DNA from: a virus
IMG/VR virus record: IMGVR_UViG_3300007735_000590
Location: 1 to 30,182 of that record
Length of the DNA stretch: 30,182 nucleotides
Reading direction: 5' to 3' (one strand)
Below are positions 1 through 30,182 of this stretch, piece by piece. The position numbers and the translations under genes are program-made. The number at the start of each line of letters is the position of its first letter. Positions within the stretch are counted from its first letter, which is position 1. The notes beneath the pieces were generated by a model that saw nothing but the letters and a program-made list of their open reading frames with translations, was not told the DNA's origin and searched no databases.

Positions 1-25
1 CCCCGAAAGACTGGTTGCGCTGAAG

Positions 26-1255
26 GTGGACGCGCCAATTGATGCAACACCGCAACAACAGCAGGCACAGCCAGAAGACATTGCCAAGGAATTTGCGCCA
101 GACGCGACACCGCCAACAGAAGCAAAGCCCGCCAAAGAAGCCAAACCCGTCAAGACAGTCAACATCGAGTCGTGGGATGACATACAGGATGAGCCAGTCG
201 AGTGGCTGATCCATGGCGTGTTGCCGGTCAAGGCTTTCGCCGCCTTGTATGGCCCGCCAGGCTCATTCAAGTCGTTCATTGCCCTTGACATGGCCGAGGC
301 CATCGCCACAGGCAGGCCGTGGATGGGCAACCCGATAGAGAGACAAGGAGCCGTGCTGTACCTGTGCGGTGAGGGCTTTGGCGGTATGGGTGCAAGGATC
401 AAAGCGTGCCAGATCCACCACAAGACGCCAAAGGGTGCGCCGATATATGTGATCAGACACCAGCTCAACCTCAGATCAAGCGCCGAGGACTTCAACGCGC
501 TGATGGTGGCAATCGTGGCGCTGGTGGAGAAGACCGGCATGGAATTCCAGCTGATGGCGGTGGACACGTTGGCTAGGGCGTTTGGCGGTGGCAACGAGAA
601 CGATTCAGACGCAATGGGTGCATTCATCACCACCATGGGAAAGATTCAAGAGTTCCTCAACTGCGCACTCATGGTGCTGCACCACAGTGGCAAGGACACC
701 ACCAAAGGATTGCGCGGTCACTCTTCCCTGCTTGGCGCGGTGGACACCCAGCTGGAGATCCTCAGATTTGAGGAACAAGCCAAGGGCGTGATCTCTCTCA
801 CCAAACAAAAGGACGGCGAGGACGGCATCAGATTCGGCTTTGAGATGGTCGAGATTGAGATCAGCGGCTCCAGTCTTGGCTTTGATCCGGTGGTCAGTCT
901 GGCGGTCCAAGCCAGCGATGAGGCCGTCAATCAGGCGTCAAAAAGAGCCACAAAGGGCAACGCGGGGAACGCCGGAAACGGCAAAAACCAGCGTCTGGAG
1001 ATGCTCTGTCTGGAGACTGTGGTCAAGGCCAAAGGAAGCATAAAGTATATAGACGGCAAACAGAGGATGGCCGTCAATTTGGAGGAATGGAGGCTGGAAT
1101 TGTGGTCAAAGATGGGGTGCTCGGAAGAGGATCGGAACAAATTCAACACGGCTTGGAGCAGGGCGAAGGCTCGATTACAAGAGGTTGGGCTGGTCGGCAT
1201 CAGGGATAAATTGGCTTGGTTGGAGTCAAAAGATGCGTCCAATGACGAGTATTGA
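26..1255 (+). CDS. RepA/RecA-type (AAA_25-like) replicative helicase or ATPase
   Basis: A P-loop ATPase of the RepA/RadA-like group, which in phages and plasmids acts as a replicative helicase or recombination ATPase on DNA in the cytoplasm. Counting from the GTG at 26, a Pro/Ala-rich leader (1-45) precedes the Walker A loop GPPGSFKS (76-83), a CGEG strand (114-117), Walker B LMAVD (176-180), a sensor-like LHHSGKDT (218-225) and GLRGHSSL (228-235), all typical of RepA-type hexameric ATPases. The C-terminus (about 335-400) looks like a small winged helix. The reading frame stays open from 26 back to base 2 with no stop, so the true start may lie outside the window and the gene may be 5'-partial. 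It sits just upstream of an iteron-like repeat cluster, which fits a replication role. The family is fairly sure, the exact activity less so. Confidence 0.8.
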   Translation: MDAPIDATPQQQQAQPEDIAKEFAPDATPPTEAKPAKEAKPVKTVNIESWDDIQDEPVEWLIHGVLPVKAFAALYGPPGSFKSFIALDMAEAIATGRPWMGNPIERQGAVLYLCGEGFGGMGARIKACQIHHKTPKGAPIYVIRHQLNLRSSAEDFNALMVAIVALVEKTGMEFQLMAVDTLARAFGGGNENDSDAMGAFITTMGKIQEFLNCALMVLHHSGKDTTKGLRGHSSLLGAVDTQLEILRFEEQAKGVISLTKQKDGEDGIRFGFEMVEIEISGSSLGFDPVVSLAVQASDEAVNQASKRATKGNAGNAGNGKNQRLEMLCLETVVKAKGSIKYIDGKQRMAVNLEEWRLELWSKMGCSEEDRNKFNTAWSRAKARLQEVGLVGIRDKLAWLESKDASNDEY

Positions 1256-1273
1256 TACTGTACAAATAAACAG

Positions 1274-1366
1274 CTTACAACTTACAAACGCATACATTTG
1301 CAAGAGTTTGTAAGTTCACTCTTACAAATTACAAACCGAGAGTCTAAAGACTCGGAGGTTTGTAAG
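1274..1366. repeat. Iteron-like cluster of TTACAA(A) repeats with two inverted pairs
   Basis: Six copies of a TTACAA core lie within 93 bp: CTTACAAC (1274-1281), CTTACAAAC (1281-1289), its reverse complement GTTTGTAAG (1306-1314), CTTACAAAT (1321-1329), TTACAAACC (1329-1337) and GTTTGTAAG (1358-1366). Two perfect 9-bp inverted pairs form: 1281-1289 with 1306-1314, and 1329-1337 with 1357-1365. The second pair encloses an inner stem GAGTC/GACTC (1340-1344 and 1349-1353) around a TAAA loop. The site lies between a RepA-like ATPase and the next gene. It could be an iteron-type replication origin or a multi-site operator; the sequence alone does not decide. Confidence 0.6.
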
Positions 1367-1399
1367 AGAGTGATTGAAAGAATGAAAGGAAAGAACGAG

Positions 1400-2083
1400 A
1401 TGGCAACGAAACAGAAAACGAGAAAACCCAATCAGCTGCCTTTGGTGGAGATACCTCGCCAGCAAGCAGATCCTTGGACGATTCATGTGCAATCGAAGTT
1501 GGTGGAACTGGAGGCGGTGAAGGCGGCAAGTGACAGGAAATGGGGAGAAAACCGACTGATTACTTTAGTAGACAGTGATGTCAGAGAGAAATTCTGGATT
1601 CAAAACAGCAGAGTTCATCAGTTCATCGCGGCAAAGGATCAGATCAAATTCGATTCGGCGGTGGCGTCCATGATCAGGGCGTTTGGCGTGTTGGACAACA
1701 AGGCAACCGAAGCAGGGTTCCAGCCAGCTGCGCCAGAGATTCCACGCATCGAGTGGGAGATGGGTAACGGCCAGATCATGGTGGTCACCAGAACGCAGGC
1801 CGAGGCTTTGGCGATCCAGACGTCTCGCAAAGATCTGCGGGACGAGCACATCTGGAGCATGGAGGAGCTGGAGGTCTTCATGGTCGAGCCAATCGTCCAA
1901 GAGGTCATCAAGATCAAGGCCATGATCCCAACAGCACAGGTCACCAAGTTCAGCTCAACCAAGCTGGGTGGTGAGACAGGATTTGATGACTTTGAAAATG
2001 ATCTGACATTCAGCGACAATGAGCCAACAGAGTTCAAGTTCAACACCAAGACAGCAGAGAGGTTCAAGAATGGGACAAATTAA
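1400..2083 (+). CDS. Hypothetical phage protein in replication module
   Basis: No family recognised. The product is about 227 residues from ATG 1400, soluble, mixed alpha/beta in character, with a basic N-terminal tail (ATKQKTRKPNQ) that could touch nucleic acid and no membrane segment. The frame is open further upstream to a TTG at 1298, but that would run it through the TTACAA repeat cluster. ATG 1400 has a good ribosome-binding site (AAAGGA at 1385-1390) and is preferred; ATG 1382 is a weaker alternative. It lies downstream of the RepA-like ATPase and the repeats and upstream of terS, so a replication accessory or repeat-binding role is possible but only inferred. Its end overlaps a possible 29-codon ORF. 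Confidence 0.7.
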   Translation: MATKQKTRKPNQLPLVEIPRQQADPWTIHVQSKLVELEAVKAASDRKWGENRLITLVDSDVREKFWIQNSRVHQFIAAKDQIKFDSAVASMIRAFGVLDNKATEAGFQPAAPEIPRIEWEMGNGQIMVVTRTQAEALAIQTSRKDLRDEHIWSMEELEVFMVEPIVQEVIKIKAMIPTAQVTKFSSTKLGGETGFDDFENDLTFSDNEPTEFKFNTKTAERFKNGTN

Positions 2084-2159
2084 GCGTTTGGCGGGACTTA
2101 TCCGCGAAAAGGTACTGGACATAGTCCAGCGCGTTAAAACGGCTCTGAGGAGGGTTTAA
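2070..2159 (+). CDS. Possible 29-residue basic amphipathic peptide
   Basis: ATG at 2070, overlapping the end of the preceding gene by 14 nt in another frame, preceded by an AGAGAGG ribosome-binding-like sequence (2056-2062), and ending at TAA 2157-2159, three bases before the terS GTG. The product is short, rich in Lys and Arg, and would form an amphipathic helix (motifs IKRLAGLI, VLDIVQRV, TALRRV). No family is recognised. It may be a real micro-protein or just a leader that couples translation into terS. The DNA also holds a 6-bp dyad, CTGGAC/GTCCAG (2115-2120 and 2124-2129). Confidence 0.35.
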   Translation: MGQIKRLAGLIREKVLDIVQRVKTALRRV

Positions 2160-2161
2160 TC

Positions 2162-2593
2162 GTGCCAGGCAACCCAAAGCGTAGGCAGGATGTTGCAATG
2201 CTCAACGAAATGCCCGAAGAGATGATCTTCAGCATGATTGAGGCAGGCAAATCTATTGCCGACATTTGCATTGATCTGGGCATCTCAAAGCGCGCGCTTG
2301 ATGAATGGATTGATGAAAACGATCACGGTGCTATGATTACACGCGCGCGCACGCGTGCGGCTGACTTGATGGCCTGTGAGACGATCAAGATCGCAGACGG
2401 CATGGACGTAGACCACGCGCAGCGCGATGTCCAGCGCATCCGCACTCGGCAATGGCTGGCCGAAAGGTGGGATCAGAAGACTTATGGCCTACAAAAGCAG
2501 GCGCAGGTGACGATCAACATGCAAGACCTGCGCATTGACGCGCTGCGACATGTCGAGGTCATCAGCGACTTATCCACAGGGGAAAAGGCATGA
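2162..2593 (+). CDS. terS: Terminase small subunit
   Basis: DNA-recognition subunit of the packaging motor, 143 residues, within the usual size range. A helix-turn-helix lies at about 30-53 (KSIADICIDLGISKRALDEW), followed by a helical oligomerisation segment whose end, with RTRQWLAERWDQKTYG (about 94-109), matches the QRD...RW...KYG pattern common in phage small terminases. The start is GTG 2162, supported by a GAGGAGG ribosome-binding site (2147-2153); no better in-frame ATG is near. It is followed after 281 bp by terL, as expected. A perfect DnaA box, TTATCCACA (2570-2578), lies inside its 3' end. The assignment rests on HTH, length and position. Confidence 0.8.
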   Translation: MPGNPKRRQDVAMLNEMPEEMIFSMIEAGKSIADICIDLGISKRALDEWIDENDHGAMITRARTRAADLMACETIKIADGMDVDHAQRDVQRIRTRQWLAERWDQKTYGLQKQAQVTINMQDLRIDALRHVEVISDLSTGEKA

Positions 2594-2772
2594 TTGGCGT
2601 CTTGGCCTGTGGACAACTGGCGTTTGCCGTGGTTGCGCATGTATAACCTGTTAGCAACATGCTGCTTGGTTAACATAATGGACATCGTGTAAAGCCGACA
2701 AATGCACGCATATCCACAAAGGCCAATAGAATCAACGACTTACGCCATTTGTGCGTCTGGAAGTTGTCCACA
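2570..2772. other. Cluster of DnaA-box-like sites (candidate origin)
   Basis: Four 9-mers match the DnaA box or near variants: TTATCCACA (2570-2578, perfect), TTGTCCACA on the minus strand (2608-2616), ATATCCACA (2710-2718, one mismatch) and TTGTCCACA (2764-2772). They straddle the terS end and the 280-bp gene-free interval before terL. Clusters like this bind host DnaA in bacterial and plasmid origins. No obvious AT-rich unwinding element with 13-mers is visible, so the function is inferred. Confidence 0.5.
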
Positions 2773-2874
2773 TACGCCGAAGGTACTCACCGCTGGCCGC
2801 GGTCGGCTCGACCCCCCCCATCGCTCGGCGCGGCGGGGGCGGCTGATGGTGCACCCTAACAGCTACCGAAACCC
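2594..2874. other. terS-terL intergenic region, GC-rich distal half
   Basis: A 281-bp stretch without a convincing gene. The first part is of mixed composition and carries DnaA-box-like sites and a promoter candidate. The last 80 bp is strikingly GC-rich, with CCGCGG, a run of eight C (2812-2819), GCGCGGCGGGGG (2828-2839) and then the C-tracts at the terL start. Packaging sites (cos or pac) often lie beside or within the terminase genes, so this is a reasonable place for one, but no cohesive-end signature can be proven by eye. Confidence 0.4.
2651..2679 (+). promoter_or_regulatory. Possible sigma-70-type promoter before terL
   Basis: TTAGCA (2651-2656, 4 of 6 to the -35 consensus) and CATAAT (2674-2679, 5 of 6 to the -10) are separated by exactly 17 bp, in the gene-free interval between terS and terL. 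It would transcribe terL and the structural genes. The -35 is weak and such matches occur by chance. Confidence 0.3.
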
Positions 2875-4347
2875 ATGACCCACCCCCCTACCCCCACCCC
2901 CACAGCGCCCGCCGCCCGCTCCAAAAAAAAATTGGACACTGCGCCCGATAACCCGTTTGTCGAATTCGTCAAGCTATACCGCAACAACCCTGTGCTCTTT
3001 GTGCGAGAGGTGTTGAACACTGAGCCTGATGGCTGGCAGATAGAGTTCCTTAATCACATTGCGGCAGGCAACCGCCGCATCAGTGTCCGGTCCGGCCATG
3101 GCGTTGGCAAGTCAACGGCCAGCGCCTGGGCGATGCTGTGGTATCTATTCCTGCGCTTCCCTGTGAAGATTGTGGTGACGGCCCCAACCAGCAGCCAGCT
3201 GTATGACGCCTTGTTCGCGGAGGTTAAGCGCTGGGTGAAGGTCTTGCCCCCTGTCTTGTTTGACCAGCTGGAGGTCAAGCAGGACCGCATTGAGATGAAG
3301 GACGCCAACAACGAGGCGTTTATCTCGGCCAGAACATCCCGCGCCGAGCAGCCCGAGGCCTTGCAGGGCGTGCACAGTGACAACGTGATGCTGGTGGCTG
3401 ATGAGGCGTCTGGTATACCGGAGCAGGTCTTTGAGGCCGCCGCTGGCTCGATGTCTGGGCACGCCGCCGTGACCCTGTTGCTGGGCAACCCTGTGAGGTC
3501 TAGTGGGTTTTTCTTTGACACGCACAACAGGCTGGCGGGTGACTGGATCACGATGAAGGTGTCATGCGCCGACTCGCCCAGAGTGTCTGAGGCCTACATT
3601 GAGGAGATGAAGGCGCGTTACGGCGAGGAGAGTAATGCGTACAGGATTCGCGTACTTGGCGAGTTCCCGAGAAGTGATGACGACACCGTCATCCCCATGG
3701 AGTTGCTGGAATTGGCGATGAATCGGGATGTTGAGGCGAGTAAACATGCGACTTTGGTGTGGGGATTGGACGTTGCGCGGTTTGGCTCGGACCGCTCGGC
3801 TTTGTGCAAGAGGCAGGGAAATGCGGTGCTGGAGCCGATTAAAACGTGGAAAAACCTTGATTTAATGCAATTGACGGGTGCAGTTGTAGCCGAGTTTGAG
3901 ATCCTTGTGCCGAGCCAGCGCCCCCAAGAAATCCTTGTTGACTCGATTGGCTTGGGCGCTGGCGTGGTGGATCGGTTGAAAGAGTTGGGGTTACCGGCTC
4001 GTGGCATCAACGTGGCCGAGTCACCGGCCATGGGCGGGACTTACAGGAACTTGAAGGCAGAACTCTGGCACAAGGCCAAGGCGTGGCTTGAGTCGCGGGA
4101 CTGCCGGATGCCCAAGGATGAGGCGCTGATTGCTGAGTTGGCGACTGTGAGGTACTCGTTCACGTCCAATGGGAAGATCCAGATTGAGGGCAAGGATGAA
4201 CTCAAGAAGCGTGGCATGGCCTCGCCAGATAGGGCTGATGCGTTTTGTTTGACGTTTGCTTCTGACGCGGTGATTGGGATGTATGGCTCGGCTGCGTCTA
4301 CCAAGTGGAACAAGCCCTTGCGCAGGAACTTGCCGCGGGTTGCATAA
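2875..4347 (+). CDS. terL: Terminase large subunit (packaging ATPase and nuclease)
   Basis: Motor and headful or cos nuclease that drives DNA into the procapsid at the portal. It has 490 residues, the usual size. ATPase: Walker A SGHGVGKS (73-80), Walker B VMLVADE with catalytic Glu177 (171-177), coupling motif LLLGNP (201-206). RNase H-like nuclease: acidic residues D299 (GLDVARFG), D356 (LVDSIGLGAG) and D452/D455 (SPDRADAF). A Pro/Thr-rich leader (3-14) is encoded by C-tracts, and KKK (17-19) by nine A in a row. The ATG at 2875 has no visible Shine-Dalgarno; TTG 2932 is the only nearby alternative and also lacks one. A stop at 2857 blocks further upstream extension. Assignment is secure; the exact start is not. 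Confidence 0.95.
   Translation: MTHPPTPTPTAPAARSKKKLDTAPDNPFVEFVKLYRNNPVLFVREVLNTEPDGWQIEFLNHIAAGNRRISVRSGHGVGKSTASAWAMLWYLFLRFPVKIVVTAPTSSQLYDALFAEVKRWVKVLPPVLFDQLEVKQDRIEMKDANNEAFISARTSRAEQPEALQGVHSDNVMLVADEASGIPEQVFEAAAGSMSGHAAVTLLLGNPVRSSGFFFDTHNRLAGDWITMKVSCADSPRVSEAYIEEMKARYGEESNAYRIRVLGEFPRSDDDTVIPMELLELAMNRDVEASKHATLVWGLDVARFGSDRSALCKRQGNAVLEPIKTWKNLDLMQLTGAVVAEFEILVPSQRPQEILVDSIGLGAGVVDRLKELGLPARGINVAESPAMGGTYRNLKAELWHKAKAWLESRDCRMPKDEALIAELATVRYSFTSNGKIQIEGKDELKKRGMASPDRADAFCLTFASDAVIGMYGSAASTKWNKPLRRNLPRVA
2879..2901 (-). other. Potential G-quadruplex (minus strand) at the terL start
   Basis: On the plus strand four C-tracts of 3, 6, 5 and 5 bases are separated by A, TA and A. The minus strand therefore carries G5-T-G5-TA-G6-T-G3, a textbook quadruplex motif with very short loops, and the plus strand or mRNA side an i-motif-like tract. 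It falls in codons 2-9 of terL, where it gives a Pro/Thr repeat. Confidence 0.6.
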
Positions 4348-4373
4348 TTCGTTAATTCTTTAAGGGGTTTGAA

Positions 4374-4568
4374 ATGAAGATGACAAAGGCACAAAAGAAG
4401 GTTGGCTCTGTGATGTCTGAGTACAAGGCAGGCAAGCTGCACTCGGGCAAGGGCGGCAAGGTTGTGAAGAATCCCAAGCAGGCCATCGCCATTGCGATGA
4501 GCGAAGCCAAGATGCCCATGCGCGGTGCACGCACTGCCAAGAACATGAAGACAAAGGGGATGCGTTAA
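4374..4568 (+). CDS. Small basic protein, DUF6496-like
   Basis: 64 residues, very basic. The central part (SEYKAGKLHSG, then VVKNPKQAIAIAMSEAK, about 14-48) matches the pattern of the DUF6496 family: a lysine-rich small protein with a GKLHSG...KQAIAIA core, found in phages and bacteria, function unknown. The start ATG 4374 has an AAGGGG ribosome-binding site (4361-4366). It lies directly after terL and overlaps the next gene by one base (TAATG), so the two are translationally linked. It may bind nucleic acid or other virion components; this is inference from charge alone. Confidence 0.75.
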   Translation: MKMTKAQKKVGSVMSEYKAGKLHSGKGGKVVKNPKQAIAIAMSEAKMPMRGARTAKNMKTKGMR

Positions 4569-5065
4569 TGGCTACCTTAAAGCGCACCATGGATCAGGCC
4601 ATGGACAAAGAAGAGGGATATGAGGGTGGCGATGAGGGCGAGAGCTGCCCGATTGCCACTCAAGACATCACGGTGAACTTGAAGAATCGCGCCAAGGCGA
4701 TTGAGGCTGCCGACTATGGTCCTGAGAATCCCGCGCTGCCCAATAAGCAGTACTGGATGAAGATGGCCAAGGATTGGGACGTGGAGCCAGAGGACGCGAA
4801 GGAGAGCCTTTGCGGGAACTGCGCGGCGTTCAATCAGGAAGAGTCGATGCTTGAGTGCATTGCTGAAGGCATTGGCGAAGAGGGCGACCCTTGGGCAATG
4901 ATTGAGGCTGGCGACTTGGGCTACTGCGAGATCTTTGACTTCAAGTGCGCGTCCAGCCGTACTTGTTCGGCTTGGGTGGCAAAGGAAGAGGGCGAAGATG
5001 AGGGCGAAGAAGAGGAGCCTGAGTCCTTGCTGACGATCAAGATTGGGGTGAAGAATGAAGACTAA
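4568..5065 (+). CDS. Acidic cysteine-rich protein, putative metal or Fe-S binding
   Basis: 165 residues, acidic at both ends (runs of Asp and Glu near 14-25 and 142-155). The middle has a cysteine cluster: LCGNCAAF (C-x2-C), then LECI, GYCEIFDFKC and SSRTCSAW. This Cys-x2-Cys...Cys...Cys...Cys...Cys pattern suggests a small metal or iron-sulfur site, and similar Cys-rich proteins are seen in other phages near the portal gene. Function unknown. It starts inside the stop of the DUF6496-like gene and overlaps the next small gene by 11 nt, in a tightly packed cluster. Whether it is in the virion cannot be told from sequence. Confidence 0.75.
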   Translation: MATLKRTMDQAMDKEEGYEGGDEGESCPIATQDITVNLKNRAKAIEAADYGPENPALPNKQYWMKMAKDWDVEPEDAKESLCGNCAAFNQEESMLECIAEGIGEEGDPWAMIEAGDLGYCEIFDFKCASSRTCSAWVAKEEGEDEGEEEEPESLLTIKIGVKNED

Positions 5066-5213
5066 GCCTGGCCTCTATGCCAATATTCAAGCCAAGAGAG
5101 CGCGGATTAAGGCAGGATCGGGCGAGAAGATGAACAAGCCTGGCACGAAGGCGGCTCCAAGTGCCGCTGACTTTCGATTGGCGGCCAAGACGGCCAAGAA
5201 GCCTAAGAAGTGA
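5055..5213 (+). CDS. Small basic hypothetical protein (52 aa)
   Basis: ATG 5055 to TGA 5213. The product is Lys/Ala/Gly-rich (MKTKPGLYANIQAKRAR, then GSGEKMNKPG and a KTAKKPKK tail), with no hydrophobic segment. Short proteins with the KPGLYANI...AGSGEKM...PG pattern are common between terminase and portal in phages of this type; function is unknown. It has a GGGGTGAAG ribosome-binding-like sequence just upstream, overlaps the previous gene by 11 nt and the following glycosyltransferase by 4 nt (GTGA). Confidence 0.7.
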   Translation: MKTKPGLYANIQAKRARIKAGSGEKMNKPGTKAAPSAADFRLAAKTAKKPKK

Positions 5214-5908
5214 TTGCACCGATTTGCATCAGTACAGTCAACGGCAAAGGTTTGCGGGTGATGCTCACAAGCATTGCCGAGTACTGTCCCGAAGTGCCTG
5301 TCTATTTGCGCGGTCCCGAGTCCATCATTGGCGGCTTTGACACCGACCACAAGCTCTTTGGGCACTGCCGCAATTTCGGTGAGGACTACAACGAGATCAT
5401 GGACCGCGCCTTTGCTGACGGCTTTGACTCTGTTGTCTGCGCCAACGATGACATCGTCTTGACGCCCACCAGTTATCGGTATTTGCTGGAGGACGTGGCG
5501 CAGCTGAAGGCCGAGACTGGTGAGCCTGTTGGCTGGGTTGCTGCGCGGTGTGATGCGGCGCGTCCTGTGCAAAACGTGCGCTCCAACCCCTTTGACCAGC
5601 AGCTGTACTACTTCAAGTACCCGTATGAAGACGCAATCATGCCGCTGGAGTGCCCATCCCCCATATTCTCATGGATTGGCCGCGATGCGTGGGAGTGCTT
5701 CAAGTTTCCACCGCTGAACTGGTACTCGGATGACGTGCACTGCGAGGATTTGAGGGCGGCTGGGTTTCATCATTACCTGTCGCGGTCCTATGTGCACCAT
5801 GTTGGCAGCCAGACAATTGGCTTGAATGGCGAGAGACTGATCCAGCAGGCCGTGCCGTGGATTCGCAAGAACAGGCCGAAATATGCAAAAGACTGGTTTG
5901 GTTCTTAA
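5210..5908 (+). CDS. Glycosyltransferase, GT-A-like
   Basis: A 232-residue putative glycosyltransferase with a nucleotide-sugar-binding fold. The N-terminal strand PICISTVNGKG resembles the start of GT-A domains. The metal-binding DxD-like motif is CANDDIVL (77-84; Asp80, Asp81), and an acidic stretch DDVHCEDLRAAG near 178-190 could be the catalytic ED segment. No membrane anchor is present, so it would act in the cytoplasm. The start is GTG 5210, overlapping the previous stop (GTGA), so translation is coupled. It lies beside a methyltransferase, and a second glycosyltransferase is at 11457, so virion, DNA or host-glycan modification is plausible. The substrate cannot be read from sequence. 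Confidence 0.75.
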   Translation: MIAPICISTVNGKGLRVMLTSIAEYCPEVPVYLRGPESIIGGFDTDHKLFGHCRNFGEDYNEIMDRAFADGFDSVVCANDDIVLTPTSYRYLLEDVAQLKAETGEPVGWVAARCDAARPVQNVRSNPFDQQLYYFKYPYEDAIMPLECPSPIFSWIGRDAWECFKFPPLNWYSDDVHCEDLRAAGFHHYLSRSYVHHVGSQTIGLNGERLIQQAVPWIRKNRPKYAKDWFGS

Positions 5909-6440
5909 TCTCGGCTCTGGCAAGGACGCCAGACCTGACTGCATCAATGCCGACATCCGCAGTGATGTTGGAGCCGACTGGGTGGTGGATATATCCAAAT
6001 TGACCTATGGCGAGGTTGTCAAGTTTGACGGCCTAGAGGTTGTCATCAAGCCATTCTGCTTTGAGAAGATCTTGGCCTTTGACGTGCTTGAGCACATCCC
6101 TGATCTGGTGCAGGCCATGACCAATTGCCGTGATTTGCTTGTTGACGGCGGCGAGATGCACATCCATGTCCCCTATGAGTTAAGCCTTGGCGCGTGGCAA
6201 GACCCGACCCATGTGAGGGCGTTCAACGAGAAGTCATGGGTTTATTACTGCGATTGGGCGTGGTACTTGGGCTGGAAGGGTTCGCGGTTTGAGGTGGCGC
6301 ATTTGGAGATGCGTCTCAGCGAGTATGGTGCGAGCCTAAAATTGCCGCAAGACGAGGTGATGCGTTTGCCTCGCGCAGTTGACTCCATGTATGTTGTGCT
6401 GAAGAAAGTACCTTATGAAAACACCAGCGTGGCAGCGTAA
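5883..6440 (+). CDS. SAM-dependent methyltransferase (class I, Methyltransf_11-like)
   Basis: 185 residues. Motif I VLNLGSGKD (7-15) is the SAM-binding Gly loop, followed by an acidic strand end NADIRSD; the post-II region LAFDVLEHIPDLVQAM (about 64-79) is the familiar D-x-LEH-x segment of type-11 methyltransferases, and DGGEMHIHVPY gives the next strand. Such phage enzymes usually go with glycosyltransferases and modify sugars or small molecules rather than DNA bases. It overlaps the preceding glycosyltransferase by 26 nt and the following gene by 26 nt in different frames. Family fairly sure, substrate unknown. Confidence 0.8.
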   Translation: MQKTGLVLNLGSGKDARPDCINADIRSDVGADWVVDISKLTYGEVVKFDGLEVVIKPFCFEKILAFDVLEHIPDLVQAMTNCRDLLVDGGEMHIHVPYELSLGAWQDPTHVRAFNEKSWVYYCDWAWYLGWKGSRFEVAHLEMRLSEYGASLKLPQDEVMRLPRAVDSMYVVLKKVPYENTSVAA

Positions 6441-6705
6441 AGAGGGAAAAAGCCCAAGCGGCGGCCTGAACGCCAAGGGACGAGCCAGTGCCAAGGCCGA
6501 GGGCATGAATCTGAAAGCGCCTGTGAAGTCAGGCGACAACCCGCGCAGGGCATCATTCCTTGCGAGAATGGGCAACATGCCTGGCCCTGAGATGAAGGAC
6601 GGCGAGCCAACGCGCTTGCTACTGTCATTGAAGGCGTGGGGAGCCTCATCAAAGGCCGATGCGCGTGCCAAGGCCAAAGCCATATCTGCAAGGAACAAGA
6701 AATGA
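6415..6705 (+). CDS. Small basic protein, DUF6321-like
   Basis: 96 residues, basic. The N-terminus (TPAWQRKEGKSPSGGLNAKGRAS, about 3-25) and the RRASFLARMGNMPGP segment (about 44-58) match the AWQRKEG...GGLN...R-x-SF-x-ARM pattern of a phage family I place with DUF6321; the number is from memory. The C-terminus is Ala/Lys-rich (ADARAKAKA). Function unknown; it lies immediately upstream of the portal gene and shares an ATGA overlap with it. The start ATG 6415 lies within the end of the methyltransferase gene. Confidence 0.7.
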   Translation: MKTPAWQRKEGKSPSGGLNAKGRASAKAEGMNLKAPVKSGDNPRRASFLARMGNMPGPEMKDGEPTRLLLSLKAWGASSKADARAKAKAISARNKK

Positions 6706-8864
6706 TCAACGACATGAATATCAGCACCGACATCGCGGCCATGGACCCCATGGATGACACCGAGTTGCAGGGCATTGTGGCTGCCGAGCTGGAGGACGCT
6801 GTCAGCTACATCGACTCCGATGTCTCCCCCATCCGCGCCAAGGGCACTGAGTACTATCGCGGCGACCCCTTTGGAAACGAGGAAGATGGCCGCTCTCAGG
6901 TGGTGGCGATGGAGGTGCGAGACACTGTCTCGGCCATGCTGCCAAGCCTGATGAAGGTGTTCTTCTCCACCGAGAATGTCGTGGAATATGTGCCTCGCGG
7001 CCCTGAAGATGTGGCCGGTGCACAGCAGGCGACTGATTACGCCAACTACATCTTCACATCCGACAACAATGGTTTCATGACCACCTATGCCTTGTTCAAG
7101 GACAGCTTGGTGCGCAAGTGCGGCATCGCTAAGTACTGGTGGGAAGAGGTCGAAGAGGTCAAGATTGAGGAATATTCTGGCTTGGATGACCAGACCTTGC
7201 AGGTGCTGATGCAAGAGGGCGCAGAGGTCAAGATTGTTGTCAGCTATCCAGAGCCTGGCGCGATGCCGCAGATGGACATGACCACCGGCATGGAGATGCC
7301 TGTGCCGATGATCCATGACGTTGAGATCAAGCGCAGCACCAAAGATGGCCGTATTCGTATCATGGCCGTGCCGCCAGAGGAGTTGATTCTGGACCGCAGG
7401 GCGCGTTCATTTGAAGACGCTGGCATCATCGCCCACCGCCAGATGGCGACTGTCTCCGACCTGATCGCCATGGGCTATGACCAAGACGAGATTGAGGAGA
7501 ACATCTCCTCGACCGACTTGGACTCCAATGACGAGTACTTGGCACGCCAGCCACTGTCCACCACCATGGGCGCTGGTGACAGCATGAATCCCATGCAGCA
7601 ACGGGTCTTGTACGTTGAGGCGTACATGCGGATTGACTTTGACGGTGACGGCATCCCCGAGTTGCGCAAGATTTGCTGCATGGGTTCTGGCTACACCATG
7701 GTGCGGAACTTACCCGCCAGCTACATCCCATTTGTGGACTTCCCTTGTGACCCAGAGCCACACACCAGCCCACTTGAGGCGATGTCGATCTTTGACATCA
7801 CGCATGACATCCAAGAGATCAAGTCAGAGATCATGCGCAACACGCTGGACTCTTTGGCGCAGTCTATCCACCCGCGCACGGCTGTGGTCGAGGGGCAGGT
7901 CAATATTGACGATGTGCTGAACAATGAGACTGGCGCGATTATTCGCATGCGTGCACCAGGCATGGTGCAGCCATTCAGCTCTCCTTTTGTCGGCCAGCCT
8001 GCCTTTGCCATGATGGACTACATGGACCAGATGCGCGAAGACCGCACCGGCATGTCCAAGGCCGCGATGGGACTGGACGCTGATGCGTTGCAGTCAACCA
8101 CCAAGGCGGCGGTTGCGGCCACTGTCAGCGCCAGCCAGTCAAGGCTTGAGCTGCAAGCGCGAATCTTGGCCGAGGGCATGAAGAAGCTCTTCAAGGGCAT
8201 TTTGTACTTGATGACCACCCACCAAGACAAGCCACGCATGGTGCGTTTGCGCAACGAGTGGGTGCAGATTGATCCTCGCGTTTGGGATGCCAGCATGGAC
8301 GTCAACGTCAATATTGGCTTGGGCAATGGCGATGTGAACGAGAAGATCAACGCCCTGAACATCATCATGCAAAAGCAAGAGCAGATCATGGCTCAGTTTG
8401 GCCCGATGAATCAGATTGCGTCCCTGCCCATGTACATCCGCACCCTGCAAAAGGCCATTGAGTTGTCGGGCTACAAGGACGCATCCAGCTACTTCCAATC
8501 CTTGCCCGCCGACTTCCAGATGCCGCAGGAGCAGCCACAGCAGACACCAGAGCAGGTGCTGGCACAGGTGCAGGCTCAGTCAATCCAAGCCGACATCCAG
8601 AAGAAGGCCGCCGAGCTGGAGTTGCAGCGCGAGAAGATGATCCGCGATGACGATTATCGAAGAGATCAACTGGCGCAGGACTTAATGCTCAAGAAATATG
8701 AACTTGAGTTAAAGTACGGCACACAAATCAGCACTGCCGAGATTGCGGCAATGCAGAATTTAGATCGTGAGGCCATGAAGCAGCAGGCGGCCATCGTCCA
8801 ACAGGCGGTGCAGACAGCGGCAAATGTGCCTCCACCCATCAACCTTAATGGAATGGCTCAATGA
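6702..8864 (+). CDS. Portal (head-tail connector) protein
   Basis: The dodecameric channel at the capsid vertex through which DNA is packaged and ejected. 720 residues from ATG 6702, close to the P22-like portals. Supporting features are the acidic N-terminal helices, the segment VRDTVSAMLPSLMKVFF, the ALFKDSLVRKCGIAKYWWEE segment (about 130-149), typical of podophage portals, and the long C-terminal helical, Gln-rich barrel or coiled coil (about 600-690). The longest frame begins at a GTG at 6636, but ATG 6702 has AAGGA at 6690-6694 and an ATGA overlap with the preceding stop, so it is the better start. The downstream scaffold and capsid support the call. Confidence 0.85.
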   Translation: MINDMNISTDIAAMDPMDDTELQGIVAAELEDAVSYIDSDVSPIRAKGTEYYRGDPFGNEEDGRSQVVAMEVRDTVSAMLPSLMKVFFSTENVVEYVPRGPEDVAGAQQATDYANYIFTSDNNGFMTTYALFKDSLVRKCGIAKYWWEEVEEVKIEEYSGLDDQTLQVLMQEGAEVKIVVSYPEPGAMPQMDMTTGMEMPVPMIHDVEIKRSTKDGRIRIMAVPPEELILDRRARSFEDAGIIAHRQMATVSDLIAMGYDQDEIEENISSTDLDSNDEYLARQPLSTTMGAGDSMNPMQQRVLYVEAYMRIDFDGDGIPELRKICCMGSGYTMVRNLPASYIPFVDFPCDPEPHTSPLEAMSIFDITHDIQEIKSEIMRNTLDSLAQSIHPRTAVVEGQVNIDDVLNNETGAIIRMRAPGMVQPFSSPFVGQPAFAMMDYMDQMREDRTGMSKAAMGLDADALQSTTKAAVAATVSASQSRLELQARILAEGMKKLFKGILYLMTTHQDKPRMVRLRNEWVQIDPRVWDASMDVNVNIGLGNGDVNEKINALNIIMQKQEQIMAQFGPMNQIASLPMYIRTLQKAIELSGYKDASSYFQSLPADFQMPQEQPQQTPEQVLAQVQAQSIQADIQKKAAELELQREKMIRDDDYRRDQLAQDLMLKKYELELKYGTQISTAEIAAMQNLDREAMKQQAAIVQQAVQTAANVPPPINLNGMAQ

Positions 8865-9121
8865 ACGAAGAAAATGTCAGAAAAGGCCGCAGGTCCGAAC
8901 AATTCTTACAAGATGAGGTGTTCGCCACGGCCTTGGAGAAGATGCGCGGTGACTTGCACTGGGAGTTTGAGAACAGCAAGCCTGATGAGGCTTCACGGCG
9001 CGAGGTGATCTGGGCGCAGTTGCGTGCCATTGAGAACTTCAAAAACGAACTGACCAAAATGATTGACAACGGCAAGGTGGCGCAACGCGCCATTGAGCGT
9101 GCGCAGAAGAATCTTGTTTAA
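8861..9121 (+). CDS. Small conserved hypothetical protein between portal and scaffold
   Basis: 86 residues, helical and charged (SRREVIWAQLRAIENFKNEL, then MIDNGKVAQRAIERAQ). Small helical proteins with a REVIWAQLRAI-like core are common at this spot in podophage genomes; their role is unknown, possibly in assembly. The start ATG 8861 overlaps the portal stop (ATGA), so it is translationally coupled. No membrane or metal motifs. Confidence 0.7.
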   Translation: MNEENVRKGRRSEQFLQDEVFATALEKMRGDLHWEFENSKPDEASRREVIWAQLRAIENFKNELTKMIDNGKVAQRAIERAQKNLV

Positions 9122-9137
9122 ATAAGGAAACCGACCA

Positions 9138-10130
9138 ATGCAAACAGTAGCACCAACGCCAGCGGCGAGTGTTGTACAAGGTCCAATGAATATGGCTGAA
9201 GCAGCCGATGCACTTGCTGGGATGCTCCCCGATGAGGGACAAGAGGAGAGCAGCGAGGCGCAGTTGCCCGATGAGGGCGCGGCGGGAGATGAGGAGTTGC
9301 TGGACGATGCAGACGCATCCAGCGATGAAACTGATCCCGAACAATCCGAAGAGGAGGGAGATTCCGAGGAGGAAGAACAGCCACAAGTCTTCACCGTCAA
9401 GGTTGACGGTAAAGAAGTCGAGGTGACGCTGGACGAACTTCAGAAGGGATATTCAAGGACTCAGGATTACACACGCAAGACTCAGCAAATTGCGGAGGTC
9501 CGGAAACAGACCGAGGCAGAGTTGCAAGAGGTGCGTGCCGAGCGTGAGCAATATGCTCAATTGTTAGGTGCTCTACAGGCACAGGTTCAGCAGGCAGCGC
9601 AGCCAAACATTGATTGGGATCGTCTTTATAACGAAGACCCCATTGAATGGGTAAGGCAGCGCGAGGTGATGCGGGAGAATCAAGAGAAGGCGGCGGCTAT
9701 TCAATCCGAACAGCAGCGGCTGGCTCAGTTATCCCAGCAAGAGCAAGCACAGCAACGCCAAGCGTTGTTGGCTCAAGAGCAAGAGGCTTTGGTGGCGGCT
9801 ATCCCTGAGTGGAAGGACGCGAAGAAGGCTCAAGCTGAGAAGGCAATGCTTGTTCAATTCGGTCAAAAGATCGGATTCACACCTGATGACCTTAAGAATG
9901 TTGTTGACCACAGGGCGGTTGTGATGCTGCGAAAAGCGGCACTCTATGACCAGATGATGTCCAAGCGTGGACAGATCAAGCCAGTGACCAACAACGGCCC
10001 AAGACCTGCCAAGCCTGGTGCAGCAGGGAGAGTTTCAAGCAATACAGAAGCAATGCGAGCACAACAGCGTCTAGCAAAAACTGGCCGTGTCGATGATGCG
10101 GCTGATGCAATCTACAAACTCTTGAAATAA
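9138..10130 (+). CDS. Scaffolding protein
   Basis: 330 residues. It helps the capsid protein form procapsids and leaves before or during packaging. Acidic N-terminal third (Asp/Glu-rich, about 30-85), then the segment FTVKVDGKEVEVTLDELQKG (about 87-106) followed by SRTQDYTRKTQQ, a pattern shared by phage scaffold proteins, then a long coiled coil rich in Gln, Glu and Ala (about 115-230) and a basic Pro/Arg-containing tail. ATG 9138 has AAGGAAA upstream. Position between portal and capsid agrees. Confidence 0.8.
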   Translation: MQTVAPTPAASVVQGPMNMAEAADALAGMLPDEGQEESSEAQLPDEGAAGDEELLDDADASSDETDPEQSEEEGDSEEEEQPQVFTVKVDGKEVEVTLDELQKGYSRTQDYTRKTQQIAEVRKQTEAELQEVRAEREQYAQLLGALQAQVQQAAQPNIDWDRLYNEDPIEWVRQREVMRENQEKAAAIQSEQQRLAQLSQQEQAQQRQALLAQEQEALVAAIPEWKDAKKAQAEKAMLVQFGQKIGFTPDDLKNVVDHRAVVMLRKAALYDQMMSKRGQIKPVTNNGPRPAKPGAAGRVSSNTEAMRAQQRLAKTGRVDDAADAIYKLLK

Positions 10131-10139
10131 AGGACCATC

Positions 10140-11102
10140 ATGTCTATCGTTAGCAATACATTCACCACCTACTCTGCAAAGGGTATCCGCGAAGATCTCA
10201 GCAATGTGATCACCAACATCTCTCCCGAAGAGACTCCTTACATGTCCAACATTGGCCGTGAGACTGTCTCTAACACCTTGTTTGAATGGCAAACAGATGC
10301 ACTGGCAGACGCCGCCGCCAACGCCCAGTTGGAAGGTGACGATGTCGCATCTTTTGATTCAGTGACTGCCACTGTGCGTTTGACCAACTATGCACAGATC
10401 AGCCGCAAGACCATCGTGTTGTCCAACACTGAAGAAGTGGTCAACAAAGCAGGACGGCGCTCTGAGTTGGCCTATCAGATCGCCAAGCGCGGTGCTGAGT
10501 TGAAGCGTGACCAAGAATTCGTCATGTTGAATGGCGGCGTTGCTGTTGCAGGCAACACCACCACAGCTCGCGTGACTGCTTCTTTGGGCGCGTTTGTCAA
10601 GACCAACACTGACAAGCAAACCAACGGCGTTGACCCCAGCTACACCACCTTGCCAAACAGTGCCCGCACTGACGGCAACGTTCGCACTTTCACTGAAACC
10701 ATTCTGAAGAATGTGATTCAAAAGGTGTGGTCTGCTGGTGGTACTCCAAAGATCCTGATGTGCGGTCCTGTTAACAAACAGCGCGTGTCTGGCTTCTCTG
10801 GTATCGCTTCCAGCCGTTTCAACATCAATGGCGGCGAGAAGCCTGCCGTGTTGATCGGTGCTGTTGACATCTACGTTTCCGACTTCGGCAACGTGGCTGT
10901 AATCGCCAACCGCTTCCAGCGCGAGCGCGATGCATGGGTGATCGACCCCGAGTACGCAAAGATGACTGTCTTGCGTCCTTACCAACAAGTTGAACTCGCC
11001 AAGACAGGTGACGCTGAGAAGCGCATGCTGTTGATTGAGTGGGGCCACAAAGTGTTGGCTGAGAACGCACACGGTCTGGCAGCAGACTTGATCACTTCTT
11101 AA
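10140..11102 (+). CDS. Major capsid protein, DUF5309 (SU10-like) type
   Basis: 320-residue HK97-fold shell protein. The N-terminus (VSNTFTTYSAKGIREDLSNV, then ISPEETPYMSNIG) and the NYAQISRKTIVLS segment match the DUF5309 or SU10-like capsid family; the latter half has TPKILMCGPVNKQRVSGFSG and the late VLRPYQQVELAKTGDAEKRM region. ATG 10140 has AAAGGA (10128-10133). It is followed by a strong hairpin, as often seen after highly expressed capsid genes. Capsid size and triangulation number cannot be told. Confidence 0.9.
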   Translation: MSIVSNTFTTYSAKGIREDLSNVITNISPEETPYMSNIGRETVSNTLFEWQTDALADAAANAQLEGDDVASFDSVTATVRLTNYAQISRKTIVLSNTEEVVNKAGRRSELAYQIAKRGAELKRDQEFVMLNGGVAVAGNTTTARVTASLGAFVKTNTDKQTNGVDPSYTTLPNSARTDGNVRTFTETILKNVIQKVWSAGGTPKILMCGPVNKQRVSGFSGIASSRFNINGGEKPAVLIGAVDIYVSDFGNVAVIANRFQRERDAWVIDPEYAKMTVLRPYQQVELAKTGDAEKRMLLIEWGHKVLAENAHGLAADLITS

Positions 11103-11115
11103 TCAATTAAGAGGA

Positions 11116-11139
11116 AAGGGGAGGAGCAATCCTCCCCTT
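11116..11139 (+). terminator. Hairpin after the capsid gene (terminator or attenuator)
   Basis: A 10-bp perfect stem (AAGGGGAGGA 11116-11125 with TCCTCCCCTT 11130-11139) closed by a GCAA tetraloop of the GNRA type. It is followed by ACTTATATGG rather than a clean U-run, so it may be an attenuator, an RNA stabiliser or an imperfect terminator. The next gene starts 7 nt after the stem and has no separate Shine-Dalgarno. Confidence 0.7.
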
Positions 11140-11145
11140 ACTTAT

Positions 11146-11460
11146 ATGGAAAAACGATTTTTTGATGCAAACCCCGACCAAGGGCTGACCCGCACCTGGC
11201 ACTACAACGAAGACACTGATGAGGCAACGATTCAGACTTCTCAGGACATCACTGCCGTCATTGAGGCAAACAAGCGCGACTTGGCTGCCGTTGACGAGAA
11301 GGCAAACTGGAAAGGTGATTGGCATCACGTTGCCAGCATCCCTGAGTCCCTGTACTACCAGATGAAGGCCGAGGGCAAGATTGATGACGAGGCTTACATG
11401 AAAAAATGGTTGAACGATCCTGACAACAAATTCTTTAGAACACGCCCAGGGAAAGTATGA
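11146..11460 (+). CDS. Conserved hypothetical phage protein after capsid
   Basis: 104 residues, no membrane segment. The segment WKGDWHHVASIPESLYYQM and the end KWLNDPDNKFFRTRPGKV are a pattern I recognise from many podophage genomes directly downstream of the capsid, but without a known function. Possible minor head or connector protein by position. The ATG at 11146 lies 7 nt after a stem-loop and lacks a clear ribosome-binding site, so translation may depend on the upstream hairpin. It overlaps the next gene by 4 nt (ATGA). Confidence 0.7.
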   Translation: MEKRFFDANPDQGLTRTWHYNEDTDEATIQTSQDITAVIEANKRDLAAVDEKANWKGDWHHVASIPESLYYQMKAEGKIDDEAYMKKWLNDPDNKFFRTRPGKV

Positions 11461-12110
11461 ACTACATCGCAGTCTGCACCCCAGCGCGGGACATGGTCCA
11501 CACCAATTACACCTATTGCATGGTCAACATGGTGGCGTACCACACGCTCAACACCACTGACGCTGTGAGCTTGAAGATCCTGCAAGGCACACTGATCCAG
11601 AATCAGCGTGCTGATCTTTGCTTGGATGCGATGCGCGAAGGATGCAGCCATATCCTGTTCATTGACTCTGACATGACATTTCCGCAAGACATGATCCAGC
11701 GACTGCTGGCGCATGATGTGGACATCGTGGCAGCCAACTGCGCACGGCGCAGGATGCCTACAGGCCCGACTGCGCAGAATTACGATGAGAACGGAAAGCG
11801 CCAGCCCATCTACACCATGCCCGAGTCAACAGGCTTGGAGGAGATTGGATCTGTTGGCACTGGCATCATGATGATCAAGCGCGGTGTATTTGAGGGCATG
11901 ACAGAGCCATGGTTTGATATGCCTTGGCAGACTGGCACTCGCGGCTACATGGGCGAGGATGTGTTCTTTTGTAAGAAGGCGCAGGAGCTGGGCTACAAGG
12001 TGTATATTGACCATGATGTGTCGAAAGAGATCGGCCACATTGGCACGTTTGAATTCAGACACGACCACACTTGGATCGTCAAAGAAGAGATGGAAAAAGA
12101 GGCAGTCTAA
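11457..12110 (+). CDS. Second glycosyltransferase, GT-A type with DSD motif
   Basis: 217 residues. The GT-A fold is indicated by HILFIDSDMTFP (65-76) with the metal-binding Asp70-Ser-Asp72, the preceding MREGCSH helix, and a later GYMGEDVFFCKKA (163-175) with Glu167-Asp168 as the usual acidic pair. No membrane segment. It is placed inside the head-tail gene block, between a small head protein and the adaptor, and is distinct from the first glycosyltransferase at 5210 (different motifs, little similarity). The target could be a virion protein, phage DNA or host glycan. The start ATG overlaps the previous stop. Confidence 0.75.
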   Translation: MNYIAVCTPARDMVHTNYTYCMVNMVAYHTLNTTDAVSLKILQGTLIQNQRADLCLDAMREGCSHILFIDSDMTFPQDMIQRLLAHDVDIVAANCARRRMPTGPTAQNYDENGKRQPIYTMPESTGLEEIGSVGTGIMMIKRGVFEGMTEPWFDMPWQTGTRGYMGEDVFFCKKAQELGYKVYIDHDVSKEIGHIGTFEFRHDHTWIVKEEMEKEAV

Positions 12111-12739
12111 TGGCACTCACGACATACACCGAACTCAAGGCCTCGCTGGCCGACTGGCTCAACAGGTCAGACTTGACGGCCACCATCCCTGACTTCATCA
12201 GCTTGGCAGAGGCTCAGATTGAGCGCCAGCTGCGCACCCGTCAGATGATTGTGAGAGCCAATGCCTCATTTGCGGCGGCTGCTGAATATGGCACTGTGCC
12301 TGATGACTTCTTGGAGGCCAAGGCCATCAAGATCAACACCAATCCAGTGACCAATCTGACATTTCAGACAATTGACGCCATGGATCAGTTGTCGAACACC
12401 ACCTACTTGTCCAGCGGCAAGCCACTGTATTTCAGCGTGGTTGGAAACCAATTCCGATTGCTTCCAATCCCTGACGGCGCATACACGGCAGAGCTGGTGT
12501 ACTACGCAAAATTGACAAAGTTGTCATCAACAGTTGCAACCAACTGGCTGCTGACGCAAGCGCCTGATGTGTATTTGTATGGTGCTTTGTTGCAGGCTGC
12601 GCCATACCTGCAAGACGATGCGAGAATCCAAGTGTGGTCATCGCTTTATCAGGCAGGACTGGATCAGTTGCAGATTGCAGATGATCGCGGTTCTACATCA
12701 GGCGGTGCGATTTTGGCAAGAGCAAGGACATTTGGATGA
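12110..12739 (+). CDS. Head-tail connector adaptor protein
   Basis: 209 residues from ATG 12110 (the upstream TTG at 12071 would run into the previous gene). The TYTELKASLADWLNR opening, the LAEAQIERQLRTRQM helix and a beta-rich middle followed by DVYLYGALLQAAPYLQDDAR match the gp6/gp7/gp11-type adaptors of podophages, which bind the portal and lead into the tail. ATG overlaps the previous stop by one base (TAATG) and the next start (ATGATG) overlaps its own stop. Function by family is fairly sure; subfamily not. Confidence 0.75.
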   Translation: MALTTYTELKASLADWLNRSDLTATIPDFISLAEAQIERQLRTRQMIVRANASFAAAAEYGTVPDDFLEAKAIKINTNPVTNLTFQTIDAMDQLSNTTYLSSGKPLYFSVVGNQFRLLPIPDGAYTAELVYYAKLTKLSSTVATNWLLTQAPDVYLYGALLQAAPYLQDDARIQVWSSLYQAGLDQLQIADDRGSTSGGAILARARTFG

Positions 12740-12933
12740 TGATTACCACCACCAAGGGCGAGATGGACGAGTCACTGCTTGAAAAGCGTGAAGGCTCTCT
12801 TGACAACGACACCGAGACAACGAGCTGGGTAGAGTACTGGTTGGATGGCGAATTGGTGCATCGGTCTGTCCACATGGTGCTCAAGCGCAGTGTCTTTGCT
12901 GACGGCATCAGTCAATCAATACTTAAGGAATAA
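12736..12933 (+). CDS. Small hypothetical protein after adaptor
   Basis: 65 residues, acidic N-terminus then WVEYWLDGELVHRSVHMVLK, with no membrane segment. Not recognised. It overlaps the adaptor stop (ATGATG at 12736), suggesting co-translation, and sits directly before the virion protein at 12942. A structural or assembly role is possible by position only. Confidence 0.6.
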   Translation: MMITTTKGEMDESLLEKREGSLDNDTETTSWVEYWLDGELVHRSVHMVLKRSVFADGISQSILKE

Positions 12934-12941
12934 CCCGAACC

Positions 12942-13397
12942 ATGGCCAACACGCAAGCCATGTGTACCAGTTTCAAGGGCGAGCTGCTGGTCGGCCACCA
13001 CAATTTCGGCACTGGTGTTGTTCGCGCAGCGACCACCGCCGACACATTCAAGGCCGCCTTGTACTTGGCCTCTGCCACTGTCAATGCCTCAACCACGGCC
13101 TACAGCTCCACAGGTGAGGTGACAGGTACAGGCTACAGCGCAGGCGGCGTCACAGTGACATTTGGCACGCCTCCAAGCACCAGCGGCACGACAGCGTTTG
13201 TGACACCAAGCGCCAGCATCAGCTACTCAGCAGTCACATTGTCAACAGCCTTTGATGCGGTCCTGATCTATAACTCGACCCAATCAAACAAGGCAGTCAG
13301 CGTCCACACATTTGGCAGTCAGACCGTGACTGCTGGGACATTCACCCTGACCATGCCGACCAACGATGCAAGCACTGGCCTGATCAGGCTGGCTTGA
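12942..13397 (+). CDS. Putative virion structural protein (beta-rich)
   Basis: 151 residues, very rich in Thr, Ser, Ala and Val, with the alternating pattern of a beta-sandwich (TVNASTTAYSSTGEVTGTGY, VTVTFGTPPSTSGTTAF). The N-terminal SFKGELLVGHHNFGTGVVRA is a pattern seen in phage minor virion proteins. It could be a decoration or minor tail protein. Located between the adaptor and the repeat-containing protein. Function inferred only. Confidence 0.65.
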   Translation: MANTQAMCTSFKGELLVGHHNFGTGVVRAATTADTFKAALYLASATVNASTTAYSSTGEVTGTGYSAGGVTVTFGTPPSTSGTTAFVTPSASISYSAVTLSTAFDAVLIYNSTQSNKAVSVHTFGSQTVTAGTFTLTMPTNDASTGLIRLA

Positions 13398-13413
13398 ATG
13401 TAGGGGCAGCGGC

Positions 13414-14118
13414 ATGGCTGCATATGGAACAGGCTATTACGGCAGGGGCGTCTACGGCATAGGCAATGTCGTTATCAGCGGCAATTCGTCTACCACCGCC
13501 GTTGGAAACCTGCTTGCTAGCCGATCAATCCAAGAAGATGGAACAATTGCCACAGGTAATGTCGGCACAGTCGGGCTGACTGTATCCATTGCCATCTCTG
13601 GCAATGCGTCCACCTGTGCTGTTGGATCGGTATTAGCGACATCAACATTTGCAGTCACTGGCAATGCGTCAACCTTGGCGGTTGGCAGTGTCACGGCAAC
13701 CAGTGCATTTGATGTATCTGGCAATGCAGCGACTGGTGCAGTTGACTCGGTTGGCGTTGCCAGCCTAATATCCGCTGTTGGAAATGCCGCGACTGGTGCT
13801 GTTGGCACTTTGTCGGCAGAGGTTATTTCGTTTCAAGACATCACTGGCGTTGAAGGGACTGGATCTCTTGGCACGCCCATAAACGTCATCTCTGTTGAGA
13901 TCACTGGCGTTCAGGCTGTTGGCTCGATCCAGAGCATGACAAGGCTTGGCTGGGGTGCATATCCAGACAATGACGAAACCTGGTCACCTCAATCAGATAC
14001 GGCAGAGGAATGGACGGCGGTGTCGGTATCTCAGTCTGGCTGGGGTGCTGTTTCAGACTCATCAGAAACTTGGTCTGATTTATCGGACAATTCAATCACT
14101 TGGCAAGAGGCCGCATAG
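13414..14118 (+). CDS. Repeat-containing virion protein
   Basis: 234 residues with internal tandem repeats of about 21 residues. The repeat core is GNAST-x-AVGSV with variants (GNSSTTAVGNL, GNASTCAVGSV, GNASTLAVGSV, GNAATGAVDSV, GNAATGAVGTL), then two related ITGV-x-GTGS/AVGS units, and a C-terminal pair of WGA...ETWS modules (WGAYPDNDETWS and WGAVSDSSETWS). The composition fits a repetitive fibrous or decoration-type virion protein. The start ATG 13414 has GGGGCAG upstream. It lies between a beta-rich virion protein and the fibre-like gene. The exact role is unknown. Confidence 0.7.
   Translation: MAAYGTGYYGRGVYGIGNVVISGNSSTTAVGNLLASRSIQEDGTIATGNVGTVGLTVSIAISGNASTCAVGSVLATSTFAVTGNASTLAVGSVTATSAFDVSGNAATGAVDSVGVASLISAVGNAATGAVGTLSAEVISFQDITGVEGTGSLGTPINVISVEITGVQAVGSIQSMTRLGWGAYPDNDETWSPQSDTAEEWTAVSVSQSGWGAVSDSSETWSDLSDNSITWQEAA
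13470..13812 (+). repeat. Tandem repeats of about 63 bp in the virion gene
   Basis: Units begin near 13477, 13597, 13660, 13723 and 13780, marked by (T/A)CTGGCAATGC or GTTGGAAATGC. Three neighbouring copies are 63 bp apart (13597, 13660, 13723). The copies have diverged, mostly in third codon positions, so they look like an old expansion. They are coding repeats, not a CRISPR array. Confidence 0.6.
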
Positions 14119-14127
14119 GAGTTTTAA

Positions 14128-15351
14128 ATGGCAGATACCACAACGACCAACTTGATGCTTACAAAGCCAGAGGTTGGCGCATCAACAGACACATGGGGGA
14201 CCAAGATCAATACTGATCTGGACACCTTGGATGCAGTATTTAAGGGTGACGGCACAGGCACATCAGTTGGCTTGAATGTTGGCTCTGGTAAGAAATTGGC
14301 TGTTGCTGAAGGTGCGATGACCCTTGCAAGCCAAAACATGAGCCCTTATACAGGGTTTAAAAACCGCATCATCAATGGTGCGATGATGATTGACCAGAGG
14401 AATGCGGGGGCTGAAGTAAACCCTGCTGTCAATAACACATACTATCTTGATCGCTGGAGTGTTCTTTCAACACAAACATCAAAGTTTAAGATTAAGCAAA
14501 ATGCTGGCGCAGTAACACCGCCTGTTGGGTACATCAACTATCTTGGCATCACTTCACTTTCTGCATACTCAGTAACTGCTACCGATGTATTTGAAGTTCG
14601 TCAAAACATTGAAGGATTAAATGTTGCTGACTTGGGATGGGGTGCGGCTGGTGCGGCAACCGTTACATTGTCGTTTTGGGTTTATTCAAGCCTGACAGGA
14701 ACTTTTGGCGGGGCTTTGCAAAATTCAGCATATAACAGAAGCTACCCATTTACATTCACAATGTCTGCGGCAAATACATGGGAGCAGAAGACTGTAACCA
14801 TTGCTGGTGACACTACAGGCACATGGCTAACAACAAATAGCACTGGCATTCGTGTTGTGTTTGGTCTTGGTGTTGGTTCTACATACTGCGGAACTGCTGG
14901 TGCTTGGACGGCAAACGAATATCACTCAGCCACAGGCGCAACATCAGTAGTAGGCACATCTGGAGCTACGTTCTACATCACAGGCGTTCAACTGGAAAAA
15001 GGCTCAACAGCAACGAGCTTTGACTACAGGCCGTATGGTACTGAGTTGGCTTTGTGTCAGCGGTATTACTACCGATTTGGCGGTTCAAGTCTGTTTCCTT
15101 GGGTTGCTGGGTATAACACTACAAATCAATACCTAACTTTGAATGTGCTTTTCCCAGTTCAAATGAGAACAGCTCCGTCAATAAATACAAATGGAACATT
15201 TACCACAGCTAATTTAACTGCTCAGCCTGCTGGTAGTGGCTCATCCGTACATGGGTGTTCTATTTCTGGTAGGGTCGTCTCAACTGGATTTGCAGAGTTT
15301 TATGCTTCAGGTTCAACAACATACTTTGATACAAGCGGAACAGAACTATGA
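14128..15351 (+). CDS. Tail fibre or receptor-binding protein
   Basis: 407 residues. The N-terminus ([18 protein letters not shown], then [12 protein letters not shown]) is the attachment-type opening shared by many phage fibre proteins, followed by [16 protein letters not shown] (about 77-92), a strand-rich carbohydrate-binding-like domain, and [20 protein letters not shown] (about 284-303), commonly found in phage fibre domains. The final part could be the receptor-contacting tip. Base composition turns AT-rich after about 14400 compared with the neighbours, suggesting exchange of the tip. The gene's stop overlaps the start of a small gene (ATGA). Confidence 0.8.
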
Positions 15352-15506
15352 CCACATATAAGTTATCTAACTTTGGCAATGGGGTTATAAAAGATGCAAA
15401 GTCTTTTATCCCCTTTGACCCCGCCAACACAGACTACCAAGCCTATCTTGCTTGGGTGGCTGAAGGCAACACACCAGAGCCAGCAGATGAGGTGACAGGT
15501 GGATAA
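15348..15506 (+). CDS. Small tail-fibre-associated protein (52 aa)
   Basis: Starts at ATG 15348, overlapping the fibre stop. The C-terminal half [20 protein letters not shown] followed by GNTPEPAD is a motif found at the ends of many small proteins encoded right after tail fibres (assembly or chaperone-like); the N-terminus [12 protein letters not shown] is a short strand-forming leader. Function by analogy: fibre folding or assembly. It overlaps the next gene by 8 nt. Confidence 0.7.
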
Positions 15507-15720
15507 CCAGCAGCTCTTCAATCTGGTGGTCAGTGTCGCTGGCTTCTTGGCGGCATACGTCATCAACAACCTGACACGCACCATCCAGAAGTTGGAGGAC
15601 AAGGTCAATGACCTGCCTCACAACTATGTTGCCAAGGATGACTACCGATCAGACATTGCTGACATCAAGTCAATCCTGAAGCAGATCTTCGACAAGCTGG
15701 ACAACAAGCAAGACAAATGA
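15499..15720 (+). CDS. Small membrane-anchored coiled-coil protein, lysis region
   Basis: 73 residues: an N-terminal membrane helix (LFNLVVSVAGFLAAYVI, about 6-22), then a coiled coil (TIQKLEDKVNDL, then YRSDIADIKSILKQIF). Proteins of this kind are frequent near phage lysis genes and are sometimes called holin-like or accessory. Start GTG 15499 with GAGG at 15489-15492. One base separates its stop from the next GTG. Whether it is a holin, antiholin or spanin partner cannot be decided. Confidence 0.6.
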   Translation: MDNQQLFNLVVSVAGFLAAYVINNLTRTIQKLEDKVNDLPHNYVAKDDYRSDIADIKSILKQIFDKLDNKQDK

Positions 15721-15721
15721 T

Positions 15722-16423
15722 GTGGATCCAATCAGCATCTGCCTACTTGCGGCTGGCTTGGTCAAGCAGATCCAAGCTGGCTGTGAGCTGTACAAGCAAG
15801 CTAAAGAATCTTTTGTTGAGATCAAGGCCACTGCTGACGAAGTCATTGCAATTGGCAAAGAGGTTCAAGGATTTTGGAATCAGCTTCTTAAATTCTTTGG
15901 AGGCAAACCAAAGCCAAAGCAGTCAACGTCAAAGCCTTTGGCGAAAAAGAAGGCAGCCTATGTCGCAGTTGATGAGACACAGGTCAAGATCGACATTGTC
16001 AAAAACCTGACCGAGTTCTTCAGACTGCAAGAGCAGTTGGCGGCGCACATCAGGGAGGAAGAAGAGAAGAGCCTGACAGTCTATGACCCAGATCAGAACT
16101 TGATGGAGGCGGCGCTGAAGCGAGTGATGGCACAGCAAGAGATGGACAGACTGGTGGTGACGATTAGAGAGACGATGGTGTACCAGTCGCCACCTGAGAT
16201 GGGTGCGCTGTACAGCGAGGTCTTCAAGATGCGAGAAGTCATATCTGATGAACAGGAAAAGGCAAGGCTGAAACAGGAGGCACAAAAGCGGGAAGCGGCA
16301 TGGCAACTCAGGCAAGAGGAAAGAAACCTGCAAGCAAAGCTGGCGGCAGTGGTGGTGACTTCTATATTCCTCCTCTACCTGTGGCTGTGGCTCCTGTTCG
16401 TCAGTCAGTTGGGGAAGAGATAG
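15722..16423 (+). CDS. C-tail-anchored membrane protein with helical body, lysis region
   Basis: 233 residues: an N-terminal helical segment (MDPISICLLAAGLVKQIQAG), a Lys-rich linker (KPKPKQSTSKP), a long charged helix (about 85-205, including QEKARLKQEAQKREAAW) and a C-terminal membrane segment (VVVTSIFLLYLWLWLLFVSQL, about 209-229). Start GTG 15722, one base after the previous stop. Its last 124 nt overlap the next gene in another frame, so part of the DNA codes for two membrane-associated proteins. Position suggests a role in lysis or membrane association; the family is not named with confidence. Confidence 0.6.
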   Translation: MDPISICLLAAGLVKQIQAGCELYKQAKESFVEIKATADEVIAIGKEVQGFWNQLLKFFGGKPKPKQSTSKPLAKKKAAYVAVDETQVKIDIVKNLTEFFRLQEQLAAHIREEEEKSLTVYDPDQNLMEAALKRVMAQQEMDRLVVTIRETMVYQSPPEMGALYSEVFKMREVISDEQEKARLKQEAQKREAAWQLRQEERNLQAKLAAVVVTSIFLLYLWLWLLFVSQLGKR

Positions 16424-16629
16424 TGGGCTGGGTTGCTGCTTGTGTTCTGGTTGCTTTGCTTCTTCCAATTGGAGCCATGTTGTACTTAGACATCTTGGAA
16501 GCCAAGCATGAGGTCAAGCAACAGGTCGAGAAGGTTGAGAAGTTAAGACGAGAAGTTGAAAGGAAACAACGTGACCAAAACCGCAATGATTCTGATGGCA
16601 CTGCTGGTGACAGGATGTCTGGAAGATAG
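16300..16629 (+). CDS. Single-pass membrane protein overlapping the previous gene
   Basis: 109 residues: a Gly/Pro-rich N-terminus (about 1-38), one membrane helix (IVGWVAACVLVALLLPIGAML, about 41-61), then a charged coiled coil (KHEVKQQVEKVEKLRREVER). ATG 16300 has GGGAAG just upstream. It overlaps the gene before by 124 nt in another frame and the next lipoprotein by 59 nt. The N-in, helix, periplasmic coiled-coil layout is i-spanin-like, and a lipoprotein follows, but a clear Rz/Rz1 pair is found further on, so its role is open. Confidence 0.55.
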   Translation: MATQARGKKPASKAGGSGGDFYIPPLPVAVAPVRQSVGEEIVGWVAACVLVALLLPIGAMLYLDILEAKHEVKQQVEKVEKLRREVERKQRDQNRNDSDGTAGDRMSGR

Positions 16630-16750
16630 ATTCCGTTACCCCTGCCAAGATCCAAAGAATTGGGAACTTGCTGAGTGCAAGCCGCCAGTCTGCACCGCGA
16701 CAGGCACATGCCCTGACCAACTTATCAAACCAGAACAGGAGAAGAAATGA
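16571..16750 (+). CDS. Small lipoprotein
   Basis: 59 residues from GTG 16571 with AAAGGA at 16559-16564 (a longer frame from TTG 16556 lacks support). Signal peptide MTKTAMILMALLVTGC with lipobox LVTGC and lipid-bearing Cys16. The mature part has four more Cys (RYPCQDPKNWELAECKPPVC, then TCP). Short Cys-containing phage lipoproteins with a YPCQDP...W motif are recurrent in lysis regions. A role in outer-membrane disruption (o-spanin-like) or superinfection exclusion is possible, unproven. It overlaps the previous gene by 59 nt and the next by 4 nt (ATGA). Confidence 0.65.
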   Translation: MTKTAMILMALLVTGCLEDRFRYPCQDPKNWELAECKPPVCTATGTCPDQLIKPEQEKK

Positions 16751-17079
16751 TGGCTACAGTTGGATATAAACCAAACAACCGTCTATCGCCAGAGGAAATC
16801 GAGGCACGCGTGTGGGCTTGGGTGATCTTTGTGATCTCCATCATCTTGCTGGGCAGCTGCTTCAGCTTCATCTATTCTGTGACGTTCGTCACCCAACCCA
16901 TGGTTGGCATGGCTCCCATTGACAAGGTCTACACCAAGATGATCAACGACATCATGCTGCTTTGCACTGGCGTGCTTGGCGGTGTGGCTGGCCGCAAGGC
17001 GGTGTCTGCTGCTGTTGCCACGGCTACCGCCAAGGCAGAGACTATTGACAACGACAACGATGAGCCGCCAAAGCCATGA
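16747..17079 (+). CDS. Holin candidate (two membrane helices)
   Basis: 110 residues with two hydrophobic segments: VWAWVIFVISIILLGSCFSF (about 22-41) and IMLLCTGVLGGVAGRKAV (about 69-86), a short polar linker, and an acidic C-terminus (TIDNDNDEPPKP). Two-helix proteins just upstream of spanin and endolysin genes are commonly holins that permeabilise the inner membrane. ATGATG at 16747 gives two possible starts; it overlaps the lipoprotein stop and the Rz start by 4 nt each. The function is by position and topology, as holins share little sequence. Confidence 0.6.
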   Translation: MMATVGYKPNNRLSPEEIEARVWAWVIFVISIILLGSCFSFIYSVTFVTQPMVGMAPIDKVYTKMINDIMLLCTGVLGGVAGRKAVSAAVATATAKAETIDNDNDEPPKP

Positions 17080-17543
17080 AAGATATTCTTGGCGGTCTGC
17101 TGGTGCTGGTCCTTGTGTTTGGCGGTGGCTACTGCACCGGCAAGCACTATGAGCAGGAAGCTCAGCAGGCCGAGGTTGACAGGCTCAACACTGAGGCCAG
17201 AGCCAAGGAGGCGGCCTTGGAGGCCGCTGTAACAACCACCGCAAATGCACTGAGGGTAACGAATGAAAAAGCCAAACTGGCCGCGCAACAGCGCGATGCT
17301 GCTATTGATGCTGGCACTTACAAGTTGCGGGTTCCTGTCAAAACGACCTGCCCCGTACCAGCCGCCACAGATACCGCCGTTGCCAGCGGAGATAGTGCAG
17401 GAGAAGCACGATCCGAGCTTGACCCAGCGTTTGGAAAAGCTCTTTTCGCAATAGCAGAGGAGGGTGATCGCGCCATCACCAAGCTGAATGCTTGCATCGA
17501 TTTGTACAACCAAGCCCTTGAATCACAGAAAGGTATCAAATGA
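17076..17543 (+). CDS. Rz: Inner-membrane spanin (Rz-like)
   Basis: 155 residues: an N-terminal membrane anchor (ILGGLLVLVLVFGGGYC, about 4-20), a helical coiled-coil body (EQEAQQAEVDRL and KAKLAAQQRDAA), the Rz-type segment KLRVPVKTTCPVPAATDT, and a C-terminal helix (ITKLNACIDLYNQALES). Spanins join inner and outer membranes in the last step of lysis of Gram-negative hosts. An embedded lipoprotein gene (17263-17454) in another frame inside this gene is the hallmark of a nested Rz/Rz1 arrangement. It is flanked by the holin candidate and the endolysin. Confidence 0.85.
   Translation: MKDILGGLLVLVLVFGGGYCTGKHYEQEAQQAEVDRLNTEARAKEAALEAAVTTTANALRVTNEKAKLAAQQRDAAIDAGTYKLRVPVKTTCPVPAATDTAVASGDSAGEARSELDPAFGKALFAIAEEGDRAITKLNACIDLYNQALESQKGIK
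17263..17454 (+). CDS. Rz1: Outer-membrane spanin lipoprotein nested in Rz (Rz1-like)
   Basis: 63 residues in the +1 frame relative to Rz and entirely inside it. Signal peptide with basic start MKKPNWPRNS, hydrophobic MLLLMLALTSC and lipobox ALTSC (Cys22), then a Pro-rich mature part (RPAPYQPPQIPPLPAE), the typical Rz1 signature. It would be lipidated and placed in the outer membrane, binding Rz through the periplasm. The ATG at 17263 has GAGGGTAACG just upstream. It is strong evidence for a Gram-negative host. Confidence 0.85.
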   Translation: MKKPNWPRNSAMLLLMLALTSCGFLSKRPAPYQPPQIPPLPAEIVQEKHDPSLTQRLEKLFSQ

Positions 17544-18004
17544 ATCTGACCGCCAATTTTTCCCTGCATGAACTGAGCAAATCCGAAACAGCCCTGCGCA
17601 TGGGCTTTGACAACACGCCAGATGAAGAGGCCACAGAGAATCTGCGCCTGCTGTGCGAGAAGGTGCTTCAGCCTGTGCGTGACCATTACGGCAAGGGCGT
17701 GAAGGTGAATTCTGCTTACCGCAGCCCTGAGTCCAATGCAGCTGTTGGTGGCTCCAAGACCAGCGATCACTGCAAGGGCATGGCGGCTGACATTGAGATC
17801 CCTGGCGTTGCCAATGCTGACCTTGCACAGTGGATCATGGATAACTTGGACTACACCCAGCTCATCCTTGAGTTTTACACGCCAGGCATTCCAGACAGCG
17901 GCTGGGTCCATGTCAGCTATGACCCGAACAACCTGAAGAAGCAAGAGCTGACCGCCACCAAGGTTGCTGGCAAGACGCAATATTTGCCTGGTCTAGTCGC
18001 ATAA
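17540..18004 (+). CDS. Endolysin, M15-type zinc peptidase
   Basis: 154 residues. The core has YRSPESNAAVGGSKTSDHCKG and MAADI, with the metal ligands His77 and Asp84, a likely catalytic Glu111 (QLILEFY), and His124 (WVHVSYD). This is the D-Ala-D-Ala carboxypeptidase / L-Ala-D-Glu endopeptidase type (Peptidase M15_3), which cuts peptidoglycan cross-link peptides. No signal peptide, so it needs the holin for release. It overlaps Rz by 4 nt (ATGA). Length is normal for this family. Call is quite secure. Confidence 0.9.
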   Translation: MNLTANFSLHELSKSETALRMGFDNTPDEEATENLRLLCEKVLQPVRDHYGKGVKVNSAYRSPESNAAVGGSKTSDHCKGMAADIEIPGVANADLAQWIMDNLDYTQLILEFYTPGIPDSGWVHVSYDPNNLKKQELTATKVAGKTQYLPGLVA

Positions 18005-18012
18005 TTTGAGTC

Positions 18013-18678
18013 ATGGCAACAAATCTGAATCAGCAACTCGACACACCAGCGCCGCCCAACTTGGGCACGCCTGGTGGGCTTTATGACGAAAGCTACTTCA
18101 GACAAACCAATGGCGGCCTGAACGTCTACTTCTCCAAGCTCACAGCCGTCTTTGCGGCCCTCTTTGGGCCAAGGGGTGGGAAGTGGATGAACAACCCTTA
18201 TGGCGCGTTTCAGGACTCCACAGACCAGACGGCGGCCAACACCACCACGGCCTACGCCATTACCTTTGACACCACCGACTTCAGCAATGGCGTCACCTTG
18301 TCGAATTCGTCAAGGCTGAATGTGTCGCAGGCTGGAATCTATAACGTGCAATTCAGCGTCCAATTCAAGAACGCCACCAATGACACGCAAGACGTTGATG
18401 TCTGGTTCAGAAAGAACGGCACTGACATTGCCAATTCAAACTCTCGATTCAGTCTTGGCCCGAGAAAGTCATCAGGCGACCCATCCCATTTGATTGCCGC
18501 GATGAACTTCTTTGTAAGTTTGGCGGCCAGCGACTATGTGCAAATCATGTGGCGGCCAACAGACGTGGGTGTCAGCCTTGAGCATTTTGCCGCAGGCACT
18601 TCACCGACAAGGCCAGCCGTCCCGTCAGCCATTGCGACTTTGAGCTTTGTGTCCAATTTGTCGCAAGAAACCGCATAA
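18013..18678 (+). CDS. Virion protein with jelly-roll-like (C1q-type) domain
   Basis: 221 residues. A short linker (about 1-60, including ESYFRQTNGGLNVYFSKL, a common phage anchoring helix) is followed by a beta-rich domain (about 62-215): TAYAITFDTTDFSNGVTL, then GIYNVQFSVQFKN, DVDVWFRKNGTDI and YVQIMWRPTDV. This pattern is that of the C1q/TNF-like sandwich often found on phage heads and tails. It could be a decoration or receptor-contact protein. It lies between the endolysin and the gp10-like tail gene. Confidence 0.65.
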   Translation: MATNLNQQLDTPAPPNLGTPGGLYDESYFRQTNGGLNVYFSKLTAVFAALFGPRGGKWMNNPYGAFQDSTDQTAANTTTAYAITFDTTDFSNGVTLSNSSRLNVSQAGIYNVQFSVQFKNATNDTQDVDVWFRKNGTDIANSNSRFSLGPRKSSGDPSHLIAAMNFFVSLAASDYVQIMWRPTDVGVSLEHFAAGTSPTRPAVPSAIATLSFVSNLSQETA

Positions 18679-18685
18679 TTAAGCC

Positions 18686-20167
18686 ATGGCATTCGTACCA
18701 CTCAAAATCCCACCAGGCATCTACCGCAACGGCACTGAGTATCAGTCTGCTGGGCGGTGGTTTGCCGCCAACCTTGTACGCTGGTTTGAGAACACCTTGC
18801 GCCCAATTGGCGGGTGGCGTAAGAAGTCAACAAGCCAACTGACAGGCAAGTGCCGTGGTCTTTTGACTTGGCGGGACAACAGCGGGGATCGTTGGATCGC
18901 TGCGGGAACTGAATCCAATCTCTACGCCATGAACGAGGCTGGGACACTTAAAGACATCACGCCCACAGGGTTCACAGCTGGCGTGGCTGACGCCACCATC
19001 AAGACTGGTTTCGGCTATGGACCCTATGGCTCATATGCCTATGGCATTGCGCGTCCCGATAACGGCACTGTGACACCAGCCACAACATGGTCCTTGGACA
19101 CTTGGGGTGAGTACTTGGTGGCCTGTTCGGACGCCGATGGCAAGCTGTACGAGTGGCAGTTGGGCTTCTCTACGCCAACCTTGGCGGCGGCCATCACCAA
19201 TGCGCCAACAGGCTGCGCGGCCTTGTTGTCCACTGCCGAGCGTTTCTTGTTTGCTTTGGGCGCTGGTGGCAATCCCCGCAAGGTGTCTTGGTGCGATCAG
19301 GAAAACAATACTGTCTGGACGGCTGCGGCCACCAATCAGGCTGGTGACTTTGAGCTGCAAACAGTTGGCGCGTTGAAGGCTGGCAAGAAGGTGCGCGGCA
19401 TAAATTTGCTCTTCACTGACGTTGACGTGCACACCGCCAGCTATGTCGGCGCACCTTATGTGTACTCATTTGAGAAGGCAGGCTCTGGCTGTGGTTTGAT
19501 CTCTGCGCAGGCTGTGGCTGCCATCGACACTGCCGCCATGTGGATGTCTTCATCAGGCTTCTGGATATTTGACGGCTATGTCAAGCCACTGCCCTGCGAT
19601 GTGTCTGATTATGTGTTTCAGAATCTGAACTACAACCAAGCCTCCAAGGTCTATGCGGTCCACAATTCCAAGTATGGCGAGATCTGGTGGTTCTACCCAT
19701 CTAGCGCCAGCAATGAGGTTGATTCCTACGTCACATTCAACTACCGCGAAAACCACTGGAACATTGGCTCCATGGCTCGCACGGCTGGCACTGACAGGGG
19801 TGTCTATTTGAATCCTCTGATGGTGTCAACTGACGGCTATATATACGAGCATGAGGTTGGCTTTGCCTATGACGGCGGGACTGTCTATGCCGAGTCTGGA
19901 CCCTTTGAGATTGGTCAGGGTGACAACATCATGTCGGTGCGTCAGGTGATCCCTGATGAGCAGTCTTTGGGCGAGGTTGCCATCAGCTTCAAGACGCGAC
20001 TGTATCCAACCTCAACCGAAACAACACATGGACCTTATCCAGCCTCACAGCCAACTGATGCGAGATTCTCTGGCCGTCAGGTGAAGATGATTGTGACTGG
20101 CGATGTGCTGGACGATTGGCGTGTTGGCGTCATGAGATTGGAAGCTGTGGCGGCGGGTAAGCGTTGA
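18686..20167 (+). CDS. Tail protein, P22 gp10-like (packaged-DNA stabilisation)
   Basis: 493 residues. The N-terminus (FVPLKIPPGIYRNGTEYQSAGRW) is the typical opening of gp10-like tail hub proteins, followed by repeated strand-turn units of a propeller-like body (LLTWRDNSGDRWIAAGTESN, then LYEWQLGFSTP) and a Tyr/Trp-rich later half (KYGEIWWFYPSSASNEVDSY). These proteins close the portal-adaptor channel and hold the packaged DNA in. The gene follows the lysis block, an arrangement found in several podophages. The call rests on N-terminus, size and context. Confidence 0.75.
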   Translation: MAFVPLKIPPGIYRNGTEYQSAGRWFAANLVRWFENTLRPIGGWRKKSTSQLTGKCRGLLTWRDNSGDRWIAAGTESNLYAMNEAGTLKDITPTGFTAGVADATIKTGFGYGPYGSYAYGIARPDNGTVTPATTWSLDTWGEYLVACSDADGKLYEWQLGFSTPTLAAAITNAPTGCAALLSTAERFLFALGAGGNPRKVSWCDQENNTVWTAAATNQAGDFELQTVGALKAGKKVRGINLLFTDVDVHTASYVGAPYVYSFEKAGSGCGLISAQAVAAIDTAAMWMSSSGFWIFDGYVKPLPCDVSDYVFQNLNYNQASKVYAVHNSKYGEIWWFYPSSASNEVDSYVTFNYRENHWNIGSMARTAGTDRGVYLNPLMVSTDGYIYEHEVGFAYDGGTVYAESGPFEIGQGDNIMSVRQVIPDEQSLGEVAISFKTRLYPTSTETTHGPYPASQPTDARFSGRQVKMIVTGDVLDDWRVGVMRLEAVAAGKR

Positions 20168-20206
20168 GTCACGCTGGAAAATAGAATACTGTTAAAGGAA
20201 ATCAAC

Positions 20207-20488
20207 ATGGCGACAGCACAACAAGTGGCAGAAACAAAGCAGATGGTTCGACAGGCCATGCAAGAGGAGGGCGTCTCTGCTGAGACGCTTATTCGTTTGG
20301 GTCAGATGGCTGAAGCTGTTTTGAAAAATAAAGCGCTTTATCCTCAATTTGTTCAAGCCGTCATTGATAGTGACTTGGCTGAAGATGGCGACATCCCTGC
20401 TGAAATTGATTACCAAATGCTTGGTGTCTTTGCCACTCTTGGCGAGATGGCTCGACAAATGATTGCCTCTGGCGAATTGGGAGCGTGA
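20207..20488 (+). CDS. Small hypothetical protein before ejection genes
   Basis: 93 residues, helical (VAETKQMVRQAMQEEGVSAE, then TLIRLGQMAEAVLKNKALY), acidic, no membrane segment. Small proteins with this MVRQAM...LIRLGQMAE...YPQFVQAV layout are found just before internal virion proteins; the role is unknown, possibly as assembly chaperone. ATG 20207 has AAAGGAAA (20193-20200). The next gene starts two bases after its stop. Confidence 0.65.
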   Translation: MATAQQVAETKQMVRQAMQEEGVSAETLIRLGQMAEAVLKNKALYPQFVQAVIDSDLAEDGDIPAEIDYQMLGVFATLGEMARQMIASGELGA

Positions 20489-20489
20489 A

Positions 20490-21956
20490 ATGGTAAATTG
20501 GAAAAAACTTAAAAAATTCGTTAAGAAGGTTGTAAAACCTGTTGCGGCTGTTGCTGCCATCGTTTACCCGCCATTGATTCCAATGATTGGATCTGCGCTT
20601 GGTGCATCTGGCGCGGCGGCTTCTGTTGTTGGCGCTGCCGCTTTGAGTGGTGGCGCAAGTGCAGTTGCTGGAGACTCAACAGCAGACATCTTGAAAAATG
20701 CCGCACTTGGCGGTGCAGCGGCTGGCGTTGTGAATGCGGTTGCGCCAACAGCATTTGACAGCGGGTTACTGAGTGGCGGCGGTGCGGCGGCGACAACTGC
20801 GCCTGCTACCACTGCGGCCACCACAGCTTCAACGGGGACTGGACTACTCTCTGCTGGCAGCACAGGCACAGGTTTAACTGCTGGTGGTTCTGGCCTTGGA
20901 TTAACTGCTGGCGGTGGGAGTCTTGGCATCACTGCGGCATCACCTGGCGCAACTGCGATTGGCGGCTCACTTGGTGCGGAGCTGGCTGGTATCAGCACAG
21001 GCATTGGCGCAGCCGGTGCATTGTCTGGTTTGACAGCGCCTGCCTCCACCGCAGGGACTTCTGCGGTTGGATCAATGGCTCCAGTTGATTATGGTTTGAC
21101 GAGTGGTGGTGCGGCAACGACTAGTGGCGGCATCATGGATTCCTTGGCTAAGTATGGCTCTGGTGTCCTTGACTTTGCCAAACAAAATCCACAGCTTGCC
21201 GGTTCACTGCTTGGCGCTTTGGGTGGTGCTGTGAGCGCCGCCAATGCGCCTAAAGAGACGACTACCACCACGTCAATTGATCCTGATGTAAAGCGTGAAT
21301 ATTTAGCAAACCTTAATTTGGCAAAAGCTACTGCCGCCAACTTGGGTCCAAGAGAGTTTGTTCAGCCAGGCGAAATGTACACAGAGGCCGAAAGGAATCT
21401 CTACAACCTTGGCATGACGCCATTCGGCGCAAAAGATATTGAGGCGTTCTACAACCCATATGAAACACAAGTGGTGGAAGGCGCTTTGGGAGATATTGAG
21501 CGTTCACGACAGATGCAAGACATTGCAGACAGAGCAAGAGCCACTCAGGCTCGCGCCTTTGGTGGATCGCGTCAAGGAGTGCAGTCTGCACTGACAAATG
21601 AAGCTGCATTGCGCACGGCGGCCACAACAGCATCAGGCTTGCGCTCTGCTGGATTCAATACTGCCGCCAACCTCGGACTGTCTGCACGTCCTTTGAACAT
21701 GACTGGCCTGACAACATCATTAGATCTTGCCAGTCGCAGGGATGCACGCAGACAAGCTGAACTTGATGCCATTCGCAATGCTCCTTTGGAGCGTTTGGCG
21801 ATCACTGGCGGCGCACTCGGATTGCAGCCTGCAAATACTGGTGGAACAACATCACAGCCTTTGTATAGCAGCACAGTTGGCAGTGCATTGTCTGGTGGTC
21901 TGACTGGCGCTTATATTGGTTCGCTGTTGCAGCCTAAACCACAACCTGTTCCTTGA
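20490..21956 (+). CDS. Internal virion / ejection protein 1
   Basis: 488 residues from ATG 20490 (GGGAG at 20479-20483); a longer frame from 20463 is less likely. A basic start (WKKLKKFVKKVVKPV) precedes a long Gly/Ala/Thr-rich hydrophobic region (about 20-250), then a helical part with FVQPGEMYTEAERNLYNLG and RARATQARAFGGSRQGVQS. This low-complexity, membrane-seeking first half and helical second half is typical of proteins packaged in podophage heads and ejected through the envelope. No enzymatic motif seen. It is first of a series of four such genes. Confidence 0.65.
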   Translation: MVNWKKLKKFVKKVVKPVAAVAAIVYPPLIPMIGSALGASGAAASVVGAAALSGGASAVAGDSTADILKNAALGGAAAGVVNAVAPTAFDSGLLSGGGAAATTAPATTAATTASTGTGLLSAGSTGTGLTAGGSGLGLTAGGGSLGITAASPGATAIGGSLGAELAGISTGIGAAGALSGLTAPASTAGTSAVGSMAPVDYGLTSGGAATTSGGIMDSLAKYGSGVLDFAKQNPQLAGSLLGALGGAVSAANAPKETTTTTSIDPDVKREYLANLNLAKATAANLGPREFVQPGEMYTEAERNLYNLGMTPFGAKDIEAFYNPYETQVVEGALGDIERSRQMQDIADRARATQARAFGGSRQGVQSALTNEAALRTAATTASGLRSAGFNTAANLGLSARPLNMTGLTTSLDLASRRDARRQAELDAIRNAPLERLAITGGALGLQPANTGGTTSQPLYSSTVGSALSGGLTGAYIGSLLQPKPQPVP

Positions 21957-21966
21957 GGATAAAAAC

Positions 21967-23640
21967 ATGGCGACATCATTTGACATGGGATTGCTTGGCG
22001 ACATCTTTGGCGGTGGCGGTGAGACTGGCCTTGAGGGATACTTGACACCAGCACAGCAGCAGGCAATGAGCCGTCAGGCTTTGTTGCAGGCTGCCATGGC
22101 TATTGGTCAGGCCAGCGGCCCCAGCACCACGCCACGGTCCTTGATGCAGATCCTTGGCTCTGGCGTTGCCGCCGGTCAGCAAGGCTATGCCGAGGCGCAA
22201 AAGAATGCCATCACCAATTTGCTGACAAGACAAAAACTTGATGAAGCAAAGCGCCAATTGGCGCAGCAAGAGGCTTATCAGCGTTTCATCATGGGCCAGC
22301 CTACCGAAGGCATGGAGATCACGCCACAGCAAGCTATTTCAGCGCCAGGTATGCCTGTTGGCCCAACAGTTCAGCGTGCAGAGATGATCGGCCAACCAGC
22401 GCCAAGAGTCTCTCCTACTGGAGCGGCCAACTTGAGTCCACAAATGCGCCAACTGTTGGCGGCCTTGCCTCCCGAGAAGGGCATCCCAGAGGCGTTGAAG
22501 TTTATGCAGCCAGCAGAAATTACTGGTGACATCTTCACCGCCACAGATGGCACGCAATATCAGCGTACAAAAACAGGTCAATTTGTGCCTATCCCAGCAG
22601 GGATGAAGTTTGCACAGGAAACAGTTGGCGAGCCATTCAAAGCTGCTGATGGCAAGTTCTATTTGCGCACAAAGACTGGCGGTTTTGTTCCAGCCGAACA
22701 AGGATTGGCCGCAAAGCCAGTCGGTCAGCCACAGCAAATGATGGGTCCAAATGGAAAGCCAGCACTTGTGCAGATGTATGACGATGGCACAAGTAAGGTT
22801 GTATCTGGCTTTACGCCATTGATACCGCCAGAGAAGATTGATACTGGTGGCGGCGTCAGATTCGTTAATCCTTATGAGATCCCGTCTGGCACAGTGTTCC
22901 CTAAAACACTTCCTCCTCAAGTTGTTGGCAGTGCTGAAGGTGGGTACTTTGCTATTGGCGGTGGCGGTGGTGGTGTCCGAGGCGGGATGCCTACTGCGCC
23001 AGCTCCAGCGGCAGCTCCATCACGCCGTGGCCCACCGATGCCAGGTGCGGCTGCGCCTGCGCCTGCGCCTGCGGCTACTGGCCCGCAGCCAATCATTCCT
23101 GGCACAGGCAAGGCATTTGCCAATGAAAAGGACTTGAGAACTGAATTCTCCGCGCAAGTAAAACCATATACAGAATTGGCGCAGGCCTTTAGAAAAGTTG
23201 AGGCGGCTGCCCTTAACCCGTCAGCAGCTGGAGACATTTCATTGGTCTATGGCTACATGAAGATTCTTGATCCAGGCTCAACCGTCATGCAAGGCGAACA
23301 AGCCACGGCTCAAAATGCTGGCAGTGTCCCAGACTCAGTAAGAGCCATGTACAACAAGGCTTTGACTGGCGAGTCATTGGCTCCAACTATTAGGCAAGAT
23401 TTTTATGCGCAAGCAAGAAACATCATTGAGTCTCAAAGAGAGCTGTCAAGTGACTTGATTCAAAGATATACAGGCGTTGCAAGAGAGTACAAGTTGAATC
23501 CGAATCAAATTGTTTATGATCCATTTAAGCGCATCAAGACACCAACTGAAGTTGCTGAAGAAGCTCTTAAAAATCAAGGCAAACAAAAAACTAACGCCAC
23601 ATACACAAATCAATATGGCCTGACTCCAAGGAGCAAATAA
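21967..23640 (+). CDS. Internal virion / ejection protein 2
   Basis: 557 residues from ATG 21967 (GAGGAT at 21954-21959); the frame is open to 21916, inside the previous gene. N-terminus Gly/Gln-rich with a helical segment. In the middle is a duplicated unit F-x-A-x-DG-x2-Y-x-RTKTG-x-FVP (about 189-211 and 223-245). Then a Pro/Ala-rich linker with a TGCGCC repeat (23052-23070). The C-terminal helical domain has LDPGSTVMQGEQATAQNAG and IRQDFYAQARNIIESQRELS, a pattern I recognise from other phage ejection-type proteins. It overlaps the next start by one base. Confidence 0.65.
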   Translation: MATSFDMGLLGDIFGGGGETGLEGYLTPAQQQAMSRQALLQAAMAIGQASGPSTTPRSLMQILGSGVAAGQQGYAEAQKNAITNLLTRQKLDEAKRQLAQQEAYQRFIMGQPTEGMEITPQQAISAPGMPVGPTVQRAEMIGQPAPRVSPTGAANLSPQMRQLLAALPPEKGIPEALKFMQPAEITGDIFTATDGTQYQRTKTGQFVPIPAGMKFAQETVGEPFKAADGKFYLRTKTGGFVPAEQGLAAKPVGQPQQMMGPNGKPALVQMYDDGTSKVVSGFTPLIPPEKIDTGGGVRFVNPYEIPSGTVFPKTLPPQVVGSAEGGYFAIGGGGGGVRGGMPTAPAPAAAPSRRGPPMPGAAAPAPAPAATGPQPIIPGTGKAFANEKDLRTEFSAQVKPYTELAQAFRKVEAAALNPSAAGDISLVYGYMKILDPGSTVMQGEQATAQNAGSVPDSVRAMYNKALTGESLAPTIRQDFYAQARNIIESQRELSSDLIQRYTGVAREYKLNPNQIVYDPFKRIKTPTEVAEEALKNQGKQKTNATYTNQYGLTPRSK

Positions 23641-25646
23641 TGGCAGAACAATCAAACGTCAATCGCGTTGGAGACAATGTGCGAAAAATGATGGAGCAAA
23701 ATGCTCCAGAGTCTGACATTATTGGATACCTCAAGTCTGAAGGCTTTACGCCAACAAAGTTTCAAGCGGCAGTTGCAAGCGCCAAGAAAGTTGGCGGCGC
23801 TCCTGTTGAAGCTGGTTTTGGCCGGTCATTCTTGCAAGGGTTGACATTCAACACCGCTGATGAAATTGAGGCCGCATTAAAGGCTGGCGCAATCAGTGGC
23901 CCTGAGTATCAGAATCAATTAGCAAGAGTCAGGGCTGGCATCAAGCAATATGAAGAGCAGTATCCTGGCCGATCATTTACAGGTGAGCTTGTTGGCGGCC
24001 TAGTACCGACAGCAGCGGCATTGATCGCGGCCCCATTTACTGGCGGCGCAACAGGTCCAGCAGCAGTGACAGGCGCAACACGCACGGCTGCCGCATTGCC
24101 AGGGCTTGGCACAAACATCTTGCGTGGCATGGGTTATGGCGCTGCATCAGGTGCGGCTGCTGGCGCTGGCGGCGCTGAAGGTGGCTTGGGTAACAGAGTA
24201 TTGGGCGGCGCTATTGGCGGCACTGCTGGCCTTGTATTGGGCGGTGCGGCTCCAGCTGTGACAACAACAGTTGGAACTGGTGGACGCAAGTTGGCAGAAT
24301 TTACCGGCTTGACTCAACCAGTTGATGCCACCATAAAGGCTCAACAGCTTATTGCGAAGAAGCTGGCTCAAGAGGGCGTGTCTCCACAAGAATTGGCAGC
24401 ACGCCAAGCTGATATTGTTGCCAAATATGGCGCAAGAGATGAAACCTTAGCAGATATTGCTGGTGAGTCTATGCGCCGATTGGGCCGTGGAGCCTTGGCT
24501 ATACCAAACGCAGCTCAAACAGAAACACGTCAAATGTTGACTGAGCGCGCCATAGGTACTGGCCCAAGAATCACAAGAGACATCACAGAATTCACCGCCA
24601 TTGGAGAGCGCGACATTGGTGAAGTTGCTGATGAGATTATTCTGCGCAGAGCCGAGCAAGCTGCGCCACTTTATAAGCAGGCGCTGTCTGCTGGTCAGGT
24701 CAATTCATTTGCAATTGACAATTTGCTGAGAAAGTCAAAAGACATTCAGAATGCCATCAGTGATGCTCGCAAGTTGCCGCAATATGCAGATCTGCCTGAC
24801 AACGACATGATCTTGCTTGACAAGGCTTATAAATACGTTGGAGACGCTGCAAACGAGGCAAGGAAAGCAGGGAAAGGAACACGTGCAAACGATCTTGATG
24901 ATTTGCGTATTTCTTTATTGAATGCAATCTCAGACAAAGACACAGGCGTGCCGGTTTACAAAGAGGCCGTCAAAGTGTTTTATGACGAGTCATTGTTGAA
25001 AGATGCGCTGGAATTGGGTTCTAAGAACTTCTTAAAGAAGACCCCATCAGAAATTTCCAAAGAGATGAAGAAATTCCCAGGCGATGCGGAGCGCGAGATG
25101 TATCGACTTGGCGCTGTCCAGTCTTTGCGTGACGAGATTTATGGGATGCGCGAAACGGCAAACATTGCCGACAAGTTTTTGAACAACCGCGAAATGCGGG
25201 ACCGCATGAAGACCATCTTCAATTCGACTGGCGAGTATGAAGCATTCGTCAAGAATCTTGAGCGTGAGCGCCAGATGGCCGTCACACGATCACGCATTGA
25301 GGGTGTGTCACCTACCGCACCAATACAGCAAGACATCGCTGAATTGCAGGGTCCATCGCCAACTGACGTAATTGAAGCTGGCACTCAAATGGCAAGGGGC
25401 GATCTTGTTGGTGGCGGTATGAACATGATGCGCCAACTGGCTCCACGATTGCAAGGCATGGATGAGAATGTTGCAGAGCTAATAAGCCGCAGTGTTTTTG
25501 ATCCAAGTTTTGCGCAACAGCAACAACTATTGACGAGCTTGACGCCAGTCATGGATGAGCTGCGCAGACGCGCAATGCAGCAACAGGTTCGCGCAGCTGG
25601 TACATCAACAACAGCTGGTCAGCTTGTCCCAGGTCTTCTTGATTAA
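23640..25646 (+). CDS. Internal virion / ejection protein 3
   Basis: 668 residues, the largest of the series. N-terminal helical region (about 1-80, with FGRSFLQGLTFNTADEIEAA), a Gly/Ala-rich hydrophobic region (about 115-210, GGLVPTAAALIAAPFTGGAT and GGAIGGTAGLVLGG) suited to insertion into membranes, and a long helical, charged C-terminal part. No lytic transglycosylase motif was noticed. ATG 23640 overlaps the previous stop by one base (TAATG). Structural role inferred from its features and neighbours. Confidence 0.65.
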   Translation: MAEQSNVNRVGDNVRKMMEQNAPESDIIGYLKSEGFTPTKFQAAVASAKKVGGAPVEAGFGRSFLQGLTFNTADEIEAALKAGAISGPEYQNQLARVRAGIKQYEEQYPGRSFTGELVGGLVPTAAALIAAPFTGGATGPAAVTGATRTAAALPGLGTNILRGMGYGAASGAAAGAGGAEGGLGNRVLGGAIGGTAGLVLGGAAPAVTTTVGTGGRKLAEFTGLTQPVDATIKAQQLIAKKLAQEGVSPQELAARQADIVAKYGARDETLADIAGESMRRLGRGALAIPNAAQTETRQMLTERAIGTGPRITRDITEFTAIGERDIGEVADEIILRRAEQAAPLYKQALSAGQVNSFAIDNLLRKSKDIQNAISDARKLPQYADLPDNDMILLDKAYKYVGDAANEARKAGKGTRANDLDDLRISLLNAISDKDTGVPVYKEAVKVFYDESLLKDALELGSKNFLKKTPSEISKEMKKFPGDAEREMYRLGAVQSLRDEIYGMRETANIADKFLNNREMRDRMKTIFNSTGEYEAFVKNLERERQMAVTRSRIEGVSPTAPIQQDIAELQGPSPTDVIEAGTQMARGDLVGGGMNMMRQLAPRLQGMDENVAELISRSVFDPSFAQQQQLLTSLTPVMDELRRRAMQQQVRAAGTSTTAGQLVPGLLD

Positions 25647-25655
25647 GGCATCACC

Positions 25656-26762
25656 ATGGCAACAATGCGCCCCACACCCCGCAATGAGCTTTTGGGCTTG
25701 TTGTCTGATGCCTACAAGTGGATGCAGTCACCTGAACGCGCCCAGCAGATGCAGGGCTTTGCTGGGTTGCTTGGCACGACTGGCGTGCCTCAGACGATTG
25801 AGCGCATGGCTTATGGCGAGCCACTGACCAACATTGGCCGCGCCAATGTGCCATTGCTCAAGCCTGAGACTGCTGATGCCCTGATGACTGTTGCGCCAAT
25901 GGCAAAGCCAGCGGCTGTGATGGCAGGTCGTACAGGTCGAGCAGTCGGACGCATGGCGGGTGAGGAGATCAATGCCGCGATGACTGGTCAGACTACAAGT
26001 TCATTACTTGGTCAGATTACGCCAAAGCCAATGCAAATTGTTCCTCCAAGCGTAGCAAGACAGATTGATATGCCTGTTAATCTGCCGACAAGTCAAGAAT
26101 TTATGACGGCAGTTAAGAATGAGCCATCTGCGCAAATTACAGAAGAAGGTTTGTTGTTGAATTTAACCAGAAGACAAAAGCCAGAACAGGCTGGCTCTGA
26201 GTCTGTAAGAACTGGCGTGTTTTATCTCCCAGAAGGCCAAAAAAAGAATTTGACCCATTACAAAGGAAACACTTTTTATGGCGGCTCTTCACCAATTGAA
26301 GGTGAAACACTTTATAAAAATCCTTTATTTGTAAAAGGCGCAACGGGTGGTAAAGCTCCTGAAGCTGCATATACACAAATAATGGGTAAAGATGCAATGA
26401 AAAAAATGGATGCTGATATTTTTTCAGCAGTCAATGAAAAAAATTGGATGTCTAAACAAGACCCTGATCTTTATGTTGAAAGAATATCAAGGCTGTTAAG
26501 TGATTATGGTGGTGATCCATCAATGGCTAAATTTATTATAAACAACAGCAAACAAGGAAATCAGTTGAGATATGCCATACAAGAAAACATCATTGCCAAC
26601 GCAGTTCGCAATGCTGGGCATGATGCTGTATTGGGTTATGGGAAAGGCCGTGGAGGCAAGGGAGAATTCTTTTCTGAAGTATTTGATGTGAGAGAACAAA
26701 ACTATCCAACGCCACAAGGCGATTATCAATTGATGCCTCAGTTTGAGGGATTGCTTAAGTAG
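25656..26762 (+). CDS. Ejection-type protein with ADP-ribosyltransferase-like C-terminus
   Basis: 368 residues in two parts. The N-terminal part (about 1-110; MRPTPRNELLGLLSDAYKWM, then QQMQGFAGLLGTTGVPQTIE) has GC-rich codons and a pattern shared by other phage ejection-type proteins. The C-terminal part (about 165-368) is AT-rich and has GVFYLPEG, YKNPLFVKG, a helical stretch and a final AGHDAVLGYG...GEFFSEVFDVRE (about 330-355). These strands and order resemble the ADP-ribosyltransferase-like (ART/PolyVal) domains attached to phage polyvalent proteins, where an NPL strand and a G-x-D-A-V...E-V-F-D ending are usual. The catalytic identity is inferred and weak. It is the last gene of the plus-strand block and overlaps a minus-strand gene by 8 bp. 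Confidence 0.5.
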   Translation: MATMRPTPRNELLGLLSDAYKWMQSPERAQQMQGFAGLLGTTGVPQTIERMAYGEPLTNIGRANVPLLKPETADALMTVAPMAKPAAVMAGRTGRAVGRMAGEEINAAMTGQTTSSLLGQITPKPMQIVPPSVARQIDMPVNLPTSQEFMTAVKNEPSAQITEEGLLLNLTRRQKPEQAGSESVRTGVFYLPEGQKKNLTHYKGNTFYGGSSPIEGETLYKNPLFVKGATGGKAPEAAYTQIMGKDAMKKMDADIFSAVNEKNWMSKQDPDLYVERISRLLSDYGGDPSMAKFIINNSKQGNQLRYAIQENIIANAVRNAGHDAVLGYGKGRGGKGEFFSEVFDVREQNYPTPQGDYQLMPQFEGLLK

Positions 26763-27126
26763 CATCTCCAAACAACGCAGCCACCAGCGGGTCACGCTTA
26801 ATCTTCCACTTCTTTGCCCGCTCCCGCGCCATCCGAAAGGCGTGGTCATCGAGGGACTCTTTGGCTCTCCACTTAACAAGCCTCTCTCTCGCCGTCAAAG
26901 GCTTTGGCCTTGTCGCGTCAGAGCCGATGCCGTAACTGTAGACGGCCACAGGGACGTTACCGATCCTGCGCCACTCTGAGATGTACACCAGACCAGACTT
27001 GCGCAGCCTCGCAATCAGGATCTGCGCAGACCTTTGGGTGCAGTACACCTTGGCGGCCACCTCATGCGCCGTGAGGGCATTGAGGGTCAGCAAATCAATG
27101 ATGCGGGGCAGGCGCGTTGACTTCAT
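26755..27126 (-). CDS. Winged-helix DNA-binding protein
   Basis: 123 residues. The N-terminal part (about 6-65) has the helix-turn-helix and wing pattern: LLTLNALTAHEVAAKVYCTQ then RSAQILIARLRKSGLVYISE and a beta hairpin (RRIGNVPVAVYSYG). The C-terminal part is basic (RMARERAKKWKIKRD) and ends RDPLVAALFG, an ending I associate with phage wHTH proteins. It is likely a transcription factor acting on phage or host promoters. Its start overlaps the stop of the C2H2 gene (ATGA), and its end overlaps the last plus-strand gene by 8 bp, tail to tail. Confidence 0.75.
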   Translation of the reverse strand: MKSTRLPRIIDLLTLNALTAHEVAAKVYCTQRSAQILIARLRKSGLVYISEWRRIGNVPVAVYSYGIGSDATRPKPLTARERLVKWRAKESLDDHAFRMARERAKKWKIKRDPLVAALFGDAT

Positions 27127-27293
27127 TTCTTGTCGCTGTGCTCGCGTCTGGCGTGTCTCTCGGCCTCTTCACGGCGCTTGAAGTACTTGTCGCACTTGAT
27201 GCACCGCCACCAAGTTTGCTCAACAACGCGGGTCTGTCTGTCGCTGTGCAGGCCTCTTGTTGTGCCGTACATGGTCAGGACTGGCTCAATCAC
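27123..27293 (-). CDS. Tiny C2H2 zinc-finger protein (56 aa)
   Basis: From GTG 27293 to TGA 27123. An exact classical finger pattern is present: C-x2-C-x12-H-x4-H in CIKCDKYF...AERHARREH, with basic residues in the helix (KRREEAERHARR), suitable for nucleic-acid contact. ATG 27272 is an alternative start seven codons downstream; the GTG is favoured because it overlaps the previous stop (GTGA), as nearly all junctions in this operon do. C2H2 fingers of this exact spacing are unusual in bacteria but do occur in small phage and rhizobial proteins. A host or phage regulator is plausible. Confidence 0.7.
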   Translation of the reverse strand: MIEPVLTMYGTTRGLHSDRQTRVVEQTWWRCIKCDKYFKRREEAERHARREHSDKK

Positions 27294-27469
27294 TTCTTGG
27301 CCGCCTTGGCTAATGCGTAAACCAGAATCGGCTTCTTCTTGCCGATGCCGTGATTCTTCTGTTGCGTGGCGGCTGACTTCTTGCCGGCGATGTGCCTGCG
27401 CAGTGAGTCATCTTTGCTAAAGATGGATGGCGTTCCATCGTTCCAATTGAATGCTGATTTTGTTGTCAT
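27290..27469 (-). CDS. Small basic hypothetical protein (59 aa)
   Basis: Start ATG 27469, two bases after the stop of the epimerase-like gene. A longer frame to 27520 exists, but it would overlap the epimerase gene by 49 nt and has no better ribosome-binding site. The product is Lys-rich (KKSAATQQKNHGIGKKKP, then LAKAAKK), with no membrane segment; the first half has FNWNDGTPSIF. Not recognised. It belongs to the tightly coupled minus-strand operon. Confidence 0.55.
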   Translation of the reverse strand: MTTKSAFNWNDGTPSIFSKDDSLRRHIAGKKSAATQQKNHGIGKKKPILVYALAKAAKK

Positions 27470-27471
27470 GT

Positions 27472-27933
27472 TTACTTTGAATCTTTTTGCGAAATGATTG
27501 GAGTTATCGCCAAAGGCCATTCAATGCCGTAGCTGTCCCAGCGAAATATCTTCTCTTGGCTTGGATCGTATGGCGCGTCAACGATGTACTGCACGATGGC
27601 TTGCGCAGACAGCACAAGGTAACCATGTGCATATTGCGGCGGTATCAGTAAGGCCTTGCACTCATCAAGCTCAATTCCAAACCATTTGCCTGTCTCAGGG
27701 TCCAGCACAACATCAAATATTTGCCCAAGCACTGGCATCACAAACTTTGTCTGATTCTGATAGTGCAGGCCGCGCAGCACGCCAAACTTGGATGAGGCCA
27801 GATTCAACTGTCGATATTCACCGCGATTGGATTTCCACATCTCCATGAAATAACCTCTGTCATCAGAGTGCTTGTGATTGGTGATGACTTGAATTCCATC
27901 AAGCATTTTGCCTTTGTAATAAACCGGATTCAT
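27472..27933 (-). CDS. rfbC: RmlC-like dTDP-4-dehydrorhamnose 3,5-epimerase (short)
   Basis: 153 residues from ATG 27933 (GGGGAT about 6 nt upstream; the longer frame to 27954 has no support and the chosen start overlaps the previous TGA). A cupin epimerase: DDRGYFMEMWKS (about 24-35), VLRGLHYQ with probable catalytic His57, IPPQYAHGYLVLS (about 97-109), Tyr116, and a final YGIEWPL. These match the RmlC family, which makes dTDP-rhamnose precursors for surface glycans. It is somewhat shorter than the usual 180 residues, lacking part of the C-terminus, so the partner reaction may differ (another cupin sugar isomerase is possible). No other rhamnose-pathway genes are seen nearby. Confidence 0.8.
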   Translation of the reverse strand: MNPVYYKGKMLDGIQVITNHKHSDDRGYFMEMWKSNRGEYRQLNLASSKFGVLRGLHYQNQTKFVMPVLGQIFDVVLDPETGKWFGIELDECKALLIPPQYAHGYLVLSAQAIVQYIVDAPYDPSQEKIFRWDSYGIEWPLAITPIISQKDSK

Positions 27934-28115
27934 GCATATCCCCATTTTTTGCATAGTTTCTTGATCTTGGCTCTGAGCTTCTTCTTTTCGCAGACCTTGG
28001 CGTGCTGGCTCTCAATCATCTTCTCGCGCAGTGACTGTGGCGTTGGTGGCGCAGGGAACAACCCATTCCAGCCAATCAGGCCACACACCAAGGCGATGAG
28101 AAGGCGGTCTGTCAT
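27930..28115 (-). CDS. Small protein with N-terminal membrane segment
   Basis: 61 residues: an N-terminal hydrophobic stretch (LLIALVCGLIGWNGLFPA, about 5-22) followed by a strongly basic tail (KVCEKKKLRAKIKKLCKKWG). It could be secreted or anchored with a cytoplasmic or periplasmic positive tail. AAGGAG lies about 8 nt upstream. It is coupled to genes on both sides by ATGA overlaps. No family is recognised. Confidence 0.6.
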   Translation of the reverse strand: MTDRLLIALVCGLIGWNGLFPAPPTPQSLREKMIESQHAKVCEKKKLRAKIKKLCKKWGYA

Positions 28116-28474
28116 GTGTTCTTCTCCTTGAGTTTGGCTTCAATTTGATTGATGGGAAACGGGCCAAATTCTTCGGCTAATTCCGCATATTCCTCATCCG
28201 TCAGCCCAACCCATGTGCGCTTTGGTGGTGTGGTGTAGAGCTTTGTGCCAACAGGCAATGCGGGTTCATGCCACCAAGACATTGTTACTTCTTGATTTCC
28301 TGATTCACTTACAACTGTTGCCACAGATTCAACCGTTGCCACAGGCTCTTGCGTCTGTGCTAATGCTTCTTTGATGGCTTCAATAGCAGCGTCTTGCAGT
28401 TCATTCTGTGCTGGCGATAATGCTGGCAAGAAATACAACGCCTCAAGCGCCAGCTTCAATGCTTCTTGTGTCAT
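28112..28474 (-). CDS. Accessory phage protein, MTQEALK-type
   Basis: 120 residues. It starts MTQEALKLALEALYFLP and has a typical second half (LPVGTKLYTTPPKRTWVGLTDEE) common in accessory proteins of phages and prophages in betaproteobacteria. Function unknown. AAAGGAA lies upstream. Its first 22 bp are an almost exact copy of those of the next upstream gene. It overlaps both neighbours by ATGA. Confidence 0.65.
   Translation of the reverse strand: MTQEALKLALEALYFLPALSPAQNELQDAAIEAIKEALAQTQEPVATVESVATVVSESGNQEVTMSWWHEPALPVGTKLYTTPPKRTWVGLTDEEYAELAEEFGPFPINQIEAKLKEKNT
28453..28474 (-). repeat. Direct repeat copy 1 at gene start
   Basis: 22-bp stretch identical to 28641-28662 (starting GCTTCAATGCTTCTTG on the plus strand, ending GTGTCAT). 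It covers the ATG and first seven codons of the 120-residue gene. Confidence 0.85.
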
Positions 28475-28662
28475 AAGTAAAATTCCTTTCTGGCTTGCTT
28501 AATCTTTGCTTCAATTTGGCTGTCTCTACCGTCAAAACTCATGCTCTTTTCGCCGCATCTTCCGCAAACATAGCGTTTTCCAGTTTGGGTATACAACTCA
28601 AGTGCGTATTGCCAAGCGTGTTTACAAGGTTCGCTTGCCTGCTTCAATGCTTCTTGTGTCAT
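28471..28662 (-). CDS. Small zinc-ribbon-like protein (63 aa)
   Basis: From ATG 28662, supported by AGGAGA 8 nt upstream; a longer open frame to 28728 is not needed. The N-terminus MTQEALKQASEPCKHAW and the later YVCGRCGEKS give a C-x-H...C-x2-C set of ligands in about 40 residues, fitting a small zinc ribbon. The protein is followed by an ATGA overlap. The first seven residues equal those of the 120-residue protein, as a 22-bp repeat is shared. Function unknown. Confidence 0.6.
   Translation of the reverse strand: MTQEALKQASEPCKHAWQYALELYTQTGKRYVCGRCGEKSMSFDGRDSQIEAKIKQARKEFYL
28641..28662 (-). repeat. Direct repeat copy 2 at gene start
   Basis: 22 bp identical to 28453-28474, at the start of the 63-residue gene. 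A shorter, related 10-bp piece (CTTGTGTCAT, 28961-28970) marks the start of the 103-residue gene. Confidence 0.85.
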
Positions 28663-28970
28663 GCTTGTTCTCCTCTGGCTCTGATGGCTCTGGCAAAGTA
28701 ACCGCCAACATGAGCTTTCCAATGCCAATCTCCAGCATTTCTGTCATCGTCTTCACACACCTTCGCACAGGCTTCTCTTTCCAAGGCAACCATCTTCTTG
28801 CACATCAATGTCCATGATGCGTTTGCTCTTGCATTAGTTTCTTCTGTTGCTTTGGCGGCTACAAGGTCGGCAAAGGCTATAAGTGATTCAGAATAAATGC
28901 CATCAAGGTGTGGGCGCATTCCAATCAAGTTGCATTCTTGTGCCATCTCAATGATTTCATCTTGTGTCAT
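28659..28970 (-). CDS. Accessory phage protein (103 aa)
   Basis: 103 residues, with a good AAGGGGAAG ribosome-binding site. The opening MTQDEIIEMAQECNLIG is followed by an alternating helical segment with EREACAKVCEDD (about 65-76), a motif found in many phage and prophage accessory proteins. No enzymatic motif is visible. It shares the start-region sequence with two downstream genes. ATGA overlaps both neighbours. Confidence 0.65.
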   Translation of the reverse strand: MTQDEIIEMAQECNLIGMRPHLDGIYSESLIAFADLVAAKATEETNARANASWTLMCKKMVALEREACAKVCEDDDRNAGDWHWKAHVGGYFARAIRARGEQA

Positions 28971-29119
28971 TCACTCTTCCCCTTAATCACTTTTTGCACC
29001 ACTTCCCTTGTCGTGAAACGATGCTCATTAGCGCACATGTATCTCCTGTACACCTCGTTGTTTGGCCGCGCCCTTGTCTCAAGCACGCTGACCCATTTGG
29101 CGCAAACTGGACACTTCAC
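28967..29119 (-). CDS. NrdR-like zinc-ribbon protein (50 aa)
   Basis: From GTG 29119, with GGGAG upstream. Metal ligands CPVC (3-6) and CANEH (29-33) around the middle; the order C-P-x-C...L-E-T-R...RRY-x-C...R-F-T-T-R-E resembles the zinc ribbon at the N-terminus of the ribonucleotide-reductase regulator NrdR, without the ATP-cone. It probably binds DNA. It overlaps its neighbours by GTGA and ATGA. The gene is too short for many gene finders. Confidence 0.7.
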   Translation of the reverse strand: MKCPVCAKWVSVLETRARPNNEVYRRYMCANEHRFTTREVVQKVIKGKSE

Positions 29120-29226
29120 TTGATCTCCCAAGAGTCCAGCAGCACCACGATGACTGCATAGACAACAATGAACAGGACGGCAATGCCGACTGCGCCAAGG
29201 ATTACAAAGCTCAAGACTGTTTCCAT
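29116..29226 (-). CDS. Single-pass membrane micro-protein (36 aa)
   Basis: ATG 29226 to TGA 29116. Nearly the whole protein is one membrane helix (LSFVILGAVGIAVLFIVVYA, then VIVVLLDSW), with a short DSWEIK tail. AAAGGTG lies about 8 nt upstream. It overlaps the upstream gene by 16 nt and the zinc-ribbon gene by 4 nt (GTGA). Function unknown. Confidence 0.6.
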   Translation of the reverse strand: METVLSFVILGAVGIAVLFIVVYAVIVVLLDSWEIK

Positions 29227-29420
29227 AGTTTCAGCACCTTTGATTTGTGTTGCGGCTCCTCGACCTTGGGCGAGTTACCAAAGACAGGCTTCCAGCCATA
29301 CTTGCGCCAAGTGGCTTGCACATCAGCGCCTCTAGTTGGCGTGAAGGCGGCATCAAAGACGTGCAGGGTCGGCCATACGATCTTTGTGCCAGCGGGTGGG
29401 TTCCAGTTCAGCTTTCTCAT
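29211..29420 (-). CDS. Small hypothetical protein (69 aa)
   Basis: 69 residues, basic, no membrane segment; it has LNWNPPAGTKIVWP and ATWRKYGWKPVFGNS, Trp-rich elements. The spacing of small Trp/Pro motifs is like short DNA- or protein-binding phage proteins. Unknown. ATGA overlap with the upstream gene. Confidence 0.55.
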   Translation of the reverse strand: MRKLNWNPPAGTKIVWPTLHVFDAAFTPTRGADVQATWRKYGWKPVFGNSPKVEEPQHKSKVLKLWKQS

Positions 29421-29686
29421 TTCTGTGCCGCCAATAGTTCAATTTCGACTTCCTTGACGCGCTCTCTGAGGATCTGCACCTCATGCTCAAGGGTGGTGAT
29501 CTTGCGCTCAAGGCGCTCTCTGGTGCTGTTTTCAGCGTGGACCCAACCGATCAGCGTGCCTTCGGTCACCGCCATCCGCGCCAGCTTGGCGTATTCATCG
29601 CGCATCATGAAGCCGCCACCCACTTCCATGGGCGGGGTGAACTTGTTTACTGCGCGGTCAATCTCCATTTGCATTTTTTCACTCAT
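29417..29686 (-). CDS. Coiled-coil hypothetical protein (89 aa)
   Basis: 89 residues. The N-terminal half has FTPPMEVGGGFMMRDEYAKL, the C-terminal half is a regular coiled coil (RERLERKITTLEHEVQILRE, then RVKEVEIELLAAQ, about 56-88). Probably oligomeric. AAGGAG lies about 10 nt upstream. It overlaps neighbours by ATGA. No function assigned. Confidence 0.6.
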   Translation of the reverse strand: MSEKMQMEIDRAVNKFTPPMEVGGGFMMRDEYAKLARMAVTEGTLIGWVHAENSTRERLERKITTLEHEVQILRERVKEVEIELLAAQK

Positions 29687-29775
29687 TTCACTAACTCCTT
29701 AATGATTTCAACGATGAAGGGCATGGCGAACAATACGCCAACGATGGTGGCTTGGGCAAATTCTTTGATGGTCAT
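29683..29775 (-). CDS. Membrane micro-protein (30 aa)
   Basis: 30 residues from ATG 29775 with GAGGAG upstream. Single hydrophobic segment (ATIVGVLFAMPFIVEII) with charges at both ends (MTIKEF and KELVK). It overlaps both neighbours (ATGA). It may be a membrane micro-protein that affects host envelope or physiology; unknown. Confidence 0.5.
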   Translation of the reverse strand: MTIKEFAQATIVGVLFAMPFIVEIIKELVK

Positions 29776-29918
29776 TCTTCATTCTCCTCTTCGCAAAGCT
29801 CGCAGCCAGGGTGATCTGGATCGCGGCAGTCATGGTGGCTGGCAAGGTCTGCTTGATAGCGGCGGCGGTGGAAGTCTTCCGCTCTCATGTAGTCAAGGTC
29901 TGTTTCGTCAAGTGGCAT
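29772..29918 (-). CDS. Small Cys/His protein (48 aa), putative zinc-binding
   Basis: ATG 29918 with a strong AAGGAG ribosome-binding site. The N-terminal half has a helix (EDFHRRRYQADLASHHD); the later HHDCRDPDHPGCELC contains the cluster H-x2-C...H-x2-C-x2-C, a possible zinc site. The HxDCRDPxHPGCxxC pattern is recurrent in small phage proteins. Function unknown. The ATGA overlap with the 30-residue gene supports its being real. Confidence 0.65.
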   Translation of the reverse strand: MPLDETDLDYMRAEDFHRRRYQADLASHHDCRDPDHPGCELCEEENEE

Positions 29919-29936
29919 GGGGAACTCCTTAAAGCT

Positions 29937-29950
29937 GGGGCCGAAGCCCC
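29937..29950 (-). terminator. GC hairpin with UUCG loop
   Basis: On the minus strand GGGGC-TTCG-GCCCC forms a 5-bp stem closed by a cUUCGg tetraloop, a very stable class of RNA hairpin. It is located 7 nt after the stop of the 74-residue gene and 12 nt before the strong AAGGAG of the next gene. There is no U-run, so it is more likely an RNA stabiliser or weak terminator than a strong one. Confidence 0.6.
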
Positions 29951-29957
29951 TTGGGTT

Positions 29958-30182
29958 TTACTTGCGTTCTACTGTGCCGATCAATTCGCCGTCCATGACC
30001 ATAAACAAAATGTGTTTGGCAATGTTGAGAGTTTGACGGCTGCGGTCTTGTGCGCCGCCAGCAATCAATTCTTGAGCATCTGACATCAAGCCAGCCACAA
30101 CCATGTTTGCGCCTGTGCATTTGTATGTGATGGATTCTTTGACAGATTCCACATAGGCATCAATATCAGCGATGCCATACAT
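29958..30182 (-). CDS. Small hypothetical protein at the window edge (74 aa)
   Basis: 74 residues, from an ATG that falls exactly at the last base; it may be the true start or a Met inside a longer gene cut by the window. It has IADIDAYVESVKESITYKC and a hydrophobic-helical part (TLNIAKHILFMVMDGELIG). No family is recognised; proteins of this size and pattern are frequent in phage accessory blocks. It is separated from the rest of the operon by a UUCG hairpin. Confidence 0.55.
   Translation of the reverse strand: MYGIADIDAYVESVKESITYKCTGANMVVAGLMSDAQELIAGGAQDRSRQTLNIAKHILFMVMDGELIGTVERK

Follow-up and report, generated by a model that had tools for sequence, protein, structure and literature searches.

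The AT-rich gap that follows the rep gene of this viral contig is very probably a phage replication origin, bound by the winged helix of the Rep protein through iterons of the word TTACAAAC. Comparison with relatives at the sequence level further indicates that the Rep C-terminus and the repeats are swapped as one block between otherwise near-identical phages. Hereafter, the window refers to the whole 30,182-nt stretch that was analyzed, an IMG/VR phage record. The repeats lie within about 145 AT-rich bases between the rep stop codon (1255) and gene 1400, with the following features:

2 to 1255, plus strand: 3′ part of the rep gene, 417 aa; the 5′ part lies off the contig.
1251 to 1400, no strand: AT-rich stretch with the repeats, GC 0.32-0.37 compared to about 0.55 around it.
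1275 to 1280, plus strand: iteron copy 1, core TTACAA, diverged.
1281 to 1289, plus strand: iteron copy 2, CTTACAAAC.
1306 to 1314, minus strand: iteron copy 3, CTTACAAAC, inverted.
1321 to 1328, plus strand: iteron copy 4, CTTACAAA.
1329 to 1337, plus strand: iteron copy 5, TTACAAACC, left arm of the main hairpin.
1357 to 1366, minus strand: iteron copy 6, CTTACAAACC, inverted, right arm of the main hairpin.
1279 to 1316, no strand: hairpin A, made by inverted iterons.
1316 to 1373, no strand: hairpin B, with outer arm, iteron arm and the core stem GAGTC-TAAA-GACTC (1340-1353).
1400 to 2083, plus strand: gene 1400, a conserved protein with no function found; a neighbor with no tie to the repeat word.

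Exact copies of TTACAAAC number four (1282 and 1329 on the plus strand, 1306 and 1358 on the minus strand) compared to 0.47 expected, a count that none of 100 shuffles reached. Two further copies are inexact, with one mismatch to the 8-mer at 1322 and two at 1275. An earlier, sequence-only reading had described six copies within 93 bp, which holds for the TTACAA hexamer (six copies in the intergenic stretch) and not for exact copies. Its judgment that the cluster has more order than chance would give was confirmed by the exact-copy shuffles and by the largest 8-mer family in 1256-1399, which has 8 members compared to a shuffled mean of 3.3 (1/300 shuffles as high). The search for the motif elsewhere that it had proposed found exact TTACAAAC confined to the cluster, with no other copy in the 30-kb window. 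Short, regularly spaced repeats of one word within an AT-rich stretch are the features of an iteron-type origin.

The two 9-bp inverted pairs noted earlier are real, and both extend further than was stated. CTTACAAAC/GTTTGTAAG is part of an 18-nt pair that is 83% complementary (1279-1316), and TTACAAACC/GGTTTGTAA (1329-1337/1357-1365) is part of the 58-nt hairpin B, the core of which is framed by one iteron and an inverted copy of the same. Compared to shuffled sequences, the single-strand fold has a z of −6.1 as RNA and −5.9 as DNA of the other strand.

To place the array among relatives, we scanned viral contigs with gene 1400 (80 loci) and with Rep (50 loci, partly overlapping). Removal of duplicates left 74 rows, mostly metagenome contigs, 65 of which (the window included) have a recognized hairpin core, and in all 65 the array sits between rep and gene 1400. 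Measured from the hairpin center, the repeats stand at about −73, −65, −55, −24 and −18 (direct) and +20 (inverted copy) in about 65 distinct relatives, independent of the word. The word itself, classed by the right arm of the hairpin, differs between phages and switches in every copy together (TTACAAAC, GTAACAAAC, GGAGACAAA, GCGACAAA, ATCAGAA or ATCGGAA); the repeat words found across relatives are CTTACAAAC, GTTACAAA/T, GGTAACAAAC, GGAGACAAAC, GCGACAAAC, ATCAGAA, ATCGGAA and CGTTAC. The sequence-only reading had held that a lack of conservation in related phages would count against it; the architecture is conserved and the word is not. In five phage genomes, copies of the phage's own word are concentrated at this locus. 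More distant loci (L114, L118, L119, L121-L125) carry other words and another palindrome core at the equal position. No host was found: scanning genomes with gene 1400 returned no relatives. Some long origins, such as those of L055 and L035, have a second iteron set in both orientations farther upstream, some 160-180 bp ahead of the hairpin core.

The hairpin varies in sequence while it continues to pair. In L014, L029 and L031 the core stem is instead ACTGTC-TATAA-GACAGT, which argues that pairing is kept without sequence conservation, and the outer arms differ among relatives with pairing intact (TCACTC/GAGTGA, TGCATGG/CCATGCA, CACAGG/CCTGTG). A stem-loop 3′ of rep that is kept despite sequence change is also the hallmark of the pRN1 type of origin. 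We considered whether the hairpins function at the RNA level, say as an attenuator, terminator or antisense target, as the very stable fold and the persistence of the stems through sequence change would suggest. However, no terminator-like site was found in the repeat stretch, an Rfam search of the region gave no match, the direct copies that lie outside the hairpins switch word along with the stems while their spacing stays constant, and the repeats follow a DNA-binding helix in Rep (described below). Because these unpaired copies change too and track the Rep helix, RNA pairing alone is insufficient; we rejected it as the main reading and regard an RNA element as very unlikely. As a separate observation, the TTTA/TAAA loop (1340-1353 in the window) recurs in L137-L139 and L141-L144, in which Rep is ≤40% identical and the stems and iterons differ.

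The origin reading draws on this conserved geometry together with the co-variation between the word and the Rep C-terminus. Rep in the window matches Pfam AAA_25 (E = 1.7e-38). Full-length Rep in relatives is about 690 aa and comprises a Zn-ribbon/Toprim-like primase part, an AAA_25 helicase and a C-terminal winged helix; the Zn-ribbon and Toprim Pfam matches are sub-threshold in 10/19 and 9/19 relatives, with invariant motifs. The parts of the C-terminal domain relevant here are:

980 to 1231, plus strand: Rep C-terminal winged-helix domain, the proposed iteron reader, from predicted structure and co-variation.
1124 to 1186, plus strand: recognition helix, from the AlphaFold2 helix limits and column ranking.
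1148 to 1150, plus strand: Thr codon in the recognition helix, the residue most tied to the repeat word by column ranking.

The AlphaFold2 model of this domain has block pLDDT values mostly of 87-93, and a structure search with it returned winged-helix matches at Z of about 8; the 50 matches listed did not include the P4 origin-binding domain, which leaves room for kinship.

Distances between iteron words correlate with distances between Rep C-termini (Mantel r = 0.80; 0.78 given the ATPase). The corresponding values are 0.29 for the ATPase, 0.18 for the Rep N-terminus, 0.26 for gene 1400 and 0.04 for TerS (p = 0.2). By nearest neighbor, the 18-residue recognition helix predicted the word class in 51/52 phages, and did so equally when pairs of C-termini ≤10% different were excluded, compared to scores of 0.22-0.37 for the ATPase, Rep N-terminus, gene 1400, TerS and TerL, where chance is 0.34. 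In the top column of the helix, Thr occurs with TTAC (26/27), Met or Val with TAAC (8/8) and Lys with GAC (12/12), the one exception being L063, with Lys and TTAC. By co-variation, the DNA-binding domain of the initiator thus matches the adjoining repeat type, as in iteron-type origins. Together with the conserved geometry, this lends support to the earlier suggestion of an origin-type iteron cluster next to the RepA-like ATPase gene.

The same reading had proposed the product of gene 1400 as the binder, and the gene does adjoin the array and is conserved together with it. Its prediction of the word is at chance, however (0.29-0.37 compared to 0.34), its partial Mantel correlation given the Rep C-terminus is −0.07, and phages whose gene 1400 proteins are 92-94% identical carry different words. 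Binding of the repeats by this protein is therefore highly improbable. Since the word tracks the Rep C-terminus, and other Rep parts, gene 1400 and the terminases are at chance, it is likely the Rep winged helix that binds the repeats. The gene 1400 product may touch the conserved hairpin core. For this product, Pfam yielded no relative, PDB none that was convincing, and PHROGs sub-threshold matches only; its structure model is weak (pTM 0.41), and its viral structure matches are mostly unnamed, the one with a name being a terminase small subunit at 16% identity.

The location of the array upstream of the terminase genes would also suit a cos or pac packaging site, bound by the small terminase subunit that is encoded 0.8 kb downstream. 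The type of such a site should follow the small terminase, and the Mantel correlation (0.04) and word prediction for TerS given above are at odds with this. We rejected the packaging site, to which we attach next to no probability.

Two observations concern the terminase genes themselves. The N-terminal half of TerS (window 2161-2400) is a second mosaic, with two types among near-identical phages that are unrelated to the word (10 changes on the tree of ATPase and gene 1400 compared to 15.7 shuffled); this half could represent a cassette for the packaging site. The intergenic stretch that separates the two terminase genes (window 2593-2875) has C-rich runs and high GC.

The block that is exchanged was delimited by nucleotide identity between the window and its relative L006:

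900 to 1385, plus strand: exchange cassette of Rep C-terminus and origin, about 450 bp, from a sliding identity window against L006.

Identity between the two is 78-100% (mostly 83-100%) upstream of about −300 relative to the rep stop, drops to mostly 32-60% between −296 and +129 (7% in one 60-column slice) and is again 78-100% over gene 1400. The pairs L045/L041, L051/L046 and window/L009 show the equal block pattern. On a tree of the ATPase and gene 1400, the word needs 21 changes compared to 22.8 when shuffled (43/200 shuffles as low). With a Rep C-terminus tree, 5 changes suffice compared to 22.5 (0/200 as low); this second tree has few columns and its single forks are unsure, and the contrast between the trees is independent of any one fork. 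With the proposed reader domain encoded immediately next to the repeats, a single exchange of about 450 bp would swap both key and lock.

Downstream of rep, we also inspected reference phages whose Rep is distant (≤40% identity). In Rhizobium phages 16-3 and RHph_X2_25, CGTGACA occurs in 14-16 copies together with a hairpin of CTCC-TTTA-GGAG or CCCC-TTTA-GGGG, and BcepGomr has AAAATAA repeats and CCCC-TTTA-GGGG 3′ of rep. Four Roseobacter phages share ACCC-TTTA-GGGT, with the word CTACAAA in CRP-811 and CRP-823 and GTATAAA in CRP-821 and CRP-831. CRP-823 and CRP-821 were isolated on one host strain and carry different words; their rep genes are mostly 88-98% identical, identity falls to 47-83% from −352 to +187 and then returns to 83-98%, and their recognition helices differ too. 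As far as genome comparison can tell, cultured phages with other primase parts (Prim-Pol in 16-3) show both the layout and the swap as well. The related-Rep phages GB2A, ctyzp037, Chah, NTR1, Mahdia and a Vibrio phage have no such repeats downstream. The layout is thus not universal for AAA_25 Rep proteins, as actinophage and Caulobacter relatives are without a downstream array. A DNA search of the region against reference phages gave no match.

The co-variation would also fit an operator, through which the Rep winged helix would regulate the following late or packaging genes (gene 1400, terminase) with no start of replication, and the array does lie directly upstream of these genes. Yet the repeat stretch has no promoter-like hexamers, a ring-helicase/primase would be an odd repressor, and the downstream genes differ in cultured phages with an equal array. 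Origins 3′ of rep are also documented, for pRN1, in which a stem-loop 3′ of rep is essential for replication, with a similar one proposed in phage BIP-1 (PMC4234260), and for PICIs/SaPIs, in which the origin is directly 3′ of rep (PMC6092414). We therefore consider an operator in place of an origin unlikely. As a replication origin, the region could still offer sites that the Rep winged helix uses to regulate the downstream gene.

The helicase of P4 alpha belongs to SF3, whereas Rep here is AAA_25/RecA-like and contains no SF3 helicase. P4 alpha joins a Toprim primase, a helicase and an origin-repeat-binding winged helix in one protein; Rep resembles it in its predicted C-terminal winged helix and has sub-threshold Toprim matches, and the accessible part of the source describes no iteron-framed hairpin for P4 such as the one here (PMC4234260). 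The pRN1 plasmid likewise has a stem-loop 3′ of a primase-helicase-winged-helix gene, with sequence free and structure kept; unlike the phages here, it lacks iterons and combines an archaeal-type primase with an SF3 helicase, and specific binding was not found (PMC4234260). Archaeal-type Prim-Pol with SF3 was not found in Rep, with Prim-Pol seen only in phage 16-3.

In the PLE satellite replicon of Vibrio cholerae, according to the accessible part of the source, the DNA-binding domain of the initiator varies in step with the iterons, the two moving as one module, and origin swaps showed that only cognate pairs replicate (PMC8263062). The PLE initiator is unrelated, with RepA_N at its N-terminus, which has no Pfam match in Rep, and comes in five variants; that part of the source describes no PLE counterpart of the palindrome (PMC8263062). 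Co-variation of initiator and iterons is thus already known from PLE satellites, and what is new here is the stem-loop, the saturated swapping and the readable relation of helix to base. PICIs/SaPIs share the origin 3′ of rep and iteron sets that flank an AT-rich stretch (PMC6092414). They are satellite islands, unlike the phages here, and are likened by origin position and iterons, not by initiator. The lambdoid O/ori types offer a parallel in that lambda with P22 replication genes in place of its own escapes inhibition by lambda ori plasmids (PMC3349717). Lambda O is not known to contain a helicase or primase part, and the lambda iterons lie inside the O gene whereas those here are 3′ of rep.

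From the architecture we infer how the origin might operate. Rep, with its primase, ring-helicase and winged-helix parts, would bind the iterons just 3′ of its own gene, and the ordered array would then load or nucleate the helicase ring. The AT-rich DNA would open, the palindrome between the inverted iterons would fold into a hairpin or cruciform, and the Rep primase part would start synthesis at or near the hairpin. GC skew, a check suggested in the sequence-only reading, rises steadily along the genome with no turning point at the region, which fits gene-strand bias and lends no support to an origin.

Precedents make it plausible, by analogy, that origin type is switched under attack or competition: a phage nuclease needs the PLE iterons to cut (PMC8263062, accessible part), ectopic ori copies arrest lambda (PMC4488673), and replacement of the lambda replication genes with P22 versions allows escape from inhibition by a lambda ori plasmid (PMC3349717). 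We tentatively raise the possibility, which we hold with less than even confidence, that origin type is under strong diversifying selection, with the cassette exchanged so frequently that it is statistically unlinked from the remaining genome. If true, such unlinking is what would be expected where rare origin types escape origin-targeting rivals, satellites or defenses. Origin specificity passes between phages on a small cassette, which prompts one to ask why a common origin type should be costly. The CRP pair, with two origin types on one host strain and a near-identical rep otherwise, makes this testable at the bench. The relatives form a large natural data set in which helix and DNA word change jointly with spacing, hairpin and flanking genes constant, enabling a direct test of how initiators shift specificity without losing their origin. 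If our reading is true, the recognition helix would let residues be matched to bases over the many word changes seen in nature.

What the first reader, a model, noticed from the sequence alone, without database searches (positions are those of the whole stretch)
25656..26762. Ejection protein with an apparent effector (ART-like) C-terminus
The first 110 residues look like a conserved ejection-type N-terminus, while the C-terminal 200 residues are visibly AT-richer and show GVFYLPEG, YKNPLFVKG and a final AGHDAV...EVFD order resembling ADP-ribosyltransferase-like polyvalent-protein domains. If real, this phage would inject a modular effector along with its DNA, with the C-terminus swapped like polymorphic toxins. 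The family link is by eye and weak; the composition break is directly visible (poly-A stretches near 26240-26460).
Basis: partly seen in the sequence, partly recalled or inferred. Interest (0 to 1): 0.75.

Follow-up and report, generated by a model that had tools for sequence, protein, structure and literature searches.

The report
Swappable enzyme arm on phage-injected protein
The last gene of this bacterial virus's structural gene block has a fixed front half and a back half that related viruses swap between many different enzyme-like modules; here the module looks like a new kind of ADP-ribosyltransferase, probably carried in the particle and injected to disarm or reprogram the host.

Summary
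Observation confirmed. ORF 25656-26762 (368 aa) breaks near residue 125: N-module GC 0.57, C-part GC 0.39, lower than every other coding block tested. Against IMG/VR relatives, DNA is 93-95% identical up to 26030, unrelated from 26031, and homologous again from about 26768, just past the stop codon. 21 distinct proteins with a close N-module carry 12 first-cassette types (ParB, PBECR5 RNase, ART-PolyVal, LPD23/metallopeptidase, GNAT, unknowns). The window's own C-domain has no Pfam, PHROG or PDB-sequence match. It recurs in over 40 loci: on other N-termini, inside 2000-4200 aa polyvalent proteins, and alone. Its confident AF2 model (pLDDT 91) points to ADP-ribosyltransferases (AcrIF11; ART-PolyVal relatives), with arginine R172 where ART-PolyVal has histidine. 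The gene ends the late block behind an SU10-type nozzle gene, where SU10 and phiM5 encode virion-detected ejection proteins. Most likely it is a short, polymorphic polyvalent effector, loaded into the head and ejected with the DNA. The swap is shown, the ART fold is well supported, packaging and catalysis are inferred. A 'GLL' seam and tail motif shared across unrelated cassettes and neighbouring ejection-type genes is unexplained and may be new.

The parts
25656..26762 (+). whole gene: two-module protein, 368 aa; last + strand late gene before the strand switch
   Evidence: convergent minus-strand ORF 26755-27126 follows
25656..26030 (+). N-module (res 1-125), conserved platform, Gly/Ala-rich, helical, no confident fold
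   Evidence: 93-95% DNA identity to L005-L008; AF2 pLDDT 51; 4 invariant columns in 26 members
26004..26033 (+). seam: LLGQITPKPM (res 117-126), [S/G]LLx..TPxP motif at the cassette border
   Evidence: same motif in 23 ORFs with different N- and C-modules; L056 shows tail GLL fused to 'SPITPQPM' of a second cassette
26031..26767 (+). exchanged DNA segment (cassette)
   Evidence: no blastn homology here to L004-L010, L116, L117, although the flanks are homologous (L008's contig ends inside the gene); AT-rich
26025..26759 (+). C-domain (res 124-368), new ART-like family; AF2 pLDDT 91.3, pTM 0.90
   Evidence: alignment A2, 42 sequences; model; Foldseek
26169..26171 (+). R172, invariant, end of strand 1: candidate NAD-binding residue in place of the ART-PolyVal His
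26223..26225 (+). Y190, invariant, strand 2 (GVFY): proposed equivalent of the Tyr of the H-Y-D triad
   Evidence: register of hhalign
26622..26624 (+). D323, invariant (AG[YH]DAV): proposed equivalent of the GYDG Asp of ART-PolyVal
26676..26678 (+). E341, invariant (SE[VI]FD), last strand: alternative catalytic acid
26748..26759 (+). C-terminal GLLK tail, shared as GLL with unrelated cassettes and with the upstream gene
   Evidence: homology to L117 resumes at 26748
23640..25646 (+). upstream neighbour, 668 aa, candidate ejection protein (phrog_5880), also ends PGLLD
18686..20167 (+). nozzle protein homologue (phrog_3287, also matched by SU10 gp17)

Best explanation
The gene encodes a short, two-module 'polyvalent' ejection effector of an SU10-type short-tailed phage. 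The N-module (res 1-125) is the constant part. It probably docks the protein with the other ejection proteins inside the head, so that it leaves through the nozzle with, or ahead of, the DNA. The C-domain (res 124-368) is an exchangeable cassette. In this phage it is a new ADP-ribosyltransferase-fold domain that probably uses host NAD+ to modify a host protein early in infection (a defence protein, as AcrIF11 does, or the transcription machinery, as T4 Alt does). Related phages replace only this cassette, by recombination between conserved flanks (N-module and seam on the left, stop codon and convergent gene on the right), with nuclease, other ART, metallopeptidase-like or acetyltransferase domains. 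Shown: modularity, swap borders, AT-rich cassettes, purifying selection, recurrence of the C-domain in giant polyvalent proteins. Well supported: ART-like fold. Inferred: virion packaging, injection, catalysis, target.
For: Swap: N-module 74-93% identical with unrelated C-termini; 21 distinct members with a close N-module, 12 first-cassette types, only 40 of 210 pairs with any C similarity; DNA homology 25641/25653-26030, none to 26767, then resumes at 26765/26768. Cassette identities: ParB_N, PBECR5, ART-PolyVal, LPD23, Peptidase_M78/DUF6782, GNAT. C-domain mobility: 51 viral loci and 2 MAG contigs, on many N-termini, inside 2000-4200 aa proteins and alone. One such giant (L038) also has ART-PolyVal stretches and two methyltransferase domains. 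Selection: dN/dS 0.10-0.29. Fold: AF2 pLDDT 91.3; PDB match 6kyf, prob 0.80, which is the AcrIF11 ART (PMC12421852); BFVD top hit from phage Moabite (184 aa, E 3.1e-4, prob 1.00); Moabite's only ART-PolyVal profile match is a 184-aa CDS (hhalign P 4e-7); hhalign of the C-domain to ART-PolyVal P 0.0019 and 0.0022 in register, controls 0.33, 0.34, 0.94. Position: downstream of the SU10-gp17-like nozzle gene up to the strand switch, like SU10 gp20-24, which are lost on genome release (PMC9509320), and phiM5_28/29/31, detected in the particle.
Against: No Pfam hit even at E 10. No PDB structure match at E <= 0.001, and TM-scores are low (0.28/0.45), perhaps because of the helical insert. Strand-1 His is replaced by Arg. 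hhalign to ART-PolyVal is suggestive only, and to the single Moabite sequence negative (P 0.45). The N-module has no confident fold and no known homologue. No direct proof of packaging.
Confidence: 0.72

Rival explanations
1. The C-domain keeps an ART-derived fold but is no longer a transferase: it binds a nucleotide or a host protein, or plays a structural part in the ejection complex.
For: Arg replaces the strand-1 His of ART-PolyVal; no experimentally studied relative; the top PDB match by E-value, though weak, is a chain of the cyanophage A4 pre-ejectosome (9k3a_B, prob 0.33).
Against: Many invariant polar residues (R172, Q174, Q178, R185, Y190, Y202, E310, R318, D323, S340, E341) fit an active site better than a scaffold. 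Arg is one of the active-site residues of R-S-E ARTs such as T4 Alt (PMC5512222). A scaffold would not be exchanged for nucleases and acetyltransferases.
Confidence: 0.2
2. The protein is not in the virion: it is a late-expressed cytoplasmic effector (host takeover, superinfection exclusion, lysis timing) that merely sits next to structural genes.
For: No proteomics exist for this phage; the N-module has no recognised packaging domain.
Against: Last gene of the late block, in the same place as SU10 gp24 and phiM5_31, both virion-detected. Its cassette pool (LPD, PBECR, ART-PolyVal, ParB) is the polyvalent-protein pool predicted to be packaged (PMC5512222). It shares the GLL tail with neighbouring ejection-type genes.
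Confidence: 0.15
3. A polymorphic toxin of the MuF kind, used by lysogens or particles against competing bacteria.
For: Constant N-part, variable C-part, overlapping enzyme repertoire (PMC5576092).
Against: No MuF domain; homology of the flanks resumes at the stop codon, leaving no room for a cassette-linked immunity gene, whereas 89.4% of MuF toxin genes are followed by a small ORF taken as immunity gene (PMC5576092); no integrase was noticed in the window (not searched for).
Confidence: 0.08

Closest known systems
Polyvalent proteins (Iyer et al. 2017, PMC5512222)
   Same: same domain pool (ART-PolyVal, ParB, PBECR, LPD, GNAT, metallopeptidase), same genomic context near late virion genes; this C-domain itself lies inside 2000-4200 aa polyvalent-type proteins
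   Different: short two-module form with a constant N-module, precise cassette exchange at DNA level, conserved seam and tail; that paper says its polyvalent proteins do not conform to the secreted-toxin plan with variability mostly in C-terminal domains
ART-PolyVal (PF18760) / Tox-ART-HYD2 clade
   Same: order of elements: strand 1, G-x-[YF]-x strand 2, KNPL strand, helical part, AGYDx(V/I), last strand; Tyr and Asp positions kept
   Different: no Pfam match; strand-1 His replaced by invariant R-x-Q; large helical insert (domain residues 110-196)
AcrIF11 (6KYF), ADP-ribosylating anti-CRISPR
   Same: best-probability PDB fold match; helical region in the middle of an ART
   Different: 137 aa, stand-alone, no sequence match to it found in the PDB sequence searches; target Csy1 known, here unknown
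MuF polymorphic toxins of temperate phages (PMC5576092)
   Same: virion-linked constant N-part plus variable C-terminal toxin or enzyme
   Different: no MuF domain, no linked immunity gene, SU10-type podophage ejection block
SU10 ejection proteins gp20-24 (PMC9509320) and phiM5_28/29/31
   Same: same position between nozzle gene and strand switch; virion-detected there
   Different: no sequence match of this protein to them; gp24 is 1473 aa and has no Pfam hit
T4 Alt
   Same: a virion-carried, injected ART is the functional model
   Different: R-S-E clade; cassette swapping and this N-part are not known for it (own knowledge)

Membership tests
ART-PolyVal (PF18760) | match to the curated profile | tested here: not met
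   0 Pfam families at E<=10 for the full protein; 0 at E<=0.1 for stand-alone relative L039
ART-PolyVal (PF18760) | ART fold | tested here: inconclusive
   AcrIF11 prob 0.80 but E 0.016; viral match E 3.1e-4 to a phage protein inferred to be an ART-PolyVal relative
ART-PolyVal (PF18760) | His in strand 1, Tyr in strand 2, Asp in strand 5 | tested here: not met
   Tyr (Y190) and Asp (D323) invariant, His absent, Arg R172 instead
ADP-ribosyltransferase | NAD+-dependent ADP-ribose transfer | not testable with these tools
   needs biochemistry
Polyvalent proteins | disparate effector domains from the polyvalent pool combined in one protein | tested here: met
   C-domain inside 2000-4200 aa proteins; family members with two cassettes (L072, L056, L011). 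The window protein itself has one recognised effector domain.
Polyvalent proteins | encoded next to late virion genes | tested here: met
Polyvalent proteins | packaged and injected | not testable with these tools
   inferred from position and virion data for relatives
MuF polymorphic toxins | N-terminal MuF domain | tested here: not met
   no Pfam or significant PHROG match
MuF polymorphic toxins | variable C-terminal domain on constant N-part | tested here: met
MuF polymorphic toxins | adjacent cassette-linked immunity gene | tested here: not met
   flank homology resumes within 6 nt of the stop codon in most relatives
SU10-type ejection proteins | gene between nozzle gene and end of late block | tested here: met
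SU10-type ejection proteins | sequence similarity to gp20-24 | tested here: not met
   no PHROG in common; no SU10 record among the tblastn hits of window 25656 or 23640

The most novel reading that the evidence does not exclude
The 'GLL' motif is a loading or processing code of the ejection apparatus. It closes the C-terminus of unrelated cassettes (21 of 52 distinct effector tails against 20 of 551 other genes, and many of those 20 look like other proteins of the same late gene cluster). It ends the neighbouring 668-aa protein and the virion-detected phiM5_28 (...KGLL), and it marks the seam [S/G]LLx..TPxP where cassettes join. Different synonymous codons encode it, which points to protein-level selection. 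If so, these phages have a modular cargo-loading system in which an enzyme placed between seam and tail is packaged and injected, and the window carries an unrecognised ART family as one cargo.
Probability: 0.3. Interest if true: 0.85.

Novelty: new variant of a known kind. Interest (0 to 1): 0.68.

Why it matters
It extends the polymorphic, constant-N/variable-C design from MuF toxins of temperate phages to the ejection block of SU10-type podophages. It defines a new ART-like domain family with an explicit residue prediction. It also turns one small gene into a directory of probable injected early effectors: reading the cassette in each environmental relative would list what such phages deliver in the first minutes of infection, without cultivation. 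The seam and tail motif makes a virion-loading signal directly testable.

Tried and rejected
Pfam, PHROGs and PDB-sequence searches of the whole protein, and the C-domain alignment A1 against PDB sequences, gave nothing significant. Sequence searches in plasmids and annotated phages found no C-domain; the weak phage hits (E 0.3 and 7) were ignored. Scanning 299 genomes of one phylum for PF18760 to deepen the ART profile found none. A single-sequence profile walk from L011 did not expand. hhalign of the C-domain to the Moabite single sequence was negative. Chimeric assembly was rejected because L001 reproduces the whole region. The idea that the GLL tail is merely inherited DNA was rejected for most cassettes because codons differ (GGATTGCTT, GGGCTGTTA, GGCCTACTC, GGTTTACTT), although in L117 homology does resume at the tail. 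PDB hits to flavivirus polymerases and KaiC (prob <= 0.05) were treated as noise.

Full report
CHECK OF THE OBSERVATION. The composition break is real: GC 0.571 (GC3 0.568) up to 26030 and 0.391 (GC3 0.288) after it. None of 38 comparable coding blocks of the window is that AT-rich, and A-runs of 5-7 lie at 26239, 26316, 26400 and 26437. It is a property of the family: in 18 of 18 relatives the C-part is AT-richer than the N-module. L001, an independent contig, carries the same arrangement at 92% identity over 5.5 kb, so it is not a chimeric assembly.

THE SWAP. A search with the whole protein returned 27 viral loci. Only three matched over their length; the rest matched residues 1-128 or a part of them, several at 91-93% identity. 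Their full ORFs end in unrelated sequences (further members). At DNA level the homology to L005-L008 starts at 25641 or 25653, stops at 26030 and, where the contig continues, resumes at about 26768, six bases past the stop codon; in L117 it resumes at 26748, on the GLLK codons. Among 21 distinct proteins with an N-module at least 55% identical to the window there are 12 first-cassette types, and only 40 of 210 pairs show any C-terminal similarity. Named cassettes: ParB_N (L004), ART-PolyVal (L011, L072, weaker in L120 and L116), PBECR5 (L013, L117), LPD23 (L015, L016, weaker in L028, which also matches metallopeptidase models), GNAT (L123). Several proteins carry two cassettes in tandem (L011, L056, L072).

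THE WINDOW'S CASSETTE. The C-domain has no significant match in Pfam, PHROGs or PDB sequences. It recurs in 51 viral loci and two MAG contigs: behind many different N-termini in short proteins, inside proteins of about 2000-4200 aa (L038, L063, L073-L085, L091, L094, L095), and as a 245-247 aa stand-alone protein (L039-L045). One giant, L038, also holds ART-PolyVal stretches, a cytosine methylase and another methyltransferase, which is the polyvalent-protein pattern. Across 42 sequences the invariant residues include R172, Q174, Q178, R185, GVFY187-190, Y202, Y208, N302, E310, R318, D323, S340 and E341 (converted from domain numbering by +123). dN/dS between the window and relatives is 0.10-0.29, so the domain is under purifying selection.

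FOLD. AlphaFold2 on that alignment gives pLDDT 91.3 and pTM 0.90. Foldseek against the PDB has no match at E <= 0.001. The two best are a chain of the cyanophage A4 pre-ejectosome (E 0.010, prob 0.33) and 6kyf (E 0.016, prob 0.80). 6KYF is AcrIF11, an ADP-ribosyltransferase anti-CRISPR (PMC12421852). Against viral models the best match is a 184-aa Serratia phage Moabite protein (E 3.1e-4, prob 1.00); further down the list are several proteins named ART-PolyVal or polyvalent. In the Moabite genome the ART-PolyVal profile built here matches a single place, in a CDS of exactly 184 aa (hhalign P 4e-7). That this CDS is the BFVD entry is inferred from phage and length. Profile-profile comparison of the C-domain with two ART-PolyVal alignments gives P 0.0019 and 0.0022, aligning GVFYLP to the GFYFT strand and KNPLFVKG to the KNPL strand; three unrelated alignments gave P 0.33-0.94. 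In ART-PolyVal the triad is H-Y-D (PMC5512222); here Tyr and Asp positions are kept and His is replaced by an invariant Arg, a residue that R-S-E ARTs use. I therefore call it ART-like, probably active, but not a member of PF18760.

PLACE AND DELIVERY. The window has SU10-type capsid and portal proteins, an adaptor homologue at 12110 and a nozzle homologue at 18686 (phrog_2941 and phrog_3287, which also match SU10 gp11 and gp17). The gene is the last of the block behind the nozzle gene, directly before the strand switch. In SU10 that block encodes gp20-24, present in virions and missing after genome release (PMC9509320). In phiM5 the corresponding three genes are annotated as internal virion proteins detected in the particle. 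Packaging and ejection are therefore likely but inferred. The N-module itself has no recognisable fold (pLDDT 51).

SEAM AND TAIL. 21 of 52 distinct effector tails end in GLL plus 0-4 residues against 20 of 551 other genes (Fisher P 5e-14), and many of those 20 look like other proteins of the same gene cluster. The upstream 668-aa protein ends PGLLD, phiM5_28 ends KGLL, and the seam between modules reads [S/G]LLx..TPxP in 23 ORFs. In L056 the GLL tail of one cassette is fused to the start of the next. Codons differ between cassettes, so selection appears to act on the peptide. This could be a loading tag, a processing site or only a recombination seam; I cannot decide. The sequences are related, so the P value overstates independence.

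COMPARISON AND NOVELTY. It works like a polyvalent effector (PMC5512222) arranged like a MuF polymorphic toxin (PMC5576092), but has no MuF domain and no room for a cassette-linked immunity gene, as expected if the cargo acts only in the infected cell. I found no paper describing constant-N, swapped-C ejection effectors in SU10-type phages, within a search limited to open-access text. I rate it a new variant of a known kind.

Noticed in passing
window 27470-27934 (ORF 27472-27954, minus): ORF reads by eye like a dTDP-4-dehydrorhamnose 3,5-epimerase (RmlC) and sits on a ~465-bp segment missing from L001, L004, L009, L010 and L117 (homology 26768-27469 and then 27935 on is contiguous there) but present in L125/L126: an insertion or a loss.
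   Followed up: partly
L039-L045 (stand-alone C-domain proteins, 245-247 aa): All begin M[KQ]T[KI]F..FINEHISPD, on contigs of 13-140 kb; the short N-terminal peptide may be a capsid-targeting tag.
   Followed up: no
PDB 9k3a chain B (cyanophage A4 pre-ejectosome): Weak top fold match (E 0.010, prob 0.33) of the ART-like domain to a 1071-aa ejectosome protein; if real it would be an ART-like domain seen inside a virion.
   Followed up: no
L010, L020, L032, L211 (OH gp37), L210 (phiM5_31), L079: Ejection-type proteins and one 3100-aa polyvalent-type protein share by eye a short N-terminal pattern (I.VP..G.V.FPD.M...[DE]I or similar); phiM5_31 is virion-detected. Possibly a second packaging module.
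   Followed up: no
L002, L014-L018 C-termini; L019-L027 N-termini: Tails ending DPFGN...R replace the GLL tail in one subgroup, and a DP[FL]G peptide occurs near the N-terminus of another (YYQDPFGAPDYSAEG).
   Followed up: no
window 22245-25640 versus L005-L010: The two genes upstream of the effector are also exchanged between otherwise close relatives (DNA homology stops at about 22244 and restarts at 25641), so the whole ejection block is mosaic.
   Followed up: partly
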